Shown here in pieces: positions 1-64,000 of a DNA stretch of 64,000 nucleotides. Under the pieces are notes generated by a model that was not told where the DNA came from, ran no database searches, and saw nothing but the letters and a program-made list of their open reading frames with translations. This stretch comes from Methanofollis fontis. GTDB taxonomy: Archaea > Halobacteriota > Methanomicrobia > Methanomicrobiales > Methanofollaceae. Numbering within the stretch: the stretch's first letter is position 1; the number at the start of each line of letters is the position of its first letter. The stretch spans positions 310,001 to 374,000 of the forward strand of contig NZ_PGCL01000001.1 in assembly GCF_004297185.1 (NCBI RefSeq), in the 5' to 3' direction. The translations under genes were made by a program, and so were the position numbers.

Positions 1-1367
1 CATTCGATGAGTTTCTGGGCCACTATCCTCTTGTCCTCGTCGACCACCAGCATGTGGGTCGCACATGAAACACACGGATCATATGCACGCACAATGACCT
101 CAGCAAGCTGCCAGGGTGCGCCCTCGAGGGCACGGCTGCAGGTCGGGAAGTTCCAGGTGGTCGGGACGAGCAGCGAGTACCAGCCGACCTTGCCGTCCTT
201 GACCTTTGCGAGGTGGACATCGGTTCCACGCGGGGCCTCGTTTGCCGCCCAGCCAAGGGTTCCGTCGCCCTGCGGGATCTCGTCGGCAATGACCTTGCCG
301 GAGGTGTCGAGGGCGTCGGCAGCCTCCATCATACCGTAGAGGCACTCCATGTATTCCATCTGCCGTGCAATCTGCAGGCCCATGGCTCCCTTCTTGTCGA
401 AGTTCTTGAACTGGACAAGACGGGCACGCGGCCCGACCTCGACCGGCTGACCGTCATACAGGGGCACGCCCATGCAGGCCTCCATCTGCGGCCAGGCCTT
501 GGAGCCTGCCGGGGTGGTGCCGCCGACCGGGTAGTTCGGCTCCTCGTAGTCGATCTCGGTCTCACCCATGTACCAGTCCCAGGGGCGGACCTCGGTCCAG
601 CGCTCCGGGAACCAGGTCGGGTTCTCATCCAGGCTGCTGCTGCCGTACATCGGAGCGGTGGCCATGTAGCCCTGGTTGTGGAAACCAAAGGTGTCGGGCA
701 CCGGCACTTCCATACCGCCAACCTCAACGGTGTCACGGTTCTGGAAGTTGTTGAAGACGGCGATCATGAACTCCATCTGCTCGCGTGCAAGGGGCAGGGC
801 CTCCTTGGCGAGGTCATAGACCTTCTGCTTGGCCCGCGGGCTGATGTTCTTGTACATACCGCCGATGCGGGGGTTGGACGGGTGCACCGCCTCGCCGCCG
901 ACGATCTCGCCGATGGTCTGGCCGACTTCACGGAGCTTCTGGATCCGCAGAGCGACCGAGCGCACCGGCTCCTCAGCCGAGAACGGGTTGATCTTCGTGT
1001 CCGTGCCCGGAATGTACATGTCGGGCAGGGAGAGGATGTTGTGCAGGGCGTGCGAGTGCAGCCTGTTTGCGCACTGGAGGATGTACCGGAGGAGCATTGC
1101 GTCCTCGGGGACTTCACATCCGATAGATGCCTCCATCGCTTCAGTACCGGCGAGTGTGTGGGCAATCGGACAGATACCACAGACGCGGGATGCGATCTTG
1201 GGCACCTGGTGCATCGACTTGCCGATGGCGAGTTTCTCGATACCCCTGACGGGAGTCAGGCTGAGCCAATCACCACGCTCGACGATGCCGTCGTCGTTTA
1301 TCTTGAGAACGAGTTTCGTGTGTCCCTCGTGTCTCGTCGTTGGGGAAATCTCTACAACTTTCGACAA
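1..1367 (-). CDS. frhA: Coenzyme F420-reducing [NiFe] hydrogenase large subunit FrhA, 3' end at window edge
   Basis: Large, nickel-bearing subunit of the F420-reducing hydrogenase, which passes electrons from H2 to coenzyme F420 in the cytoplasm during methanogenesis. I read 455 codons on the minus strand from a TTG at 1367 that follows a GAGGCG ribosome site six bases upstream. The N-terminal nickel ligands sit in RVCGICPIAH (about residues 60-69) and the C-terminal pair in DPCVSC (about residues 432-437), so all four Cys are present, with no selenocysteine. The last two window bases are TG in the next codon, so the gene ends at or just beyond the edge. The usual partners frhD, frhG and frhB would lie to the left, outside the window. 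The only oddity is the TTG start. Confidence 0.95.
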   Translation of the reverse strand, partial: MSKVVEISPTTRHEGHTKLVLKINDDGIVERGDWLSLTPVRGIEKLAIGKSMHQVPKIASRVCGICPIAHTLAGTEAMEASIGCEVPEDAMLLRYILQCANRLHSHALHNILSLPDMYIPGTDTKINPFSAEEPVRSVALRIQKLREVGQTIGEIVGGEAVHPSNPRIGGMYKNISPRAKQKVYDLAKEALPLAREQMEFMIAVFNNFQNRDTVEVGGMEVPVPDTFGFHNQGYMATAPMYGSSSLDENPTWFPERWTEVRPWDWYMGETEIDYEEPNYPVGGTTPAGSKAWPQMEACMGVPLYDGQPVEVGPRARLVQFKNFDKKGAMGLQIARQMEYMECLYGMMEAADALDTSGKVIADEIPQGDGTLGWAANEAPRGTDVHLAKVKDGKVGWYSLLVPTTWNFPTCSRALEGAPWQLAEVIVRAYDPCVSCATHMLVVDEDKRIVAQKLIE

Positions 1368-1685
1368 ATATATCGCCTCATTATGGTTTGGGTTGTTCAA
1401 CCAGCGATACCACTTCGAACCTGTGCAATAGGTGTGACACGTACCACAGAAGTACGTCTGATGGAGTTATCTCACGTTTTTAGTTATACCTTTCGCTTTA
1501 ACACCGATCAAAAGACCCTTCCATTCATTTTATTCGAAGAGGATGCTCCGATCACTGGGAGGAGATTAATTATTAATTTTTCATTATATTGGCCGCATTT
1601 TATCCACATATACCGCAAAAAACAGCCAAAATTACCCACAATATGGCCATATTTAACATCTGTGCCGAAGAAAGGGGTAATCGGG
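1368..1685 (-). promoter_or_regulatory. AT-rich leader and promoter region of frhA
   Basis: About 400 bases without a convincing gene separate frhA from mptA. Read on the minus strand, a TATA-like element with purine-rich BRE (CGAAAGGTATAACT) lies at about 1484-1497. That would put the transcript start near 1460 and give a leader of about 90 bases, ending in the GAGGCG ribosome site (1374-1379). The rest is strongly AT-rich, as expected for a highly expressed methanogenesis promoter. TATA placement is inferred from spacing only. Confidence 0.45.
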
Positions 1686-1712
1686 TTAAACAAACCGGAT
1701 CTACCGATCCGG
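1686..1712 (-). terminator. Hairpin terminator behind mptA
   Basis: A perfect 7-bp stem (CCGGATC/GATCCGG, 1695-1701 with 1706-1712) with a 4-base loop is followed on the minus strand by TTTGTTT. It lies about 50 bases past the mptA stop and upstream of the frhA promoter, so it probably insulates the two genes. Confidence 0.55.
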
Positions 1713-1763
1713 AGGGGGGGAAGCGCGGCGTGAAAAAATTTCAGCCCGAAAAAAACTACGGGG

Positions 1764-2699
1764 TTATTCCCCGTTCAGTTCGTTGATCAGTTCGGCCAGA
1801 GTGGCCTTGCGCTCGGCATAGGCATCGTGCTGGTGGATGCTCTCCTCGTTGGTCTGGCGGATCAGGATGATCGAATCGCCGGGCAGGTTGCCGAAACCGG
1901 CGACGACATGCCGGGCCATCTCACGGACACAGTCCTCGACAAACCGCGGGTTCCGGTGGGCCTGCATCACCACATAGTTCTCGTCGCCGCGTTTGAGGAG
2001 CTCATAGATGCGGGCGCTCATCGAGTCCTTGAGCACGGCGATGATCGCCTCCAGGGAGACGTGCTGGTCGTCGTCGGTCTCGATGGAAAGGAAACCGCGG
2101 CCACGCTGGTTGTGGGTGGCCATCGGCACCTCCTCGAAGAAGGCGTCGATCTTGTCCTTCGGGATATCGAGGTTCTGCATCACCTTGGTGGCATGGTCCT
2201 TGACGATGTCCTGTGCACACGGACAGGCGGTCATGCCGGTCACCTCGGCACCGATGATCTTTCTGATGATCGGGGCGTGACCGGTGCGCTTGGCGATGGC
2301 GCGGGCATGCACCTTCACCACCTCGTGGCAGCTCGTCTGCGAGACCGGGGTCTCCCGGCGGATCATGAACTGGCTGCGCATCTTCACCTCGGTCCGGTCG
2401 GCATACTCGTGGTGGTCGAGGAGTTTGCGTGCAACAACACTGCAGAGCTGTTCTATCTCATTGACTTCACCGTTGATCGCCTCCTGCAGCACCTCATCGA
2501 TCACCTCGAAGTTGCGGGAGAGGTTTGCACCCTTCAGGCTCCCGGGAAGGTCGACGAAGACATCGAAATTCGAGATAAAAATGACCGGGCGTTTGCCGGG
2601 ACGGGTGACTTCAACCAGTTTCTTTACATTTTTTACGCCGACCCTCGTCAGGTTGATGCGGACATCAGGTGTGGTCGACTGAACGTCAGGCAGTTCCAT
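1764..2699 (-). CDS. mptA: GTP cyclohydrolase IV (MptA), methanopterin biosynthesis
   Basis: Fe(II)-dependent GTP cyclohydrolase of the archaeal MptA (DUF198/FolE2-like) family; it converts GTP to 7,8-dihydroneopterin 2',3'-cyclic phosphate, the first step toward tetrahydromethanopterin. The protein has 311 residues from ATG 2699 (MELPDVQST...), which has a GAGGT ribosome site about 10 bases upstream; an in-frame TTG at 2714 is less likely. Family-typical stretches include GVKNVKKLVEV near the N-terminus, QTSCHEVVKVHARA in the middle (Cys and His ligand candidates) and the conserved MTACPCAQ and MATHNQRGRG segments. It is divergent from ilvC, with about 140 bases between the starts. Identification rests on these motifs and on the methanogen context. 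Confidence 0.93.
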   Translation of the reverse strand: MELPDVQSTTPDVRINLTRVGVKNVKKLVEVTRPGKRPVIFISNFDVFVDLPGSLKGANLSRNFEVIDEVLQEAINGEVNEIEQLCSVVARKLLDHHEYADRTEVKMRSQFMIRRETPVSQTSCHEVVKVHARAIAKRTGHAPIIRKIIGAEVTGMTACPCAQDIVKDHATKVMQNLDIPKDKIDAFFEEVPMATHNQRGRGFLSIETDDDQHVSLEAIIAVLKDSMSARIYELLKRGDENYVVMQAHRNPRFVEDCVREMARHVVAGFGNLPGDSIILIRQTNEESIHQHDAYAERKATLAELINELNGE

Positions 2700-2790
2700 G
2701 TATCTAAACCTCAATGACTGGGACGAATTATCGTCGTTCCGGCGCCGAACAACCTATCAAGGCACCGGAATTAGAATGGAATTAGGTTTC

Positions 2791-2808
2791 CCCTATAATT
2801 ATTTATGA
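2791..2808 (+). promoter_or_regulatory. TATA box of ilvC
   Basis: CCTATAATTATTTATG at about 2792-2807 lies some 35-40 bases before the ilvC ATG, which predicts a short leader of about 10-15 bases. Confidence 0.5.
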
Positions 2809-2837
2809 ACTTCGTTATCACATAATGCTGGTATCGT

Positions 2838-3830
<993 letters not shown>

Positions 3831-3838
3831 TCCATTTC

Positions 3839-3845
3839 TTTTTTT
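3839..3845 (+). terminator. T-run terminator behind ilvC
   Basis: Seven consecutive T begin nine bases behind the ilvC stop, the oligo-T type of archaeal terminator; no strong hairpin precedes it. Confidence 0.5.
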
Positions 3846-3976
3846 GGTCCTGGTCGATCATCGCCGCCACCGGGCGAGGAAAAGGACGCTCCTTTCCTGA
3901 AAGATCCAGGAGATCAACAGTTTGCACCCCCGCCGCATCCAGCAGAACCATATCCGATGGCGTCCACCCCTCATAC

Positions 3977-4459
3977 ATGACGACCTGCATCATTTTCTAT
4001 TCGGCGACCGGAAACACCCGTATCCTGGCCCGGGCAGCGGCGAAGGCGACCGGTGCCGACCTCATCGAGGTGAAGGACCGCGCCGACTACTCTCGGGCGA
4101 TGATGTATATCCGCGGGATCCCGCGGGCGCGGAAAGGGGAGGAGGGCGAGATCGATCCGGCGGAGATCGATGTGAGCGGCTACGACCTCGTCGCCGTCGG
4201 GACGCCGGTCTGGGCGTTCAAGCCCACACCGGCGGCAAACGCCATCGTGAGCGCCCTGCGGAACGGTGAGGGAAAACAGGCGATCGCCTTTGCGACGAGC
4301 GGCGGGATGCCGGGTGACACCCTGGAGATGCTGACCGATCGATTGCGGGGGCGAGGTATGGATGTCGTCGGCAGCGTCCATGTCCCGGAGCGGGACCTCA
4401 GTGGGGGAAAGGGGGCAGAACCCCTCATCCGCCTGATCAGAAGCGCATCTGGCGCGTGA
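3977..4459 (+). CDS. Flavodoxin-family protein
   Basis: A 160-residue flavodoxin-like FMN-binding fold. The N-terminal phosphate loop is [12 protein letters not shown] (residues 7-18), close to the classical T/S-x-T-G-x-T pattern. Later segments [18 protein letters not shown] and [12 protein letters not shown] match the isoalloxazine-flanking loops of long-known flavodoxin/FldA-like proteins. It probably acts as a cytoplasmic electron carrier or NAD(P)H:quinone-type flavoprotein; the partner is unknown. ATG 3977 was chosen because the flavodoxin strand starts immediately there; no clear ribosome site is visible. Its 3' end overlaps the convergent purL by 23 bases. Confidence 0.85.
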
Positions 4460-6509
4460 TCGAGGAAAGGGAGAACTCGATCTCCTCGGGGGAGAGGGTG
4501 ACGCCCTCCGCCCCGGCGGTGATGCGGAGCCCCTCGCCGCCGACCCGGCCGATGATCCGGGCGGGAAGCCCTGCAAGCGCCGATTCGTCTGTCACTCCGA
4601 CCAGGAACCGCCCGCAGGTCTCGGAGAAGAGGGCGGTGACGGCGTCGCCCTCGAGGGTCACCTCTGCATCGGGGGCGAGTTTGGCGAGGGCGGCGCAGAG
4701 ACCGCCCCTGGAGATGTCGGTGATGCCGGTGAAGGCGCCGCCCCGCACCCGCTCCCGGATCAGGGAGAGGATCGAGGGGTCGGCCATCGGGGGCGCCTCG
4801 CCGCCGCAGCCGGTCAGGGCATCGAGCACCGAACCGCCCAGGTGGGCGCCCTCCGCACCGACGACGGCCAGCAGGTCGCCGGCGGCGGGACGGGTCCAGC
4901 GGCACAGCGGGCCCTTCCCGACCATGCCGATCGAGGGGGTGGGCCGGATCTCGGTGCCGTACTCGTCGGACTCGTTGTAGAGCGAGACGTTCCCGCCGAC
5001 CACCGGCGTCGCCAGCGCCCGCGCCATATCGCCGAGGCCGAGCACGGCCTGCTCCATCTCCCAGAAGACCTCGGGGTGGAGTGGGCTTGCAAAGTTCAGG
5101 CAGTTGACGATGGCCAGCGGTTCGGCCCCCAGGCAGGCGAGGTTGGCGGCGTTCTCGTAGACGGCGTTGGCGGCGTTGGCATGGGGGAGCAGGGCGATGT
5201 GGCGGGGGTTGCAGCCGCAGGAGAGCACCAGGGCGGCATCCTCCAGCCTGAGCACGGCGGCGTCATGGGAGAGGGAGACCGAGCGCACCTGGACGTCGTG
5301 GTCGTACTGCTCGGTGATCCAGCGCTTCGAAGCGATGTCCGGGTGGGAGAGCACCGCAAGCGCAAGGGCCTTCAGGTCACCGGCAGGCGGGGTGTAGGTG
5401 GCGTCGTACTCCTTTGCCTGTTTTTCCAGGGCGCATCCCGGCGTCCCACCGACCAGGAGGTCGATCGGGAGGTCGCAGACGACCTCGCCGTTATATTCCA
5501 CGATATAGCGCGGCTCTGCGATCACCTCGCCGATCTCGCTCCAGCGGAGGTCGTACTTCTCGGCGATCGCCCCGATGGCAGCGACATCGTCGGGCAGCAC
5601 CTCCACAAGCATCCGCTCCTGCGACTCGGCGAGCATGATCTCCACCGGGTTCATGCCGCTCTCCCTGAGGTGGACCCGGTCGGCGGCGATCCGCGCCCCG
5701 AAGGTGCTCGCCATCTCGGATGACGCCCCCGCAAGCCCGGCGGCGCCGAGATCGCGGCAGGAGAGGAGTGTTCCGGTCGCCGCCATCTCCAGCGTCGCCT
5801 CGATGAGGAGCTTCTCGGTGAAGGGGTCACCGATCTGGACGCTCGGGCGGTCGGCGGCCTCGGAGTCCTCGGCAAGGTCCCGTGAGGCAAACGAGGCGCC
5901 GCCGAGGCCGTCCCTCCCGGTCGCAGAGCCGAAGAGGACGAAACGGCTGCCGGGCCGCTTCACCCGGGCGGTGAGATAGCGCTCCGGGTCCACGACGCCC
6001 ACGCACACGACGTTCACCAGCGGGTTGCCGCCATAGGAGGGGTCGAAGACCGTCTCTCCCCGCACCACCGGCACCCCGATGCAGTTGCCGTAGTCGCCGA
6101 TCCCGGCCACGACATGCTCGAAGAGGTAGCGGGTCTTCTCCTCGGCAAGGGCGCCGAAGTAGAGCGGGTCCATCAGGGCGATCGGCCGCGCCCCCATGGA
6201 GATGACGTCGCGCACAATCCCGCCCACGCCGGTGGCCGCCCCGTCATAGGGGTCGACATAGCTCGGGTGATTGTGACTCTCCATCCCCACGGCCAGGGCG
6301 AGGGTGTCGGAAAACCGGACGATGGCGGCATCGTCGCCCGGTCCCAGGAGGACGTTCTCCCCCTCGGTCGGCAGGGTCTTCAGAAGGGCGCGGGTGGAGC
6401 GGTACGAGCAGTGTTCGCTCCAGAGGTTCTCGAAGCAGGCCGCCTCCACATCGGTGAGATCACGGCCCAGCGTCCGGGTGATGAAAGCGAGGTCCTCGGC
6501 AGAGAGCAT
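4437..6509 (-). CDS. purL: Phosphoribosylformylglycinamidine synthase subunit PurL
   Basis: Synthetase subunit of the multi-part FGAM synthase; with PurQ and PurS it amidates FGAR in de novo purine synthesis. At about 690 residues it matches the small archaeal/Gram-positive PurL rather than the 1300-residue fused form. Recognisable landmarks are [13 protein letters not shown] near the N-terminus, the glycine-rich [16 protein letters not shown], and the second AIR-synthase half with [17 protein letters not shown] 6509 is preferred over a GTG at 6515 because a TATA box about 27 bases upstream predicts a leaderless mRNA. It is divergent from aIF2-beta. Confidence 0.96.
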
Positions 6510-6533
6510 GTACACACTGATAGATCTGCCGCC

Positions 6534-6545
6534 CCTTTATATCCA
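6534..6545 (-). promoter_or_regulatory. TATA box of purL
   Basis: Minus-strand GGATATAAAGG is centred about 30 bases upstream of the purL ATG, which places transcription start at or next to the start codon (leaderless). Confidence 0.5.
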
Positions 6546-6600
6546 TCTCCGGGTGCCCGGGCGCCATCCCTTTTATCCGATCCCTCCCATACTATAGGAC

Positions 6601-7212
6601 ATGGCAGATCCCTACGAAGAATTGCTGAAGAAGGCATATTCCAATATCACCGAGGTCAGCGACACCGCTGAGCGGTTCCATATTCCGGATGCGAAGATCT
6701 ATCTCGAGGGCAAGACAACGGTCATCGACAATTTCATCGATATCGCACAATACATCAGGCGGGAGCCCGACCACCTGATGAAGTACCTCGTCAGTGAACT
6801 CGGCACGGCCGGAAAGATCGAGGGCAACCGCGCCGTCTTCAACGGCAAGTTCGAAGAGGCCTCGATCACCTCGGCCATCCGTAAATATGTGGACGATTAT
6901 GTGATCTGCTCGGAGTGCGGCCGCCCGGACACCCGCCTGGTCAAGGACGGACGGGTGCTCATCCTCCGCTGCGACGCCTGCGGTGGCCACCGCCCGGTCA
7001 GAAAGCGGCGGGCAAAGACCGAGGAGTCGTCCTCCCGCCTGGAGGAGGGATCGATCCTGGACGTGAAGATCGAGTCCATCTCCCGGCGCGGCGACGGCGT
7101 GGTGAAGATGGGGAAGTACATCATGTACGTCTCCAACGCCCGCCCGGGCCAGACGGTGAAGGTGAAGATCTCACGCATCTCCGGTTCGATCCTCTTCACC
7201 GAGCGGGTCTGA
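6601..7212 (+). CDS. Translation initiation factor aIF2 subunit beta with C-terminal TRAM domain
   Basis: Beta subunit of archaeal initiation factor 2, which helps the alpha/gamma core deliver initiator tRNA to the small ribosomal subunit. Residues 1-135 form the aIF2-beta core with the zinc ribbon CSEC...CDAC (about 101-104 and 122-125). Residues 145-203 ([20 protein letters not shown]...) are a TRAM RNA-binding domain, an extension known from euryarchaeal methanogens. The start ATG follows a GGAC without a strong ribosome site. A T-run right after the stop (7220-7226) ends the transcript. Confidence 0.93.
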
Positions 7213-7219
7213 CCCTCTC

Positions 7220-7226
7220 TTTTTTT
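7220..7226 (+). terminator. T-run terminator behind aIF2-beta
   Basis: CTCTC followed by seven T starts eight bases past the stop codon of the aIF2-beta gene. Confidence 0.45.
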
Positions 7227-7326
7227 CTGCTCCGGCACGTCCGGCAGCATATGATCCCCCCCATCAGTTACAGGCAGGAATGGAAGGGATCGAGACAATC
7301 TGAAAAGAAAAGAAAGAGGGGGCGAA

Positions 7327-7596
7327 TTACAGCCCCTGGACCTGCCCGATCAGGTCGTTGCAGACGGCGGTGATGCGGTTGCAGGCCTCGATGACCACGG
7401 TCACCGGGTCCCGACCGCCCTTTGTCGTGACCAGAAGTTCGGGATCCGAGAACTGGTATTGTATCACGTATTTTGCCACATCCACGGTGGGATCGGCCAG
7501 GATCTCCTCGGTGAGGGCGTTCATGAAGGTGTGGCCCTGCCCCTTGAGGACCATGCGCACCATATCGCCTTCGCGTTCAAGGATCTTGATGTCCAT
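7327..7596 (-). CDS. rpo11: DNA-directed RNA polymerase subunit Rpo11 (RpoL)
   Basis: Small subunit of archaeal RNA polymerase, homologous to eukaryotic RPB11/AC19; with Rpo3 it forms the alpha-like assembly platform. The 89-residue protein has the family signature GQGHTFMNALTEEIL (about residues 19-33), YVIQYQFSDPELLVTT, and an amphipathic C-terminal helix. Start ATG 7596 fits a leaderless transcript from the TATA box at about 7622-7634. It is convergent with the aIF2-beta gene, with about 115 bases between the stops. Confidence 0.92.
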   Translation of the reverse strand: MDIKILEREGDMVRMVLKGQGHTFMNALTEEILADPTVDVAKYVIQYQFSDPELLVTTKGGRDPVTVVIEACNRITAVCNDLIGQVQGL

Positions 7597-7619
7597 GCAC
7601 TCATACGTGGTGGGCAGGA

Positions 7620-7634
7620 GAGTATATAGATATG
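7620..7634 (-). promoter_or_regulatory. TATA box of rpo11
   Basis: Minus-strand ATCTATATACTCTCC is centred about 30 bases before the rpo11 ATG, consistent with leaderless transcription. Confidence 0.55.
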
Positions 7635-7720
7635 GGTAGGACGCCCCGCCCTTTTCCGGCCGTTCGAGTGGGGGGGCGGAAGCGGAGGAATTATTAGCAG
7701 AGCGGATTGATCCCCCTCTG

Positions 7721-8995
7721 ATGACAGGAGAAGGACTGCGGCGGGAACTCGGGCTCCTGGAGGTGACCGTCTCCGGTGTCGGGATCATCCTGGGCGCCGG
7801 GATCTATGCGCTCCTCGGCGAGGCAGCCGCCCTGGCCGGGAACGCCGTCTGGCTCGCCTTCGGCATCTCGGCCGTGATGGCGGCATGCACCGGGCTCTCG
7901 TATGCAGAACTCTCCTCGATGTTCCCGCGGGCCGGGGCGGAGTACGACTATGTCCGCTGCGGCTTCGGGCGGCGCTGGGCGTTTGTGATCGGCTGGCTGA
8001 TCCTGGCCACCGGGGTGCTCTCGACGGCGACGGTCTCGCTCGGTTTCGGCGGCTACCTCTTTGGCGCCACCGGGATCCCGGTCATTGCAGGGGGCGTCAT
8101 CCTCGTGGCCGGGATCACGGTGCTCGCCATCCGCGGGATCCGGGAGACCGCCCTGTTTGCGATTGCCATGACCCTCATCGAGGCCGCCGGGATCGTGTTC
8201 GTGATCATCATCGGGCTGCCGCATATCGGATCGGTGGACTACCTGGTGATGCCGAACGGGTTTTCCGGGGTGTTCAGGGCGGCGGCGCTCGTCTTTTTCG
8301 CCTATATGGGCTTTGAGGAGATGGTGAAACTCGCCGAGGAGACCAGGGATCCGGAACGGACGGTACCGAAAGCGGTGATCCTGGCCCTGGCGGTGGCGGT
8401 CGCCCTCTATATGCTCGTCACGGTCAGCGCCGTCTCGGTGCTCGGCTGGGAGGCCCTGGCGGCTTCGCCAGCGCCCTTTGCCGAGATCGCCGGCGCCGTC
8501 CTGGGCGAAGGCGCCTTTACAATCATCATCCTGGTCGCACTGGTGGCGACCGCCAACACCGCCCTGCTGCTGATCGTGGCGGCGTCCAGACTCGCCTACG
8601 GCATGGCGGAGGGCGGGTCCCTGCCCGCCCCCCTCGCCAGGGTGCACCCCCGTTTCGGGACACCCTGGATCGCCGTCCTCACCGCCGCAACGCTGTCTGC
8701 GGTCTTTCTCTTCGCCGGCGGGATCGCCTATGTCGCCAATGCCACCAACTTCGCCCTCTTCCTCACCTTCATGGTGATCAACGCCACCGTGATCGTGCTG
8801 CGCCGGCGGATGCCCGAAACGGTGCGGCCCTTCCGGGTGCCGGGGACGGTTGCCGGCGTCCCCTTCGTGCCGGTGCTCGGCATCCTCTTCTCCTTCTCCC
8901 TGCTGGCACAGCTGGACCTGCCGGTCATCGGGCTCGGACTGCTCATCCTGGCCGCCGGCGTGGTCGGGGCGTATATCTGGGAGAGAAAAGGTTAG
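7721..8995 (+). CDS. APC-superfamily amino acid permease
   Basis: Integral membrane transporter of 424 residues with about twelve hydrophobic segments. It begins with the APC helix-1 motif VSGVGIILGAGIYALLGEAA (about residues 17-36), whose unwound glycine stretch binds the substrate backbone in characterised family members, and helix 6 carries FFAYMGFEEMVKLAEE. This form resembles the cationic/small amino acid branch of the family; substrate cannot be assigned. The stop overlaps the stop of the convergent MBL gene by four bases. It is divergent from rpo11, with about 125 bases between the starts. Confidence 0.9.
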   Translation: MTGEGLRRELGLLEVTVSGVGIILGAGIYALLGEAAALAGNAVWLAFGISAVMAACTGLSYAELSSMFPRAGAEYDYVRCGFGRRWAFVIGWLILATGVLSTATVSLGFGGYLFGATGIPVIAGGVILVAGITVLAIRGIRETALFAIAMTLIEAAGIVFVIIIGLPHIGSVDYLVMPNGFSGVFRAAALVFFAYMGFEEMVKLAEETRDPERTVPKAVILALAVAVALYMLVTVSAVSVLGWEALAASPAPFAEIAGAVLGEGAFTIIILVALVATANTALLLIVAASRLAYGMAEGGSLPAPLARVHPRFGTPWIAVLTAATLSAVFLFAGGIAYVANATNFALFLTFMVINATVIVLRRRMPETVRPFRVPGTVAGVPFVPVLGILFSFSLLAQLDLPVIGLGLLILAAGVVGAYIWERKG

Positions 8996-9711
8996 AGATC
9001 GAACGACTCCATGTCGGCCGCCAGATGGGGGGTGTCCCAGGGGATGAGGTGGCTGGCATGGGTGCAGCGGAAGGTGCGGGGTGTGAGGCTCCCGGCCAAT
9101 TCCAGGGCTTCGCCATAGCTCATGTGTTTGCTGATGGTGTAGCCCTGCGGGGCGATGGCGTCCAGGAGCAGGAGGTCGGCGCCGGCGAGGAGGTCCAGGC
9201 TCCGGGCCGGGATGCGGGCGCTGCTGTCAGATGTGGTGGCAAACACGGCCCCCTCATGCTCGACCCGGACGCCGAAGGTCGGCATCGGGGGATGATGCAC
9301 CGGGAAGAGGGTGACCTCAGCGCCGAAGAGGTCGAAGGAGACATAGGGTTCGGCCTCCTCCACCGTGAAGGAGAGGAATGAAAAGATCCGGGTGGTGGAC
9401 GCCAGCGTTTCGGCGGCCGCGTACACGGGCGGGATCCGCTGCACCCGGTAGAACTCGCCGAAGCCCATGAAATGGTCGTAGTGGCCGTGGGTCCAGATGA
9501 CGGCGTCGATATGGGGCGATCCCGCCGCCAGGAGCTGCGCCCGCAGGTCAGGGCCGGTATCGACCAGGATGGTGCGATCGCCGATCTCGACCAGCACCGT
9601 GGAACGAAGGCGCTGCCGCCCGGAACGGCGGGCCTCGGTGCAGACCGGGCAGGAGCACCCGATCTTCGGCGTCCCGATGGCGTCCCCGGTCCCGAGCAGC
9701 GTGACCTTCAT
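8992..9711 (-). CDS. PhnP-like metallo-beta-lactamase fold phosphodiesterase
   Basis: A 239-residue MBL-fold hydrolase. It has the PhnP-type N-terminus LGTGDAIGTPKIGCSCPVC with the extra zinc-type Cys cluster, the catalytic HGHYDH motif (about residues 95-100), and later metal ligands in VHHPPMP, TTSDSS and a C-terminal CTHASH. Related proteins cleave phosphoribosyl 1,2-cyclic phosphate or act as tRNase Z-like phosphodiesterases; with no phn genes nearby the substrate is open. ATG 9711 lies one base behind the stop of the upstream AAA ATPase gene, so the two form an operon and may act together. Confidence 0.85.
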   Translation of the reverse strand: MKVTLLGTGDAIGTPKIGCSCPVCTEARRSGRQRLRSTVLVEIGDRTILVDTGPDLRAQLLAAGSPHIDAVIWTHGHYDHFMGFGEFYRVQRIPPVYAAAETLASTTRIFSFLSFTVEEAEPYVSFDLFGAEVTLFPVHHPPMPTFGVRVEHEGAVFATTSDSSARIPARSLDLLAGADLLLLDAIAPQGYTISKHMSYGEALELAGSLTPRTFRCTHASHLIPWDTPHLAADMESFDL

Positions 9712-9712
9712 C

Positions 9713-11002
9713 CTATCCCCGGGAGCAGGTGCGGATGACGCCGCGTCTGGCGATGTTGAGCACCGCCCCGTCAAGGTCGTCCTGGACCACCGAGCGCCGT
9801 CCGTCCATGAGGGCCGAGAGCACCGCCTCCTTCAGGGTCATCTTCAGGTCGGCACCGGAAAAACCCTCGGTAATGGCGGCGACTTCGGCAAGGTTGCCGT
9901 CGCAGTCCAGGGAACGGGAGAGGGTGCTCAGGATCGCCTCCCGCATGGCGGCATCAGGGAGGGCGAACTCGACGACCTCGTCGAAGCGCCGCCACGCCGC
10001 CTCGTCGAGGAGCTGCGGGTGGTTGGTGGCGCCGATGAGGACGACTCCGCTCTTCACCAGGCTGATCCGGTCGATGTTCTTCAGGAGCATGTTCACCGCC
10101 CGCTTCATTGCCCCGTGATCGTCGGAGATCCGGCTCTTGGCGACGAAATCGAACTCGTCGATGAAGAGGATGCAGGGCGAGAGGCTCTTTGCAAGGTCGA
10201 AGATCCGGTCGATGTTCTTCGAGGTCTCGCCGAGGTACTGGGAGGTGACCATGGAGAGGCGCACCTCGAGCACCGGCATGTGGAGCTCGTGCGAGATTGC
10301 CAGGGCAAGGGAGGTCTTACCGGTGCCGGGCGGACCGACAAAGAGAAGTTTGCCGACCTCGGAGATCCGGTGCTCCCGCAGGAAGTCACGGTTCTCGATC
10401 GCCGTCCTGACCCGGCGGATCACCTCTTCCTGTCCGGCGGTGCAGACCAGACCGTCCATCTGCTGCTCGATCTCCTCGGGGGCGGAGATCAGGACGAGGT
10501 CCATCGCCTCACTCAGGTGCTCGTCCTTTTTCATGACGGCAGCGATGCGGGACTCAAGGGCAATCCGGGAATCGGCGAAGCGGGGGTTCTGTCCCCGCAC
10601 CTCCCCGTAATCGATTCCGAGCGAATCAAAGCCCCCGATATAATAGGCAAGAACCGGGTTGGACTCGATCCGCTCCCGTCCGCCATGGTGTGCGAACCAC
10701 TCGGCGGCCGCTCGCATGTCGGTAAGATGGAACTGGAGATTGAGAGTATCGAACTCAACGAACGGGTTTTTCAGCAGGGCCTTCAGGGATTCGCCCGACG
10801 GATCGGCCACACGCTTCAGGAGACCCTCGGTCACCATCACCGGGCGCCTGACCTCGGGCTTTTCAGTGCCCTGCATGAAGAGGGAGCGGCAGGGGGGCGG
10901 GAGATCGTCGATGTCGAGGTGTTCGTTTTTGGTGTACACCTCCGCGGTCAGGAGGTACTCCATCAACCGCAGGACACCATCTCTGCTGTCAGCACTCAAC
11001 AT
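9713..11002 (-). CDS. Single-module AAA ATPase (Cdc48/26S-protease-subunit type)
   Basis: A 429-residue protein whose C-terminal half is one AAA module: Walker A GPPGTGKTS, Walker B ILFIDEFD, sensor-1 IGATNHP with RR(F)D, and a C-terminal helical lid (GFSGADLKMTLKEAVLSAL). The N-terminal 200 residues show no domain I recognise and contain the stretch FHLTDMRAAAEWFAHHGG. It is not a double-ring Cdc48 and has no proteasome-type HbYX tail at the C-terminus. Translation is followed immediately by the MBL hydrolase, so a role as a remodeller for that enzyme or for an RNA substrate is possible but unproven. Confidence 0.85.
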   Translation of the reverse strand: MLSADSRDGVLRLMEYLLTAEVYTKNEHLDIDDLPPPCRSLFMQGTEKPEVRRPVMVTEGLLKRVADPSGESLKALLKNPFVEFDTLNLQFHLTDMRAAAEWFAHHGGRERIESNPVLAYYIGGFDSLGIDYGEVRGQNPRFADSRIALESRIAAVMKKDEHLSEAMDLVLISAPEEIEQQMDGLVCTAGQEEVIRRVRTAIENRDFLREHRISEVGKLLFVGPPGTGKTSLALAISHELHMPVLEVRLSMVTSQYLGETSKNIDRIFDLAKSLSPCILFIDEFDFVAKSRISDDHGAMKRAVNMLLKNIDRISLVKSGVVLIGATNHPQLLDEAAWRRFDEVVEFALPDAAMREAILSTLSRSLDCDGNLAEVAAITEGFSGADLKMTLKEAVLSALMDGRRSVVQDDLDGAVLNIARRGVIRTCSRG

Positions 11003-11046
11003 GGATGTAACATCACCTCTGGGGGTCTGGTTCCGATAATACTATC

Positions 11047-11922
11047 TCAGGCGGTCGTCACGATGGCGCCGTCGGCGGTGACGATCATGGTGTGTTCGGC
11101 CTGCGAGACAAAGGAGCCCGGGACGTCGTGGAGCACCGGGTAGCCATAGAAAATGCCGTTCTTCACCAGGGTGGAGAGGGCGAGGTCGAGGCGGTTCTGG
11201 TCGAGCCACCGTCGCGAGAACGGCATGCCCCGGCGCTCCCTGACGCTTGCGAGGATGCGCTTTGCCGACGGGAGCCTGACCGGCTTTACGGCTGTCTGCT
11301 GGTAGATCTCGATCCGCGGGCTGTCGCTGACGCGGCCGCTGCCGGTGGTGGCGAAGGGCTCGATGGCGATCGCCATCCCCTCCTCCAGCACGGCGCCGCC
11401 GCTGATCCCGACATTGGGGATGGTGGGGGCGGTATGGATCTGGTAGGGGGCGAGACCGTGGCCGGTGAGGTTGGCGACCGGGAGAAAGCCGCGGCCCTCG
11501 ATCTCGGTCTGGATGACGGCGCCGATCTCGCCGGCGGTGACGCCCGGACGGACGGCGGCGATCGCCCGGTCGAGGGCGGCGCTTGAGGCCTCGACCAGGG
11601 CGGCATGGTCGCCCAGGTCCACCGTGAGGGCGGTGTCGGCGATCCGCCCCTCGATGGCGACGCCCATATCGAGTTTGACCAGGTCGCCCCCTGCAAACAC
11701 CCGGTCGTCACCGGCGGCGGCGGTGTCGTGGGCGGCGTCTGCGTTGAGGGAGACGTTGAGGGGGAAGGCGATCTCGGCACCGCTCTCCAGGATCCGCGCC
11801 TCGACACTCTCGACCACCTCCAGAAGCGACCTGCCGGGGCAGATCATGGCGGCCCCCTCATCGATGATTCTGCGTGCGATCCGTCCGGCTTCCAGGTAGA
11901 GCTCCATCTCCTCGTCGGTCAT
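11047..11922 (-). CDS. map: Methionine aminopeptidase type 2
   Basis: Dinuclear-metal M24 aminopeptidase that removes initiator Met from nascent proteins. Length 291 and the insert region identify the archaeal MetAP2 class. Metal ligands are visible in KLDMGVAIEG (Asp), ADTALTVD (Asp), TGHGL (His), AIEPF (Glu) and a C-terminal SQAEHTMIV (Glu). The start ATG overlaps the stop of the upstream M24 peptidase gene by four bases (ATGA), so translation is probably coupled. Confidence 0.94.
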   Translation of the reverse strand: MTDEEMELYLEAGRIARRIIDEGAAMICPGRSLLEVVESVEARILESGAEIAFPLNVSLNADAAHDTAAAGDDRVFAGGDLVKLDMGVAIEGRIADTALTVDLGDHAALVEASSAALDRAIAAVRPGVTAGEIGAVIQTEIEGRGFLPVANLTGHGLAPYQIHTAPTIPNVGISGGAVLEEGMAIAIEPFATTGSGRVSDSPRIEIYQQTAVKPVRLPSAKRILASVRERRGMPFSRRWLDQNRLDLALSTLVKNGIFYGYPVLHDVPGSFVSQAEHTMIVTADGAIVTTA

Positions 11923-13049
11923 ATACTGAGATCCCTTCCATATCTGGTGAAATTGTCAAATCCGTTCACGGTGACCGCCCCCATGTCCTCGATCCGCACC
12001 CCGCCGGTCCCCGGATAATAGAGACCGGGCTCGACGGTGACCACGTTGCCGGCGGCGAGGGCACCCCCTGAGGGGGAGAGGGAGGGGGCCTCGTGCACCT
12101 CCAGCCCGACGCCATGGCCGAGGCTGTGCATGAACCCCCGGTCGCCGGCGTCATAGCCGGCGTCCCTGAACAGGGCCACGACGGCGTTGTGAACCGCCGA
12201 TCCCGACACACCCGCCCGGATCAGGGAGATGCCCAGGTCCTGGGCCTCCCGGACGGCTTCGTGCATCGCCGCAACCTCGGGCGAGGGCTCGCCCCGCACC
12301 ACTGTCCGGGTCATGTCGGCATGGTAGCCGGTGCGTTCGGAACGGGGGAAGACGTCGATGACGATCGGTTCGTCAGGGAGGAGGGGGCCCTCACCCTGGC
12401 GGTGGGGCATGGCCGTTTCCTCCCCACAGGCGACGATCGTGTCGCGGGCGATGTAGCCCCGCTCCATCAGGAAGAGGTGCATGGCGCTCCGCACCCGTTC
12501 GGAGGTGAGGGGGGCGCCGTCCAGGTGCAGCACACCTCCCTTCGGGTGGGAACGGCGGATCATGGCGATGGCGCGTTCCATCGCCTCCTGCGTGGCCTCC
12601 TGTGCCGCCCTGATGGCGGCGATCTCCGCTGAGGACTTGACGGCACGCATCTCCGCAACCGCCCCGCTCAGGTCCGCCCGCACCGACACCTGCCCCTCCA
12701 GGAGGTGGCCGAGCCAGTAGGGGAGGGATTTCGGGACGAGCACCGGGCCGCCGGCAAGGTCGGCGGCGGTGCGGGCGAGCGCCCGCCAGGAGTCCTTCTC
12801 CTCCTCAAGGTAGCGGAGGAAACCGGACTGGGCCCGCGTCACCGGCACCGCATCCGCCTCTGCCGCCGCCCGTTCGTACTCCATCTGGGGGACGACGAGC
12901 ATCGCCTGCTCGCCCGTACGCCGCACATAGAGCAGAGGGTCGGAGACCGAAAAGCGGGTGAGGTAGCGGAAGTCCGCCTCTTCAGAGGAGGCATAGGCCA
13001 CATAGGCGGCGCAGTCCGCCGCCCTGATTGCATCGTCGAGGGCGTCCAT
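11919..13049 (-). CDS. M24-family Xaa-Pro peptidase-like protein
   Basis: A 376-residue protein of the Xaa-Pro dipeptidase/aminopeptidase P group: an N-terminal creatinase-like domain (about 1-125) and a C-terminal pita-bread domain. The metal ligands appear in VIDVFPRSE (Asp), YHADMTRTVV (Asp), HSLGHGVGLEVHE (His), TVEPGLYY (Glu) and VRIEDMGAV (Glu). It would trim Pro-containing peptides in the cytoplasm. ATG 13049 has a GGAGTGAC ribosome site directly upstream. It forms a two-gene operon with map. Confidence 0.92.
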   Translation of the reverse strand: MDALDDAIRAADCAAYVAYASSEEADFRYLTRFSVSDPLLYVRRTGEQAMLVVPQMEYERAAAEADAVPVTRAQSGFLRYLEEEKDSWRALARTAADLAGGPVLVPKSLPYWLGHLLEGQVSVRADLSGAVAEMRAVKSSAEIAAIRAAQEATQEAMERAIAMIRRSHPKGGVLHLDGAPLTSERVRSAMHLFLMERGYIARDTIVACGEETAMPHRQGEGPLLPDEPIVIDVFPRSERTGYHADMTRTVVRGEPSPEVAAMHEAVREAQDLGISLIRAGVSGSAVHNAVVALFRDAGYDAGDRGFMHSLGHGVGLEVHEAPSLSPSGGALAAGNVVTVEPGLYYPGTGGVRIEDMGAVTVNGFDNFTRYGRDLSI

Positions 13050-13177
13050 CGATCGTCACTCCGGCCGGGGGGTCGTCCGCGTACCTATGGGATTGTGGGC
13101 AGAAGTAGGTTCGCTACCCGGCAGTTCCGCTGCCTCCATGAAAACTACTTCTACTATCACGCGCAAATCTTCGCAGG

Positions 13178-13447
13178 ATGGAGGAAAGGGACAGGCAGAT
13201 CTTTAAGGGGAAGTTCTGGAAATTGACGATCATCCTTAACGTCATCATTATTCTCGTCGCCCTCGCAGTCGGTCTTTTCTTCAAGCTCCCGGACCCCTAC
13301 GGCCCCCCGGTTGCCGCAGCACTCATCATCGTCGATATTCCCCTCATCTGGTATTTCAGGAAGGACTATTACAGGACCAAGGCATGGCTCGATGTCCATG
13401 CGACCCCCCAGGAGAAGGACGGCGATGCTGGAGAAACTGAAGACTGA
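13178..13447 (+). CDS. Small two-helix membrane protein
   Basis: An 89-residue protein with a basic N-terminus (KGKFWK), two hydrophobic segments (about residues 15-35 and 45-60) joined by a short Pro-rich loop, and an acidic, probably cytoplasmic tail. I do not recognise a family. The gene overlaps the next one, a winged-helix protein, by 23 bases, so the two are co-expressed. Confidence 0.75.
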   Translation: MEERDRQIFKGKFWKLTIILNVIIILVALAVGLFFKLPDPYGPPVAAALIIVDIPLIWYFRKDYYRTKAWLDVHATPQEKDGDAGETED

Positions 13448-13724
13448 GATCGACCTTGTCGCCCGCCACCTCGAGGTGCTCAGGGTGGTGGCGGCCCACC
13501 AGCCCATCGGGATCATGAAACTCGCCGACCTCCTCGGCCTCCCCTATCACCGCGTCCGCTACTCGCTCCGCGTGCTCGAGGGGATGGGGTATATCCGGGC
13601 CTCGCCGGCAGGGGCGGTGGCGACCGAGCGCGCCCGTGCCTTCCTGGAAGGGCTTGACACCGACCTGGATGCGATGATCGCCCTCCTCGAGGGGATGCGG
13701 GTCGCCCCCTCCCATAACGTTTAA
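13425..13724 (+). CDS. Winged-helix DNA-binding protein
   Basis: A 99-residue protein that looks like a lone winged helix-turn-helix: IGIMKLADLLGLPYHRVRYSLRVLEGMGYIRAS is a textbook recognition helix and wing (about residues 24-58), followed by a short helical tail suited for dimerisation. It starts at ATG 13425 inside the end of the small membrane protein gene, behind an AGGAGAAGG ribosome site. Its target is unknown; a regulator of its own membrane partner is one option. Confidence 0.8.
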   Translation: MLEKLKTEIDLVARHLEVLRVVAAHQPIGIMKLADLLGLPYHRVRYSLRVLEGMGYIRASPAGAVATERARAFLEGLDTDLDAMIALLEGMRVAPSHNV

Positions 13725-13766
13725 TAGGAGCGGCAAGATAGACATTAAGGCACAAACGTGCGAAAT

Positions 13767-13839
13767 GCCGCCATAACTCAGTTGGTAGAGTGGCTGGCTG
13801 TTAACCAGCATGTCACAGGTTCGAGTCCTGTTGGCGGCG
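13767..13839 (+). tRNA. tRNA-Asn (anticodon GTT)
   Basis: A complete cloverleaf: acceptor GCCGCCA/TGGCGGC, anticodon stem GCTGG/CCAGC around loop CTGTTAA, and T-loop GGTTCGAGTCC. CCA is not encoded. An AT-rich element (ACGTTTAATAGG, about 13716-13727) serves as probable TATA box, and TTCCTTTTT follows as terminator. The AT-rich island begins about 200 bases downstream. Confidence 0.95.
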
Positions 13840-14091
13840 CTTCCTTTTTGTTCGAGTTTGTCGCTGTATCCAGAGTTCAGCAGTTCTACAGCGTTCCTGA
13901 CGGAGTTCACCATTCAGGTATTACTACAACGGGGAGGAGACGGTTCCCGGGGGCATCCCGAGCTGAGAGGGCGCCCCGCTTAATAGTTTCCGCATGAAGG
14001 AGAGGGGGAGTGAGCAGAACAACTCTTGGTTAACAGCCTAAATTACCTCAATTGCGTATATCACTAATCATTTCAAAAATTGATGGTTGAA

Positions 14092-15000
14092 TCAGTAATG
14101 TGATTCATTTAGGTAGGTTAGTCTTTCAGTAAGTTTACACTCTAATTCCACTAACCCATCTCCATCATTTAGATATTGTAAATATCGATGGTGTTTTATA
14201 TCGAATGGGATGTCTTCCTTATTTTGCGTGATAGGCACAACATGTTTCCCCAACGTGTGCGCGATTCCCGCTTCATAGAAGACGTTTGGATTTTTCCCAC
14301 TGAAGTCAGCAACAATAATAGATGAACAATAAATCAACTCAAAAATATCTTGAATGACTGTACTATGTCTCCAAATATTATCGGCACGTGCGCAGTTGAG
14401 ATTTGCTTGTTTACATGCTGATTGAATTGTCTTGTATACATTATCGAAAGATGTTTCAAAAGGCATCATCACCGATACAAGGTTAGGTTCAACTGGACGA
14501 TCAGGTATCTTGAATACTTCGGGGCAAAATGTAATGGTTTTTTGAGTTTTCAGGGGAGAGACAGATGTAGAGATAAAAGAGTCACACACTTTCTGAAGAT
14601 GCACTTTTCCGGTAGACTGATCTTCAGACACTTCAAGATTTTGCTTTTTTAATAACTGGTTTACTCGCTCAACGGCTGCATGGTGATCAGTAACTTGTGC
14701 AGAGTGATATTTGGATGGTTGATAATATACTGGATCTAACAATGCTTCTATGACTTGTACTAATTCGGTAGATGGTAAACCATGTCCTTCTGGATCAATA
14801 TTCTCATCTTCGTTTAATTCAAGTAGTACCTTCTCAGTCCAATCATTACGTGACTCATTTTGATGCCGATAATCAAGACCTAAATCCATGAAAAAGTCTG
14901 TCAAAGCACCTCCTGTTCGGTAAGGGAATTCCGGAAATCGATTTTCATCACCACAGATCATTCCTGCGAGATTTCGAATTAGTGGGGGGGGTAATCTCAT
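14092..15000 (-). CDS. Candidate abortive-infection protein: AbiJ-NTD3-like domain plus TIR-like/deoxyribosyltransferase-like C-terminus
   Basis: About 302 residues from ATG 15000; a GTG at 15045 would add 15. Residues 1-75 (LPPPLIRNLAGMICGDE..., FPYRTGGALTDFFMDLG, NESRNDW) match what I remember of the AbiJ N-terminal domain 3, seen in antiphage abortive-infection proteins. The C-terminal 130 residues (LVSVMMPF, ADNIWRHSTVIQDI, SIIVADFSGKNPNVFYEAGIAHTLGK) form a Rossmann-like domain related to nucleoside 2-deoxyribosyltransferases and TIR-like nucleotide hydrolases; Asp of IVADFSG and Glu of FYEAGIAH are candidate active-site residues. The expected role is nucleotide or NAD cleavage on infection. 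Base use is far more AT-rich than the neighbours, which points to transfer. Domain names are from memory, not from a search. Confidence 0.7.
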   Translation of the reverse strand: MRLPPPLIRNLAGMICGDENRFPEFPYRTGGALTDFFMDLGLDYRHQNESRNDWTEKVLLELNEDENIDPEGHGLPSTELVQVIEALLDPVYYQPSKYHSAQVTDHHAAVERVNQLLKKQNLEVSEDQSTGKVHLQKVCDSFISTSVSPLKTQKTITFCPEVFKIPDRPVEPNLVSVMMPFETSFDNVYKTIQSACKQANLNCARADNIWRHSTVIQDIFELIYCSSIIVADFSGKNPNVFYEAGIAHTLGKHVVPITQNKEDIPFDIKHHRYLQYLNDGDGLVELECKLTERLTYLNESHY

Positions 15001-15223
15001 GATGTTATAATAATTGATTCGGTAGAAAAGTCCATCGTTTTCCACTAAAGAATGAATTCACGAGTTTACCATTAAAGGAAAGATGAATTTTGTATCTCGT
15101 TCCAGATGCCAGCAACTTTTGTGAAATTAGGGTCTTTATGATGGAGTTCTGGATGATATAGGCGTTTTCAGGAGAAGTGTAGCAGGTTAAAGAAATCGAT
15201 AGGTACAGTGTTATTGAAGCTTC

Positions 15224-15360
15224 TTAGACTGGATTGATTCGCTCAGGCAATCTTAATCTGAGATATTCACTCATAGCATTGACATATTTCTCCGCACTCG
15301 GGCCTATTTCTATTGAAAAATGCGGTGAGTTTTTATAGATCTGTAATAAAGTTACGAGGG
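15224..15360 (-). pseudogene. Possible 3' remnant of a lost gene
   Basis: Between the two island genes the minus strand has a 45-codon open stretch ending in TAA (15224-15226) with protein-like composition (IEIGPSAEKYVNAMSEYLRL). It has no start codon of its own and its upstream part overlaps the 5' end of the divergent membrane protein gene. I read it as the tail of a gene truncated when the island formed. The family is unknown. Confidence 0.25.
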
Positions 15361-15369
15361 ATCAAACCT

Positions 15370-16506
15370 ATGGACATTATCTTAAGGGTGCTACGTTGGT
15401 TTGAACTTCTAAGCTTCTTGGGAGCAAATTTTTTGGCATGTATATTTATTACACACTTTTTTCCAGACGTACATGTCATATACTGCGTAATATACTGTGT
15501 AATTGCAGGAGGGATATCAGTATGTGTTTTAAAAATCCAGTGGTTGTTCCTGTTAGCAGATAAATACAGTGGGATTGAGGAGAACGGCAGTCCTTGGAAT
15601 TGGGGCAGCATTAACGTATTGGAAACAATACGCAGGGTTTTTGGGCTTTTTTCTGTAAAATCGTTTGCAATTGTTATCAAGCAATTGGTAATAAACACGC
15701 TTTATGAAACATTTCCTGTCTTCTTAATCTGGTTGGGAGTGTTTGGAATATCGGTTATAATTTCGATATTCAGCGGATCGGTATATTTTTGGCCAAATCA
15801 ATATTTTTTTGAGGTTGTCGCATCTTTTGGTATTGTTTTAGGTGTTTTTCAGTATTATTTAAAGAGACACGAAGAGAAGATTGCAACCAAGATAACACTC
15901 TTTTCTCAAAAGATATCTGCGATAATGCGTGAAGAACTGAGTTTTGAAAAGTTTTATTCAAGCCTTGCAGAGATAAATGGTGGAAAAGAAATAAAGACGT
16001 GGATTGATCGGCAGATAGATCCAAAAATGCATTTTGCCGAAATTCTCAAATTAATGGCTGAAAATCCGGATCTTGGGAAAAGAATTTTTGGAAGGCGTTC
16101 AAGAAGTACCGTGAGTTTTAATTTCCCGGTTTCATATGCCAATTCTGATAACAAACTCGATGAATTGGAAATGTATGCAGTGGGAGACTCGATGCAGAGA
16201 AAATTACAAAAGATTTATGATTCATTTTTTGAGGATGAGCAAATAGTCGACACTATAATTGGAAAAATTCGGGATGAAATTGATATTCAAGAGTTCGGAT
16301 ACCTTTGCCTAGGCAACATCAACATCCTTCAGGAAGTATTTCCCCAACTCATAAATCGAAAATTGAAAAATGCGGTTGAATCCTTTTGTTTTCCAAGGGA
16401 ATATACCAATGGAAGTGAGGTTTTCCTTTCCTTCAGGAAACGTAGAGAGATTCTCGAAGGAAAAGTAACACAAAAACTAATGGATGAAATAATGGGTTGT
16501 TTGTAA
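15370..16506 (+). CDS. Unknown membrane protein with cytoplasmic C-terminal domain
   Basis: A 378-residue protein with four strongly hydrophobic segments in the first 175 residues (starting near FELLSFLGANFLACIF, VIYCVIYCVIAGG, PVFLIWLGVFGISVI and VVASFGIVLGVFQYYL). A charged, mostly helical C-terminal region of about 200 residues follows. ATG 15370 has GAGGGATC upstream; an in-frame TTG at 15313 is an alternative. I do not recognise a family. It shares the AT-rich base use of the AbiJ-like gene, from which it is divergent, and both lie inside the tRNA-bounded island. A membrane effector or sensor of a defence module is a guess from position only. Confidence 0.7.
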   Translation: MDIILRVLRWFELLSFLGANFLACIFITHFFPDVHVIYCVIYCVIAGGISVCVLKIQWLFLLADKYSGIEENGSPWNWGSINVLETIRRVFGLFSVKSFAIVIKQLVINTLYETFPVFLIWLGVFGISVIISIFSGSVYFWPNQYFFEVVASFGIVLGVFQYYLKRHEEKIATKITLFSQKISAIMREELSFEKFYSSLAEINGGKEIKTWIDRQIDPKMHFAEILKLMAENPDLGKRIFGRRSRSTVSFNFPVSYANSDNKLDELEMYAVGDSMQRKLQKIYDSFFEDEQIVDTIIGKIRDEIDIQEFGYLCLGNINILQEVFPQLINRKLKNAVESFCFPREYTNGSEVFLSFRKRREILEGKVTQKLMDEIMGCL

Positions 16507-17076
16507 GGACGTTCACATTATGTAGAAGGTGCAGAATCCATACCGTCCTCAAAGTGGAAAGTGCTTAGTAAATCCGTGTCTGTATAAATCTCTAAGACGG
16601 GCTGTATCAATGTTCTTTCTGGAAATCTCTAAAAAAATAGCCATCCAGATTTTTATCGTGATGTCCAGTTTTTCTCATCCGCGGTGTTAACGCGTGCGTC
16701 TAGAGCACTTTTACCAATGGAAGAAAATTAGGGGCCGCTCCAGTCTCCCTGTATGTGAATGCTCTCACCTGAGAATACCTCAGGAAAATAAGGCTTCACG
16801 TAACTTGTTGCCGCCTGTTACGGTTACGCACATTGAATCTTGGTATAATAACAATAGAAAAAGAAAGACGCTGCCAACAGGACTTGAACCTGTGACATGT
16901 TGCATCTCCTCACCTGATAAACTCATAAATCCCGCTCCCATCATATGGGGGGGTCCGGTATCGGCACCGACAGGTGATGTTCACGTCCACTACTTCTGCA
17001 GGCCCCGATCCCCGCCGCAAATTACCCCCCCACCGACCGGCAACTCGTAATACTAAAACTACAAAAACTCATACCA
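16507..17076. other. Gene-free island edge
   Basis: About 570 bases without a supportable gene. The first half is AT-rich like the island. At 16869-16899 it holds an inverted tRNA-Asn 3' fragment (separate entry), after which the sequence returns to host-like composition. An AT-rich stretch at 17046-17075 is the probable promoter of the next gene. Confidence 0.6.
16869..16899 (-). repeat. Inverted partial copy of the tRNA-Asn 3' end
   Basis: Read on the minus strand, 31 bases match the tRNA-Asn 3' third (13809-13839) at 29 positions; the two differences are both G to A. The T-loop and the 3' acceptor strand are present, but no matching 5' acceptor strand or D-arm can be found, so this is a fragment and not a functional tRNA. 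It is in opposite orientation to the intact tRNA and lies at the other border of the AT-rich segment. Confidence 0.75.
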
Positions 17077-17931
17077 ATGGATCAGGGCACGATCGACTGG
17101 AACGGAGTCTGGAAGGCGCAATGGCACGAGCACCAGCGGAGCAGCAAAGGGACGACCGACGGAGGGATGTGGGACACCGTCGAGGCGGCGCGGTCGTTCT
17201 ACCGGATGGCCCTGGAAAACAACGGCGAGCGGGTCAGAAAGACCGTTAACAACCTCCCGCTGACGCCGGAGTCACGGGTGCTCGACGTTGGGGCCGGACC
17301 GGGTGCGATCGCCATCCCGATCGCACGGCAGGTGCGCCACCTCACGGCCGTCGAACCCTCGGCGGCGATGTGCAGCGTATTCGAGGAGAACCTGGCGGCG
17401 GAGGAGGGGATCGGCAGCGTCCGCATCGTCCAGAAACGCTGGGAGGACGTCTCGGTCGAGGGCGACCTCGAACCCCCCTACGACATCGTCTTCGCCTCCT
17501 ACTCCCTGGACCTCCCTGATATCGGGGATGCGATCCGGAAGATGGACGCGGTGTCCTCCGGCTACGTCTTCGTCTACTGGTTCGCGGGCACCACCTCATG
17601 GGACGCCATGTCGATGGCGCTCTGGCCCCGCCTCCACGGTTCGGTATTCGTGCCATCCCCGAAGTGCGACCTCATCTACAACCTCCTCTACTCGATGGGG
17701 ATCTACCCGAACATCGAGGTCTTCCCGTTCAGGCACATCAACCGCTTCCCCGACCTTGACGGGGCGGTGCAGCACTTCTCCCCGAGATATTTCGCCGAAA
17801 CAGCAGAACAGAAGGAGATCCTGCGGGAGTATCTCGCCCGCTACGCCCGCCCGGACGGCGACACCGTCATCGTCCCGGGCACCTCGACGCGGGTGCGGAT
17901 CTGGTGGAAAAAAGGGGACAACGGGGCCTGA
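17077..17931 (+). CDS. Class I SAM-dependent methyltransferase
   Basis: A 284-residue methyltransferase with SAM motif I VLDVGAGPGAIAIPIA (about residues 68-83), an acidic AVEPS at motif II and a DIVFASYSLDL stretch at the motif IV position. The N-terminus (IDWNGVWKAQWHEHQR) is typical of a set of methanogen proteins whose substrates are unknown. No neighbour suggests a pathway; it converges on the ABC permease gene with nine bases between the stops. The identity as a methyltransferase is firm, its substrate open. Confidence 0.85.
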   Translation: MDQGTIDWNGVWKAQWHEHQRSSKGTTDGGMWDTVEAARSFYRMALENNGERVRKTVNNLPLTPESRVLDVGAGPGAIAIPIARQVRHLTAVEPSAAMCSVFEENLAAEEGIGSVRIVQKRWEDVSVEGDLEPPYDIVFASYSLDLPDIGDAIRKMDAVSSGYVFVYWFAGTTSWDAMSMALWPRLHGSVFVPSPKCDLIYNLLYSMGIYPNIEVFPFRHINRFPDLDGAVQHFSPRYFAETAEQKEILREYLARYARPDGDTVIVPGTSTRVRIWWKKGDNGA

Positions 17932-17940
17932 AAATCCCAG

Positions 17941-18690
17941 TCAGACCGTCGTTTTTCTGAAGAGCCAGGCCCCGATGACGGTCATCACAACGGCAAACCC
18001 GCCCAGCGCCGCGAAGCTGACGAGCGGGTTTATCTGTGCCGTGCCGGTGAGGCCGTATCTGATCCCCTCCACGCCATAGGTGAGTGGGTCGAGGAGGGTC
18101 AGGGACCTGAGCCAGACCGGCAGGCTCTCGATCGGGAAGAGGGCGCCGGAAAGCCCGAAGATTGGGAAGACCACGAAGTTCATCACGAGCTGGAAGCCGT
18201 GCATGTCCTCCATCTTCGAGGCGATGGCGATCCCCAGGGCGTTGAAGGCGATCCCGATCAGGGCCATTAAGAGCAGTGCAATGACGAAGCCGAGCACGCT
18301 TTCAACCTGGAGCCCGATGAACAGGGAGAGCACCATGATGATCAGCCCCTGGATGAGGGCGGTCGTGGCCCCACCGAGGGTCTGGCCGATCATGATCTCG
18401 ATCCGGGAGACCGGGGCCACCAGCGTCTCCTTCAGGAAACCGAACTGCTTGTCCCAGATGATCTGGATCCCGGAGAAGATCGAAGTGAAGAGCACGCTCA
18501 TCGAGACGATGCCGGGGATGAGGAACTGGACGTAGCCCTCCTGCATGCCGGGCAGAGAGACCACCGAGTTGAGCCCGAAGCCCATGATGAGCAGGAAGAA
18601 GAGCGGCATCCCCAGGCTCCCGACGATCCGGCTCTTCGAGCGGAGGTATCGCTTCACGTTCCGCAGCCAGATGGCATAGACGATATCCAT
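17941..18690 (-). CDS. ABC-2 type efflux permease (DrrB-like)
   Basis: A 249-residue membrane protein with six hydrophobic segments. The first (SRIVGSLGMPLFFLLIMGFGL) and the central ABC-2 stretch FLKETLVAPVSRIEIMIGQTLGG mark the DrrB/NodJ-like exporter family. One base separates it from the ATPase gene, so it is the transmembrane half of that exporter. Daunorubicin-type exporters usually expel hydrophobic drugs or lipids; the true substrate here is unknown. Confidence 0.92.
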   Translation of the reverse strand: MDIVYAIWLRNVKRYLRSKSRIVGSLGMPLFFLLIMGFGLNSVVSLPGMQEGYVQFLIPGIVSMSVLFTSIFSGIQIIWDKQFGFLKETLVAPVSRIEIMIGQTLGGATTALIQGLIIMVLSLFIGLQVESVLGFVIALLLMALIGIAFNALGIAIASKMEDMHGFQLVMNFVVFPIFGLSGALFPIESLPVWLRSLTLLDPLTYGVEGIRYGLTGTAQINPLVSFAALGGFAVVMTVIGAWLFRKTTV

Positions 18691-18691
18691 C

Positions 18692-19681
18692 TCAGTGCCT
18701 CCTGGACCGCATGTGGATGCGCATCCGTTCGCCCGCGTCCGCCTCGCTCTCCCTGATGCTCCGACCGGTGTAGTGGAGGAAGACGTCCTCCAGGGTCGGT
18801 TTTCTCACCGAGAGCGACTCGATCCCGATCCCCTCCCGGTCCAGCAGGGTGACGATCTCCGAGATGTGCCGCTCGGCATTGCGGAGGTGGATGAGCACCT
18901 CGCCGTCGTGCCCCTCGATCCGCTCCACCCAGGGGGCGGCGAGCACCCCGGCGGTCCGGACGGGATCGGCGGTCCGCAGGAGGACCAGGTCACCGCCGAC
19001 GGCGTCCTTCAACCGGGCCGAGGTGTCGAGGGCGACGATCCGCCCCTGGTCGATGATGGCGATGCGGTCGCAGAGGCGGTCGGCCTCGTCCATGTAATGG
19101 GTGGTCAGGATGATCGTGATCCCCATCTCCGCGTTCAGGTTCTCGATATACTCCCAGAGGTGGTTCCTGGTCTGGGGGTCGAGGCCCAGGGTGGGTTCGT
19201 CCAGGAAGAGCACCCGCGGCCGGTGCAGCAGCCCTCGTGCGATCTCCAGGCGCCGGCGCATCCCCCCGGAAAAGGTCTTGACGAGGTCGTCTTTTCGCCC
19301 CTCAAGCCCGACCAGCCCGAGGAGTTCGGCGATCCGCTCCTCCCTGAGGGGGGAGGGGATGCGGTAGAGGCGGCCGTGGAAGTCCATGTTCTCATAGGCC
19401 GTCAGCTCCTCGTCCAGGCTCTGGTCCTGGAAGACGATCCCGATGGAGCGCCGCACGGCGTCCTGCTCGGTGACGACATTGTGCCCGTCCACCGTCGCCG
19501 TCCCTCCGCTCGGCAGGAGCATCGTCGAGAGCATGGAGATGGTCGTGGTCTTGCCGGCGCCGTTCGGGCCGAGCAGCCCGAAGATCTCACCCTCCTCGAT
19601 CTCGAAAGAGATGCCGTCGACGGCGGTGAACGCCCCGAAGGTCTTTGTCAGGTCTTTAACATGAATGGCGCTCATCTGCAT
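18692..19681 (-). CDS. ABC exporter ATPase (DrrA-like)
   Basis: A 329-residue ATPase with Walker A GPNGAGKTT, signature FSGGMRRRLE, Walker B VLFLDEPTLGLDP and an H-loop TTHYMDEA. A C-terminal extension of about 90 residues (ends ...PTLEDVFLHYTGRSIRE plus a basic tail) is characteristic of DrrA-type subunits. Start ATG 19681 or 19675; a GGAGG ribosome site lies directly upstream. It overlaps the end of the PadR gene by 26 bases, so regulator, ATPase and permease form one operon. Confidence 0.93.
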   Translation of the reverse strand: MQMSAIHVKDLTKTFGAFTAVDGISFEIEEGEIFGLLGPNGAGKTTTISMLSTMLLPSGGTATVDGHNVVTEQDAVRRSIGIVFQDQSLDEELTAYENMDFHGRLYRIPSPLREERIAELLGLVGLEGRKDDLVKTFSGGMRRRLEIARGLLHRPRVLFLDEPTLGLDPQTRNHLWEYIENLNAEMGITIILTTHYMDEADRLCDRIAIIDQGRIVALDTSARLKDAVGGDLVLLRTADPVRTAGVLAAPWVERIEGHDGEVLIHLRNAERHISEIVTLLDREGIGIESLSVRKPTLEDVFLHYTGRSIRESEADAGERMRIHMRSRRH

Positions 19682-20159
19682 CAATCCTCCGCAGTTCTTC
19701 GCAGGTCCGTTCCAGAATTTGTGCCGCCTCCTCCTGCCGTTCGCTCGGGAGGGCGTCGGTCAGGCACCTCACCTCGAAGAGCAGGGTGTCCAGGGGGCGG
19801 GCGCTGTCACCGAAGATCTCCACGAAGAGGTCCTTGAAGAGCACCAGTCGCTTGTGGGACTCCTGCCGGTGCCGCCTGACCGCACGCAGCATCTCCTCCC
19901 CGGCCGGCGTGGTGCCGTAGATGCTCTTGCCCCGCCTGCCGGTCTCCAGCACGCCGATGAGTCCGTCCTCCTCGAGGTGCCTGAGCACCGGATAGAGCGT
20001 GCCCTTGCTCGGCACCCATCTCCCGCCCGTCCGCTCCTCGATCTCCTTCAGGATATCGTAGCCGGATTTCGGCTCCTTCTGAAGGGAGTGGAGCACGAAC
20101 AGGGCGATGATGCCCTGTTCCCTGCCGTTTGTACCGGCGAATTTCCAGAAACCCCTCAA
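19656..20159 (-). CDS. PadR-family transcriptional regulator
   Basis: A winged-helix repressor of the PadR family, recognised by LHSLQKEPKSGYDILKEIEER, SKGTLYPVLRHLEEDGLI and GRRGKSIYGTTPAGEEML, with a C-terminal helical dimerisation arm. I prefer a TTG start at 20159 (167 residues). The reading frame continues to an ATG at 20234, but that extra stretch is AT-rich, holds a TATA-like element and a perfect inverted repeat, and has no PadR similarity. Family members next to ABC exporters normally repress their own operon and release on drug binding, which fits the gene order here. Confidence 0.85.
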   Translation of the reverse strand: MRGFWKFAGTNGREQGIIALFVLHSLQKEPKSGYDILKEIEERTGGRWVPSKGTLYPVLRHLEEDGLIGVLETGRRGKSIYGTTPAGEEMLRAVRRHRQESHKRLVLFKDLFVEIFGDSARPLDTLLFEVRCLTDALPSERQEEAAQILERTCEELRRIDADERHSC

Positions 20160-20173
20160 CAGATCACATCCGA

Positions 20174-20213
20174 ACGGTTCGAAATCGAACCGTCCATTAC
20201 AATACTGTCCGAT
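20174..20213 (-). promoter_or_regulatory. Promoter and palindromic operator of the padR-ABC operon
   Basis: A perfect 8-bp inverted repeat ACGGTTCG-AAAT-CGAACCGT (20174-20193) lies 15 bases upstream of the preferred PadR start. A TATA-like CAGTATTGTAATGG at about 20200-20213 on the minus strand would start transcription near 20180, inside the palindrome. Binding there would block transcription, as expected for autorepression. Confidence 0.55.
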
Positions 20214-20220
20214 CCGGATA

Positions 20221-20796
20221 TCAACCTTCTGCATGCGGCAGCCTCAGCAGGGCGGTGCGGCCGAACAGAATGCGAGGAGCCCCTTCGAGCAGAAAACCGG
20301 CCCCCTGTGCGGTGCGAACCGTCTCCGCAAATTCCCCCTCCCCAACATGAAAGACGGGTTCGACAACGAGCATCATCCCGCCGGGCCGGAGTGCGGCGGC
20401 GACCTCCCGGAAAAAGCGGCGAACGTCCGGCACCTCATGGACGACATAGAAGGCGAGGGCGAAGTCCACGGGGGGGAGGGCGGCGAGGTCCAGGCTGTCC
20501 GAACTGGTGCGGTGGAGGCGGATGCGGCCGAGCACACCCTCCCCTCCGGCCCGCACCCTCAGACGCTCGAGCATCCCCTGCTGCAGGTCGGCGGCGATCA
20601 CGCACCCCTCGTCTCCCACCATCCGGGCCATCGGGCGGGTGAAAAAACCCGAACCGCAGCCGATATCGATCACGGTGTCGCCGGGACGGATATAGGGGCC
20701 AAGGATCCGTTCGGGCGGATGGAGGAGTCGCCGCAGCGGGTGGTCCAGCAGACCGGCATGCGATGCCGGACAGACGTGATGCCCTCCCATCTCCAT
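20221..20796 (-). CDS. SAM-dependent methyltransferase (UbiE/Coq5-like fold)
   Basis: A 191-residue class I methyltransferase: motif I VIDIGCGSGFFTRPMA (about residues 40-55), ADLQQGMLERLR for motif II, FALAFYVVHEVPDV at motif IV and LRPGGMMLVVEP at motif VI. ATG 20796 follows a GGGAGGTG ribosome site. The N-terminus HHVCPASHAGLLDHPLRR with one Cys and several His is common in arsenite- or metal-related methyltransferase relatives, but I cannot assign the substrate. The gene lies just upstream of the PadR-ABC operon and runs in the same direction, with its own coding end right before the PadR promoter. Confidence 0.85.
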   Translation of the reverse strand: MEMGGHHVCPASHAGLLDHPLRRLLHPPERILGPYIRPGDTVIDIGCGSGFFTRPMARMVGDEGCVIAADLQQGMLERLRVRAGGEGVLGRIRLHRTSSDSLDLAALPPVDFALAFYVVHEVPDVRRFFREVAAALRPGGMMLVVEPVFHVGEGEFAETVRTAQGAGFLLEGAPRILFGRTALLRLPHAEG

Positions 20797-20815
20797 GACA
20801 CCTCCCGCCCGGCGC

Positions 20816-22468
20816 TCACCCGCACAGCCTGGCGGCGATCGGCATTCTTCTCCCTGAACCAAAGGCCTTCGGCGTCACCCTGAGGCCTGGCGCCGCCTGA
20901 CGCCGTTTGTACTCGTTCCGGTCGACGGTGCGCACCACCCATTTGACGATCGCCGGGTCGAAGCCCAGTCCGACGATCCCCTCGATCGAATCGTTTTCAT
21001 CGACATATCGTTGCAGGATGGGATCGAGCACCTCGTAGGGCGGCAGCGTGTCGCGGTCCTGCTGATCCGGGCGGAGTTCGGCAGAAGGAGGTTTGGTCAG
21101 GGTTTCCTCGGGGATGAGGGGGGCCGATCGGTTGATATATGCCGCCAGCCGGTAGACCAGCGTCTTGGAGACATCGGAGATGACGGCGAGTCCGCCCGAC
21201 ATATCCCCGTAGAGGGTGCAATACCCCACCGCCAGCTCGCTCTTGTTGCCGGTGGAGAGGACCAGGTGCCCGTATTCGTTGGAGAGCGCCATCAGGATGT
21301 TGCCCCGGATCCGCGCCTGGAGGTTCTCCAGGGTGACGCCGATCCCGCCATCGGGCGGGAGGTGGCCGGAGAGGGCCTCCCCATACGAACGGTAGACCGG
21401 CGTGATCGGGACCTCGGTGAACCCGATGCCGAGGTTGTGCGCAAGGGCGCGGGCGTCCCTGAGGCTGCCGGAGGAGGAGTAGGGCCCGGGCATCGCCACC
21501 CCCATGACGTTGCCGGCGCCGATCGCCTCCACGGCCAGAGAGCAGACCACCGCCGAGTCCACCCCGCCCGAGAGACCGAGCACGACGGACGAAAACCCGC
21601 ATTTCCGCACATAATCGCGCAGACCGAGCACCAGCGCCCCGTGAAGGCTCTCGATCTCGTCCTGGGCCTGGTAGATGGCATGGGACAGCGGGGGGCGATC
21701 GATATCAACCGTCCGCACCTCCTCCCTGAAAGGGGGCAGGACGGCAAGGGGGCGTCTGTCGCCGTCAAAACACATACTCCTCCCATCGAAGACCAGTTCG
21801 TCGTTTCCACCGACCTGGTTCACCGATACAAATGGGACATGATGTTTTCCGGCGTGGTTCTGAAAGATCTTTGCTCTGACAGCCTCCTTTCCGATATGGA
21901 AGGGGGATGCAGAGATGTTGATCAGCACCGTCGCTCCCTTCGCCGCCAGCAGGGCCTGGGGATCGACCGGGTAATAGCGGCGGGGCCAGAGGTCTGGATC
22001 GTTCCAGGCGTCCTCGCAGATCGATATGCCGAGCACGTGCCCCCCAAATCTCACCACGTCCACGGCCGGGGCGGGATCGAAGTAGCGGCCCTCGTCGAAG
22101 ACATCGTAGGAGGGGAGGAGGGACTTCGCCTGGGAGAAGAGGAGGCGGCCGTTCTGGATCAGGAGCGCCGCATTGGAGAGCCCCCGGCCCGGGCCCGCGT
22201 CCGTCGTCTGCGGGGCGCCCAGGATGATCCCGGTCTGCGGGTGGCGTTCGGAGATCTCGATGATCCGCTCCAGGGAGCGATCGACCCGTCTGAGAAACCA
22301 GTCCCGCTCCAGCAGGTCGCGGGGGGGGTAGCCGGTGAGGAAGAGTTCGGAAAAGACCACCAGGTCCGGGGAGTGGACGGCGGAGGCGGCAAGCGTCTCC
22401 TCCAGGATGCGGACATTCCCCTCCGTGTCACCGACGGTCGGGTTGCATTGCGCAAGTGCGATCTTCAT
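20816..22468 (-). CDS. nadE: Glutamine-dependent NAD+ synthetase (NadE with N-terminal glutaminase)
   Basis: A 550-residue two-domain enzyme that makes NAD+ from deamido-NAD+ with glutamine as ammonia source. Residues 1-255 are a nitrilase-type glutaminase with Glu in FSELFLTGY, Lys in AKSLLPSYDVFDE and the catalytic Cys in GISICEDAW. Residues 275-550 are the synthetase with pyrophosphate loop LGLSGGVDSA and the later STGNKSELAVGYCTLYGDM. Many methanogens carry only the short ammonia-dependent NadE; this long form is of the bacterial type. ATG 22468 starts directly with the nitrilase strand MKIALAQCN. Confidence 0.95.
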   Translation of the reverse strand: MKIALAQCNPTVGDTEGNVRILEETLAASAVHSPDLVVFSELFLTGYPPRDLLERDWFLRRVDRSLERIIEISERHPQTGIILGAPQTTDAGPGRGLSNAALLIQNGRLLFSQAKSLLPSYDVFDEGRYFDPAPAVDVVRFGGHVLGISICEDAWNDPDLWPRRYYPVDPQALLAAKGATVLINISASPFHIGKEAVRAKIFQNHAGKHHVPFVSVNQVGGNDELVFDGRSMCFDGDRRPLAVLPPFREEVRTVDIDRPPLSHAIYQAQDEIESLHGALVLGLRDYVRKCGFSSVVLGLSGGVDSAVVCSLAVEAIGAGNVMGVAMPGPYSSSGSLRDARALAHNLGIGFTEVPITPVYRSYGEALSGHLPPDGGIGVTLENLQARIRGNILMALSNEYGHLVLSTGNKSELAVGYCTLYGDMSGGLAVISDVSKTLVYRLAAYINRSAPLIPEETLTKPPSAELRPDQQDRDTLPPYEVLDPILQRYVDENDSIEGIVGLGFDPAIVKWVVRTVDRNEYKRRQAAPGLRVTPKAFGSGRRMPIAARLCG

Positions 22469-22641
22469 CTCTCGTCTCCTCCGGTACAGTGCATCAGGAT
22501 CCGGTCCAGAGATACATCAATATTGTCCGGATGGGGCACTGAGAGGGGGCACCGGTCACCCGTACAACGGAATGAACATACCCCGTTTTCGTTTCGATCA
22601 ATTTCACAACCCCTATATCCTCCAGACCCCCTGATCAGACC

Positions 22642-24237
22642 ATGCCGATTCAAAACCCAGAAACACCGTTTCCGCTCCGTTCCGCCCTCCTCGCCGGGGC
22701 GGTTCTGGTGGTCCTTCTCTTCAGCGTCTGCGGAGCCGGATGCACCGGCACCCCCCCGCCTGACGACGCCACAACACCCGAAACTGCCAGCGCCGCCGCA
22801 TTCAAGGAGCAGATCGACGCCGTCATCTCGCAGGAGCGCTACGCCTTCTCCACCTGGGGCATGATGGTGCGGGACACCGCCACCGGCGATGTGCTGCTGG
22901 CAATGAACGAGGACCAGCTCTTTACCCCCGGTTCGACGACAAAGGTCTTCACGGTCTCGACCGCCCTCCAGACGCTCGGACCCGACTACCGCTTCAGCAC
23001 GCCGGTCTATCGTGCCGGCGACGACCTGGTGCTGGTGGCCTCGGGCGACCTTGCGATGGGCGGTCGGGCCGGACCGGACGGCACCCTGGAGTTCACCGAT
23101 ATGGATCACGGCGACGCCGGGGCCTTCGGAGGGTGCGTGCTCACCGCGGGCGACCCGCTGGGCGGGCTCGACGACCTCGCCGGGCAGGTCGCCGACGCCG
23201 GGATCACCACCGCCGACGACGTGATCATCGACGACCGCCTCTTTGAAGAGACAAAACTGGCGGCCGAAGGGCTGGTGACGCCGATCGTCGTCAACGACAA
23301 CCTGATCGACGTGACGATCACCCCCGGACGGGAGGGGGAGGCGGCGACGATCGACTGGCGCCCCCGTTCGTCTGCATACACGGTCGAGTGCGATGTGACG
23401 ACCACTGCCGCCGGTTCGGCGATGACGGTGACGGTGCCCGAATACACGGGACAACCGGTGATCCGGGTGAGCGGGACGGTTCCGGCAGATGCGGGGACGG
23501 TTAACCTCACCTCGAACGTGGCCGTGCCGGCGGCCTTCGCCCGAGGCCTCTTCATCGACGCCCTGGAGAGGGCCGGGGTGGCGGTGGCGGCGCCGGCGAC
23601 CGGGGAGAACCCCTCCGCAGACCTGCCCGCCACATACGGGGCGGATGAACAGGTGGCCAAACTCGTCTCCCCGCCATTTTCCGAGTATGCGAAGGTGACG
23701 CTGAAGGTGAGCCAGAACCTGTATGCAAACTGCCTGCTCGGGATCATCGCCGCCCATGCGGGGTATGACACCGTCGATGCCGGACTCTTCGCCGAGGGAG
23801 CGTTCCTCGAATCCGCCGGGGTGAACCCGGACAGCCTGCTGCTCGCCGACGGCGAGGGGAGCATCAAAAACCGGATCAGCCCGCTGGCGGCGACCGATCT
23901 TGCCGTGTTCATGGCAGGATCAGAGAACTACGAACCTCTCTTCGACGCCATGCCAATTCTGGGTGTGGACGGCACCCTTGCCGGAGGGGCGGAGCCCGGC
24001 GATCCGGGATACGGGGTGATCCATGCCAAGACCGGCACATCGATCGCCGGCGATATGAAGGGGAGGCTGTTTGTGTATGCCCGCGGGCTGCTCGGGTATA
24101 TGACCACGGCGAAGGGCACCCCGATCACCTTTGTGATCTATGTGAACAATGTGCCGGGCCTCGAATCGATGGAGGACCTCGGGGATCTGGTGACCGACGT
24201 GAACCGGGTCGCCGTGCTGATCTACGAGAACCTCTAA
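22642..24237 (+). CDS. Putative lipoprotein of the D-Ala-D-Ala carboxypeptidase / PBP4 (S13) family
   Basis: A 531-residue secreted serine peptidase homologue. An N-terminal hydrophobic segment (14-33) ends in CGAGC with Cys34 as likely lipid anchor, followed by a Thr/Pro linker. The penicillin-binding fold is marked by the SxxK tetrad STTK (98-101), a SQN triad (about residue 356) and KTGT (about 472), so all three active-site boxes are intact. S13 enzymes cleave peptidoglycan cross-links, which these archaea lack; an unknown surface peptide or activity as DD-aminopeptidase/esterase is possible. A T-run follows the stop (24242-24249). It is transcribed alone, divergent from nadE. Confidence 0.85.
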   Translation: MPIQNPETPFPLRSALLAGAVLVVLLFSVCGAGCTGTPPPDDATTPETASAAAFKEQIDAVISQERYAFSTWGMMVRDTATGDVLLAMNEDQLFTPGSTTKVFTVSTALQTLGPDYRFSTPVYRAGDDLVLVASGDLAMGGRAGPDGTLEFTDMDHGDAGAFGGCVLTAGDPLGGLDDLAGQVADAGITTADDVIIDDRLFEETKLAAEGLVTPIVVNDNLIDVTITPGREGEAATIDWRPRSSAYTVECDVTTTAAGSAMTVTVPEYTGQPVIRVSGTVPADAGTVNLTSNVAVPAAFARGLFIDALERAGVAVAAPATGENPSADLPATYGADEQVAKLVSPPFSEYAKVTLKVSQNLYANCLLGIIAAHAGYDTVDAGLFAEGAFLESAGVNPDSLLLADGEGSIKNRISPLAATDLAVFMAGSENYEPLFDAMPILGVDGTLAGGAEPGDPGYGVIHAKTGTSIAGDMKGRLFVYARGLLGYMTTAKGTPITFVIYVNNVPGLESMEDLGDLVTDVNRVAVLIYENL

Positions 24238-24241
24238 ACTC

Positions 24242-24249
24242 TTTTTTTT
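24242..24249 (+). terminator. T-run terminator behind the S13 peptidase gene
   Basis: Eight T start five bases after the stop codon and are followed by AATTTT, the oligo-T type of archaeal terminator. Confidence 0.45.
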
Positions 24250-24397
24250 AATTTTCACAGGGGCCATGCGGCTCATCATGCCGGCATCTCCGCCGGCACG
24301 TACCGATCTCGTGAGGGCTGGAGCGTGCGGTCGCCATCGCTGTGCGTGTCCACCAAACGTATTTATGAAGAGATGCAATGGGTATATGCATCCTGAA

Positions 24398-24472
24398 GGG
24401 CCCGTAGCTTAGTGGTGGAGCGCCCGGCTCATAACCGGGTGGCCGTGGGTTCGAATCCCTCCGGGCCCACCA
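24398..24472 (+). tRNA. tRNA with anticodon CAT (elongator Met or Ile2)
   Basis: Acceptor GGGCCCG/CGGGCCC, anticodon stem around loop CTCATAA, and T-arm GTGGGTTCGAATCCC form a full cloverleaf; CCA is encoded (24470-24472). The G1-C72 pair argues against the initiator. The sequence alone does not separate elongator tRNA-Met from the tRNA-Ile2 whose C34 is modified to agmatidine; the GGGCCC acceptor makes Ile2 a real option. A TATA-like GTATTTATGAAG lies at about 24358-24369. Confidence 0.9.
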
Positions 24473-24742
24473 TGTCTATTCTTGTTTTGAGAAACTGCGA
24501 ACATATTGAGATCCATACTGAATTTTAACCGACATATGCATTTTAATTGGAGAGAGAACCCCACAAAGATTCTGAACAGTTTCATAGTAAAGGCTCTCTC
24601 GGATAGAGAACCCGGGCGAGGATCCGGACACCATGAACCGTATCAGAAGCCAGAATCGCCAATCGCATTTCAGAAAAAAGGGCAAGGGAAAAAACCCTGA
24701 CAGAGGGTCTCACCAGGTCCAGCAACCGGGATCAGAGCAAAT

Positions 24743-25222
24743 CTAATTTTCAATACTCTGTAACACTCTCTTAACGTCGATATCCCCATTTTCCGAGTAG
24801 ATTATCCGCATAACACCCGGCAGATACCGGTCCATCGTATTCAGATTGTGAATAACCATCCATTTGATAACATTATGGGAAAGGGAGTCCACCGTACCCT
24901 CGACATCGATGGAGGTCTTGTATCGGATTTCTCCATCATCGAAGTCCATCTCAAAGTTACCAATCCTTAAACCGTAATTGGCGCGGGTTAGATATTCCGC
25001 AATTGCACCCCTCTTATCGGCAGGGACACGCGTACCCGGAATGCAATATATCATGAGACAGGATACTTTTTCATTCGCATGGGCAATCAACTGGTATCTC
25101 CCGACATCGGTGTTCACACCCATCTTCAAAGATGATTTACCTTCAATTTTATCGAATTTCCAGTCATCATCCCTGAAGAATTTCATCGTTCTCTCCAGGA
25201 TGGGCCCATGTGTGTAAGACAT
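24743..25222 (-). CDS. YbjN-domain-like protein
   Basis: A 159-residue soluble protein that resembles the YbjN/type III secretion chaperone-like fold: an N-terminal FFRDDDWKFD, a central strand region AHANEKVSCLMIYCIPGTRVPADKR, and a helical end with LTRANYGLRIGNFEMDFDDGEIRYKTSIDVEG. Function in archaea is unknown. ATG 25222 fits a leaderless mRNA from a TATA box at about 25245-25256; an in-frame GTG at 25240 is the alternative. It is AT-rich compared with its neighbours and lies in a poor region that begins right behind a tRNA gene, which suggests it was acquired. Confidence 0.7.
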   Translation of the reverse strand: MSYTHGPILERTMKFFRDDDWKFDKIEGKSSLKMGVNTDVGRYQLIAHANEKVSCLMIYCIPGTRVPADKRGAIAEYLTRANYGLRIGNFEMDFDDGEIRYKTSIDVEGTVDSLSHNVIKWMVIHNLNTMDRYLPGVMRIIYSENGDIDVKRVLQSIEN

Positions 25223-25504
25223 AAGCGACCATATTTTCACAACAACATATAGAGTTTACGAATATTTCGATGAATAATATCAACTAAAACCAGAAATACC
25301 AGATCAATTGCCGAATATTGAAAACTTCCCACCTCTTTAAGGGGTGGTCAGGATCGTCCGCAGGAAGGGCAGAATCCCCAATGGCAGAGGGCACAACAGC
25401 CAACAAAACCCATTTCCGGAGACGGACTTACACCATATATCGGCCCAAAAATCCAAAATATCCCATATAATTGTTAAATTGCCCGGGCAGACCATTGTGC
25501 AAAA
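25223..25504. other. AT-rich gene-free stretch
   Basis: About 280 bases, AT-rich, with no gene I can support. It contains the promoter of the YbjN-like gene on one side and runs into the promoter of the first PKD gene on the other. Confidence 0.6.
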
Positions 25505-25674
25505 ATTATTATAATTTTCCGACATCCCCACACTCAGAAGTCACCGGGATCGCCGTGCGACACCTCGCCAGCGATTGCCATCCTGTAGCATTCACGCCAC
25601 TGCCCGGGCAAACGCTCCGCCGTCCCGTGATTTCAGTTTGAAACCATGAAAAACCACGAGAAGGTGATCAAAAA
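25505..25674 (+). promoter_or_regulatory. Promoter and leader of the first PKD gene
   Basis: A core ATTATTATAATTTTCCGACA (25505-25524) is followed by a leader of about 135 bases. The sequences CCCGGGCAAAC, GCCGTCCCGTGATTTCAG and GAAACCATGAAA recur nearly unchanged before the second PKD gene. The ribosome site GAGAAGGTGATC matches the 3' end of archaeal 16S rRNA over at least eight bases, five bases before ATG: an unusually strong initiation signal. Confidence 0.6.
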
Positions 25675-27270
25675 ATGCATCGAACGACCATACCTGGAGT
25701 GGTTCTGATCCTCCTCATGCTCGCCACCGCACCCGCATGGGCGGCGCCGACAGACGAGATCGGCTACGCCGCCGGAGCAGGACCGCTGACTTATGCCGCC
25801 ACGGCAGGAACGCCGGGGCTCAATGCCGATGATAATATAACCGTCATCTGGTCCGGCACCGTGGAGATCGACCCGGAGGGCACTTTCGCACTCGTCCCGA
25901 TCAATACCGGAACACCGATTGAACTCGACCGCATCACCCCGATCGGGGCGCTCGATGCCGCATCGGAACCGGGTGACTTCACCTATGAGGTCTGGGAAGC
26001 GGACTGGGGCATCCTGGTTGAGAGTGTCAACAACATCACGGTCCAAGTGACCGATAACGACGAAACCTACATCTGGTGGTTCCATGACACCACGGACCCC
26101 TATGTCACCAACAACGCCACATTCAAATCCCTCGCCGATGGGGAACGGATTGAACTGATCTACGCACCCCTCCGGGACACCTATGAAGAGATCGTCGCCG
26201 GGACGGAGTACCTCATCGACATGACGGTCCGCTTCACCAATGAGACGAAGGCGGACTTCAGAGCAGAACCCACGAACGGCACAGCGCCACTCACCGTCCA
26301 GTTCACCGACCTATCCACCGTCGAGAACATCACCGCATGGGCATGGGACTTCGGTGTCGAGAATGCCACATCCGACGAGCAGAACCCGACCTACACCTAT
26401 GAGATGCCCGGCGTCTACACCGTCAGCCTCACCATCACCGATGAGGCGAACGTCACCTACACCGAGGTGAAGGCCGACTACATCAACGTCACCGAACCGA
26501 TCGGGCCAGGGGCGGACTTCAGCGCCGACGTCACCGCGGGAGAGGCGCCACTCACCGTGAACTTCACCGACCTATCCACCGTCGAGAACATTACCGCATG
26601 GTTCTGGGACTTCGGAAACGGATTCATGTCCACCATGAAAGACCCGCTCTTCACCTACCACACTCCGGGCGTCTATAACGTCTCCCTCACCGTCACCGAC
26701 GACCAGGACATGAAATGGACGACCACACAGGAGGGCTTCATCAACGTAACAGCACCCTTCACGCCTGAAGCGGACTTCAGCGCCGATGTCACCAACGGCA
26801 CCGCACCCCTCACCGTAAACTTCACCGACCTATCCACCGTCGAGAACATCACCGCATGGGCATGGGACTTCGGTGTCGAGAACGCCACATCCGAAGAGCA
26901 GAACCCAACCTACATCTATGAGATGCCCGGCACCTACACTGTCGGCCTGACGGTCACCGACGACACCGGCACGACCTACGTCGTGACAAAACCGGACTAC
27001 ATCACCGTCCTCGAGGAAGAGCAGAAAGCCAATTTCACAGCAAATGCCACAGCAGGCACAGCCCCCCTGGCCGTCCAGTTCACCGACCAATCCACTGTCG
27101 CAGAGATCACCTCCTGGTTCTGGGAGTTCGGTGACGGCTCCACCTCGGAAGAGCAGAACCCGGTCTACGTCTACACCGCAAACGGCACCTATGACGTCAC
27201 ACTCACCATCAATCGAGAGCAGAGCACCTACTACTGGCACGTCAAATACAACTACATCCACGTCGGCTGA
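25675..27270 (+). CDS. Secreted PKD-repeat surface protein (four PKD domains)
   Basis: A 531-residue exported protein. Residues 1-23 are a signal peptide (cleavage after PAWA). Residues 24-190 form one globular domain whose pattern (PIGALDAAS, YEVWEADWG, IWWFHDT, ADGERIELIYAP) recalls the DUF4430/transcobalamin-like fold; that is my inference. Then come four PKD domains, each with APLTVQFTDLS-like strands, W-DFG(V/N) and a Y-PG-YTVSLTV end, about 85 residues per unit. There is no C-terminal membrane helix or sorting tail, so it is either released or held by other surface proteins. Function is probably adhesion or surface structure. It is a tandem paralogue of the next gene, with a shared leader. 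Confidence 0.88.
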   Translation: MHRTTIPGVVLILLMLATAPAWAAPTDEIGYAAGAGPLTYAATAGTPGLNADDNITVIWSGTVEIDPEGTFALVPINTGTPIELDRITPIGALDAASEPGDFTYEVWEADWGILVESVNNITVQVTDNDETYIWWFHDTTDPYVTNNATFKSLADGERIELIYAPLRDTYEEIVAGTEYLIDMTVRFTNETKADFRAEPTNGTAPLTVQFTDLSTVENITAWAWDFGVENATSDEQNPTYTYEMPGVYTVSLTITDEANVTYTEVKADYINVTEPIGPGADFSADVTAGEAPLTVNFTDLSTVENITAWFWDFGNGFMSTMKDPLFTYHTPGVYNVSLTVTDDQDMKWTTTQEGFINVTAPFTPEADFSADVTNGTAPLTVNFTDLSTVENITAWAWDFGVENATSEEQNPTYIYEMPGTYTVGLTVTDDTGTTYVVTKPDYITVLEEEQKANFTANATAGTAPLAVQFTDQSTVAEITSWFWEFGDGSTSEEQNPVYVYTANGTYDVTLTINREQSTYYWHVKYNYIHVG

Positions 27271-27572
27271 AGGTCGACCGCTCCCCCTTCCATCAAGCCC
27301 CCTCTCCTGTGTTCGGCCCTACCAGGGCGGGGGTCGCCCCATGGCGGAAAAACTCTCCGCATTTGCCATTCAGAATGATGACACATCCGCGCCATTATCA
27401 CCAGAAACAGACGGATCCGCGTTTGAATCCGGAGATTTCCGGGCCATCGAAATAGTCCATGAAATCGGCCTTTTGACCGAGTGGAGCGATCGGGCAAAAC
27501 CCAAATACAACACATTCCCCGACTATACTCTGAAATATACCGCAATCGGTCCGGCGAATTCCGATTATGCAA
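27271..27572. other. Gene-free stretch between the PKD genes
   Basis: About 300 bases behind the first PKD gene. An open frame here has no supportable start or family and I do not call it. Terminator structure is not obvious. Confidence 0.5.
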
Positions 27573-27857
27573 ATATTATTATATCTTATCGACAATGCTC
27601 TCCCAGAAATCACCGGGATTGCCACGTAACACGCAGAGGCGATCTGCGATGATCCGCCAAAAACCCGTTTCAGGGGCGGTTCGGATGCACCCGCCGACAC
27701 AGCAGAGCAGAATTGAGCATGATACCGCATGGCGGCACACACCGCCGGGCGACACCCAACACAGGCGACCACCATACACTCCACTCCCGGGCAAACACTC
27801 CTGCCGTCCCGTGATTTCAGTTTGAAACCATGAAAACCACGAGAAGGTGATCAAAAA
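27573..27857 (+). promoter_or_regulatory. Promoter and long leader of the second PKD gene
   Basis: A core ATATTATTATATCTTATCGACA (about 27573-27594) matches the one before the first PKD gene, followed by AAATCACCGGGATTGCC. The leader is about 110 bases longer here because of an insertion, then returns to the shared CCCGGGCAAAC, CCGTCCCGTGATTTCAG and GAGAAGGTGATC segments directly before ATG. Confidence 0.6.
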
Positions 27858-30227
27858 ATGCATCGAACTATGATACCGGGAGTGGTCCTGATCCTCCTCA
27901 TGATCGTCGCCGCACCCGCATGGGCGGCGCCGACAGACGAGATCGGCGCCACCGGGACAGAACTGCTGACCTACGCTGCTGCGGCAGGAACATCGCTGCC
28001 GAATGCCGCCGACAACGCCACTGTCATCTGGTCAGGCACCGTTGAGATCGATCCGGAAGGAACTTTCATCATCGTCCCGCTCAACACCGGAACGCCGATT
28101 TCACTCGACCGCAACACCCCGCTCGGGGCGCTCGACGCCGCATCACAACTGGATACCTTTGTCTACGAGGTCTGGGAGGCGGACTGGGGCATCTGGGTCG
28201 AACGCATCAACGACATCCCCGTTATGATAGACGAAAATGGCGATCTGTATCTCTGGTGGTTCCACGCCGCCGGATATATCACCAACGAAGCCACCTTCAA
28301 ATCCCTCGGTAACGGCGAACGACTCCAGCTCATCTATGCACCCGACCGCGACAGTTATGAACAGATCCTGGCGGAGAAGAAATACATCATCGACATGGTC
28401 GTCCACTTCACCAATGAGACAGAAGCGGACTTCACCGCCGATGTCACAACAGGGGAGGCGCCGCTCACCGTCCAGTTCACCGACACCAGCACCGTCGAAA
28501 ACATCGCCGCATGGATGTGGGACTTCGGCGTCGAGAATGCAACATCCGACGAGCAGAACCCCACCTACACCTATGAGATGCCCGGCACCTACACCGTTTC
28601 CCTCACCGTCACCGATGAGGCGAACGTCACCTACACCGAGATGAAGACCGACTACATCAACGTCACCGAGATGATACCGGGGGCAGACTTCAGCGCCGAT
28701 GTCACCGAAGGGGAGGCACCTCTCGCCGTCCAGTTCACCGACACCAGCACCGTCGAGAACATCACAGAATGGATGTGGGACTTCGGTGTTGAGAATGCAA
28801 CATCCGACGAGCAGAACCCCACCTACATCTATGAGATGCCCGGCGTCTACACCGTTTCCCTCACCGTCACCGATGAGGCGAACGTCACCTACACCGAGAT
28901 GAAGACCGACTACATCAACGTCACCGAGATGATACCGGGGGCAGACTTCAGCGCCGATGTCACCGAAGGGGAGGCACCTCTCGCCGTCCAGTTCACCGAC
29001 ACCAGCACCGTCGAGAACATCACAGAATGGATGTGGGACTTCGGCGTCGAGAATGCAACATCCGAAGAGCAGAACCCGGCCTACACCTATGAGATGCCCG
29101 GCACCTACACCGTTTCCCTCACCGTCACCGATGAGGCGAACGTCACCTACACCGAAATGAAGACCGACTACATCAACGTCACCGAACCGATCGGACCCGA
29201 AGCGGACTTCACCGCCGACGTCACCGCAGGGGAGGCGCCCCTCACCGTCCAGTTCACCGACACCAGCACCGTCGAGAACATCACCGCATGGTGGTGGGAC
29301 TTCGGGAACGGATACATGTCCACCATGAAAGACCCGCTCTTCACCTACCACACACCGGGCGTCTATAACGTCTCCCTCTCCATCAGAGACGACCAGGACA
29401 TGAAATGGACGACTGTAAAGGAGGGCTTCATCAACGTCACGGGACCGTTCGAGCCTGAAGCAGACTTCGCCGCCGATGTCACCGCAGGGGAGGCGCCGCT
29501 CACCGTGAACTTCACCGATCAATCGACCGTCGAGAACATCACAGAATGGATGTGGGACTTCGGCGTCGAGAATGCCACATCCGAAGAGCAGAACCCCACC
29601 TACACCTATGAGATGCCCGGGATCTACACCGTCTCCCTCACCGTCACCAATGAGGCGAACCTCACCTACACCGAGGTGAAGATTGACTACATCAACGTAA
29701 CAGCGCCCTTCACGCCTGAAGCAGACTTCAGCGCCGATGTCACCGAAGGGGAGGCGCCCCTCACCGTTCAGTTCAGCGACCTCTCCACCGTCGAGAATAT
29801 CACAGAATGGATGTGGGACTTCGGCGTTGAGAATGCCACATCCGACGAGCAGAACCCAACCTATACCTATGAGATGCCCGGCGTCTACACCGTTTCCCTC
29901 ACCGTCACCGATGAGGCGAACCTCACCTACACCGAGGTGAAGGAAGACTACATCAACGTCACCGAAATCATGCCGATGGGGGCGGACTTCAGCGCCGATG
30001 TCACCAATGGCACAGCACCCCTCACCGTGAACTTCACCGACCTATCCACCGTCGAGAACATCACAGAATGGATGTGGGACTTCGGCGTCGAGAATGCCAC
30101 ATCCGAAGAGCAGAACCCCACCTACACCTATGAGATGCCCGGTGTCTACACCGTCTCCCTCACCGTCAGGGACATGGCAAATGTCACCTACACCGAGATG
30201 AAGGACGATTACATCACCGTGACCTGA
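27858..30227 (+). CDS. Secreted PKD-repeat surface protein (seven PKD domains)
   Basis: A 789-residue paralogue of the preceding gene with the same signal peptide (ends PAWA), the same 165-residue N-terminal domain and seven PKD domains instead of four. Each repeat carries ADFxADVTxGEAPLxVQFTD and WMWDFGVENATSxEQNP. The protein ends exactly at the end of the last PKD unit with no anchor. Repeats 2 and 3 are almost identical at DNA level, showing recent expansion. Many NVT/NIT/NAT sites suggest N-glycosylation. The role is probably cell-surface adhesion or matrix. Confidence 0.88.
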   Translation: MHRTMIPGVVLILLMIVAAPAWAAPTDEIGATGTELLTYAAAAGTSLPNAADNATVIWSGTVEIDPEGTFIIVPLNTGTPISLDRNTPLGALDAASQLDTFVYEVWEADWGIWVERINDIPVMIDENGDLYLWWFHAAGYITNEATFKSLGNGERLQLIYAPDRDSYEQILAEKKYIIDMVVHFTNETEADFTADVTTGEAPLTVQFTDTSTVENIAAWMWDFGVENATSDEQNPTYTYEMPGTYTVSLTVTDEANVTYTEMKTDYINVTEMIPGADFSADVTEGEAPLAVQFTDTSTVENITEWMWDFGVENATSDEQNPTYIYEMPGVYTVSLTVTDEANVTYTEMKTDYINVTEMIPGADFSADVTEGEAPLAVQFTDTSTVENITEWMWDFGVENATSEEQNPAYTYEMPGTYTVSLTVTDEANVTYTEMKTDYINVTEPIGPEADFTADVTAGEAPLTVQFTDTSTVENITAWWWDFGNGYMSTMKDPLFTYHTPGVYNVSLSIRDDQDMKWTTVKEGFINVTGPFEPEADFAADVTAGEAPLTVNFTDQSTVENITEWMWDFGVENATSEEQNPTYTYEMPGIYTVSLTVTNEANLTYTEVKIDYINVTAPFTPEADFSADVTEGEAPLTVQFSDLSTVENITEWMWDFGVENATSDEQNPTYTYEMPGVYTVSLTVTDEANLTYTEVKEDYINVTEIMPMGADFSADVTNGTAPLTVNFTDLSTVENITEWMWDFGVENATSEEQNPTYTYEMPGVYTVSLTVRDMANVTYTEMKDDYITVT
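28671..29186 (+). repeat. Tandem 258-bp duplication inside the PKD gene
   Basis: Two consecutive 258-bp units (28671-28928 and 28929-29186), each one 86-residue PKD domain beginning MIPGADFSADV, are nearly identical. Both stay in frame, so the protein just gains one domain. This indicates recent unequal recombination. Confidence 0.85.
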
Positions 30228-30422
30228 ACAGACCCGGCAACCCCCCCCTTTATCCAACGTTCACTCTCCTTTCAGAGGCGCATTTCTTCTCCCTCACCGG
30301 CAAGGAAGGCGAGATCCGGAGGTGCAAACCTACTTATTCCAGGAAGGGCCTGCCACTATCATGCAGATCTGGGGAAAAGAGTGTATCAGGAGCCATGGTG
30401 CGAAAAAATCGGTGAAAATAGT

Positions 30423-31436
30423 ATGATCCCGGAAATTTCCGAAAATAAACCGTCCCGCTTCCTCATCCCGCTTGCGGCCTTCGTCATCGTGATTGGCGGC
30501 ATGCACGCTGCCGCATCCCTGCTCAACCCCATCCTCCTCTCGGTGTTCATCGCCATCGTCGCCATGCCCCTGCTGGACTGGCTCATCGAACGCAGCGTCC
30601 CATCGCAGGCGGCCGTTTTAATCGTCATGGCAGGAATCATCGGGATCTGCCTGTTCCTGATCTGGGTCCTCTCGGTCTCCCTCTCCCAGGCAGTGGAGGC
30701 CTTGCCCGCCTATGAGGAGATGTTGCGGGTGCAGGTGGAGGCGCTGAAGTCCATGCTGGAGGGACTCGGCATCTCGGCGGAGGGCGGCGACCTGCCCGGG
30801 ATCGTCTCCACCCATTCCATCCTCCCCTCCATCGTCACCCTGATCTCCGGACTCATCCAATCGATCATGGACCTGCTGCTGGTGCTCGTCATCACCAACT
30901 TCCTGCTCTTCGAATTCGCTACCCTCTCAGGCACAGAAAGACCAGTGCCGCTACGGACCTATACCGAACATCTGATCACCTACATCATCGTGCGGATCAA
31001 GACCAACATCCTCACCGGGATCGGTGCCGGCATCTTCCTGGCCGTGATCGGGGTGGACTTCGCGGTGCTCTGGGGCGCCCTGATCGCCATCCTCAGTTTC
31101 ATCCCCTATGCCGGCCTCTGGATCGCCGCCCTCCCGGCAATCGGGCTGGCATGGCTGGAAGGAGGATTGACCGGCGCCGTCCTCGCCCTGATCGGCATCG
31201 TGGGCAGCAACTTTATCGCCGAGGAACTGATCTTCCCGGCCATGGCCGGCGAAGACCTGCAGATCTCGCCGGTCGTGGTGATCATCGCCCTCTTCTTCTG
31301 GACCTGGGTGCTCGGCGTGCCGGGCCTGTTCCTGGCCATCCCCCTCACCATCGCCGGAAAAATGCTGCTCGAATCCTATGAAGAGACCCGATGGATCACA
31401 CGTCTGATGGAGGGTGCGTCCGCCTTCTCCCGGTGA
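30423..31436 (+). CDS. AI-2E family transporter
   Basis: A 337-residue membrane protein of the AI-2E (UPF0118/PerM) family: two N-terminal helices, a helix-hairpin with a soluble amphipathic domain (about residues 90-150), and a helical C-terminal part with the hallmark GVDFAVLWGALIAILSFIPYAG and GVPGLFLAIPL. Members export AI-2-like signals or act as Na+/H+ antiporters; the archaeal substrate is not known. ATG 30423 has GGTGA seven bases upstream. The next gene downstream is an unrelated small membrane protein with its own promoter. Confidence 0.9.
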   Translation: MIPEISENKPSRFLIPLAAFVIVIGGMHAAASLLNPILLSVFIAIVAMPLLDWLIERSVPSQAAVLIVMAGIIGICLFLIWVLSVSLSQAVEALPAYEEMLRVQVEALKSMLEGLGISAEGGDLPGIVSTHSILPSIVTLISGLIQSIMDLLLVLVITNFLLFEFATLSGTERPVPLRTYTEHLITYIIVRIKTNILTGIGAGIFLAVIGVDFAVLWGALIAILSFIPYAGLWIAALPAIGLAWLEGGLTGAVLALIGIVGSNFIAEELIFPAMAGEDLQISPVVVIIALFFWTWVLGVPGLFLAIPLTIAGKMLLESYEETRWITRLMEGASAFSR

Positions 31437-31465
31437 ACGGAAGAGCAGAAGAGCAGACGCCGGCG

Positions 31466-31482
31466 AAATATATATATCTGGC
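31466..31482 (+). promoter_or_regulatory. TATA box of the HdeD-like gene
   Basis: GCGAAATATATATATC is a near-consensus BRE/TATA element centred about 37 bases before ATG 31511, giving a leader of about ten bases. Confidence 0.6.
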
Positions 31483-31510
31483 CGGCGGCCCCTTTCCGCA
31501 TGGTGTGTCC

Positions 31511-32062
31511 ATGACAGATGAAACGCTTCCCGGCACTGTGCCGGGTGGAGTGGAGACCGACCTCTTCCCCTGGTGGCTGGTAGTGCTGCAGGGGTTCGTC
31601 ACCCTCATGCTGGGGCTGTTCCTGCTGATGCAGCCGGGGATGACGCTGCTCGTGCTTGTCACCTTCATCGGGATCTACTGGTTCATCACCGGGATCTTTG
31701 CAATCGTCAGCCTGGTGCTGGATAGAACGGACCTGGTCTGGAAGGCGATCATCGCCGTGCTGGGGATCATCGCCGGCATCCTGGTGACGACCTACCCGCT
31801 CTACAGCACCGTGCTCATCGCCACCTTCTTCGCCATCCTGATCGCGGTCTGGGGGATCCTCATCGGGATCACAAGCCTGGCACGGGGTGTGAGCGGCGGA
31901 GGATGTACCGCCGCCGTCCTCGGCATTCTCAGCATCATCATCGGCATCATCCTGCTCGCACGCCCCCTCCTGACGGCGGCGTCCCTGGTGCTCATCCTGG
32001 GGGTGTTCGCCGTCATCGGGGGAGTGATGGCGATCGTTGCCGGAATCAGAATGCGCAGGTAA
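31511..32062 (+). CDS. HdeD/DUF308-family membrane protein
   Basis: A 183-residue protein with six hydrophobic segments arranged as three similar hairpins, as in HdeD (DUF308) proteins. Typical stretches are WLVVLQGFVTLMLGLFLLMQPG, WFITGIFAIVSLVLDR and LGILSIIIGIILLARPL. HdeD in enterobacteria is linked to acid resistance; no function is proven in archaea. The start was set at ATG 31511, since the earlier ATG at 31500 is out of frame and gives a four-residue peptide. Confidence 0.85.
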   Translation: MTDETLPGTVPGGVETDLFPWWLVVLQGFVTLMLGLFLLMQPGMTLLVLVTFIGIYWFITGIFAIVSLVLDRTDLVWKAIIAVLGIIAGILVTTYPLYSTVLIATFFAILIAVWGILIGITSLARGVSGGGCTAAVLGILSIIIGIILLARPLLTAASLVLILGVFAVIGGVMAIVAGIRMRR

Positions 32063-32146
32063 GCGGCAGGAGAGAACTGAAGGAGGAACAGAACGAAGGA
32101 CGACCGGAAGGGCCACCCGCCGGACCATGGGACAGGGGCCCGCACT

Positions 32147-33325
32147 GTGGGGCCGCCGGCCTTCCACCTGATGGCAAAACCGACCGGGGCCAGGTGCAAC
32201 CTCAGGTGCACCTACTGTTTTTACCTCCAGAAGGCCGGGCTCTACCCGGACGGCACCTTCAGGATGAGCGATGCGGTGCTGGAATCCTATATCAGACAGG
32301 TGATCGACGCCCACCGCTCACCCCTGGTGACGGTGGCATGGCAGGGGGGCGAACCCACCCTGATGGGGCTGGACTTCTTCGAGCGGGCCATGGAGATCCA
32401 GCAGCGCTACCGGCGGGGCGGGACGGCGATCCAGAACACCATCCAGACCAACGGCACCCTGCTGGACGATTCATGGGCCGGATTCTTTCGCAGACACCAG
32501 TTCCTGGTGGGGATCAGCATCGACGGCCCCGAAGAGGTGCATGACGCCTTCCGCGTTGACCGGGCCGGACGACCCACCTTTGGGCGGGCGATGACGGGGC
32601 TGTCCCTGCTCAGGAAACACGGCGTGGAGCACAACATCCTCACCTGCATCCATGCCGCCAACCAGGAGCGTCCCCTGGAGGTCTACCGCTTCCTGCGGGA
32701 CGAGGCCGGGGGCCGCCATATCCAGTTCATTCCGGTGGTGGAGCGGAGAGGGACCGCCGGCGTGAGCGTGCATTCCGTTGGCCCCGAACCTTTCGGCAGG
32801 TTTCTGAACACGATCTTCGACGAATGGGTGCGGCACGATGTCGGGAGCGTGTTCGTGCAGAACTTCGAGGCCGCGCTGGCCGCATGGGCCGGGATACCCC
32901 CCGGCACCTGTGTCTCCGCCCCAGTCTGCGGCACCGCACCGGTGCTGGAGCACAATGGTGACGTCTATGTCTGCGACCATTATGCAGACCCGGCCCACCG
33001 CCTTGGAAACATCATGCAGACCCCCCTCTCCAACCTGATGGCCTCGCCGATGAGGGCGGCCTTCGGCAGGAGCAAACTCACCGGACTCCCCGATTATTGC
33101 CGGCGCTGCCGTGTACGCTTTGCCTGCAACGGCGGGTGCCCGAAGGACCGTTTTCTCACCTGCCCGGACGGCGAAGCCGGACTGAACTATCTCTGCAGAG
33201 GGTACCGGATTTTTTTCACCCATATCGACGCCCCCATGCGGTTCATGGCCGAAAATCTGAGACGAAACGGCGATCCTTCGGATGTGATGGCCTGGATGCG
33301 AGCGAAAAACGCCAGAATCCGATGA
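32147..33325 (+). CDS. Anaerobic sulfatase-maturating enzyme (radical SAM/SPASM)
   Basis: A 392-residue radical SAM enzyme that oxidises the active-site Cys or Ser of a sulfatase to formylglycine. The [4Fe-4S]-SAM site is CNLRCTYC (about residues 17-24) in the context AKPTGARCNLRCTYCFY that defines this family, followed by WQGGEPTLMG. The C-terminal SPASM-type region has further Cys in VYVCDHY, CRRCRVRFAC and NGGCPKD for two auxiliary clusters. GTG 32147 is the only usable start in frame. The arylsulfatase gene 91 bases downstream is the obvious client, and its CxPxR motif matches the Cys type. Confidence 0.93.
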   Translation: MGPPAFHLMAKPTGARCNLRCTYCFYLQKAGLYPDGTFRMSDAVLESYIRQVIDAHRSPLVTVAWQGGEPTLMGLDFFERAMEIQQRYRRGGTAIQNTIQTNGTLLDDSWAGFFRRHQFLVGISIDGPEEVHDAFRVDRAGRPTFGRAMTGLSLLRKHGVEHNILTCIHAANQERPLEVYRFLRDEAGGRHIQFIPVVERRGTAGVSVHSVGPEPFGRFLNTIFDEWVRHDVGSVFVQNFEAALAAWAGIPPGTCVSAPVCGTAPVLEHNGDVYVCDHYADPAHRLGNIMQTPLSNLMASPMRAAFGRSKLTGLPDYCRRCRVRFACNGGCPKDRFLTCPDGEAGLNYLCRGYRIFFTHIDAPMRFMAENLRRNGDPSDVMAWMRAKNARIR

Positions 33326-33416
33326 CGAACCATCCGGCGCCGGTACGGCGAAAAACTACAAATATCGCCATCCCCATTCACGAACAACCCCGCCCCCCCT
33401 CAGGAGGAATGCCGCC

Positions 33417-35774
33417 ATGACAAAAAGAGTGAGGGAGTACCGACCCGGGAGCGCCTTTCCCGGGGTGATCGGGCGGACCGTGGATGAATCGACACCCGCC
33501 TGGCCCGCTCCGTTGCGAGCGAAACAGGGAGCGCCGGACGTCATCGTGATCGTGCTGGACGACACCGGCTTTGGCCACCTGGGATGCTATGGGTCGCCGA
33601 TCCGGACACCGAACCTCGACCGCCTCGCCGCGGAGGGTCTGCTCTACACCAACATGCACACCACCGCCCTCTGCTCGCCGACAAGGTCCTGCATCCTCAC
33701 CGGGCGCAACCACCACTCCAACAACATGGCCGGGATCACCGAGATCTCCACCGGATACCCGGGGTATACCGGGGTCATCCCGTTTGAAAACGGTTTTCTC
33801 CCGGAGATGCTGCTCCGCCACGGCTATGCCACCTTCGCCATCGGCAAGTGGCACCTGACGCCAGCCGAGCAGACGAGCGCCGCTGGCCCCTACGACCGGT
33901 GGCCCCTCGGGCGCGGTTTCGAACGATTTTATGGATTTCTGGGCGGCGACACCCACCAGTACTACCCGGAACTGGTCTACGACAATCACCAGGTCGACCC
34001 ACCGAAGACCCCGGAGGAGGGCTATACCCTGAACGAGGACCTCGCCGACACGGCGATCCGCTTCATCGCCGACACTGTCCAGGTGGCCCCGGACAGACCC
34101 TTCTTCCTCTACTACTGCACCGGGGCCATGCACGCCCCCCACCATGTGCCTGAGGAATGGAGCGACCGTTACCGGGGGGCCTTCGACGACGGCTGGGAGG
34201 CCTACCGGGAGCAGGTGTTCCGGCGGCAGGTGGACCTCGGCATCGTGCCTGAGGGGACCGAGATGGCCGCGCACGACCCCGACGTCCCCCGCTGGGAGGA
34301 CCTCCCCGCCGAAGAGCGGCGGTTGTATGCACGGATGATGGAGGTGTTCGCCGGTTTCCTGGAGCAGACCGACCACCATATCGGGCGGATCATCGACTAC
34401 CTGGAGACGATCGGGAGGCTGGAGAACGCCATCATCATGGTGATCTCGGACAATGGGGCCAGCGCCGAGGGCGGGCCCACCGGATCGGTCAACGAGAACA
34501 AGTTCTTCAACTATGTGCCCGAGTCCCTCGAGGAAAACCTGGCGGCACTGGACGACCTGGGCGGCCCGAAATACTTCAACCATTACCCCTGGGGCTGGAC
34601 CTGGGCGGGCGACACCCCCTTCCGCCGCTGGAAACGGGAGACCTACCGCGGCGGGATCAGCGACCCCTTCATCGTCCACTGGCCCGCAGGCATCCGGACA
34701 TCCGGGGAGATCAGGCGGCATTACGCCCATGCGATCGACATCCTCCCGACGCTGCTGGAGGCGCTCGGGATCGAGCCCCCGGCGTCGATCCGGGGGGTCG
34801 CCCAGTCGCCCATCGAGGGGACGAGTTTTGCCGGCACCTTCGACAACGCCGGGGCGCCGGAACGGCGGACCACCCAGTACTATGAGATGATCGGTCACCG
34901 CTCGATCTACCACGACGGCTGGAAGGCGGTCTGCCCCTGGCCCGGTCCGTCCTTCACAGAAGGAGGGGCCTTCGGGCAGCCGATCAGCGCCGAAACCCTC
35001 CGTGACCTGGATGCACGGGGCTGGGAACTCTACAACCTGAGGGAAGACTGGGCAGAGTCAAGGAATGTGGCTGCCGACCACCCGGAGGTGCTGCAGGAGC
35101 TGATCACCCTCTGGTACATCGAGGCCGGAAAATACAGCGTGCTCCCGCTCGACGGCCGCGGGGTCGAGCGTTTCGCCGAACCCCGCCCGCAGATCACCCC
35201 GGACAGGAAACGCTACGTATATTTCCCGGGCACCCAGGGCGTCCCTGAGAACACCGCCGTCCGGGTGCTCAACCGCTCGCACGTGATCGCGGCGATCACC
35301 GACATCCCTCCGGGCGGGGCGGAGGGGGTGCTCCTCTGCCACGGCGGCAACACCGGCGGCTATACTCTGTTTGTGCAGGAGAACAGGCTCCACTATATCC
35401 ATAACTATGTGGGCAGCCGCGTTTTCCACCTGGTCTCCGGCGAAGAGGTGCCGGAAGGGCGGGTGGTGCTCAGCTACCAGTTCGAGAAGAACGGCGAGCC
35501 AGAGATTAAAAAGGGGAAAGGAGCACCCGGCACAGCCCGCCTATACTTCAACGAACAGATGGTGGCCGAGATGGACCTCCCCCTGACCACCCCCATCCTG
35601 TTCGGGCTCGGCGGCAGCCTGACCTGCGGGCGGAGCGGGGGATCCCCGATCACCCCCGCCTACACGCCGCCGTTCCCCTTCACCGGCACCCTCCACCGGG
35701 TGGTGGTGGACGTCAGCGGGGAGCGGATCGAGGACCACGAAGCCGAGATCAGGCTGGCCCTGGCCCGGCAGTGA
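33417..35774 (+). CDS. Arylsulfatase, Cys (formylglycine) type
   Basis: A 785-residue sulfatase of the alkaline-phosphatase fold. The metal-binding DDTGFGHLGCYGS (about 48-60) and the formylglycine motif CSPTR (86-90) are intact; GKWHLTP and a later ISDNGAS supply the other active-site residues. There is no signal peptide, so it should work in the cytoplasm, like Pseudomonas AtsA, which it also resembles in length plus a 200-residue C-terminal beta domain. ATG 33417 follows AGGAGGAATG. With its maturase directly upstream it can scavenge sulfate esters; substrate unknown. Confidence 0.93.
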   Translation: MTKRVREYRPGSAFPGVIGRTVDESTPAWPAPLRAKQGAPDVIVIVLDDTGFGHLGCYGSPIRTPNLDRLAAEGLLYTNMHTTALCSPTRSCILTGRNHHSNNMAGITEISTGYPGYTGVIPFENGFLPEMLLRHGYATFAIGKWHLTPAEQTSAAGPYDRWPLGRGFERFYGFLGGDTHQYYPELVYDNHQVDPPKTPEEGYTLNEDLADTAIRFIADTVQVAPDRPFFLYYCTGAMHAPHHVPEEWSDRYRGAFDDGWEAYREQVFRRQVDLGIVPEGTEMAAHDPDVPRWEDLPAEERRLYARMMEVFAGFLEQTDHHIGRIIDYLETIGRLENAIIMVISDNGASAEGGPTGSVNENKFFNYVPESLEENLAALDDLGGPKYFNHYPWGWTWAGDTPFRRWKRETYRGGISDPFIVHWPAGIRTSGEIRRHYAHAIDILPTLLEALGIEPPASIRGVAQSPIEGTSFAGTFDNAGAPERRTTQYYEMIGHRSIYHDGWKAVCPWPGPSFTEGGAFGQPISAETLRDLDARGWELYNLREDWAESRNVAADHPEVLQELITLWYIEAGKYSVLPLDGRGVERFAEPRPQITPDRKRYVYFPGTQGVPENTAVRVLNRSHVIAAITDIPPGGAEGVLLCHGGNTGGYTLFVQENRLHYIHNYVGSRVFHLVSGEEVPEGRVVLSYQFEKNGEPEIKKGKGAPGTARLYFNEQMVAEMDLPLTTPILFGLGGSLTCGRSGGSPITPAYTPPFPFTGTLHRVVVDVSGERIEDHEAEIRLALARQ

Positions 35775-35783
35775 CCCCCTCCT

Positions 35784-36236
35784 TTATTCGGGGAGGCCGA
35801 ACGCCGCTTTCGTGCCCGGCATCAGGCAATAGACCAGGACGATGGCGTTGATCAGGATGGCCGGCGCCATCGCCTGCCAGGACGAGGCCCCGATGATCGA
35901 GAAAACGGCCATGATCAGGTTCAGGATGGAGACGATCATCACAAACATCCATCCCTGCGGGTTGAGGTTCCAGAGCATCTGAAACACCCAGAGGTAGATG
36001 AATGCGAGGATTCCCCACATGATCGCACCATAGAGGCTGAAGGTGAAGAAGGCCACCTCGCCGATGATGATCGGGATCATATCCAGCATCTGGAAGGTGA
36101 AGATGATCGCCTGGATCGCTGCAAGAAGGGCAAGGATTGCCAGTATTGTAATACCAATCGGTCGCTGGTCGGTCATACGATATTCCCGGACGGCCGGATA
36201 CGGCCACTCCACGTTGATCTGGGAGCATTCGAGCAT
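35784..36236 (-). CDS. Four-helix membrane protein of unknown function
   Basis: Four hydrophobic segments, beginning with RPIGITILAILALLAAIQAII, an opening often seen in small archaeal membrane proteins of unknown role. Two starts are possible: ATG 36236 (150 residues) with AGGAAGG six bases upstream and a TATA-like GGTTAAATGCGG at about 36276-36287, or ATG 36176 (130 residues) directly before RPIGIT. I list the longer form because of its ribosome site. The gene converges on the sulfatase gene, with nine bases between the stops. Confidence 0.7.
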   Translation of the reverse strand: MLECSQINVEWPYPAVREYRMTDQRPIGITILAILALLAAIQAIIFTFQMLDMIPIIIGEVAFFTFSLYGAIMWGILAFIYLWVFQMLWNLNPQGWMFVMIVSILNLIMAVFSIIGASSWQAMAPAILINAIVLVYCLMPGTKAAFGLPE

Positions 36237-36423
36237 ATTAACCTTCCTAATTCCGTTTTCGGAGTCATGAAGCCGCATTTAACCGCAGGATGCCACCCGA
36301 TGCAATCGGCGGGTGCCGGATATCTCGGTCCTCCTCATCCTCCCCTGCCTGAAGGGACAGAGGACAGATCCCGGGGCACATCCCACCGTTCCGGCCACCA
36401 TCCTCGGGACAACAGTCCCTGAA

Positions 36424-36532
36424 AAAGTATATTATGGAGCCGATGATATGGGCACTCAGCAGAGACGGGGATGGACGAAATGCCGCATGGTTCATGCGGC
36501 GAAATTGACATTTTACATTCAAAGGAGAGGAG
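36424..36532 (+). promoter_or_regulatory. Promoter and structured leader of the ion-channel gene
   Basis: A TATA-like AAGTATATTATGG lies at 36424-36436. The predicted leader of about 75 bases contains a perfect hairpin: GCCGCATG (36482-36489), loop GTT, CATGCGGC (36493-36500). A strong ribosome site AAGGAGAGGAG touches the ATG. No T-run follows the hairpin, so it is not a terminator; it may be an operator or an RNA-level control element. Confidence 0.55.
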
Positions 36533-38431
36533 ATGATACGTTTCTGGCGCGGCAAACACCGGCCCCGGACGACGGAGCGGCAGGCGGCATGCCTCATCTT
36601 CATCCTCCTCCTGCTCTCAGTCTCCATCCCCGCCGCCGCCCAGATTCAGGAGAGCGGCAGCGTCCAGGTGCTGACCGAACGGCTGGAGACAGGGGAGACG
36701 GCATTCTATGATCTCGCCGGACTGAGGGAGGGGCAGGACATCTATATCCACGCCACCGGCACCTCAGGCAACCTCGACCCGTTCATCGCCATCGCCCACC
36801 CCACGATCGACCGTGAACAGATGGCCGCCGATTTCGTGGCAGGGGTCGAAGAAGCCGTCAGCGGGGGCGGCGATCCCCTCGGTGTGATACCGCGGATCGC
36901 AGACCGTTATTTCCTTGCATGGGACGACGACGGCGGGGCGGGCTATGCCGCCGCCCTCCACTTCAGGGTTCCTGCAGACGGCGACTACGTCCTGGATGTG
37001 ATGGCGTCGCCGGCCAGAGAGGAGACCTTCGGCGACTACCGCCTTACGATCGGTATCGATGCCCCCGGCGTGCTGGACGGCACGGCCGGACCGACCGGGA
37101 GCACCATCGCCGTGCTGGACCGGGAGGCATCCAGACTGGATATGGCCGTCGGGGAGGTGGCCGGCACCCTCACACCGGAAAAAACCGGCACCTATCATAT
37201 CCTCGGCCCGGTGAGGCAGGGGGACATCCTCTACGCCCGTGTCGAACGCACCTCCGGCGACCTGATCCCGGTGATCGTGCTGCAGGACAACGGAGAAAAA
37301 ATCCTGGCGGCCGGAATTGCCACCGACGGGGGAGGACGGGCCTCGTTCACCTACACCTTCACCGAAGCGACTGAGAACAGCCGTATCGAAGTCTCCGGTC
37401 AGGAGAGAGGGGGCAACGCCACTGCGGGTGCCTACCGCCTGCTGGTCGGGATCAATGACCCCTCGGTGCTCGGCGGCGCGGCCGAACCGCATGGCGGCGC
37501 CGTGCTGATCGCCCCCCTGCTCGTGGCGGTGGGGGTAGAGATGGACCAGATCACGGTCGTCGACCAGCAGGCGGAAAACTTCGGAGTGGTGGCCAATCTC
37601 TGGATGCAGTGGAACGACCCGGCCCTCGCCTACAGCCCGGACACCTGCGACTGCCGGATCAAGATCTACCGGGAGATCGATGACTTCGTGGCGGCAGAAG
37701 GCACGCGCTGGCCAGAGTTCACCCTCTACAACCAGCAGGGCAACCGCTGGACCCAGAACAGTCTGATCTCGATCCAGCCGGACGGAACGGCCACCTATTA
37801 CGAGCGCTTCTGGGTGATCCTCCAGGCGCCGGACTTCGACTTCAAGAATTACCCCTTCGACACACAGGACTTCTACATCAGGGTCGACTCGATCTACCCC
37901 GAAGAAGCGGTCTTCTATACCCCCTGGGAGGAAAAGACCGCCGTCGGGACCCAGCTCGGCGAGGAGGAGTGGTACATCACCGGGAGCGATTCGGGGATCG
38001 GCAGCATCATGATCACTGGCATCAATTCCCGCTACTCCTTCCATTTCACGGCACAGAGGCACCTCACCTACTATATCCTGAGGATTCTGGTGCCCATCCT
38101 GCTGATCATCGTGCTCAGCTGGATCCCCTTCCTGCTCAGGGACTACGGCAAGAGGGCGGACATCGCCGGGGCAAACCTGCTCCTCTTCATCGCCTTCAAC
38201 TTCACCATTGCAAACGATCTGCCGCGCCTGGGCTACCTTACCTTCCTGGACTCGATCCTGGTGACCACCTTCATGATCAGCGGGGCGACCGTCGCCTATA
38301 ACCTCTACCTGAAATGGCTGGCGACCGAGCGGCAGAAGGAGATCGCCGAACGGATCGACCGTATCATCGTCTGGCTCTACCCCCTCGGCTATATTCTGGC
38401 GATCGCCCTCATCCTGATCTTCTTCCCCTGA
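36533..38431 (+). CDS. Pentameric ligand-gated ion channel (Cys-loop receptor superfamily) with extra N-terminal domains
   Basis: A 632-residue membrane protein. Signal peptide about 1-36. Residues 40-325 hold two beta-rich repeats of the PPC/jelly-roll type (each with GTYHILGP- or DGDYVLDV-like strands ending YRLxxGI). Residues 335-490 match the ligand-binding beta sandwich: NLWMQWNDPALAY and the Pro-loop YPFDTQDFYIRV. Four membrane helices follow: M1 RILVPILLIIVLSW with the conserved Pro, M2 ANLLLFIAFNFTIAN, then the M2-M3 link LPRLGYLTFLD, M3 and a C-terminal M4. No Cys pair forms the eukaryotic loop, as in other prokaryotic channels. The layout resembles bacterial DeCLIC, whose N-terminal domains sense Ca2+. 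The ligand is unknown. Confidence 0.9.
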   Translation: MIRFWRGKHRPRTTERQAACLIFILLLLSVSIPAAAQIQESGSVQVLTERLETGETAFYDLAGLREGQDIYIHATGTSGNLDPFIAIAHPTIDREQMAADFVAGVEEAVSGGGDPLGVIPRIADRYFLAWDDDGGAGYAAALHFRVPADGDYVLDVMASPAREETFGDYRLTIGIDAPGVLDGTAGPTGSTIAVLDREASRLDMAVGEVAGTLTPEKTGTYHILGPVRQGDILYARVERTSGDLIPVIVLQDNGEKILAAGIATDGGGRASFTYTFTEATENSRIEVSGQERGGNATAGAYRLLVGINDPSVLGGAAEPHGGAVLIAPLLVAVGVEMDQITVVDQQAENFGVVANLWMQWNDPALAYSPDTCDCRIKIYREIDDFVAAEGTRWPEFTLYNQQGNRWTQNSLISIQPDGTATYYERFWVILQAPDFDFKNYPFDTQDFYIRVDSIYPEEAVFYTPWEEKTAVGTQLGEEEWYITGSDSGIGSIMITGINSRYSFHFTAQRHLTYYILRILVPILLIIVLSWIPFLLRDYGKRADIAGANLLLFIAFNFTIANDLPRLGYLTFLDSILVTTFMISGATVAYNLYLKWLATERQKEIAERIDRIIVWLYPLGYILAIALILIFFP

Positions 38432-38481
38432 AGGGCCTGAACGCCCGCAGGTTTATTCAGCGCCCCATCCGATCACTCTTC

Positions 38482-39498
38482 ATGCACTGCCCGGTCTGCG
38501 GAGACGACCATATCCAACCCGCCGGCGACCTGCTCGCCACCCTCCCGGCGGTCTTCACCCCCTGCTCACGCTGCCGCCCCGTCCGCCTGGGCACAAATGC
38601 CCCGCCGCCGGAGGAATATGCACCCGCCCCCCCCTGCACCTGCGGGCGACGGTTCATCGACGCAGTCTTCGCCGACATCCACCGGATCCTCACCGGGGCG
38701 GGGATCTTCGACGGCACCGAAGCCCTCAGGACCGTCGGCACCCCGGTCACCGACCCCGGTTTCGTGATGACCGCCCCCCCCTTCCTCCCCCCACGCTCCC
38801 TGGTGCTGCTCAGCCCCCACCCCGACCGAAGAACCGCTGAACGGATCGTCGCAGAGGTCCCGGAGGTGCGCGGGGTGGTGCGCACCACCCCCGCCCTCCC
38901 GGGTATCGACCCCGACGGCGGGACCGCTGCCCACGAACTGCTTGCCGGGTGCGACGTCCAGGCCAACGTCTTCCCGACCGCATCCGGCGATATCGTGATC
39001 TACAAGGAACTCTCGAAACTCCATATCGAGTTCCCGCGCCCGCATAACCCCAAGATCCGGGCCGTCGAACGGGAGATCCGGCGCACAAACCCCAGGACCT
39101 TCATCGACGCCTGTTGCGGCGCCGGCACCCTCGGTCTGGCGGCGGCCCTGGCCGGCACCCCGGAGGTGATCTTCTGCGATCTCTGGGGGCCGGCAGTCCG
39201 CTGGACGGCCATCAACATCGCCGTCAACCGCGATTCCCTGCTCGTCGACGAGGTCACCCTCCCCCATGACGGGATCGAGGCGGTGCGCCGCGACCGCCCC
39301 GTCACCGTCGCCCGCGCGGACGGCGACCAGCACTTCCGGGTCTGCCAGGGCGATTATGCCGATCTTCCCCCACTCCTCGCCCGCCCGGAGCGGAGCATCG
39401 CCGCCCTGGACATCTTCGGAAAAGAGGAGCGTTCTGCCTGCAATGCCGCCCTGGAGAGATGGCGGGGTGCCGGCGGAGGCAATGCATTTATCCCCTGA
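38482..39498 (+). CDS. Zn-ribbon protein with methyltransferase-like C-terminal domain
   Basis: A 338-residue protein. The N-terminus has three Cys pairs (CPVCGDD at 3-6, CSRC at 28-31, CTCGRR around 52), probably a zinc ribbon. A middle region follows, and then a class I methyltransferase-like core with FIDACCGAGTLGLAAALAG (about 209-227) as motif I and VIFCDLWGPAVRWTAINIAVN after it. There is no clear NPPY/DPPY-type catalytic motif, so I cannot tell whether it methylates RNA, protein or nothing. A TATA-like GCAGGTTTATTC about 30 bases before the ATG predicts a leaderless mRNA. The ion-channel gene ends 50 bases upstream. Confidence 0.75.
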   Translation: MHCPVCGDDHIQPAGDLLATLPAVFTPCSRCRPVRLGTNAPPPEEYAPAPPCTCGRRFIDAVFADIHRILTGAGIFDGTEALRTVGTPVTDPGFVMTAPPFLPPRSLVLLSPHPDRRTAERIVAEVPEVRGVVRTTPALPGIDPDGGTAAHELLAGCDVQANVFPTASGDIVIYKELSKLHIEFPRPHNPKIRAVEREIRRTNPRTFIDACCGAGTLGLAAALAGTPEVIFCDLWGPAVRWTAINIAVNRDSLLVDEVTLPHDGIEAVRRDRPVTVARADGDQHFRVCQGDYADLPPLLARPERSIAALDIFGKEERSACNAALERWRGAGGGNAFIP

Positions 39499-39512
39499 GC
39501 ATCACTGTATAT

Positions 39513-39822
39513 GGGGACTAGCCCGGGTGGCTCGGCGTCACCTGTAACCCGAAATCGCCGGTATGCGGAGGGCGAAGTCTGAGGAAGGCTCTGGCGATCT
39601 GCTGGCGCCCTGTATATCCTGACTGCGAAGCCTTGTCCCATGAGGTCGACGGACAGGCATCGAGGCCTCGTAGGGGGCGGAGACCTGGTACCGCGGGGAC
39701 CGGTTCAGGCCCGGAAGGGAGCAGACCTACCGTGGACGTTCGGCGCCCATGGGGGTGCGGGGTGGAGAAGGGGTATCCCGGCAAGAGCAGACACGTGCTG
39801 TCGACCGAAGACGTGTCCCCGT
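39513..39822 (+). ncRNA. ffs: Signal recognition particle 7S RNA
   Basis: A roughly 310-base RNA with archaeal SRP features: 5' GGGGAC pairs with 3' GTCCCC (39815-39820) as helix 1; the Alu part has GGCTCGGCGTCACC and CTGTAACCCGAAATCGCC; and the S-domain helix 8 carries the invariant GTTCAGGCCCGGAAGGGAGC (about 39704-39723), the binding site of SRP54. A TATA-like GCATTTATCC (39484-39493) lies about 27 bases upstream. Ends are set by helix pairing and may be off by a few bases. Confidence 0.93.
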
Positions 39823-39834
39823 CGACTGATTTCC

Positions 39835-40797
39835 ATGTCCAGAGTTACGATTATCGGAGCCACGGGAAGGCTTGGCTCTTTTGCTTCGCATGCCATTTCA
39901 GGTATCCCATATGTAGATGAGGTGCTCCTCTCCGGCCGACCGGGGAGAGAACAGTCGCTGACCGCACTCTCGCACGACCTCACCGACTCCTGCGCCGCAC
40001 GCGGTTCGGGGACGCGCATCACCTGGAGCACCGATGCCGACGACTATGCAGATTCGGACGTGATCGTGGTCACATCCGGCGTTCCGAGAAAGGAGGGGCA
40101 GGACCGGACCGACCTCGCCCTCGAGAATGCCCGGATCATCGCACCGATCGCCAGAGACATCGGAAAATACGCCCCCGAGGCCATCGTGCTGATGATCACC
40201 AACCCGGTCGACGTGATGACGGCCGTGGCCCTCAGGTACTCGGGGCTCGAGCCCAGACAGGTCTTCGGCCTCGGCACTCATCTCGACTCGATGCGGCTGA
40301 AGGCGCTGATTGCCAGTCATTTCCACGTCCATGTGAGCGAGGTGCACACCCGCATCATCGGTGAGCACGGGGAGAGCATGGTCCCCCTCTGGTCGGCCAC
40401 GACCATCGGCGGGATCCGGGTCACCAACCTCCCCGCCTTCGCCGGGATACCGGTGACCAATATGGTGAACCGGGTGAAGAACAGCGGGAGTTTCATCATC
40501 AAAAACAGTGGGGCCACGATCTACGGCCCGGGCGACGCCATCGGCACTCTCGTCCAGACGATCCTCGGGAACGAGAACCGCATCCTCACCGTCTCGAGTT
40601 ATATCAAGAGCGAGGTCCACAATATCGGAGATGTCTGCATCGGGGTGCCGGCACGCATCAACAGAAACGGTGTCTTCCCGGTCGCCATCCGGATCGAAGA
40701 ATCCGAAATCGCAGCATTCCAGAGCTCGGTCGAGAAAATACGGGGAATAACGCAGGACGTCCTGGAAAAAATGGATATGCTCAGATCATCCGGTTGA
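39835..40797 (+). CDS. mdh: Malate/lactate dehydrogenase family protein (malate dehydrogenase)
   Basis: A 320-residue NAD(P)-dependent dehydrogenase for the malate-oxaloacetate step of the incomplete reductive citrate cycle. The nucleotide-binding motif IIGATGRLGS (6-15) has the Ala/Thr pattern of archaeal enzymes. Later come TSGVPRKEGQDRTDLALENA with substrate-binding Arg, ITNPVDVMT, and the catalytic HGESMVPLWS with His. ATG 39835 is the only start that does not run into the SRP RNA, ending about 12 bases upstream. No separate promoter is visible, so the mRNA may come from read-through or from a promoter inside the RNA gene. Confidence 0.94.
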   Translation: MSRVTIIGATGRLGSFASHAISGIPYVDEVLLSGRPGREQSLTALSHDLTDSCAARGSGTRITWSTDADDYADSDVIVVTSGVPRKEGQDRTDLALENARIIAPIARDIGKYAPEAIVLMITNPVDVMTAVALRYSGLEPRQVFGLGTHLDSMRLKALIASHFHVHVSEVHTRIIGEHGESMVPLWSATTIGGIRVTNLPAFAGIPVTNMVNRVKNSGSFIIKNSGATIYGPGDAIGTLVQTILGNENRILTVSSYIKSEVHNIGDVCIGVPARINRNGVFPVAIRIEESEIAAFQSSVEKIRGITQDVLEKMDMLRSSG

Positions 40798-41041
40798 CGT
40801 CGATGATCTGTGCAGTGGCGATACCCTCGACGGCGCCGAGTTTCGACTCAAGGGCGTCGGTCGCCCCTTCCTCATCCTCGATCACGGCGGCGACCTTCAG
40901 GGCGGAGAGGCCGAATCCAATGGGCTCTGCCTCGATCGCATCGATGCCCTCAACAGAGGTCTGCACCCGCGCCTTCAACTCCTCGATCGGAACCTCGGCG
41001 GACTCGGGCATGAGTTTCAGGATCACTGCAACTTTTCCCAT
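40781..41041 (-). CDS. ef1b: Archaeal elongation factor 1-beta
   Basis: The 86-residue aEF-1beta is the nucleotide exchange factor that reloads aEF-1alpha with GTP. The sequence GKVAVILKLMPES at the start and IGFGLSALKVAAVIEDEEG in the middle are typical. It follows the Zn-ribbon gene after two bases, an order conserved in many euryarchaea. The 3' end overlaps the convergent mdh by 17 bases. Confidence 0.93.
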   Translation of the reverse strand: MGKVAVILKLMPESAEVPIEELKARVQTSVEGIDAIEAEPIGFGLSALKVAAVIEDEEGATDALESKLGAVEGIATAQIIDVNRMI

Positions 41042-41043
41042 GA

Positions 41044-41205
41044 TTATGGCCCCTGGAATCCGCATTTTTCACAGGTGTAGGCGATGCTCTGCTCCCGGCA
41101 GGGGGCACAGCGCCGGATCTCGGTGCCGCAGATCGGGCAGCCGAACTTCGTCGATCCGCTTTCGGCAAGCGGCGCATTGCAAGACGTGCATTTTTGGATA
41201 GCCAT
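41044..41205 (-). CDS. Small double zinc-ribbon protein upstream of aEF-1beta
   Basis: A 53-residue protein with eight Cys in four CxxC pairs (CTSC 6-9, CPIC 23-26, CAPC 33-36, CEKC 45-48), enough for two zinc sites. It matches the HVO_2753/DUF1610-like archaeal zinc-finger proteins that are regularly linked with the aEF-1beta gene, suggesting a translation-related role. The stop is two bases before the aEF-1beta ATG. Confidence 0.9.
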   Translation of the reverse strand: MAIQKCTSCNAPLAESGSTKFGCPICGTEIRRCAPCREQSIAYTCEKCGFQGP

Positions 41206-41219
41206 AGAAAAAACCCCAA

Positions 41220-41846
41220 CTATTGAGTGGGAGATCGTTGCACCTGATCGGCAATAAATGATCGGCAACCGATACGGGTGCACATCACCTCCTCTCCCTG
41301 CAGAAGGGCGGCAAGCCTGCCCTCCCTCCGCCCGTTGACGGCGACGGCCGGTATCCGGCGGGAGAGGAGATAGGGGATGAGGCAGGGATCGACGTCCCCG
41401 CATGCCACCGGGGTTTCCAGCAGGTCCACCTCCCTTCCATCGACACGGAGACGGTCCACCGATTTCACCAGCACCAGGGGGGCCCCGATCTCCCCGGCAA
41501 CCCAGGCGGCGATGGTGTCGGAGGTGACCTCCCAGGTATGGGGGAGGGGATCGGCCTCCAGAAGTGGGATATAGGGGAGGAGGATGGCGGGGGCGTCGGG
41601 GGGCGTCACCGAGCGGGTGGAGGGGAGCCCGAAGGAGGTGAGATACCACCCGAACTGCTCCATCGCACACACGGCCATCCAGTGGGCCGGGGTGTCCGGG
41701 GGTGCGAGGGCCCGCACGCTGTCCGCGAACCCTCCGCCGCCCGGGACGACGAGGGCGGGTCTCCCCGCGGCCAGGATCTCCTCAACGACCGGGGCCGCCG
41801 CATCCATACAACTCCCGCCGACCTTGACGACGACCGCACCCTCCAT
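41220..41846 (-). CDS. mfnE: Amino acid kinase family protein, probable MfnE of methanofuran synthesis
   Basis: A 208-residue kinase of the amino acid kinase fold: VVKVGGSCMD (5-14) with the Lys and Gly-Gly of the phosphate loop, VPGGGGFADSVR and a nucleotide-site DTIAAWVAGEIGAPLVLVKSVD. Size and methanogen context fit MfnE, which phosphorylates aminomethyl-furanmethanol phosphate on the way to methanofuran; a uridylate-kinase-like label would also be seen in databases. It is the first gene of an operon with the zinc-ribbon and aEF-1beta genes. Its ATG is about 25 bases from a palindromic TATA box shared with the divergent gene. Confidence 0.6.
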   Translation of the reverse strand: MEGAVVVKVGGSCMDAAAPVVEEILAAGRPALVVPGGGGFADSVRALAPPDTPAHWMAVCAMEQFGWYLTSFGLPSTRSVTPPDAPAILLPYIPLLEADPLPHTWEVTSDTIAAWVAGEIGAPLVLVKSVDRLRVDGREVDLLETPVACGDVDPCLIPYLLSRRIPAVAVNGRREGRLAALLQGEEVMCTRIGCRSFIADQVQRSPTQ

Positions 41847-41865
41847 GAAGAGGGTGAAGCGGCTG

Positions 41866-41875
41866 ATTATATAAT
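41866..41875. promoter_or_regulatory. Palindromic, shared TATA box
   Basis: ATTATATAAT is its own reverse complement. Its centre is 27 bases from the ATG of the plus-strand gene (41898) and about 25 from the ATG of the minus-strand kinase (41846). One box could therefore start two leaderless transcripts in opposite directions. Confidence 0.55.
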
Positions 41876-41897
41876 GGTCGGGGAAGAATCCGAACAT

Positions 41898-43559
41898 ATG
41901 CGGGCCCCCATCCCCCCCTTCGTCCTCCTCATGCTGATGCTCGTCCTGCCGGCCTCAGGGGTCATGATCACCGGCTTCTGTCCGGACACCTATGCGATGG
42001 ACGAACCCGACGAATTCATCGTGCTTTCAGGGAACGGCAGCCTTGCCGGCATCTCGATCACCGACGGGGAGGGGAGCATCCGGTTCCCGGACGGGGCATC
42101 GATCGCGGGGCGGGCGGTGGTGGCGCGGCAGGCGGAGGGATATCTCCGGGTCCATGGCACCCTGCCCGACTACGAGATGATGCCGACGCACCCCGATGTC
42201 CCGGACATGATCCGCTCCGGCGACCTGAGGATGGCAAACACGCAGGACAGCCTCAACCTGCTGGAGGACGGTGTCACCGTCCAGGAGGTGGCATGGCCCG
42301 GCATGGTGGCGGCGCGGCAGGGGCAGGTGCATTTTCTTGAGGACGGTGCCTGGGACCCCCACCCCCGCCTCATCGGGCAGTCCGATTTCGCCCCTGAAAC
42401 CTTCGAGAATGTCAGCCTCACCCTGTTTGTCTCGCCGGACTGCTCCTATGAGGTGGTCGAGGCGGCGATCCATTCGGCGCGGTACCACATCAACGCCAAC
42501 CTCTACGAGTTCACCCATCCGGGGATCGCCCGGATGCTTGCCGGGGCGCTTGACAGGGGTGTCGGCCTCACCATCCTCCTGGAGGGGGGACCTGTGGGCG
42601 GGGTGCCCCTGGAGGAGCGGGCGGTTGCCCGGACACTCTCCGGGGGCGGGGCCGCGGTGATGGCGATGGGCACGGTCGGCGAGAACCATGCCCGCTACCG
42701 CTTCGACCATGCGAAGTACATGGTGATCGACAATGAGAGCGTGCTTCTGACCACCGAAAACTTCAAGGAGAGCGGCATTCCGGAATGCGGCAGGGCGGGA
42801 AACCGCGGCTGGGGGGTCTGGGTGCGGGACCCGGCGGTCGCCGCCTATTTTAACGGGGTGTTCAGGGCGGACAGCATGGGAGGCGACATCACCCCGATGG
42901 CGGGGGGAGGCGAGATGGTGCCGGCAGATGCCGTCTGCCGCCATCCCTGCTTTGCCCCCCTGACGGTGGAGGGAGCGAGGGTGACACCGGTGCTCTCACC
43001 GGAGACGAGCGCCCTGGTCCTGGACCTGATCAGTGGGGCGGAGGAGAGCATCTGGATCGAGCAGGCATATATCAGCAATAGCACGGACGGACAGCCGAAC
43101 CGCTTTCTGGCGGCGGCGATCGAGGCCGCACGCCGTGGGGTCGATGTGCGCGTGCTCCTGGACTCGGCGTGGTTCAACACGGCGGATGAGGAGGACAACG
43201 ACGAACAGGCCGCCTGGATCAACGCCCTGGCCCGTGCAGAGAGCCTCCCCCTCCAGGCAAGGTGCGCGGACCTGGAGGCGGCGGGGCTGGATAAGGTCCA
43301 TACCAAGGGCGTGATCGTGGACAACCGGAGCGTTCTCGTCTCCAGCATGAACTGGAACGACAACTCGGCGGACTTCAACCGGGAGGCGGGCGTGATCGTC
43401 GATTCGACAGAGGCGGGCCGCTACTTTGCCGGCGTCTTCTCCGCAGACTGGGAGAGCAGTTCGGACGCCGGAGAGGAGATCGACGTGCGCCTCATCTGTG
43501 CGGCGGCGATCCTGGCGATCTTCCTGGCCGCGGCCGTCATACGGCGCCGGCGCTCATAA
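41898..43559 (+). CDS. Extracellular phospholipase D-like (HKD) protein with C-terminal membrane anchor
   Basis: A 553-residue protein: signal peptide (1-21), then a domain with beta pattern (about 25-170) like lamin-tail/LTD modules, then two phospholipase D halves. The first HKD is HAKYMVIDN...LLTTENF (about residue 272), the second HTKGVIVDN...SSMNWNDNS (about 472), both with the His, Lys and Asp. A C-terminal helix (LICAAAILAIFLAAAVI) with a basic RRRRS end anchors it outside the cell. Substrate could be lipid or nucleic acid. ATG 41898 fits leaderless transcription; an upstream ATG at 41874 lies in the TATA box. Confidence 0.88.
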   Translation: MRAPIPPFVLLMLMLVLPASGVMITGFCPDTYAMDEPDEFIVLSGNGSLAGISITDGEGSIRFPDGASIAGRAVVARQAEGYLRVHGTLPDYEMMPTHPDVPDMIRSGDLRMANTQDSLNLLEDGVTVQEVAWPGMVAARQGQVHFLEDGAWDPHPRLIGQSDFAPETFENVSLTLFVSPDCSYEVVEAAIHSARYHINANLYEFTHPGIARMLAGALDRGVGLTILLEGGPVGGVPLEERAVARTLSGGGAAVMAMGTVGENHARYRFDHAKYMVIDNESVLLTTENFKESGIPECGRAGNRGWGVWVRDPAVAAYFNGVFRADSMGGDITPMAGGGEMVPADAVCRHPCFAPLTVEGARVTPVLSPETSALVLDLISGAEESIWIEQAYISNSTDGQPNRFLAAAIEAARRGVDVRVLLDSAWFNTADEEDNDEQAAWINALARAESLPLQARCADLEAAGLDKVHTKGVIVDNRSVLVSSMNWNDNSADFNREAGVIVDSTEAGRYFAGVFSADWESSSDAGEEIDVRLICAAAILAIFLAAAVIRRRRS

Positions 43560-43592
43560 CAATAGCGAACGAAAAAGAGGGCGACAGCTGTT

Positions 43593-43826
43593 TCAGGCAG
43601 CCTCAAGGGCTTCCTGCGGCTTGCACTGATAGATGATCTGACGGGCATCCCTGAAGTTGAACTTCTCGATGATGAGGTCGTTCTCCTTCAGTTTTTTCAG
43701 CGCATACCTGACCGTTCTGGGCGCAAGGTTGGAGGTCCGAACCAGGTCCTTGTGCGTCATCGCACCGCCGTCCCCCAGGATCAGCAGGACCTTCCTGGAG
43801 GAAGGTGGGAGGGTGGTATGGTGCAT
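43593..43826 (-). CDS. Small winged-helix transcription regulator
   Basis: A 77-residue protein that is almost only a MarR/ArsR-like winged helix: SRKVLLILGDGGAMTHKDLVRTSNLAPRTVRYALKKLKENDLIIEK has helix-turn-helix and wing. It is divergent from a small membrane OB-fold gene. The perfect operator-like palindrome seven bases upstream of its ATG overlaps the place where its TATA box must lie, so autoregulation is likely. Confidence 0.88.
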   Translation of the reverse strand: MHHTTLPPSSRKVLLILGDGGAMTHKDLVRTSNLAPRTVRYALKKLKENDLIIEKFNFRDARQIIYQCKPQEALEAA

Positions 43827-43833
43827 ACACTAT

Positions 43834-43850
43834 TGTTAACAACGTTAACA
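43834..43850. promoter_or_regulatory. Perfect operator palindrome
   Basis: TGTTAAC-AAC-GTTAACA is an exact 7-bp inverted repeat with a 3-base spacer in the 71-base gap between the HTH gene and the divergent gene. The minus-strand TATA-like CTTCATATG (about 43850-43858) directly abuts it. Plus-strand TATA ATTATATAAATC (43867-43878) lies 17 bases away. Confidence 0.65.
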
Positions 43851-43897
43851 TATGAAGGTATCGCCCCATTATATAAATCGGAGATGTATATTACACA

Positions 43898-44293
43898 ATG
43901 CTTGATCATAGAGAACAAAGCGCCCTGGGAGTTCTGATCGGCATATCCGCACTTATTCTTGCCGCACACGCCCTCCTCGGCATGATCGGGAGCGCGGCAT
44001 TCGCACAGCCCTGGAGCCCTGAGGCCGGTGAGGGGACCCTGGTGGTGATCGAGGGGACACTCTCCTCGTATCACACCCTCTCCGGCGGGCACGCCGCCGG
44101 ACGGGTGGACGACGCACCCATCTTCCTGCCCGCCGATCTCGCCGATCAGGTTTCGCTTGCAGAGGGGGACCGGATCAGGATAGTCGGCGTCGCCGCCACC
44201 TATAATGGGGAAAAAGAGATTGTCGTCCGCTCAACAGCGGACATCACGATCATTTCAGCGGCACCGTCGCCCAGTCGGGCAGTGCCGGGGTGA
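43898..44293 (+). CDS. Small exported/membrane protein with OB-fold-like domain
   Basis: A 131-residue protein with one N-terminal membrane helix (LGVLIGISALILAAHALLGMIG) and an outside domain of about 90 residues whose strands (TLVVIEGTLSSYHTL, DRIRIVGVAATYNGEKEIVV) look like a nucleic-acid-binding-type OB fold, as in exported bacterial OB proteins. The plus-strand TATA box predicts a leaderless mRNA. The 3' end overlaps the convergent anion transporter by 44 bases. Divergent from a small HTH regulator that may control it. Confidence 0.75.
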   Translation: MLDHREQSALGVLIGISALILAAHALLGMIGSAAFAQPWSPEAGEGTLVVIEGTLSSYHTLSGGHAAGRVDDAPIFLPADLADQVSLAEGDRIRIVGVAATYNGEKEIVVRSTADITIISAAPSPSRAVPG

Positions 44294-45770
44294 ACCCGAG
44301 CGCCCACATCACGATGGTGAAGAGGAAGAAGGTCCAGAGGGCAACGCCGATCAGGTTGAGCACCCATCCCGACCGCATCAGGTCCTTCATGTCGATGTAT
44401 CCCGACGAGAAGGCGACCGCATTCGGCGGTGTTGCCACCGGGAGCATGAAGGCCATCGAGGTGCAGACCGCCGCCGTCAGCATGAGCATATAGGGGTGCA
44501 TGTTCATCGAGACCGCCGTTACCGCCATGATCGGCATCATCAGAGATGCAACGGCAGTGTTCGAGGTCACCTCGGTGAGCAGGGAGATGCCGATCGCCAC
44601 CACCAGCACCAGCAGCACGATCGGGAGGGCACCGAAGATGGCGATCTGGTCGACGATGATCTTTGCCAGCCCGCTCTCGATGAAGGCCACCGAGAGACAG
44701 AGACCGCCGCCGAAGAGGACCAGGATGCCCCAGGGGATCTTCACCGCCCACTCCCAGTCCATCGTGAAGATCCCCTTCTTCCTGTCCACCGGGAGCAGGA
44801 AGAGGAGGAGCGCTCCGGCGATGGCGATCGTCGAGTCGTTGATCCCCGGGAAGAACAGGTCCAGCCCCGGGATGGTGATATCGCCGATCGCCTTGGTCGA
44901 CCGGAAGATCCATGCAAGTGCCGTGAGCACAAACACCATCAGGGTCCAGCGCTCGCCCCGTGTCATCGGCCCGATGTTCTCTATATGGTGGTCGATGATA
45001 TCGCGGGCATGGGAGATCTTCGCGGGCAGGTGGCGGTAGGAGCCGTAGGTGAGCCAGAGCCAGGTGACCGGGATGAAGATCGCCACCAGGGGCACGCCGA
45101 ATTTCATCCACGAGAAGAAATCGATCGCCGGCGCCGCCGGGAAGAGCGTCTTCATCTGGGCGACGAAGATGCCGTTCGGCGGGGTGCCGATGAGGGTGGC
45201 GATCCCCCCGATATTGGCAGCATAGGCAATGGAGATGACAAGCGCCTCGGAGAAGTGCCGCTGTTCCTCGGTCATGTCCTTCAGATGCGTGGTGGCGTTC
45301 GGGATGACCGTGGCGATGATGGCGATGGCAATCGGGATCATCATCATGGCGGTCGCCGTATTCGAGAGCCACATCGACAGAAAGGCGGTTGCGATCATGA
45401 ACCCCAGGATCAACCGTCTGGGGCTGGTGCCCACGACATTGATGATATTCAGGGCGATGCGGCGGTGGAGCCCCCAGCGCTGCATCGACATGGCGATGAT
45501 GAAACCGCCCATAAACAGGAAGATAATCTTGTCGGCATAGGGCGCCGTCGCCTCGGTGGGGGACAGCACGCCGAGTAGGGGAAAGAGCACCACCGGGAGC
45601 AGGGCCGTCGCCTCGAGCGGTATCGCTTCCGTGATCCACCAGATGATCATCAGAAGCGTGACCGCCGCGACATACCGTGCCGGGACGGGGATGATGTCCT
45701 CGCTGATGGGGGCGAAGACCAGGACCAGAAATACGAGGGCCCCTAAGACTTTCCCGATATCCTTTTTCAT
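44250..45770 (-). CDS. DASS/SLC13-family anion:Na+ symporter
   Basis: A 506-residue permease with about eleven helices. It has both family hairpins with SNT motifs: MWLSNTATAMMMIPIA (about 134-149) and EVTSNTAVASLMMPI (about 411-425), followed by VATPPNAVAFSSG, which bind Na+ and carboxylate in VcINDY. Substrate is probably a di- or tricarboxylate such as succinate or malate, or sulfate. It starts with ATG 45770 and is transcribed alone. Confidence 0.92.
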   Translation of the reverse strand: MKKDIGKVLGALVFLVLVFAPISEDIIPVPARYVAAVTLLMIIWWITEAIPLEATALLPVVLFPLLGVLSPTEATAPYADKIIFLFMGGFIIAMSMQRWGLHRRIALNIINVVGTSPRRLILGFMIATAFLSMWLSNTATAMMMIPIAIAIIATVIPNATTHLKDMTEEQRHFSEALVISIAYAANIGGIATLIGTPPNGIFVAQMKTLFPAAPAIDFFSWMKFGVPLVAIFIPVTWLWLTYGSYRHLPAKISHARDIIDHHIENIGPMTRGERWTLMVFVLTALAWIFRSTKAIGDITIPGLDLFFPGINDSTIAIAGALLLFLLPVDRKKGIFTMDWEWAVKIPWGILVLFGGGLCLSVAFIESGLAKIIVDQIAIFGALPIVLLVLVVAIGISLLTEVTSNTAVASLMMPIMAVTAVSMNMHPYMLMLTAAVCTSMAFMLPVATPPNAVAFSSGYIDMKDLMRSGWVLNLIGVALWTFFLFTIVMWALGFTPALPDWATVPLK

Positions 45771-46059
45771 CGGGTTCTTACTTTGGAATTTGATATATTT
45801 CTACTATTCCCTTCCATTACCCTATCATCAGACGGTGACAGGAGATCTCAATTTCAGGCGCAGTGCAGATAAATCCAGAATATTTCAGGGTTAATAGCCC
45901 CATTATCAAAAATAACCTGTTTTTAACGAATAAGTGCGATTTAAATTACATTTTACAGTATTAAATGCCAATTTACACTACAGAGAGCAAGAATTCTTTG
46001 AATAGGTTTATCTGAACGAAACTCAAACGTCGTAGCATAGATCAAGGGGTTCAAGGGAG
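45771..46059. other. AT-rich intergenic region between divergent genes
   Basis: About 290 bases without a gene. A TATA-like GTTTATCTGAACG near 46005-46017 and AAGGGAG before ATG 46060 serve the signalling gene. Between them the strand carries several related ATTTACA-like words (about 45935-45980) that could be a regulator site; this is weak. Confidence 0.4.
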
Positions 46060-46671
46060 ATGGATCTGTCGGAGATAGACAAAAAATACACCTGGATCAG
46101 ACCCGCCATCGTGGTTGCGTTGATCACCCTCTCGGTGGTCCTGGAGGTCGTGGTCCATATCTACCTCAGCACGGCGGTCGCATATACTCACATCTTCTAT
46201 CTCGTGATCGCCCTGACCGGCATCTGGTATTACCGGAAGGCGGCATATATCGCCCTGGGCTTCGGGCTGATCCATATCGCCGTGGACTACTGGTTGACCG
46301 GCACCCTAGACCCGGCCGCCGTCGTCCGTGCGGTGATGTTCGTGATCGTGGCCTATGTGATCGGTGCACTCTCCGAGTCAAGCAATTTTCATCATGAAGA
46401 GCGGGAACGGAAGCACAAGGCCCTGATCGGGTTCATCACCGAGGTGGCACTGCGGATCAAGACCCCTATCAGCGTGATCCAGGAGAACCTCTCCGGGATC
46501 TGCCACGGCATCGAGACGGGCGAGATGGACAACGAGGAGATCACGGCGGCCCTGCAGGTGCAGATCAGCCATACCGAGAAGATTCTCGCAACCCTCCGCG
46601 AGCTGAACCAGGCGGTCATCGACGAGCAGAAAGATATCCCCGACTCCTATGCCGACCTGCTGACACGGTGA
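46060..46671 (+). CDS. Membrane protein with degenerate histidine-kinase dimerisation domain
   Basis: A 203-residue protein with four membrane helices (about 14-110) and a cytoplasmic helical hairpin similar to HisKA: FITEVALRIKTPISVIQENL. In active kinases the motif is SHELRTP; here Leu occupies the position of the phosphorylated His, and no ATPase domain follows. It cannot act as a classical kinase and may be a membrane sensor or scaffold. The stop overlaps the GTG start of the next gene (GTGA), so the pair is translationally coupled. Confidence 0.8.
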   Translation: MDLSEIDKKYTWIRPAIVVALITLSVVLEVVVHIYLSTAVAYTHIFYLVIALTGIWYYRKAAYIALGFGLIHIAVDYWLTGTLDPAAVVRAVMFVIVAYVIGALSESSNFHHEERERKHKALIGFITEVALRIKTPISVIQENLSGICHGIETGEMDNEEITAALQVQISHTEKILATLRELNQAVIDEQKDIPDSYADLLTR

Positions 46672-47228
46672 TTTCCGTGGCATTTCCCCCGGCAAAAAGT
46701 GACGAGAACAAAATATATCTCCTCCTTTCTTCTGCAGATGCGATGAAACAGGCGAATGTGGAGACCGTCGGGCAAATCACCGGCTGGGGGAGCGACGTCA
46801 TCGTCATCACCACCAACCAGCCCTACATCATCCTGAAAAAACTCTATACTCGTGCCGGGATCGACCTCTCGAAGGTCCATTTCGTGGATGCGATCACAAA
46901 ATATGCCATCGGGAAGGTGCCGGAAGAGCAGGAAAACGTCATCTTCGTGAACAACCCGGAGAACCTGACCGATATGGGCATCGCCATCACCCGGACGCTC
47001 AAGGAGGGGGAAGGGCGTGACGTCTTCGTGCTCTTCGATTCGGTCTCCACCATGCTCATCTACCTCTCGTCGGCGAACATCTCCCGGTTCCTCCATTTTG
47101 TCTCGAGTCGCCTGAAGATCCTGGATGTTTCAGGTGTTTTTCTGGCGGTCGAGAAGGGGCTTGACCCCCTCCTGCTCACCCAGCTCACCACCTTCGTCGA
47201 TGAGGTGGTGGATATGGACAGGGCCTGA
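46668..47228 (+). CDS. RecA/KaiC-like protein without Walker A
   Basis: A 186-residue protein with the overall pattern of KaiC/Rad55-like ATPases: a first strand and helix (IYLLLSSADAMKQANVE), a Walker-B-like VFVLFDSVSTML (about 117-128) and a C-terminal SSRLKILDVSGVFLAVEKG. The P-loop is missing, so ATP binding is doubtful. Similar small proteins occur in methanogens next to sensor proteins. With the coupled degenerate HisKA protein upstream, it looks like an output partner of an unorthodox signalling pair. Confidence 0.7.
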   Translation: MISVAFPPAKSDENKIYLLLSSADAMKQANVETVGQITGWGSDVIVITTNQPYIILKKLYTRAGIDLSKVHFVDAITKYAIGKVPEEQENVIFVNNPENLTDMGIAITRTLKEGEGRDVFVLFDSVSTMLIYLSSANISRFLHFVSSRLKILDVSGVFLAVEKGLDPLLLTQLTTFVDEVVDMDRA

Positions 47229-47324
47229 GGGGAGAAGGGGGACGATTTTCTGGTTAACACTCATGTGTTCGCTCGGGGGGATCGGTGCACGGGGCGAGTC
47301 CTCCATCTCAGGACCACTTCAAAA

Positions 47325-47404
47325 CCCATCCCCGTCCCTATCGCAATTACCGGGGGATTCGGGGGGTGAAAAAACCCCGTCCGGTGCTGTTCGGGAAAAA
47401 TGAT
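47325..47404 (+). repeat. 80-base intergenic repeat, copy A
   Basis: Copy A (47325-47404) aligns without gaps to copy B (47543-47622). Strongest words are GTCCCTATC, TTCGGGGGGTGAAAAA and CCCCGTC. It is followed by the 24-base word at 47404-47427 that recurs at 54762. No gene is credible in 47229-47655. Confidence 0.7.
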
Positions 47405-47542
47405 CCGCTCCTGACCGGGAGGGGAGAACCCCTCCCTGACCCACCCCCTCAATGAGATAGGGGCGGGATTGGAGGAATCGGTAGAAGGGGGGGTGGGAGT
47501 TTTTTTTCAGGGGCGGATTTTTCCATCCAGAGACAGCCCTGA

Positions 47543-47622
47543 CCCGCCCCTGTCCCTATCCTATCGACCGGGGAGTTCGGGGGGTGAAAAACCCCCGTCA
47601 CCGCTTTTCCGGGAAGAACCAT
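47543..47622 (+). repeat. 80-base intergenic repeat, copy B
   Basis: Second copy of the G-rich repeat, in the same orientation as copy A, 218 bases downstream. Between the copies an inverted word (GATAGGGGCGGG near 47456-47467) is complementary to part of the repeat, so longer foldback structures are possible. Confidence 0.7.
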
Positions 47623-47655
47623 CTCCCACCAGGAGGAGAAAAAAGCGAGAGAGAT

Positions 47656-48477
47656 TCACCCCGAAGGGGCGCCCTCCACCCGGGCCACCTCATCCGAGCG
47701 GCCGGTGGTGAGGGGGGCGGAGGCAAAGCCCTCGTTCTCCGGGAGAACGATCCGGACAGAGGGGGTGAGATCGAGCATTACCCGGGCATCCTGGACGGTG
47801 CAGTCCAGGAGATGCCCGCCGCCGCTGTGGTCATCGGTGATGAAGTGGAGATGGAAACCAGGCACATTGACCCCCTCCATATAGGCAGGGAGATAGAAGC
47901 CGACGAGCGTGCCCTTCACGCCGCTGAAATGAAAGAGGTGCTGGTCCTTCGTCACCTCGGCCAGGGGCGGATAGGGGGGGCTCTGGCGGTCCACGCTCCG
48001 CGTCTCCACCGTCAGGAAGGTGCCCGTCACCTTCACGGCGCAGGGGTAGTTCGCCGAGGGGAGGGCGGCGAGGATCGCCTCCTCCAGGGCGGAGCGATCC
48101 GTCCGGCCCGGGAGATCGAATGTGATATCTTGTTCAAAGGGCGTGACGGCCGCAAACGCCGTGGTTTCGGCGGCATCCATCCTCCGCACCACACCGTCGC
48201 CCCTCACCTGCCAGGCCTCGCCGTCCAGAACGACGATCTCGCCATCCAGGGCGCCCGGCGTCCCGAGCCCGATATCGCCGTGCGAGAGGAGGTCGCCGAT
48301 CGTGGCGGCGTCCTGATAGACGCCGTCGAGCAGGGCGCCCAGGGTGGAGACCTGGTAGATCGTCTCCTCGGCATCGGCACGCTCCTCAGACCAGCGGAAG
48401 GTCGACGAGGCAAAAAATCCGGCCGATGCGATGAGCAGCACCAGCAGGACCGCAAGACGCCAGGTCTGCGGGATCAT
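47656..48477 (-). CDS. budA: Alpha-acetolactate decarboxylase with N-terminal membrane anchor
   Basis: A 273-residue protein whose residues 40-235 match acetolactate decarboxylase: YQVSTLGALLDGVY, GDLLSHGDIGLGTPGALDGEIVVLDG, and the zinc site GFHLHFITDDHSGGGH with His209, His211 and His222 in the right spacing. The enzyme turns 2-acetolactate to acetoin. Here an N-terminal hydrophobic segment (LAVLLVLLIASAGFFA, 8-23) indicates export and anchoring outside the membrane, where acetolactate is not expected. It is the last gene of an operon, overlapping the methyltransferase stop by four bases (ATGA). Confidence 0.9.
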   Translation of the reverse strand: MIPQTWRLAVLLVLLIASAGFFASSTFRWSEERADAEETIYQVSTLGALLDGVYQDAATIGDLLSHGDIGLGTPGALDGEIVVLDGEAWQVRGDGVVRRMDAAETTAFAAVTPFEQDITFDLPGRTDRSALEEAILAALPSANYPCAVKVTGTFLTVETRSVDRQSPPYPPLAEVTKDQHLFHFSGVKGTLVGFYLPAYMEGVNVPGFHLHFITDDHSGGGHLLDCTVQDARVMLDLTPSVRIVLPENEGFASAPLTTGRSDEVARVEGAPSG

Positions 48478-49787
48478 CGGTCCGCTCCCCTTCCTGCGGG
48501 CTCGATCGTCGTCTTCCGGCCGATGATCACCGAGAAGGTGTCGGCACCGGCATTATAGCGCACCGTCGCATTCCTGATCACCACGATTCCTCCATACTCC
48601 CCTGAAAGCAGTGCATCGTTCCCGGTGTTCCGGGTGTAGACGGGCATGACCGCATACACCGGTTTTGTTGTGGTGCCGTCGCAGATCTTCACCACATGCC
48701 GCTTCTCGTCCCCGATGTCCGCCGACATCAGGGCGGTGCAGAGGTTGATACGCCGCCCCACGTGGTCGGCAAGGGAGGAGAGGCGGGCCACCTTCATCGT
48801 GGGGGCGATGCGGTAGCGCTCCCGCGTGCGCCCGTCCCTCCGGATAATGGCATATGAATACTTGATGTCGGTATTGCGAAAACGATATCCCTCCTCCCCT
48901 GCGGCGAGCGCCTCCATCAGGCGGGGTGGACGGATCTCCGGACCGCCCGCAAAGGTCCAGCAGCGTTCCGGGCGGCAGGCCTCCCCCCAGAGGGGGGTGC
49001 AGGGGGCATAGACCGTATACCCCCGGGAGACGAGGTGCTGCTGCACCTCCCGCAGAGCGGTCGAAGACTCCCGTTCGGCCGGTTCCACGAGCACCATCGT
49101 CCCGTCAGGGGAGAGGCGATCCATGAAACGGGCGACGACCGCAGCCCGATCCGCCGGATCCGTGCACGGGAGTTCGTTGAGCACATTGGAGAAGAGGATC
49201 AGGTCGAAGGGCCCCTGCAACGCCCCCTTCGGGGGGTCGGTGAGGTCACCCCGAACCGGTCGGGCGACGCTGACCTGACCTTTCCGCTCCGCATAGGCGG
49301 GGACCAGCGAGAGATATGCCTCGACATGCTCCTCCGAGAGATCGATCGCCTCGATGGAGGCTGAAACACCCTCAATTCTCGCCAGATAATCGATCACCGC
49401 AAGCGAGACCACGCCCGGACCACACCCCGCGTCCAGCACCCGCATCTGCGCCGGGAGGAGGCGGTCCATTGCCAGGCGGTGGAGGATGACCTCGGTCTGG
49501 ACAAGGTAGACCGGGAACTGATAGGCGAGATAGGCCAGCACGTCATAGCCCTTCGTATAGGTGATCCGGCCCCGTCCCCTGGACCAGTAGCCCCCCTTCT
49601 GGGCCACGACCGCCGATCTGATACGGTCGAGCACCACGGGATCGTTCCAGGCCTTCCCGGTCTTCTTCGCCACATACTCCTCGACCAGGCGCTCGAGCCG
49701 CCGGGGTACCCGGGGTGAGGCAAAAAACTCCTCCTGCTTCTTGCTGTCATCGGCAGAGAGACGGATGGCGGCCCGTGGTGGCGTCAT
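48474..49787 (-). CDS. Rsm22-like methyltransferase with OB-like C-terminal domain
   Basis: A 437-residue protein of the Rsm22 family (small-subunit rRNA methyltransferase relatives). The SAM motif VLDAGCGPGVVSLAVIDYL is at about 117-135, and LILFSNVLNELP at motif IV. A Cys-rich stretch follows (CTPLWGEACRPERCW), as in Rsm22 where it binds an iron-sulfur cluster or zinc. The last 110 residues (RIAPTMKVARLSSLADHVGRRINLCTALMSADIGDEKR) look like a nucleic-acid-binding OB fold. Coupled by ATGA overlaps to the genes on both sides. Confidence 0.85.
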   Translation of the reverse strand: MTPPRAAIRLSADDSKKQEEFFASPRVPRRLERLVEEYVAKKTGKAWNDPVVLDRIRSAVVAQKGGYWSRGRGRITYTKGYDVLAYLAYQFPVYLVQTEVILHRLAMDRLLPAQMRVLDAGCGPGVVSLAVIDYLARIEGVSASIEAIDLSEEHVEAYLSLVPAYAERKGQVSVARPVRGDLTDPPKGALQGPFDLILFSNVLNELPCTDPADRAAVVARFMDRLSPDGTMVLVEPAERESSTALREVQQHLVSRGYTVYAPCTPLWGEACRPERCWTFAGGPEIRPPRLMEALAAGEEGYRFRNTDIKYSYAIIRRDGRTRERYRIAPTMKVARLSSLADHVGRRINLCTALMSADIGDEKRHVVKICDGTTTKPVYAVMPVYTRNTGNDALLSGEYGGIVVIRNATVRYNAGADTFSVIIGRKTTIEPAGRGADR

Positions 49788-51976
49788 ACAGGATGGTTCG
49801 GCGCTGGAGCATTAAACTCATTGCGGGGCGAGGGGGTGGGGGTGCCCGATGAGACGATGCCGGTGATCGCACCGTTCTCATCACGCAGCACGGCATTGTG
49901 CCAGATGATCCCGATCTCGGATCCGTCCTGATCCAGCAGGGGGGTCATCTCCTCGCCGGGGGGGAGGACAACCCCGTCCATCAGCCTCCGGAAGTTTGCC
50001 TCCAGGCGCGGCCGGAGGGAGGGGGGGACCAGGGTGGCAAACCAGTTCCGCCCGAGCAGGTCCACCTCCCGGTAGCCGAGCACCTGGCAGCCGGTGCGGT
50101 TCATCCGCTCGATCCGCCCGTCCGTCCCGATCACGGCGATCATGACACGGGCAACATCGAGATAGCGTTCGGCAAGGTCGCGCTCTTTCCGCACGGTCTC
50201 CTGCGCCATGATCCGTCCGGCGACATTGGCCGCCTGGGCGGCGATCACCTGCAGACTCTCATACCCGTCCGCCGGGATCTGCCGATGACGGCGGGACCCG
50301 GCCACGAGCACCGCCAGAGGCGTCCCGCTGTGAGTGATGGAGAAGGAGGAGAGGCTGCTGAGCCCCTCCTCCAGGAATGCAACGGGGAAGGGTTCGCCAC
50401 CGGTGAGCGCGGCGGTGCTGCGTGCAAGAAGGGCGGCAGAGGCACGCCCCTCAAGCCGTCCACTGCCCTCCGGGAAGGCGGCGGAAAACCCGGAACAGGC
50501 TGTGAGGTCCAGCCGCCCCCCTTCGCCGACGGCATACACCGCTACGGCATCCACGCCGTTTGCACGCATTGCCGCCTCCAGGCAGATGGAGAGGGCGGAG
50601 GGAAGATCGGAGGCGGTGCCGAGGGCGGCGGCAAAGTCCCGCTGTTCCCTGAGGTGTGCGCCGGCACGCACATGGGCGGTGACATCGCGGATGATCGTCA
50701 GCAGATACCGGGGCGGACCCCCGTTGGCGGCGATCGGGATCTTCTTCGCCTGAAGGTGACGGACCTCGCCGTCATTCATCCGGACCCTGCATTCCGGGCA
50801 TGCGACAGTGGTGCGGCGTGCGATCGCCTCGTCCTCGCCTGATCTGATGAAGGGGATCAGATCGGCCCGGAAGATCTCCTCGGCCTGCTTCCCGGTCAGG
50901 GACCCGGGCGTTGCGCCCACAAAATCGGCGCCCGCACGGTTGACCAGCACATAGGCGCCCCCTTCGGTCTCCCTGACAAACACCATGTCAGGGATATTCT
51001 GGACGACCGAGTGGAGAAAGGATTTCCAGCCCAGAACCCGCCGTTCGGCCTGCCGGCGTTCGGTGACGTCTCGTGCAACCATCCTGTAGCCGGCGAATTC
51101 ACCGATCTCGTCAAAATCAGGCGTGCCGTTCGCCTCAAAGACGAGGTGCCGCCCGGTCCGGTGGAGGATGGGGATGTGGAGGAGGGAGAAGGGTTCCCGC
51201 CGTCCCACCGCCTCCTCGAGTTTCCCGGCGAAATGCTCCCGTTCAGGCGAGGGGACAAACTGGAGGAGGGGTTTTCCCTCCATCTCGTCGGGTGCGTAGC
51301 CCAGGAGGTCAAAACTCTTCGGGCTCACATAGGAGAAGCACCAGCCGTCGTCAACGTTCCAGATGACGTCGTTGATGTCCTCGACAAGCGCCCGGAACTT
51401 TGCCTCGCCCGCCCTGAGCGCCTCCTCCACCCGTTTTTGTGCGGTGATCTCCTCGAGAAGGATGGTGATACCCGGACTTCCATCATTGAAGGCGGTGGGG
51501 AGCACCTTCATTCTGAAGAAGAGTTCGCCGTCCGGACGGAGGAACCGCACCTCCTCGACCACGTCCTGACCGCCGAGGGCGTCCTCGATGCGGGCGCGGA
51601 TCAGGGGGTGGTCGAAGGCCGAGAGGCGGGAGGCACCGATCGGCTTTCCGATCACCTCCTCCCGTCCGGCCCTGACGATCTCCAGGATCCGGTCGTTCGC
51701 CTGCACGATGACGAGGTCGCGGTCCAGGATGGCCACACCGTCTGAGGAGAAGTTGATCATGGCCGAGAGGGGAACGCGCTGCGAGGGGTAGAAGACCTTC
51801 GCCTTGCCGTAGGTCCGCATCTCCACCTCGCCGGCGATCCTGAGCATGTCCAGGTAGCGCGAGAGGGTGTTCCGGTTGAGGGCGAGGGCGCGGGAGAGCT
51901 CGGTGACCGACATGCCGCGGGGATTCGCCTTCAGGGTGTCAAGAATTCCGGTAATCTCCGCGGGATAGGTGGTCAT
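49784..51976 (-). CDS. HTH-PAS/GAF sensor regulator
   Basis: A 730-residue cytoplasmic protein with no membrane segment and no kinase. Residues 1-65 are a winged helix (MSVTELSRALALNRNTLSRYLDMLRIAGEVEMR). Then follow PAS (about 70-180), PAS (190-310), PAS (320-430), GAF (about 450-590) and a last PAS (600-715). It should bind DNA and respond directly to small signals. Methanogens have many such one-component regulators. ATG 51976 was chosen because the HTH begins there. It heads an operon with the Rsm22-like and acetolactate decarboxylase genes (ATGA overlap at 49784-49787). Confidence 0.85.
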   Translation of the reverse strand: MTTYPAEITGILDTLKANPRGMSVTELSRALALNRNTLSRYLDMLRIAGEVEMRTYGKAKVFYPSQRVPLSAMINFSSDGVAILDRDLVIVQANDRILEIVRAGREEVIGKPIGASRLSAFDHPLIRARIEDALGGQDVVEEVRFLRPDGELFFRMKVLPTAFNDGSPGITILLEEITAQKRVEEALRAGEAKFRALVEDINDVIWNVDDGWCFSYVSPKSFDLLGYAPDEMEGKPLLQFVPSPEREHFAGKLEEAVGRREPFSLLHIPILHRTGRHLVFEANGTPDFDEIGEFAGYRMVARDVTERRQAERRVLGWKSFLHSVVQNIPDMVFVRETEGGAYVLVNRAGADFVGATPGSLTGKQAEEIFRADLIPFIRSGEDEAIARRTTVACPECRVRMNDGEVRHLQAKKIPIAANGGPPRYLLTIIRDVTAHVRAGAHLREQRDFAAALGTASDLPSALSICLEAAMRANGVDAVAVYAVGEGGRLDLTACSGFSAAFPEGSGRLEGRASAALLARSTAALTGGEPFPVAFLEEGLSSLSSFSITHSGTPLAVLVAGSRRHRQIPADGYESLQVIAAQAANVAGRIMAQETVRKERDLAERYLDVARVMIAVIGTDGRIERMNRTGCQVLGYREVDLLGRNWFATLVPPSLRPRLEANFRRLMDGVVLPPGEEMTPLLDQDGSEIGIIWHNAVLRDENGAITGIVSSGTPTPSPRNEFNAPAPNHPV

Positions 51977-52422
51977 ATACAGATCTGATCTGCACCCATC
52001 CGAATTTATCGCTTTCGCCACCGGCATGCACCATGGGAGGCATCATCGAATGCCACAATGCCATGCAATACAGCATATATTTATATAGTGAAACGATCCA
52101 CATATGATTGCCAAAAGCCTCATCTGATATAGGGGAAATCTCAGACAGGGCGGCATACGAGAGAACACCAGAGCACCCACACACCTGACTCAAGGCACAC
52201 GCCTGCATCCCGGGTGCTTCCACTACACCATCACCTCTCAAACCACCAGCATTCATTTCGCAAACGGGAGGGCTTCAACACCCTCCAACCCTGTGCACGC
52301 AAAGGACACATCCACGTCGGGTTCCCTCACGGGACCCACCATTTTTCACCCTTCGTTTACGCATCAATCAATAGGAGTATCCCCTCGCAGGTTCCACGAG
52401 AGTGCAGGAGAGGTACGACGAG
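51977..52422. other. Gene-free region between divergent regulator and TPR genes
   Basis: About 445 bases without a credible gene. A strong TATA for the minus-strand regulator, TATATAAATATATG, lies at about 52075-52088, which gives a leader of about 75 bases. On the plus side AGGAGAGGT precedes the TPR gene start at 52423; I see no clear TATA box there. Confidence 0.5.
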
Positions 52423-54714
52423 ATGGATACGACCATTGCACTGAACTTTTTCCGCGAGCACTTCTGGATCGAGCGCTGGTGCCGGAAGACACCCACACCC
52501 GAAGAGACCGCCCTTCTCCGCCTGTTTCTGATCCGCCGGGAGCGCGATATGGGGTTTGCCGCTGAGGCGGCGGCGGCGGCATTTGCCGACGATGCGGCGA
52601 AAGACGCCTTCAGAACCACCCTTGCAGGCGCCCTTGCCACCTCCTTCCCCGATCTCGACGGAAGCGGACCTGACGCATATCTCTGGCGGCGCTATCTGGC
52701 GTTCCTCGATGAAAGCGACCTCAATTCAGCACATATCGTCAGGGGGATGCTCAACACCTGCACGGCGGAGACGCAGGGGGGGACCGTCCCCGCCCCCTCC
52801 TGCATCGCCACCGATATCCCTGCAGCACAATGGGAAGGACGGGAGAAACGGGCGGTGATGACGGAGATACACTACCCTGACCTCTATTTCGAGTCATCCT
52901 ATCCGGGCGGGTTTCCCGAAACCCAGATCGTTCCAGCCGACCTTGAGATCACCGATTTCGCCTTTTCATGCCTGAAAAATCTCAACGGCGGTTCGATCCC
53001 CCCTGGCGGCGCCCGGACGTTCACACGGTTTCTCAACGATTCGGCCACCATTCTGGCCGTTGTCTGGTTTGCCGGGAGGGAGCGGGAGGAGCAGATCGCC
53101 ATCCTGAACCGGGAGTACCCCTTCCGCCTCGACGAGGAGACCCTCGACCGGTTCGTGGCCCTCTTCGACGACCAGGAGACCCTGCTCGAGGAAGCGGCCG
53201 GACTGGTGCGCCGAGGGCTGATCGAGGAGGCGGAGACGATCTATGCGTATGCGATCGTCCATTCAGACGACAGCATGGTGCACTACACCGCCTTCGAGAA
53301 CCTGGGCGTCCTCTTCAGGGAGGCCGGAGAGCATGAGCGGGCGATCGAATGCGCCGAACGCGCCCTGGCCATCAGGAGGGTGGAGGCCGAGAGCGACCCC
53401 TATGCAGTGGCCCTGGCGGAGAAGAGTCTTGCCGAAGCACTCTACAGTGCCGGAGAGACAGAACGTGCGGCCAATCTGACCGCTTCGGTGGAAGCGACCG
53501 TCGGACGCCTCGACCCCGCAGAATCGGCAAACCTCCTCTGGGCCCTGGGGTCGTCGTTCCGGCGCACCGGGCGGTTTGAGGAGGAGTACGCCGCGCTCAC
53601 CCGCATCCTGGAGATGGAGGGGGGCGAAAATGCGGAGGAGGCGGCGATGGCCCGCCTCTTCTCGATGGACCAGTACGCCCGCCCCGACGGTTCCTTTGAT
53701 CTCCCGGCACTCGCCGCACTCGAAGACCGGCGGCGATACCTGGACCGGTTCGGACAGGGCGCCGTCCTCCTTCAGGCATTCCAGTTCGAGCGGGCGATCC
53801 GCTCCTTTGAAGAGGCCCTCGCCATCTCGCACGACACCGACCTGATGCGGAACATCGCCATCGCCCATCGCCTCTACGGTCTGCCGGAGCAGGGGCGCCG
53901 GTATCTCGAGGAGGTGCTGCGGATGCGCCCGACCGACACCTATGCCCGGATCCACCTCGGGCTGCTGGACGGCGGTGCGGAAGGGACGGCGCTGATCCGC
54001 CGGGCGATCGAGGACGCCGTGCAGGAGGGCGCCGACCTCGGTCTGATCCTCTACCCGCTTGTGCGGGATGCCGTCGTCGCCGGCACCATCGATGCCGCCA
54101 TCGAACATTTCGCCAATTTCCCGACCCGGAACGGCGTCAGGGCGCTCGCCCATCTCGGCGCCGGCACGAACCTCGCCGACCTGGGATGCATTGCAGAGGC
54201 AGAGCGCTGTTACCGGCGGGGTCTGCGGGCGAACCCCCCTGCCCCGGTGCGCGCCCGGATCCTCAGGAACATGGGCGCCCTCGCGTCCGACGCCGGGGAC
54301 CTCGAGCGTGCGTGTTCGCTCCTGGAAAAGGCGCAGGCGATCGCCCCCGGCGATCCAACAATACTCTTCCGCCTCGCCGGGGTGCGAGCAGGTCTCAACG
54401 ACCGGAGCGGGGCGGCGGAGGCGGCCCGGGAGGCGGTGCGCCTCGCCCCGGCAGAGGAGCGCTACCTGCACGCACGGGACCTCCGAGAATCACTGGAGCG
54501 GGTCGCCCCCCCGACACCGGCAGACCCGGAGGCCGCGGACCTCATCCGCGCCGGCGAGGAGTTTCTCGAATACTGCCCGGAGCATGCCGCACGCGCCTAT
54601 GCCCTGGCATGGGAGCGGATCTCGGACGAGGCAGCAGAGAGCCCCGGCCCCGAGGACGACCTGCTGGCGTTCAGGGAGGAGATCCTGGGCCGCATCGCAG
54701 AACGCTCCGGGTGA
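52423..54714 (+). CDS. Large TPR-repeat protein
   Basis: A 763-residue soluble protein. Residues 1-240 are an N-terminal region I do not recognise; it begins with ALNFFREHFWIERWCRKTPTPEE and has an internal IVPADLEITDFAFSCLKNLNGG. Residues 270-700 are rich in TPR-like helical pairs (for example FENLGVLFREAGEHERAIECAERALAIRR and AGTNLADLGCIAEAERCYRRGLRANP). This kind of scaffold mediates protein contacts; the partner is unknown. ATG 52423 has AGGAGAGGT eight bases upstream. It may act with a neighbouring system but shows no operon partner. Confidence 0.85.
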   Translation: MDTTIALNFFREHFWIERWCRKTPTPEETALLRLFLIRRERDMGFAAEAAAAAFADDAAKDAFRTTLAGALATSFPDLDGSGPDAYLWRRYLAFLDESDLNSAHIVRGMLNTCTAETQGGTVPAPSCIATDIPAAQWEGREKRAVMTEIHYPDLYFESSYPGGFPETQIVPADLEITDFAFSCLKNLNGGSIPPGGARTFTRFLNDSATILAVVWFAGREREEQIAILNREYPFRLDEETLDRFVALFDDQETLLEEAAGLVRRGLIEEAETIYAYAIVHSDDSMVHYTAFENLGVLFREAGEHERAIECAERALAIRRVEAESDPYAVALAEKSLAEALYSAGETERAANLTASVEATVGRLDPAESANLLWALGSSFRRTGRFEEEYAALTRILEMEGGENAEEAAMARLFSMDQYARPDGSFDLPALAALEDRRRYLDRFGQGAVLLQAFQFERAIRSFEEALAISHDTDLMRNIAIAHRLYGLPEQGRRYLEEVLRMRPTDTYARIHLGLLDGGAEGTALIRRAIEDAVQEGADLGLILYPLVRDAVVAGTIDAAIEHFANFPTRNGVRALAHLGAGTNLADLGCIAEAERCYRRGLRANPPAPVRARILRNMGALASDAGDLERACSLLEKAQAIAPGDPTILFRLAGVRAGLNDRSGAAEAAREAVRLAPAEERYLHARDLRESLERVAPPTPADPEAADLIRAGEEFLEYCPEHAARAYALAWERISDEAAESPGPEDDLLAFREEILGRIAERSG

Positions 54715-54761
54715 AGAGAGCATAAATATTATTTTGTTGCCGGTGAGGGGGGAATATGGGT

Positions 54762-54785
54762 TCCGCTCCTGACCGGGAGGGGAGA
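54762..54785 (+). repeat. 24-base intergenic repeat word
   Basis: Identical over 24 bases to 47404-47427, where it continues the G-rich 80-base repeat. Both copies lie between genes behind a stop codon, in the same orientation. It belongs to a dispersed repeat family. Confidence 0.6.
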
Positions 54786-54798
54786 CCCCGCCCCTCTC

Positions 54799-55650
54799 TT
54801 ACGAAGAGTTCTCGCGCACATACACGGGCATACACGCCCGTCCGACGGCATCAGGCAGGTCCCCCACCGCCGTCACCACCGAGGCCGAGTGCTCGAGCAT
54901 CAGGTTCACCAGCTCGTGCGAACCGACCCGGCGGAAATCGGTCCTCAGGGCCACGACCGGTTTTCCGAGCGCATACGCATACCCCATCTCCCATGCCGTC
55001 CCCGAGTCGGCATCGGCGCCGTCGATCACCCCGACGACCACATCCGCCCGCCTGAGGGCGGCGGTGTGCCGATCAAAGAGGGCCCGGCCCCATGCGGGGT
55101 CGCGCACCGCCCCGTCCTCACCGGCCTCCTGCGGCAGATAGACATCGTAATATGAGGCCTCCAGCAGATCCCGCACCTCCCGGTTGAACCCCTGTTCGGC
55201 AGCGGTGAAGAGCGGAGCGGCGCAATAGACACGGTGCCTCGCAAACTCATAGACATCCACCGCCTCGATCTCCGGGAACCGGGCCAGGAAGGCACCCCGA
55301 CCCGGCACCCGGTCATCTCGCCAGGTCCGGTTCACCCCGCAGGTCGGCGAGGAGTCGACGCCCACGATACAGAGCGGCGGGCCGCGTTCTGCGATCAGGG
55401 AGCGCACCTCCGCCTCCATCCGGTCGAGCAGGACGGAGAACGCCGGGGTGTCCAGGCGCTCCGCAAAGGTCGCCGGCGGACGGGGGCGCCCCAGGTAGGC
55501 GGTCTCCGGGCAGGGCAGGGGCACCACCTCGATCGAAAAGCGCCGGCAGCGCTCCAGGGCACCCTCGAAGGCCGTCAGATCGGCCGGACGGGTGATCCCC
55601 TCGGCCCGCAGCGAGGGATCACAGATGCAGGGTGAGCAGAGGATATACAT
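54799..55650 (-). CDS. Fusion of TudS-like (DUF523-type) desulfidase and nucleoside 2-deoxyribosyltransferase
   Basis: A 283-residue two-domain protein. Residues 1-130 carry the Cys pattern and loops of the CD3072/TudS-related group: LCSPCICDPSLRAEG (4-18), PETAYLGRPRPPATF and GVDSSPTCGVNRT with the third Cys. TudS proteins use a [4Fe-4S] cluster to remove sulfur from thiouracil. Residues 145-283 are a nucleoside 2-deoxyribosyltransferase (VYCAAPLFTAAEQGFN, ADVVVGVIDGADADSGTAWEMGYAYALGKPVVALRTD), with Asp and Glu as active residues. Together they suggest salvage or repair of sulfur-modified nucleosides. Divergent from tsr3, with 30 bases between the starts. Confidence 0.75.
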   Translation of the reverse strand: MYILCSPCICDPSLRAEGITRPADLTAFEGALERCRRFSIEVVPLPCPETAYLGRPRPPATFAERLDTPAFSVLLDRMEAEVRSLIAERGPPLCIVGVDSSPTCGVNRTWRDDRVPGRGAFLARFPEIEAVDVYEFARHRVYCAAPLFTAAEQGFNREVRDLLEASYYDVYLPQEAGEDGAVRDPAWGRALFDRHTAALRRADVVVGVIDGADADSGTAWEMGYAYALGKPVVALRTDFRRVGSHELVNLMLEHSASVVTAVGDLPDAVGRACMPVYVRENSS

Positions 55651-55680
55651 TCAATAGGGGTCTGCGCCAAACCGGCATAG

Positions 55681-56178
55681 ATGATACGCCTCTATGCCTT
55701 CAGGGACAACTCCTGCGATCCCCGGAAGTGCACGGTCAAGCGGATGGAGCGCTTCGGGCAGGTGACAGTCACCGACTCCCTGACCCGCATCCCCCGCTCC
55801 TCCCTCATCCTCGACCCGACGGCAGAGCGCGCCCTCTCCAGGACCGACCGCGACACCCCCTCGATCACCGCCCTGGACTGCTCCTGGGAGGTGCTCGAAT
55901 CCGTCGAGGTCCGGCGCTGGCCCCGCCGCCGCGCCCTCCCCTACCTGGTCGCCGCCAATCCGGTGAACTTCGGCCGCCCCCTTCGCCTCACCTCGGTAGA
56001 GGCGTTCGCCGCCGCCCTCTGGATTCTCGGGGAGGAGGATCAGGCGCGGTCTATCCTCTCGAAGTTCAACTGGGGCATCCGCTTCCTGGAACTGAACGCC
56101 GACCCCCTCGCTGAGTATGCCGCCGCCGAGGATTCGGCTGCCGTGGTGGCAATCCAGGCGCTCTACATGGGTGACTGA
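55681..56178 (+). CDS. tsr3: rRNA aminocarboxypropyltransferase Tsr3
   Basis: A 165-residue DUF367 protein: RDNSCDPRKCTVKRMERFG at the start, SITALDCSWE and the strongly conserved RALPYLVAANPVNFGRPLRLTSVEAFAAALWILG. Tsr3 transfers the aminocarboxypropyl group of SAM to the hypermodified base of small-subunit rRNA. Length is normal. It is separated by 24 bases from the convergent glucan phosphorylase gene. Confidence 0.94.
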   Translation: MIRLYAFRDNSCDPRKCTVKRMERFGQVTVTDSLTRIPRSSLILDPTAERALSRTDRDTPSITALDCSWEVLESVEVRRWPRRRALPYLVAANPVNFGRPLRLTSVEAFAAALWILGEEDQARSILSKFNWGIRFLELNADPLAEYAAAEDSAAVVAIQALYMGD

Positions 56179-56202
56179 AAATCTGAACCCTTATCGCCCC
56201 CA

Positions 56203-58377
56203 TCATCGTTCCGCACCCGGTAACGGCGCACCCGCACACGAGACCAGCCGCGGATAATAGCGGTGGACATACTCCTTGAGCATCCGCCGAGAACAGAAGC
56301 GGGGTGCATTGCTCTTGATCGACTCCTTCATCGTCCGCACCCATCCATGCGGGACGCCATCCATATCGGTCTGGTAGTAGAGGGGGACGATCTCCTGTTC
56401 GAGAAGATCGTAGATCGCCCCGGCGTCGGTATCCGTGCGGTCCTTGCAGACACACTCGCCGCCGAACGCCCATCCGTTCCGGCCGTTATACCCCTCCACC
56501 CACCATCCGTCCAGGATGGAGAGGTTGATCACGCCGTTGATCGCCGCCTTCATCCCCGAGGTGCCGCTCGCCTCCATCGGCGGCAGCGGGTTGTTCAGCC
56601 AGAGATCAACCCCGTGAACCAGGTACTGGGCCATCTGTTCGCCATAATCCTCCACAAAGGCGATCTTCCCCCCGAACTCCGAGGACTGCGCATAGCGGTA
56701 GATCCGGCGGAGCACATCCTGACCCCCGACATCATCCGGATGGGCCTTGCCGGCGAAGATGATCTGGACCGGGTGCCAGCGGTTGTTCACGATCCGCTTC
56801 AGCCGTTCGAGGTCGTGGAAGATCAGGTCCGCCCGCTTGTAGGTGGAGAAGCGGCGTGCGAAGCCGATGGTCAGCACGCTCGGGTTCAGGAAGACGCCTT
56901 CGGCAACAACGTTCTCGGGCACTTCCTGGTGTTTGGCCCATTTTCGCCGTTTCATCTCCCTGATCCTGTTGATCAGTTTCATCTTCAGCCAGATATGGAG
57001 GTGCCAGAGTTCTCCGTCCGGGATCTCGTCCACCAGCTCCCAGATCACCGGGTTGTCATGCTCCATCTGCCAGTAGGGGCATACGGACCCGATATACCGG
57101 TCGAAGAGGTCCTCCATCCTGGGGTTGAGCCATGTCTGGAGGTGGACGCCGTTGGTGATCGCATCGATCGGCAGCCGGTCCTCGGGAAGCCCGGGCCAGA
57201 GCCCCTTCCACATCCCCCTGGTCACCTCGCCGTGGCGGGCCGAGACGGCATTGTGGTAGGCCGACATCCGCATCGCGAACACGGTCATATTGAAGCCGGC
57301 GTGCGGATCGCCGGGATCGGTCCCGAGACCGAGAAATCGGTCCCGTTCGATCCCGAGGCATTCATAATACCCCCGCAGATAGCGGTCCACCATATCGAAG
57401 GGGAAGATGTCGGTGCCGGCCGGAAGGGGGGTATGGGTGGTGAACACCGAGGTGCCGCGCACCTGCTCCAGGGCGTCCTCGAAGGAGAAACCCTGCTCGA
57501 TCCGTTCCCGCACCCGCTCGATGAGGGCAAAGGCCGGGTGGCCCTCGTTGATGTGCACCCCCGAATAGTGGACGCCCAGGTAGGAGAGCACCTTCCTCCC
57601 GCCGATGCCGAGCACGATCTCCTGGAGGAGGCGCTCCTCGCGGTCGCCCCCGTAGAGGCGGTGGGAGATCCCCCGGTGTTCCGGACGGTTCTCGGCGATA
57701 TCGGTGTCAAGGAGGTAGAGGGGCACCCGTCCGACCTGCACCTTCCAGACGGCAACATGGATGGGGGGTTCGATGAGGGGGACACGCACGACGATCTGCC
57801 GCCCTGACTCCCCCAGGACGCGGGTGATCGGGGCGGCGTCGCGGTCAAGGATCTCCTCGATGTTCATCTGCGAACCGTCCGTGCCGATATGCTGATGGAG
57901 ATACCCGGAGGAGTACATGAATCCAACGGCGACGAGGGGAACGCCGAGGTCGGAACACTCCTTGAGATGGTCGCCGGCAAGAAAGCCGAGCCCGCCCGCA
58001 TAGAAGGGGAGGGAATGATGGAGGCCGTATTCGGCCGAGAAGTAGGCGACAGTCACCGGGCGGCAGGGGGAGTACTCCCCGGTGAACCAGGAGGTCTTCC
58101 TCGCCATATAGTCCTGGTAACGCTCCATGATGATGTCGTAGCGGCGGAGGTATTCCGGGGTGCGTGCCGCCCGTTTCAGGTAATCAACCGGCACCTCCCT
58201 GAGCATCTGCACCGGGTTGTGGCGGCTTTCCTTCCATGCATGGGCATTCAGCTGTTTGAAGAGCACCCGGGCGGCGGGATGCCAGCTCCACCAGAGGTTG
58301 AATGCGATGTCCACGAGGCCCCCGATACGCTCGGGAACATGGTCAAAACGGCTTCGGTCCATCCCGTCTGCGGTCAT
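56203..58377 (-). CDS. glgP: Alpha-glucan phosphorylase
   Basis: A 724-residue GT35 enzyme of the short, archaeal/bacterial type with an N-terminal DUF3417-like region (FNLWWSWHPAARVLFKQLN). It releases glucose 1-phosphate from glycogen or maltodextrin. Landmarks are AVGFMYSSGYLHQHI, INEGHPAFALIERV and the pyridoxal phosphate region with EASGTSGMKAAINGVINLSILDGWW (Lys binds PLP). ATG 58377 fits a leaderless transcript from TTAAATAAT at about 58405-58413; ATG 58362 is possible. It indicates a glycogen store. Confidence 0.95.
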   Translation of the reverse strand: MTADGMDRSRFDHVPERIGGLVDIAFNLWWSWHPAARVLFKQLNAHAWKESRHNPVQMLREVPVDYLKRAARTPEYLRRYDIIMERYQDYMARKTSWFTGEYSPCRPVTVAYFSAEYGLHHSLPFYAGGLGFLAGDHLKECSDLGVPLVAVGFMYSSGYLHQHIGTDGSQMNIEEILDRDAAPITRVLGESGRQIVVRVPLIEPPIHVAVWKVQVGRVPLYLLDTDIAENRPEHRGISHRLYGGDREERLLQEIVLGIGGRKVLSYLGVHYSGVHINEGHPAFALIERVRERIEQGFSFEDALEQVRGTSVFTTHTPLPAGTDIFPFDMVDRYLRGYYECLGIERDRFLGLGTDPGDPHAGFNMTVFAMRMSAYHNAVSARHGEVTRGMWKGLWPGLPEDRLPIDAITNGVHLQTWLNPRMEDLFDRYIGSVCPYWQMEHDNPVIWELVDEIPDGELWHLHIWLKMKLINRIREMKRRKWAKHQEVPENVVAEGVFLNPSVLTIGFARRFSTYKRADLIFHDLERLKRIVNNRWHPVQIIFAGKAHPDDVGGQDVLRRIYRYAQSSEFGGKIAFVEDYGEQMAQYLVHGVDLWLNNPLPPMEASGTSGMKAAINGVINLSILDGWWVEGYNGRNGWAFGGECVCKDRTDTDAGAIYDLLEQEIVPLYYQTDMDGVPHGWVRTMKESIKSNAPRFCSRRMLKEYVHRYYPRLVSCAGAPLPGAER

Positions 58378-58829
58378 CCTGATCGGGGGAGTATCAGGAG
58401 GGGATTATTTAATGATGGTGGGCGGAAACGAAAAACACTGATAGCAGAAGAGATTCAGAATTCGGCAGCAATAACCAAGAATATTCCTAAAAGAGGGGAT
58501 CTCAGAGGTGCACGAACGGCAAAACTATATATAGAATTGTCTGCACTATCAGAGTGTACCGCCAGAGGGGGGTAATCATTCTGGGATCATTGCTGCAACT
58601 GGACGAAATGGAGAAGATGATGGTGCTGATCATCGCACTGATTGCGGTGACATCGGGCGTCATCGGAATGGCGCTGCCCGGGGCTTTTCCTGGGATCTTT
58701 CCCTGAAGGACTTGCCGAACGCAAAAAAGGGTGTTCTTCTCTTTTCTCCCCCCACAGCACCCATTGAAGAGGGATGATGTCCCTGATCGCATTTTTGCCG
58801 TGAGCGTTGCCGGATCACACCCGCCGGAT
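58378..58829. other. Intergenic region with a promoter and a small peptide gene
   Basis: About 450 bases between glgP and the membrane-bound HTH gene. Apart from the glgP promoter and the short reading frame listed separately (58608-58706), I see nothing coding. A very good TATA element AAAACTATATATAG lies at 58519-58532 on the plus strand. Confidence 0.5.
58608..58706 (+). CDS. Possible 32-residue membrane peptide
   Basis: ATG 58608 opens 32 codons: a short charged start (MEKM), then a single hydrophobic helix MVLIIALIAVTSGVIGMAL and a Pro/Phe end GAFPGIFP. A TTG at 58590 would add six residues. The strong plus-strand TATA box about 80 bases upstream has no other gene to serve, as the next annotated genes run the other way. 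Similar tiny membrane proteins are seldom annotated. Evidence is indirect. Confidence 0.45.
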   Translation: MEKMMVLIIALIAVTSGVIGMALPGAFPGIFP

Positions 58830-59561
58830 TCAGGCACGGAAGGAGACAACAGCGCCATCGTTCCCGATACCGGCAACGAGTTCAATGGCGGCGTCCTCGC
58901 GTATCCGGTAGCGGACGGCGCGACCGTCCCGCTCCCTGCTGATGATCCGGTCCTCCGCAAGCCTGTTGACATGCCAGGTGACGGCCGGTCCCGAGATCCC
59001 CAGGATATCAGCGATCTCCTGCCGGGTCGCTCCGGGATGCTCCAGGATCCCAACCAGGATCTGCCGCGTGGTGGCGTTCCTGAGGTGTTTGAACACCCGC
59101 TGCTGGACCTGTGTATAGGTTCCGCTGTTCTCGTAGAACCGCCGATATCCGTCCTCGTCGAGGGTGGTGATCTTGTGGTGCTCCTCCAGGACCGCTAGAT
59201 GATAGCGGAGCGTGCTCAGCGGCATCGCCGCAACATCGGAGAGCCCCCGGAGGTGGATGCCGGGCGATGCCCGGATGGCGTCGTAGATCTCCGACCTGAG
59301 CGGGTGGTCCAGCACGTTCCGGGGCGCCACCCGCCGCCAGCCCAGGGCGAGGCAGGTCTTCGCCGCCCCCAGGAGTTCAAGCGGGAGGACGCAGACCTCC
59401 AGCAGCACCACCCAGAGCGGGAGCTCCCAGACGGCGACCTCGTGCAGCGCTGCCGGGGGGCCGGAGGGCGGGTGCGCCCCCCCCGGGCTGACGACATATG
59501 CGGCGGAGACGGCCTGCACCAGGGCGAGGGCAAGGACCAGGAACGCCACCCGCCCCCACAT
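58830..59561 (-). CDS. Membrane-bound regulator with two winged-helix domains
   Basis: A 243-residue protein with two N-terminal hydrophobic segments (about residues 1-23 and 43-65) and a cytoplasmic part carrying two winged helices in tandem: HPLRSEIYDAIRASPGIHLRGLSDVAAMPLSTLRYHLAVLEEHHKI and RQILVGILEHPGATRQEIADILGISGPAVTWHVNRLAEDRII. The outer loop would sense a surface or envelope signal. ATG 59561 is preferred, with GGTGAG five bases upstream, over ATG 59591. The gene for a secreted protein ends four bases upstream, so they are an operon pair. Confidence 0.85.
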   Translation of the reverse strand: MWGRVAFLVLALALVQAVSAAYVVSPGGAHPPSGPPAALHEVAVWELPLWVVLLEVCVLPLELLGAAKTCLALGWRRVAPRNVLDHPLRSEIYDAIRASPGIHLRGLSDVAAMPLSTLRYHLAVLEEHHKITTLDEDGYRRFYENSGTYTQVQQRVFKHLRNATTRQILVGILEHPGATRQEIADILGISGPAVTWHVNRLAEDRIISRERDGRAVRYRIREDAAIELVAGIGNDGAVVSFRA

Positions 59562-59565
59562 CCGC

Positions 59566-60273
59566 TCACCAGAGATAGGTGCTGAATGCATAGTTACTCG
59601 ACGTAAACGGTCTCGATCCGCTGATCTTCAGGAACCATTTTCCCTGTGCGATCCCGGCCTCATTGGAGATCCGAAGATAGATCCTGCCATCCTCTTTGCC
59701 GTCGCTCGTATCGTCATAGGTGCCGAGCACGCCGTCCGGGTGATAGATCGTCAGGCCGAGCGGGCGCTCCGGATCCTTCCAGACGAGGTCCACCCAGAAA
59801 CAGGTGGTGTTCGATTCGACGTCCAGGAGGTAATAGCGGCTTCTGCTACCGAAATCCGGAAATAAAGGAAGGGTGTTCGACGAGAAAGGCAGATTCAAGT
59901 GATTGTCTTCCCCCACCCCATCAAGAGAGGCGGTCGGTTCCGGGGCGGCGGTGCACCCGGCATACCCTCCGGCCCTTTCCGCTGCGGTGTCCTCCAGGAC
60001 GACCACAGAGGAGTCCTCCGCCGCCTTCACTGAATACACGGCAACCCTGAGAACGGAGGAGGGATCGTCCTCATGCACCATATCGATGGGTCCGTTTCGC
60101 ATAATGAACACGTAGCCCGGGACTTCGACAAATTCAGAGGCATCGACGACGGTGACTGTGATCATCGAGGGATCGTTCGGGTCGGCGGGGAAGGAGGGAA
60201 ACGCCAGACAGAGAGAGGGCGAGGTGACAACCAGCAGCAGCACCGCCACGCATCCCATGCTCCACGATCGCAT
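59566..60273 (-). CDS. Secreted protein of unknown function
   Basis: A 235-residue exported protein with a signal peptide (MGCVAVLLLVVTSPSLCLA). The mature part includes beta-rich segments ITVTVVDASEFVEVPGYVF and, near the C-terminus, YYLLDVESNTTCFWVDLVWKDPERPLGLTIYHPDGVLGTYDDTSDGKEDGRIYLRIS, a pattern reminiscent of PPC-like domains. ATG 60273 lies about 27 bases behind a TATA-like GATTTAAGG (about 60300). It is in one operon with the membrane HTH regulator, so it may be its sensor partner. Confidence 0.75.
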   Translation of the reverse strand: MRSWSMGCVAVLLLVVTSPSLCLAFPSFPADPNDPSMITVTVVDASEFVEVPGYVFIMRNGPIDMVHEDDPSSVLRVAVYSVKAAEDSSVVVLEDTAAERAGGYAGCTAAPEPTASLDGVGEDNHLNLPFSSNTLPLFPDFGSRSRYYLLDVESNTTCFWVDLVWKDPERPLGLTIYHPDGVLGTYDDTSDGKEDGRIYLRISNEAGIAQGKWFLKISGSRPFTSSNYAFSTYLW

Positions 60274-60438
60274 GGGTATGGTATGGCGCGCATCCCCCCT
60301 TAAATCATCTGGCACAACCGTTAACGTATTATCGTTACCAGAACGGTCCTGAAGACGTGTAAACGATTGCGTCAGAAGCCTATTATAAACTCGGGCAAAT
60401 ATTCATTCCCCTGTTCAAATAAGGAGACCTGAAAACAC

Positions 60439-61359
60439 ATGATACGTTGCGAACACCTGACCAAGGTGTACAATGGCGTTGCGGCCGTCGACGACCTCTG
60501 CCTCGAGATCCCGCCGGGCGAGATCTTCGGCCTCCTCGGTCCGAACGGCGCCGGGAAGAGCACCACCATCCTGATGCTCATCGGACTCATCGAACCGACC
60601 TCAGGGGCGTGTTTTATCGACGGCATCGAGGTGGCGAAGAACCCGATCGAGGTGAAGCACCGGATCGGCTACATGCCCGAGGACGTCGGTTTCTACGCCA
60701 CCCTGACGGCCGAAGAGAACCTGGAGTACTCAGCGCGGCTCTTCGGCATGGACGCCGCCGAACGGCGGAAGCGGATCCCGGACCTCCTCTCCCTGGTCGG
60801 TCTCGACGGGATCGAGAAGCAGGTCGGCGGGTATTCGAAGGGGATGCGCCAGCGCCTCGGTCTTGCCAGGGCCCTGATCAACGATCCATCTCTGATCATC
60901 CTGGACGAACCCACGGCAAACCTGGACCCGCAGGGGGTGGCGGACTACCGGCGGATCATCGGTGAAACGGCGGATAACGGCACCACGGTGCTCGTCTCCT
61001 CCCATATCCTCTCCGAGGTGAACCGGGTCTGCACGGCGGCCGCCATCCTCGCCCGCGGCAGACTGGTGGCGAGCGGCACCCGGGACGACCTGACAGGGGC
61101 GGCGACCCTCGATCAGGAAGGGATCGCCATCCGCATCGAGACCTATTCCCCCATGCCCCCCTTCGACGACCCGGCGATCCTCTCGGCCGACTACTCGGAG
61201 ACCAGGCAGGAGGCACGGATCGTGGCGCAGACGGATATCAGGGAGCGCATAGCCGACAGATTGCTCAGGGCAAACGTCCCGGTGCGCCGGATCGAGGCGG
61301 AGCAGCCCGACCTGGAGGAGGTCCTCCTCTCCTATTATGGCGGGGAGGCCTCCTCATGA
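60439..61359 (+). CDS. ABC transporter ATPase
   Basis: A 306-residue ATPase: Walker A LGPNGAGKSTT (about residues 33-43), signature GGYSKGMRQRLGLA, Walker B LIILDEPTANLDPQG, H-loop SSHILSE. A C-terminal domain of about 90 residues follows, typical of ATPases that pair with ABC-2 permeases. AAGGAGACC precedes the start. It overlaps the permease gene by four bases (ATGA). Confidence 0.93.
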   Translation: MIRCEHLTKVYNGVAAVDDLCLEIPPGEIFGLLGPNGAGKSTTILMLIGLIEPTSGACFIDGIEVAKNPIEVKHRIGYMPEDVGFYATLTAEENLEYSARLFGMDAAERRKRIPDLLSLVGLDGIEKQVGGYSKGMRQRLGLARALINDPSLIILDEPTANLDPQGVADYRRIIGETADNGTTVLVSSHILSEVNRVCTAAAILARGRLVASGTRDDLTGAATLDQEGIAIRIETYSPMPPFDDPAILSADYSETRQEARIVAQTDIRERIADRLLRANVPVRRIEAEQPDLEEVLLSYYGGEASS

Positions 61360-62477
61360 GGTCGGCAGGGCTGCGGGTGATCGCCGGCAAGGAGTTCAAC
61401 GACCACCTGCGGAGCAGGAAGTTTCACCTGATCTTCGGGATCTTCCTGGTCATCGCCGCCGTCGGGCTCATCAGCGGGGCGGTCGAGTACCAGAAACAGA
61501 TCGACGACTACAACAGCATGCAACAGGCGGCCCAGGATGACGGATTCATGGAAAAATCGTATTACTCCTGGAAACCGACGATCCTCTCCGCCTTCACCGA
61601 GATGTCCATGCTGATGACGACGATCGGCGTGATCCTCGGGATTGCGATGGGTTTTGACCTCATCACCAAGGAGAAGGAGAGCCGATCCCTGAAGATCCTG
61701 CTCTCGCACCCGATCTACCGTGACGAGGTGATCAACGGCAAGGCCCTTGGGGGCGTTGCGGCGATCGCCCTGGCGATGGGGATCATGCTCGTGCTCTCTC
61801 TTGCCGTGATACTCCTCTTCGGGATCGTCCCGGACTTCGAGGAGATCGTGCGGATGCTCCTCTTCGGGGTGCTCTCGTTCCTGCTCGTCTTCTCGTTCTT
61901 CGCAATCGCCCTGTTCATGTCGACGGTGGCAAAGGACAGCGGGAGCGCCATCATCTACACCCTGATCGTCATGATCGTGCTCTCCTCCCTCCTCCCGGTC
62001 TTCACCTACGGCTCAGTCTACACCGCCGTCTTCGGCCAGCCCCCCGAACCGCCGGAGTCCGATATGATGTATTTCAGTGGCCAGGGCACCACCGTTGTGT
62101 CGAGGGCGGTCGAGATCGTGGACGGTGAGGGCATGCCCGAACCGGTGGTCGACGAGGCCTGGCAGGAGTACGAGGAGAAGTCCCGCGCCTACTGGGAACG
62201 ACGGCAGGCGGTCGGGGAAGCCGTCTCCCTGCTCTCGCCGACGAACAACTACCAGCGGCTGGCCTATGCCGTGACCAACCCGGGCATGGCGCGGATGATG
62301 TTGAGCAGTTCCAGTTACTCGGTCGTGGAAATGGAAGACGAGATACCGCAGGAGGGTTTCTCCGCGCTCTTCTCCCTCCTCGGTGAGATGGCGACGAACA
62401 TCGCCGCCCTGATCATCACCCCCGCCCTCTTCTTCGGGCTTGCCTGGGTGCGGTTCATGCGGGAGGACGTGCGATGA
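61356..62477 (+). CDS. ABC-2 family permease with large external loop
   Basis: A 373-residue permease of the NatB/ABC-2 type (COG1277-like). The first helix (LIFGIFLVIAAVGLISGAVEY) is followed by an extracellular region, then four to five central helices, a second outside region of about 120 residues containing GEGMPEPVVDEAWQEYEEKSR, and a last helix near the C-terminus. It is the transmembrane part of the exporter. It overlaps the ATPase before and the NEW3 gene after by four bases each. Confidence 0.9.
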   Translation: MRSAGLRVIAGKEFNDHLRSRKFHLIFGIFLVIAAVGLISGAVEYQKQIDDYNSMQQAAQDDGFMEKSYYSWKPTILSAFTEMSMLMTTIGVILGIAMGFDLITKEKESRSLKILLSHPIYRDEVINGKALGGVAAIALAMGIMLVLSLAVILLFGIVPDFEEIVRMLLFGVLSFLLVFSFFAIALFMSTVAKDSGSAIIYTLIVMIVLSSLLPVFTYGSVYTAVFGQPPEPPESDMMYFSGQGTTVVSRAVEIVDGEGMPEPVVDEAWQEYEEKSRAYWERRQAVGEAVSLLSPTNNYQRLAYAVTNPGMARMMLSSSSYSVVEMEDEIPQEGFSALFSLLGEMATNIAALIITPALFFGLAWVRFMREDVR

Positions 62478-63919
62478 CCAGGGTGTTCGCCCTCCTCGCC
62501 GCCCTGCTGGTGCTCACCGCCGCCCTGCCCCTGCCGGCGGCGGCCGGGAGCATATCGTCAGGGAGCGTCTCGGTCCACTGCGATTTTCCCGGTCAGGTGG
62601 TGGAGGCCGGGGAGACGGCGACCTTCAGCCTCACCGCCACGAACAACGGCGCCCCCGCGGACGGGAGCGCCGACCAGATCCGGATGTGGACCGAGAACTA
62701 TGCCGGGAGCAGGAACTGGGAGATGCGGTTTGTCGACGGCGAGACCGAGGTGAACCGGGTCTCCATCCCGGCCGGCGGATCAAAGGTCGTCACCCTCGAG
62801 GTGGAGACGGCGGCCGACACCCCGGTCGGCGAGTATCCGCTGAAGGCGCATATCGGCGACGGCACGATCTGGCTCCATGTCACCATCTCGAAGACACATA
62901 CCGGCGAACTCGGCACCCTGAACCTGCTGGTGACCGACAAGGACGGGGAGCGGGTGAAGGGAGCGACGGTCGAGGTCTATAGCGGGAGCGAGAGCGAGCC
63001 CTTCGACCGGGTGATGACGACGGCCGACGGGAGGATCAGCACCGGCCTCCCGCAGGACGTCTATCTCCTCCTGATCACCAAACCCGGCTACCGCTCAGCC
63101 GAGAAGAGGGACGTGAAGGTGAAGTGCGGGATCACCACCGACGCCGGGACGGTGATGCTCGAGAAGTCCTCCTATGCGGCCGAGGTGACGGTGAAGTCCT
63201 CCCTGATCACCACACCGGCGGGCAGGAACCCGACCTTCGAGATGACCCTCCAGAACGTCGGGAAGGCCGACGACACCTACCGGCTCTCGACCGGCGACCT
63301 CCCTGCGGGCTGGTACGCCCGTTACAAGGAAAATGCCGGGGACACCAGCGACATCTCGGAGATCTTCGTACCGGCCGGCGGGGAGCGGAGCCTCTATCTC
63401 GAAGCGATCCCGCCCTACGGCACGGAAGTCGGCGACTACTCGTTTACGGCCGCGATCGAGTCCTCCTCCGACGTCTATACCGAGGACCTGACGGCGAAGA
63501 TCAGCGGGAGTTATGAGATGCGGATCTCGGCTGAACGCTACCGCTACGAGGCGGATATGGGCGAGAGCGTCACCTTCGATCTTCAGATCAGGAACATCGG
63601 CAATGCCGGCGCCCTGACCGGGATCCGGTTCGAGGTAAACGCACCGCAGGGCTGGAAGGCGACGGTGACGCCGGCGAACATCACGAGTCTCCAGCCCGGC
63701 GAGTCGGAGCGGGTGAGCGTGACGGTGGTGCCGCCGTCGAGCATCGTCGCCTCCGAGTACAAGATCACCGTGAACACCATATCCGACCAGGGCGAACTGA
63801 GCGACGACTTCCGGATCGTCGTCAGAGAACAGTCATTTGCTGCGATCGCCGGACTCCTGCTGCTCGGTGCGATCGCCGGGGGCGTCTGGTACTATTTCAG
63901 GAAGTACCAGCGCCGCTAA
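62474..63919 (+). CDS. Surface protein with NEW3/CARDB-like domains and C-terminal membrane helix
   Basis: A 481-residue protein: signal peptide (1-24), an N-terminal beta domain (VVEAGETATFSLTATNNG), a carboxypeptidase-regulatory-like domain (LNLLVTDKDGERVKGATVEVYSG, about 150-225), two NEW3-type domains (NPTFEMTLQNVGKADDTYRLS..., GESVTFDLQIRNIGNAGAL..., with LPAGWYARY and PQGWKATVTP) and a C-terminal helix AAIAGLLLLGAIAGGVWYYF with a basic tail. Such proteins regularly accompany this ABC-2 pair in methanogens; it may be its outside substrate-binding or guiding part. All three genes are coupled. Confidence 0.88.
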   Translation: MTRVFALLAALLVLTAALPLPAAAGSISSGSVSVHCDFPGQVVEAGETATFSLTATNNGAPADGSADQIRMWTENYAGSRNWEMRFVDGETEVNRVSIPAGGSKVVTLEVETAADTPVGEYPLKAHIGDGTIWLHVTISKTHTGELGTLNLLVTDKDGERVKGATVEVYSGSESEPFDRVMTTADGRISTGLPQDVYLLLITKPGYRSAEKRDVKVKCGITTDAGTVMLEKSSYAAEVTVKSSLITTPAGRNPTFEMTLQNVGKADDTYRLSTGDLPAGWYARYKENAGDTSDISEIFVPAGGERSLYLEAIPPYGTEVGDYSFTAAIESSSDVYTEDLTAKISGSYEMRISAERYRYEADMGESVTFDLQIRNIGNAGALTGIRFEVNAPQGWKATVTPANITSLQPGESERVSVTVVPPSSIVASEYKITVNTISDQGELSDDFRIVVREQSFAAIAGLLLLGAIAGGVWYYFRKYQRR

Positions 63920-63921
63920 CC

Positions 63922-63928
63922 TTTTTTT
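63922..63928 (+). terminator. T-run terminator of the ABC/NEW3 operon
   Basis: Seven T three bases behind the stop codon, in front of the large hairpin at 63956. Confidence 0.45.
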
Positions 63929-63955
63929 CTGGAGGTACTCTCCCTGATCGTCCCG

Positions 63956-63986
63956 TCGTAGATAACGAAACCTTCGTTATCTACGA
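63956..63986. repeat. Perfect 14-bp stem hairpin near the right edge
   Basis: TCGTAGATAACGAA (63956-63969), loop ACC, TTCGTTATCTACGA (63973-63986): a flawless 14-bp inverted repeat of AT-rich composition in a GC-rich genome. No T-run follows, so it is not a classical terminator. It could be a two-way transcription stop, an operator for the gene beyond the edge, or a small repeat element. Confidence 0.7.
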
Positions 63987-64000
63987 GAGGGGGAAACGAC

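Follow-up and report, generated by a model that had tools for sequence, protein, structure and literature searches.

The locus at positions 36533 to 38431 of the window (the whole stretch of 64,000 nucleotides that was analyzed) raises the question of what kind of ion channel is encoded there by an archaeon, and which signal and physiological role might be assigned to it.

Gene, domain architecture, and predicted fold

The reading from ATG to stop, 632 codons on the plus strand, was confirmed. The frame is also open in 33 other full-length homologues that share 39 to 61% identity, and the ORF is therefore not due to chance. A genome search revealed one gene of this type in the window's organism. 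The gene and its parts are as follows.

36533..38431, plus strand: whole gene of a DeCLIC-type pentameric ligand-gated ion channel (pLGIC), 632 aa (ORF translation, Pfam, PDB sequence search, alignment)
36521..36532, plus strand: AAAGGAGAGGAG, purine-rich ribosome-binding stretch directly 5' of the ATG (sequence)
About 100 bases 5' of the gene, plus strand: AAAAAGTATATTATGG, AT-rich TATA-like stretch, candidate promoter element
36533..36640, plus strand: putative signal peptide, residues 1-36 (hydrophobic segment 18-36; low-pLDDT boundary 31-40)
36650..37102, plus strand: NTD1 lobe, residues 40-190 (alignment to DeCLIC NTD1; model)
37103..37492, plus strand: NTD2 lobe, residues 191-320 (alignment to DeCLIC NTD2; model)
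37493..38053, plus strand: ligand-binding (extracellular) domain (ECD), residues 321-507, Pro-loop YPFD at 440-443 (Pfam, PDB match, alignment)
38054..38428, plus strand: transmembrane domain (TMD), M1-M4, residues 508-632 (PDB match, alignment, model)

In a phmmer search of the PDB, DeCLIC was retrieved as a full-length match (E = 2.8e-128, 432.6 bits, query residues 21-629 aligned with 13-633); sTeLIC (E = 1.3e-80) and GLIC (about 1e-25) matched the final 305 residues of the query. Identity to DeCLIC amounts to 37% in NTD1, 25% in NTD2, and 46% in both the extracellular and the membrane domain, and identity to sTeLIC to 39% in the extracellular and 53% in the membrane domain. Of the two Pfam families against which the earlier note on this DNA had proposed to check the protein, Neur_chan_LBD (PF02931) scored above its cutoff (41.7 bits versus 26, E = 1.1e-10), whereas Neur_chan_memb (PF02932) was by itself subthreshold (13.3 bits versus 28.1). 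The alignments to DeCLIC and sTeLIC run through the whole membrane domain, up to residue 629-631. The landmarks of the Cys-loop superfamily that had been claimed are indeed present, namely, YPFD (440-443), Pro 521 in M1, the M2-M3 link DLPRLGYLTF, and four predicted transmembrane helices (511-528, 538-562, 571-598, and 602-630). The disulfide cysteine pair of animal Cys-loop receptors is absent from the Pro-loop sequence.

For the analysis of conservation we used 35 full-length sequences, of which 34 were from archaeal and Chloroflexota genomes and one was DeCLIC. The sole ECD cysteines, C372 and C374, form a CxC motif (37646-37654) that is kept in 32 of these 35 DeCLIC-type channels, including DeCLIC, and is missing from sTeLIC and from three members of the window's genus.

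A monomer model built with 25 aligned homologues (pLDDT 83, pTM 0.70) shows two beta lobes, NTD1 helices at 94-126, a beta-sandwich, and four membrane helices. Its strands at 43-175 and 193-307 form beta-rich lobes N-terminal to the ligand-binding domain and bear out the two beta-rich repeats described earlier. The structural comparison that had been suggested also returned the pLGIC fold: DeCLIC entries occupied ranks 1 to 20 in Foldseek (best match E = 7e-61, about 604 columns), followed by sTeLIC and GLIC, and VIA-align gave DeCLIC as the top match over residues 75..632, with Z values up to 26.6 over 497 residues among the pLGIC rows. Full-length sequence and structure alignment to DeCLIC thus show that the ECD is preceded by a pair of jelly-roll lobes, NTD1 and NTD2. 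The earlier note had called this region comparable to that of DeCLIC; the likeness holds but was understated, since the same NTD1 and NTD2 align over their full length. No Pfam match to Cache or MCP-N at E <= 1 was obtained ahead of the ligand-binding domain, where the protein aligns to the DeCLIC NTD. On the basis of its sequence, the protein is a pLGIC of the DeCLIC group, related to the neurotransmitter receptors of animals, and an archaeal member of that group.

Pore and putative calcium sites

The features mapped from DeCLIC, for which residues of four Ca2+ densities are named in PMC12664993, are listed below.

38141..38218, plus strand: pore helix M2, residues 537-562, with -4' D537, 2' D543, 9' L550, and 16' F557 (alignment)
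36776..36781, plus strand: putative Ca2+ site 1, first half, D82-P83 (DeCLIC D76-P77), invariant in the 35 homologues
36926..36931, plus strand: putative Ca2+ site 1/2, second half, D132-D133 (DeCLIC D123-D124), invariant in the 35 homologues
37574..37576, plus strand: putative Ca2+ site 3, E348 (DeCLIC E347) in the beta1-beta2 loop, E in 34/35
37952..37969, plus strand: putative Ca2+ sites 3/4, loop F QLGEEE 474-479 (DeCLIC Q476-E481) (alignment)

The M2 sequence is DYGKRADIAGANLLLFIAFNFTIANDLP. D537 (-4') and the 9' Leu are invariant, D543 (2') is D or E in all sequences, the 16' Phe is nearly invariant, and the M2-M3 link is invariant or nearly so among full-length homologues. DeCLIC has been classed as cation-selective from two acidic rings, which in the present analysis are equated with -4' and 2'. 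Residue 11' is Phe here and His in GLIC (PDB titles), and GLIC-type gating via that residue is thus unlikely. Two members of family f5 (g15; L010 and L049) have an odd M2 (ANLLLLLLFSFTVTSD in L010), in which the 13' Ala is replaced by Leu.

Every residue that PMC12664993 names for the four DeCLIC sites maps to an identical one in the channel. The resulting putative sites comprise D82, P83, D132, D133, and Y138 (site 1); D133, G135, and G137 (site 2); E348, P433, F435, and L475 (site 3); and Q474, G476, and E478 (site 4). D82, P83, D132, D133, G476, E477, and E479 do not vary across the 35 sequences, and position 478 is E or D in all of them. Ca2+-site residues rank among the most conserved of the entire extracellular part. 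Ten of the 151 NTD1 columns are invariant, and D82, P83, D132, and D133 account for four of them; the hypergeometric chance that all four site 1 residues fall in these columns is 1e-5. This family-wide invariance of site 1 was not found in the passages on DeCLIC that were consulted. The NTD1 calcium site is common to bacteria and archaea, and its retention across both argues that it matters. The earlier note had left both ligand and ion unspecified; the conserved cation-selectivity rings and DeCLIC Ca2+ sites narrow that choice.

Distribution and gene neighborhood

The rarity in archaea that had been implied was overstated. Tasneem et al. in 2004 (PMC549065) described Methanosarcina pLGICs fused to MCP-N and Cache domains, N-terminal sensor domains being noted for one archaeal channel, and Jaiteh et al. 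in 2016 (PMC4795631) added ten archaeal genera, reaching 11 in total, and concluded that such genes had been transferred laterally and lost. A sizable N-terminal region in an archaeal channel of this superfamily thus has precedent. Our search of the open-access literature yielded no report of archaeal DeCLIC-like channels in methanogens, of their invariant Ca2+ site, or of the neighbor set described below; of these, the gene context seems to be new.

In the window's order, Methanomicrobiales, 52 of 232 genomes contained a match. By hand count, 27 of these were of the long DeCLIC type and 25 of a distantly similar short form of about 340 to 370 aa, all in family f5; these short f5 pLGICs without an NTD (L017, L018, and L051-L053) constitute a separate archaeal type in the same order. 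In the phylum, the long type was present in 18 of 393 genomes, including family f10 outside the order and a Methanotrichaceae MAG. Several Chloroflexota MAGs also contain it at 40 to 42% identity; one Chloroflexota copy at 51% identity lies on a 4-kb contig and may be misbinned. The gene is patchy and is missing from some members of the window's genus. In genome G117 it is split (L069/L028) into overlapping frames that cover query residues 20-321 and 317-631, reflecting a frameshift or a sequencing error. Numerous genomes in this order of cultivable archaea carry the gene, and its neighbors suggest conditions that may be relevant to it.

In the tree, seven sequences of the window's genus form their own clade and the window copy is placed elsewhere with weak support. 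A single clade of all eight was not rejected by the AU test (p-AU 0.284), and horizontal transfer of the window copy is therefore not claimed. No relatives were found in viral contigs or in plasmids, so carriage on such elements is unsupported. The channel gene is followed by a methyltransferase-like gene and by genes for malate dehydrogenase, EF-1 beta, and a PLD-like protein, an order shared with the Methanoculleaceae loci L030, L062, L063, and L068, which indicates that the window copy is at an old shared position. In genus members G005 and G008 the channel is elsewhere in the genome and the methyltransferase gene is retained. The genes flanking the channel are as follows.

35784..36278, minus strand: small membrane protein of an unnamed family, divergent neighbor (likely start 36176, MTDQRP...)
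33417..35774, plus strand: sole sulfatase of the genome (PF00884; Pfam, genome search)
32147..33325, plus strand: anaerobic sulfatase maturase (TIGR03942; 475 bits, cutoff 349)
31391..32062, plus strand: DUF308/HdeD-like membrane protein (domain match)
30381..31436, plus strand: AI-2E family transporter (domain match)
38482..39498, plus strand: methyltransferase-like syntenic gene, marking the orthologous position shared with Methanoculleaceae

The first five all lie within about 6 kb upstream of the channel. Further upstream, at 25675-30227, two large PKD-repeat proteins of 531 and 789 aa adjoin each other; both are probably located at the surface. The sulfatase and its own anaerobic maturase (32147-35774) occur here in a methanogen, and L059 and L060 likewise have such a pair close to the channel.

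We analyzed genes within 10 kb of the channel in 18 channel-bearing genomes against a null of random placement, with lineages grouped by hand. Neighbor clusters that proved to be opposite-strand readings of genuine genes were disregarded. Under this null, which lacks general accessory-gene clustering, (i) a sulfatase was near the channel in 5 of the 18 genomes (0.27 expected; P = 6e-5 after collapsing to lineages), (ii) DUF1269 was present in 8 of 18 (P = 8e-5), (iii) of 8 genomes scored for DUF308, which had been picked partly after their neighbors had been seen, 5 had it (P = 1e-5), and (iv) AI-2E, in 6 genomes, exceeded chance only slightly once lineages were considered (P = 0.01). Proximity of AI-2E was discarded as a strong signal because of this lineage value and because it reflects one inherited arrangement in Methanoculleaceae. 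At the Chloroflexota loci the channel is flanked by DUF308 (L032), DUF1269 (L032, L037, and L038), and LURP-one (L037 and L038).

The small membrane protein has no match in Pfam or NCBIfam. In L038, a Chloroflexota MAG, a homologue with 55% identity is separated from the channel by about 6 kb, and elsewhere homologues of the small protein adjoin DUF1269 or sulfatase genes even where there is no channel. We therefore regard the channel as an exchangeable component of an envelope/stress-type gene cluster. In this family of about 130 aa, identity between methanogens and Chloroflexota is 54 to 59%, above that of the channel itself. The clustering may merely reflect a hotspot of accessory genes. 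This context among envelope/stress-type genes is the first hint of a possible role.

Proposed mechanism, alternatives, and known systems

We consider it likely, with some reserve, that the protein is an archaeal DeCLIC-group channel forming a cation-selective homopentamer that is shut by external Ca2+ and that probably serves as a sensor-effector of envelope or ionic stress. Pentamer, cation selectivity, and Ca2+ inhibition are proposed by analogy with DeCLIC, and the stress role is suggested by the neighbors alone. In the cytoplasmic membrane, five identical subunits would enclose a pore selective for cations, with the ligand-binding domain and both jelly-roll lobes exposed outside. With Ca2+ occupying site 1 in NTD1 and site 3, where the beta1-beta2 loop meets loop F across the subunit interface, lobes and interface would be locked and the pore held closed; once external Ca2+ is lost, possibly together with a second signal, they would loosen and let monovalent cations (Na+ or K+) pass. 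Against this reading stand the NTD2 match to DeCLIC, which is just 25% identical, and the different genomic position of the channel in other genus members. A gated cation leak in organisms living on small ion gradients would be a physiological puzzle. A further-reaching proposal, which we hold to be quite doubtful, is that methanogens and Chloroflexota share an exchangeable set of envelope-stress genes (sulfatase and maturase, DUF308/HdeD, DUF1269, LURP-one, AI-2E, and the unnamed small membrane protein) in which the channel is functionally integrated, turning Ca2+ loss at the surface into a cation current; if true, a prokaryotic pLGIC with an NTD would thereby gain its first physiological role.

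Another explanation, unlikely yet deserving attention, is that a small organic ligand or pH opens the channel, with the agonist at the intersubunit orthosteric site or in NTD2, and that Ca2+ is structural, stabilizing the fold of NTD1 as it does in accessory domains of the collagen-binding and subtilisin type. The membrane domain is nearer to sTeLIC than to DeCLIC (53% versus 46%), and sTeLIC is titled alkaline-pH-gated in the PDB and was also solved with 4-bromophenethylamine. Moreover, the NTD folds like Ca2+-binding accessory domains of secreted enzymes, and the DeCLIC authors are undecided as to whether interfacial Ca2+ is functional or structural. However, the strong conservation of the Ca2+-site residues and the Phe in place of the GLIC His at 11' argue against it.

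Much less probable is a chemotaxis-type sensor channel, as put forward for prokaryotic pLGICs in 2004: other prokaryotic members carry Cache/MCP-N and PBP fusions (PMC549065), but the channel has no Pfam match to Cache, MCP-N, or PBP, and no chemotaxis gene is among its recurring neighbors. A decayed or nonconducting relic retained as a surface protein would agree with the patchy distribution, the absence from some genus members, and the split copy in L028/G117. We regard it as the least probable of these readings, given a frame open in 34 of 34 genomic full-length rows used, the good ribosome-binding stretch, and the invariant or nearly invariant pore, M2-M3 link, and Ca2+ residues.

Among known systems, DeCLIC of the deltaproteobacterium Desulfofustis (PDB 6v4a, 6v4s, 7q3g, 9ev1, 9eva, and 9fth) is, according to PMC12664993, the only NTD-bearing channel so far partly characterized. 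Both the role of its Ca2+ site (functional or structural) and its open state are disputed. No electrophysiology of an archaeal DeCLIC-type member was found in the literature. The channel shares with DeCLIC the domain order NTD1-NTD2-ECD-TMD, the 9' Leu, the 16' Phe, both acidic rings, the Pro-loop, the ECD CxC motif, and the residues of Ca2+ sites 1-4; it differs in its archaeal rather than bacterial host, in 2' (Asp versus Glu) and 6' (Ala versus Gly), and in one NTD1 loop that is 8 residues shorter. sTeLIC (PDB 6fl9) resembles it in ECD and TMD, the loop F GEEEW, the 2' Asp ring, the 9' Leu, and the 16' Phe, whereas its chain has neither an NTD nor the CxC motif. GLIC has the same ECD and TMD fold, with about 26% identity by structure, but also lacks an NTD. 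The Methanosarcina pLGICs (Tasneem et al. 2004; PMC549065) are likewise archaeal with extra N-terminal domains, which by description are MCP-N and Cache fusions, in contrast to the DeCLIC jelly-roll lobes of the present channel.

Follow-up and report, generated by a model that had tools for sequence, protein, structure and literature searches.

Why should a methanogen carry, in one polypeptide, a desulfidase-like domain and a domain for exchanging the bases of nucleosides, and do the two serve a common route? The question is raised by an ATG-start open reading frame of 283 aa at 54799..55650 on the minus strand of the window (the whole stretch of 64,000 nucleotides of Methanofollis fontis DNA that was analysed; all coordinates are given on it). 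The single chain that it encodes consists of an N-terminal TudS-like half and a C-terminal nucleoside deoxyribosyltransferase (NDT) half. An earlier note on this DNA had proposed that the fusion frees thiolated bases from nucleosides and removes their sulfur.

Domain architecture of the fused protein

The NDT half (residues ~138-276; 54823..55239, minus strand) was recognized by Pfam family PF05014, which scored 88.8 bits on residues 141-249 against a cut-off of 28.8. Its closest solved structure is 7o62, the NDT of Desulfotalea psychrophila (Z 16.0, 34% identity), and the genome holds no other PF05014 gene. The TudS-like half (approximately residues 1-127; 55270..55650, minus strand) gave 19.6 bits with PF04463 on residues 4-124, short of the Pfam gathering score of 34.7. 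Its best-scoring family model, NF045597 (CD3072 family TudS-related), gave 50.6 bits on residues 3-126 against a cut-off of 130, and for this reason we do not file the fused protein as a member of the CD3072 family. The profile search that the earlier note had suggested for both domains thus upheld the NDT domain and left the other below threshold; because both TudS scores fall short, this half needed further proof. Two other fused proteins reach the PF04463 cut-off (38.6 bits in G051 and 34.7 bits in G031) in a search of 61 related genomes.

The TudS-like half was modelled alone with AlphaFold2 (pLDDT 96.3, pTM 0.88), as was the whole protein (pLDDT 90.6, pTM 0.86). With VIA-align, the model of the half matched four TudS crystal structures at Z 10.4-10.6 (rmsd 3.6, 132 residues, ~20% identity); TudS ranked first, and the next row reached only Z 5.4. 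Foldseek alone gave no match at E <= 0.001 for this half, TudS being absent from the best 50, and sequence profiles of the half did not find TudS in the PDB set, although a query with a RudS-type TudS domain of this genome does recover 6z92 there. Compared profile to profile with five TudS domains of RudS type from the order (those picked by a pattern among 30 RudS-type loci, as in all RudS comparisons here), the half gave a probability of 88% and an E of 3.1e-6; C8 and the CPE and SPxCG motifs line up. The two-domain fusion claimed by the earlier note is accordingly borne out, by Pfam for the NDT domain, by the model for the TudS fold, and by its recurrence in related genomes, described below.

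Active-site residues of the TudS-like half

In TudS the cluster is described as held by Cys10, Cys43 and Cys104, with Glu45, Ser101 and Ser103 assisting (PMC10611767). The alignment comprised 90 full-length fused proteins, taken from the 92 genomes with both halves after omission of G091 and of G020, in which the gene lies in two frames. The three cysteines that the earlier note had proposed to check as cluster ligands stand at the TudS ligand positions: C8 (55627..55629), C47 (55510..55512) and C104 (55339..55341; all codons in this and the following section lie on the minus strand) align with Cys10, Cys43 and Cys104, respectively. All three are invariant (90/90) and are, by this alignment, the candidate ligands. 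Equally invariant are E49 (55504..55506) at Glu45, S101 (55348..55350) at Ser101, P102, and R15 at the position of Arg17, a residue that touches the phosphate in docking of TudS (PMC10611767). A fourth invariant cysteine, C35 (55546..55548; 90/90), is missing from all 14 standalone TudS-like genes that were aligned. In 80 named loci and the window, which are partly the same genomes as the 90, C8, C35, C47, E49, S101 and C104, along with Y142, D215, E221 and N249 of the NDT half, occur in 81/81. Neither C35 nor the order-wide extent of the fusion had been foreseen in the earlier note.

Other positions depart from TudS. Tyr18, which in docking stacks on the base and the sugar (PMC10611767), is replaced by A16 (55603..55605), alanine in 90/90; the spacing from the first Cys to the Arg and Gly is identical in TudS and the fused protein, so that Tyr18 and Ala16 align without a gap. 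The same site is occupied by Val, Leu, Ile or Ala in 30 standalone archaeal relatives, and by Tyr or Trp in the RudS proteins of the order (5/5). The site of Ser103 is not conserved as serine (Thr 46, Ala 16, Ser 11, Cys 10 and Val 7 of 90). In view of these two sites, thiouracil and 4-thiouridine, which the earlier note had named as test substrates, are not supported.

The half thus resembles the TudS thiouracil/4-thio-UMP desulfidase (DUF523; 6z92, 6z93, 6z96, 6zw9) in fold, in the three cluster cysteines and in the positions of Glu45, Ser101, Pro102 and Arg17, whereas the alanine at Tyr18, the drifting Ser103 site, the extra Cys35, the appended NDT domain and the PF04463 score below cut-off set it apart. 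With the CD3072 family it shares its best family model, and standalone archaeal relatives (97-125 bits) have lost Tyr18 as well, but the fused protein lies far below that cut-off and carries both C35 and the NDT fusion. The literature found by full-text search reports no function for the CD3072 family. RudS, the tRNA 4-thiouridine desulfidase, likewise has a TudS-type domain fused to a second domain. In RudS that domain is DUF1722, to which the fused protein has no match, its second domain being NDT, and the RudS proteins of the order retain the aromatic residue at the Tyr18 site.

The nucleoside deoxyribosyltransferase half

In CtNDT, D82 and N118 are placed near the 5'-OH and E88 attacks (PMC10913048). 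The corresponding residues of the fused protein are D215, N249 and E221 (54988..54990, the NDT nucleophile), and all three, together with M251, are invariant in 90/90; the catalytic residues of this half, whose absence from an alignment the earlier note had considered, are therefore in place. Y142 (55225..55227; 90/90) occupies the Tyr7 position of NDTs, a site tied to deoxyribose; the archaeal AvNRT has Phe there and accepts ribose (PMC7308715). At the gatekeeper Asp (D62 in CtNDT, D72 in LlNDT) the window has H195 (55066..55068), and the 90 proteins have His 48, Asn 38, Cys 3 and Asp 1. D62 of CtNDT lies against the 2'-OH, and the D62N variant is reported to keep about half of the efficiency (PMC10913048), by which measure an Asp at this site would not be essential. 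Asn at the same site has been called a ribonucleoside gatekeeper in a trypanosomal enzyme, and mutants of two other NDTs are described as having gained nothing (PMC11647913, PMC12645435). The sugar preference predicted from these residues is ambiguous, Tyr142 suggesting deoxyribose and His/Asn195 suggesting that ribose is tolerated. The idea that the fusion alone has a change at the D72 site was also considered and was rejected, since standalone archaeal NDTs vary there too.

The half shares with known NDTs (CtNDT, LlNDT, 7o62) the fold, the nucleophilic Glu, the Asp and Asn for the 5'-OH, the Tyr and the Met, and differs from them in the His/Asn at the gatekeeper Asp and in the attached TudS-like domain. 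AvNRT, the N-ribosyltransferase of Archaeoglobus veneficus, is like it an archaeal PF05014 enzyme, described as acting on unphosphorylated nucleosides (PMC7308715). D215 and N249 agree with the NDT-type 5'-OH site, but the nucleotide N-glycosidases DNPH1 and MilB, which have a 5'-phosphate binding site in its place, match the fold of this half too (Z 11-13).

Distribution and history of the fusion

A match was found in 97 of 100 related genomes, 92 of them with both halves and five with the NDT half alone. The fusion is intact in one open frame in 91 and spans six families of the order Methanomicrobiales; with these counts, it is not due to chance. In G020 (L037) the fused gene is split over two frames of 247 and 102 aa, either a real break or a sequencing error. 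The five NDT-only genomes (G013, G023, G038, G048, G053) all come from one family, and the three genomes with no match belong to that same family and are incomplete (62-77%). In 392 genomes sampled evenly across the phylum, the matches listed include at least 82 in the order (80 with both halves, two NDT only), with G412 as the one listed genome of the order that has no match. Outside the order the matches listed from this sample are NDT only; a diverged fusion could be among the matches not listed. Full-length matches among the named records (80 of 162 confirmed loci) include Methanofollis, Methanoculleus, Methanoregula, Methanolinea, Methanocalculus and Methanogenium, and their record titles are genera of the order or less exactly named archaea. 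Phage and plasmid matches (10 and 4 records) concern the NDT half only, none covering 80% of the query, and viral contigs gave no match to the fused protein.

The TudS-like half was searched for in 65 genomes outside the order and in the five NDT-only genomes inside it. A separate TudS-like match was present in 42 of the 65, in open frames of 139-215 aa, which are too short to hold both halves. In the loci examined outside the order, TudS-like and NDT genes were not found as neighbours.

We built a tree from 33 fused, four NDT-only and 12 outside NDT sequences. Many of its inner branches are weak (16/46 open). The outside sequences all fall on one side of a branch with support 98/92, and the NDT-only sequences nest among the fused ones, grouped with two fused proteins from the same family as themselves (98/93). 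A single fusion in the order followed by a single loss of the TudS-like half would fit this topology. NDT-only genomes as the ancestral state were rejected on account of this nesting.

The same data bear on an explanation in which the halves share no route. The NDT half would be the main enzyme, exchanging or hydrolysing unusual nucleosides, while the TudS-like half would separately desulfurate free thio bases or nucleotides, the fusion serving joint expression and assembly. The persistence of NDT-only versions in five of the 100 related genomes and in sister lineages agrees with such a division, as does the lack of linkage between the halves at the loci examined outside the order. So do the residues themselves: R15 stands where TudS has its phosphate-touching Arg, and a 5'-OH site is retained in the NDT half, so that the preferred forms may differ between the halves. 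The fact that they are kept together in 92 of 100 genomes, after one origin and with one loss, argues the other way, and we consider separate roles possible but somewhat unlikely.

Genomic context

Upstream of the fused gene, a gap of 30 bp (55651..55680) separates it from a divergent tsr3-like gene (DUF367) at 55681..56178 on the plus strand, identified by NF002621 (203.5 bits) and Ribo_biogen_C (142.9 bits). The two stand head-to-head in 113 of 114 loci of the order, with start codons mostly 30-38 bp apart (some genomes are in both collections). The NDT-only genes retain this neighbour (5/5); it is not adjacent in the 18 loci outside the order with enough flank. Across families it is the only conserved neighbour, and no operon partner was found. 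Each promoter may lie on the first codons of the other, divergent gene. Since a gap of ~30 bp may lock two promoters together, we do not count the tsr3-like neighbour as functional evidence. A carbohydrate phosphorylase with DUF3417 lies at 56203-58377 of the window and does not overlap the fused gene.

The separate TudS-like genes of one family (f8) have an NcsA-like tRNA 2-thiolation gene ~1-5 kb away on the same strand in 19 of 20 loci (L243, L249, L252, L261-L265, L267-L272, L274, L276-L279), a count that is not independent because these loci share descent. The NcsA-like neighbour occurs in none of seven loci of other families, one of which (L254) ends at a contig end, giving 19/27 overall. 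Of the NcsA-like proteins, two were scored (286 and 301 bits; cut-off 500), and both pass TIGR00269. Next to the TudS-like gene of L255 and L256, which are from another family, lies a gene of one shared cluster, and the L256 copy of this gene matches PurP (formate-phosphoribosylaminoimidazolecarboxamide ligase) with up to 317 bits.

The genome of the window itself encodes ThiI (275.4 bits) and a TIGR00269 tRNA thiolase (66.3 bits), which together make thiolated tRNA a likely source of thio bases. A second TudS-type protein of this genome, in a longer frame, has a PF04463 match (126.9 bits) above the cut-off (G000:C1:670562-670984; L101). This protein is probably RudS, and several genomes with the fusion lack its counterpart. 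A search of the same genome for UPRTase gave a match confined to profile positions 143-206, within a 69-aa open frame; as the match is partial, nothing is concluded from it on uracil salvage.

Discussion

Our preferred reading, to which we give a probability of roughly 45%, is that the fused protein acts on thiolated nucleosides or their bases as a bifunctional enzyme of salvage or clean-up. The salvage idea of the earlier note is, in this sense, plausible; cluster binding, both activities, a common substrate and the identity of the thio base are what we infer. In the N-terminal half, C8, C47 and C104 would bind a [4Fe-4S] cluster, one iron of which would remain free. This iron would take the sulfur of a thiocarbonyl base, with the assistance of E49 and S101, and sulfide would leave, as in TudS. 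The C-terminal half would act on a nucleoside whose 5'-OH is free and open its N-glycosidic bond: E221, oriented by Y142, would attack C1', and D215, together with N249 of a neighbouring subunit, would hold the 5'-OH. The base would be released, or swapped for another base or water. The net outcome of the two halves would be the conversion of a thio-nucleoside to a plain base and sulfide.

The bifunctional reading is favoured by the prevalence of the fusion, by the modelled folds of both halves and by their invariant active-site residues. The tRNA thiolation genes, in the same genome and near the separate TudS-like genes of one family, also speak for it. Against it stand the loss of Tyr18, the variable Ser103 site and the scores of the TudS-like half below the Pfam and NCBIfam cut-offs. 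The five NDT-only genomes, moreover, manage without that half, and at the loci inspected outside the order the two genes are not adjacent. The sugar counts against it as well, since Tyr142 favours deoxynucleosides and tRNA yields ribonucleosides. A TudS enzyme is reported to protect bacteria against 4-thiouracil (PMC12210855), which makes detoxification as good a name for the role as salvage.

The TudS enzymes studied in PMC10611767 are described as preferring 4-thio-UMP, with 2-thio forms not specifically bound. Given the absent Tyr18 and the NcsA-like genes near the separate TudS-like genes of one family, 2-thio bases deserve a test. More speculatively, and with considerable doubt, the fused protein might belong with the stand-alone TudS-like genes of related methanogens to a desulfidase branch for 2-thio bases, namely 2-thiouridine from tRNA or its breakdown products. 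In the order this branch would have merged with a glycosidase or base-exchange domain of its own, to give a one-chain route from thio-nucleoside to plain base.

The features that weaken the bifunctional reading suit an explanation in which the TudS-like half no longer desulfurates bases. Its cluster would then sense the redox state or sulfide, or act on another thio compound, and the half would regulate or assist the NDT half. The alanine at Tyr18, the variability at Ser103 and the scores below the curated cut-offs are consistent with such a change, and C35 could serve as a fourth ligand. What is invariant, however, is the catalytic set (C8, C47, C104, E49, S101, P102 and R15; 90/90), beyond the cysteines alone, and we regard a sensing or assisting role as unlikely. 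That the fusion is a functionally meaningless accident of neighbouring genes is highly improbable, as nothing beyond the single loss of the TudS-like half was found in its favour, and against it stand the unbroken frame in 91 of 100 related genomes and the invariant active-site residues of both halves.

TudS fusions are known in general, mostly with DUF1722, according to PMC10611767 and PMC11417400. The earlier note knew of no characterised example of the present pair. Our full-text literature search (TudS, DUF523 or 2-thiouracil desulfurase with deoxyribosyltransferase, and CD3072; subscription papers lay outside its scope) likewise found nothing on it. The natural His/Asn at the NDT gatekeeper beside Tyr142 is useful for the engineering of NDTs towards ribonucleosides, and the absent base-stacking tyrosine is a concrete reason to look for another thio base. 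The recycling and breakdown of sulfur-modified RNA bases have hardly been studied, the desulfidases met in the literature being TudS, for free bases to nucleotides, and RudS, for tRNA. On the bifunctional reading, the fused protein would be a further domain architecture, kept order-wide in methanogens, that ties desulfuration to the cleavage of the glycosidic bond, and one protein makes both halves testable.
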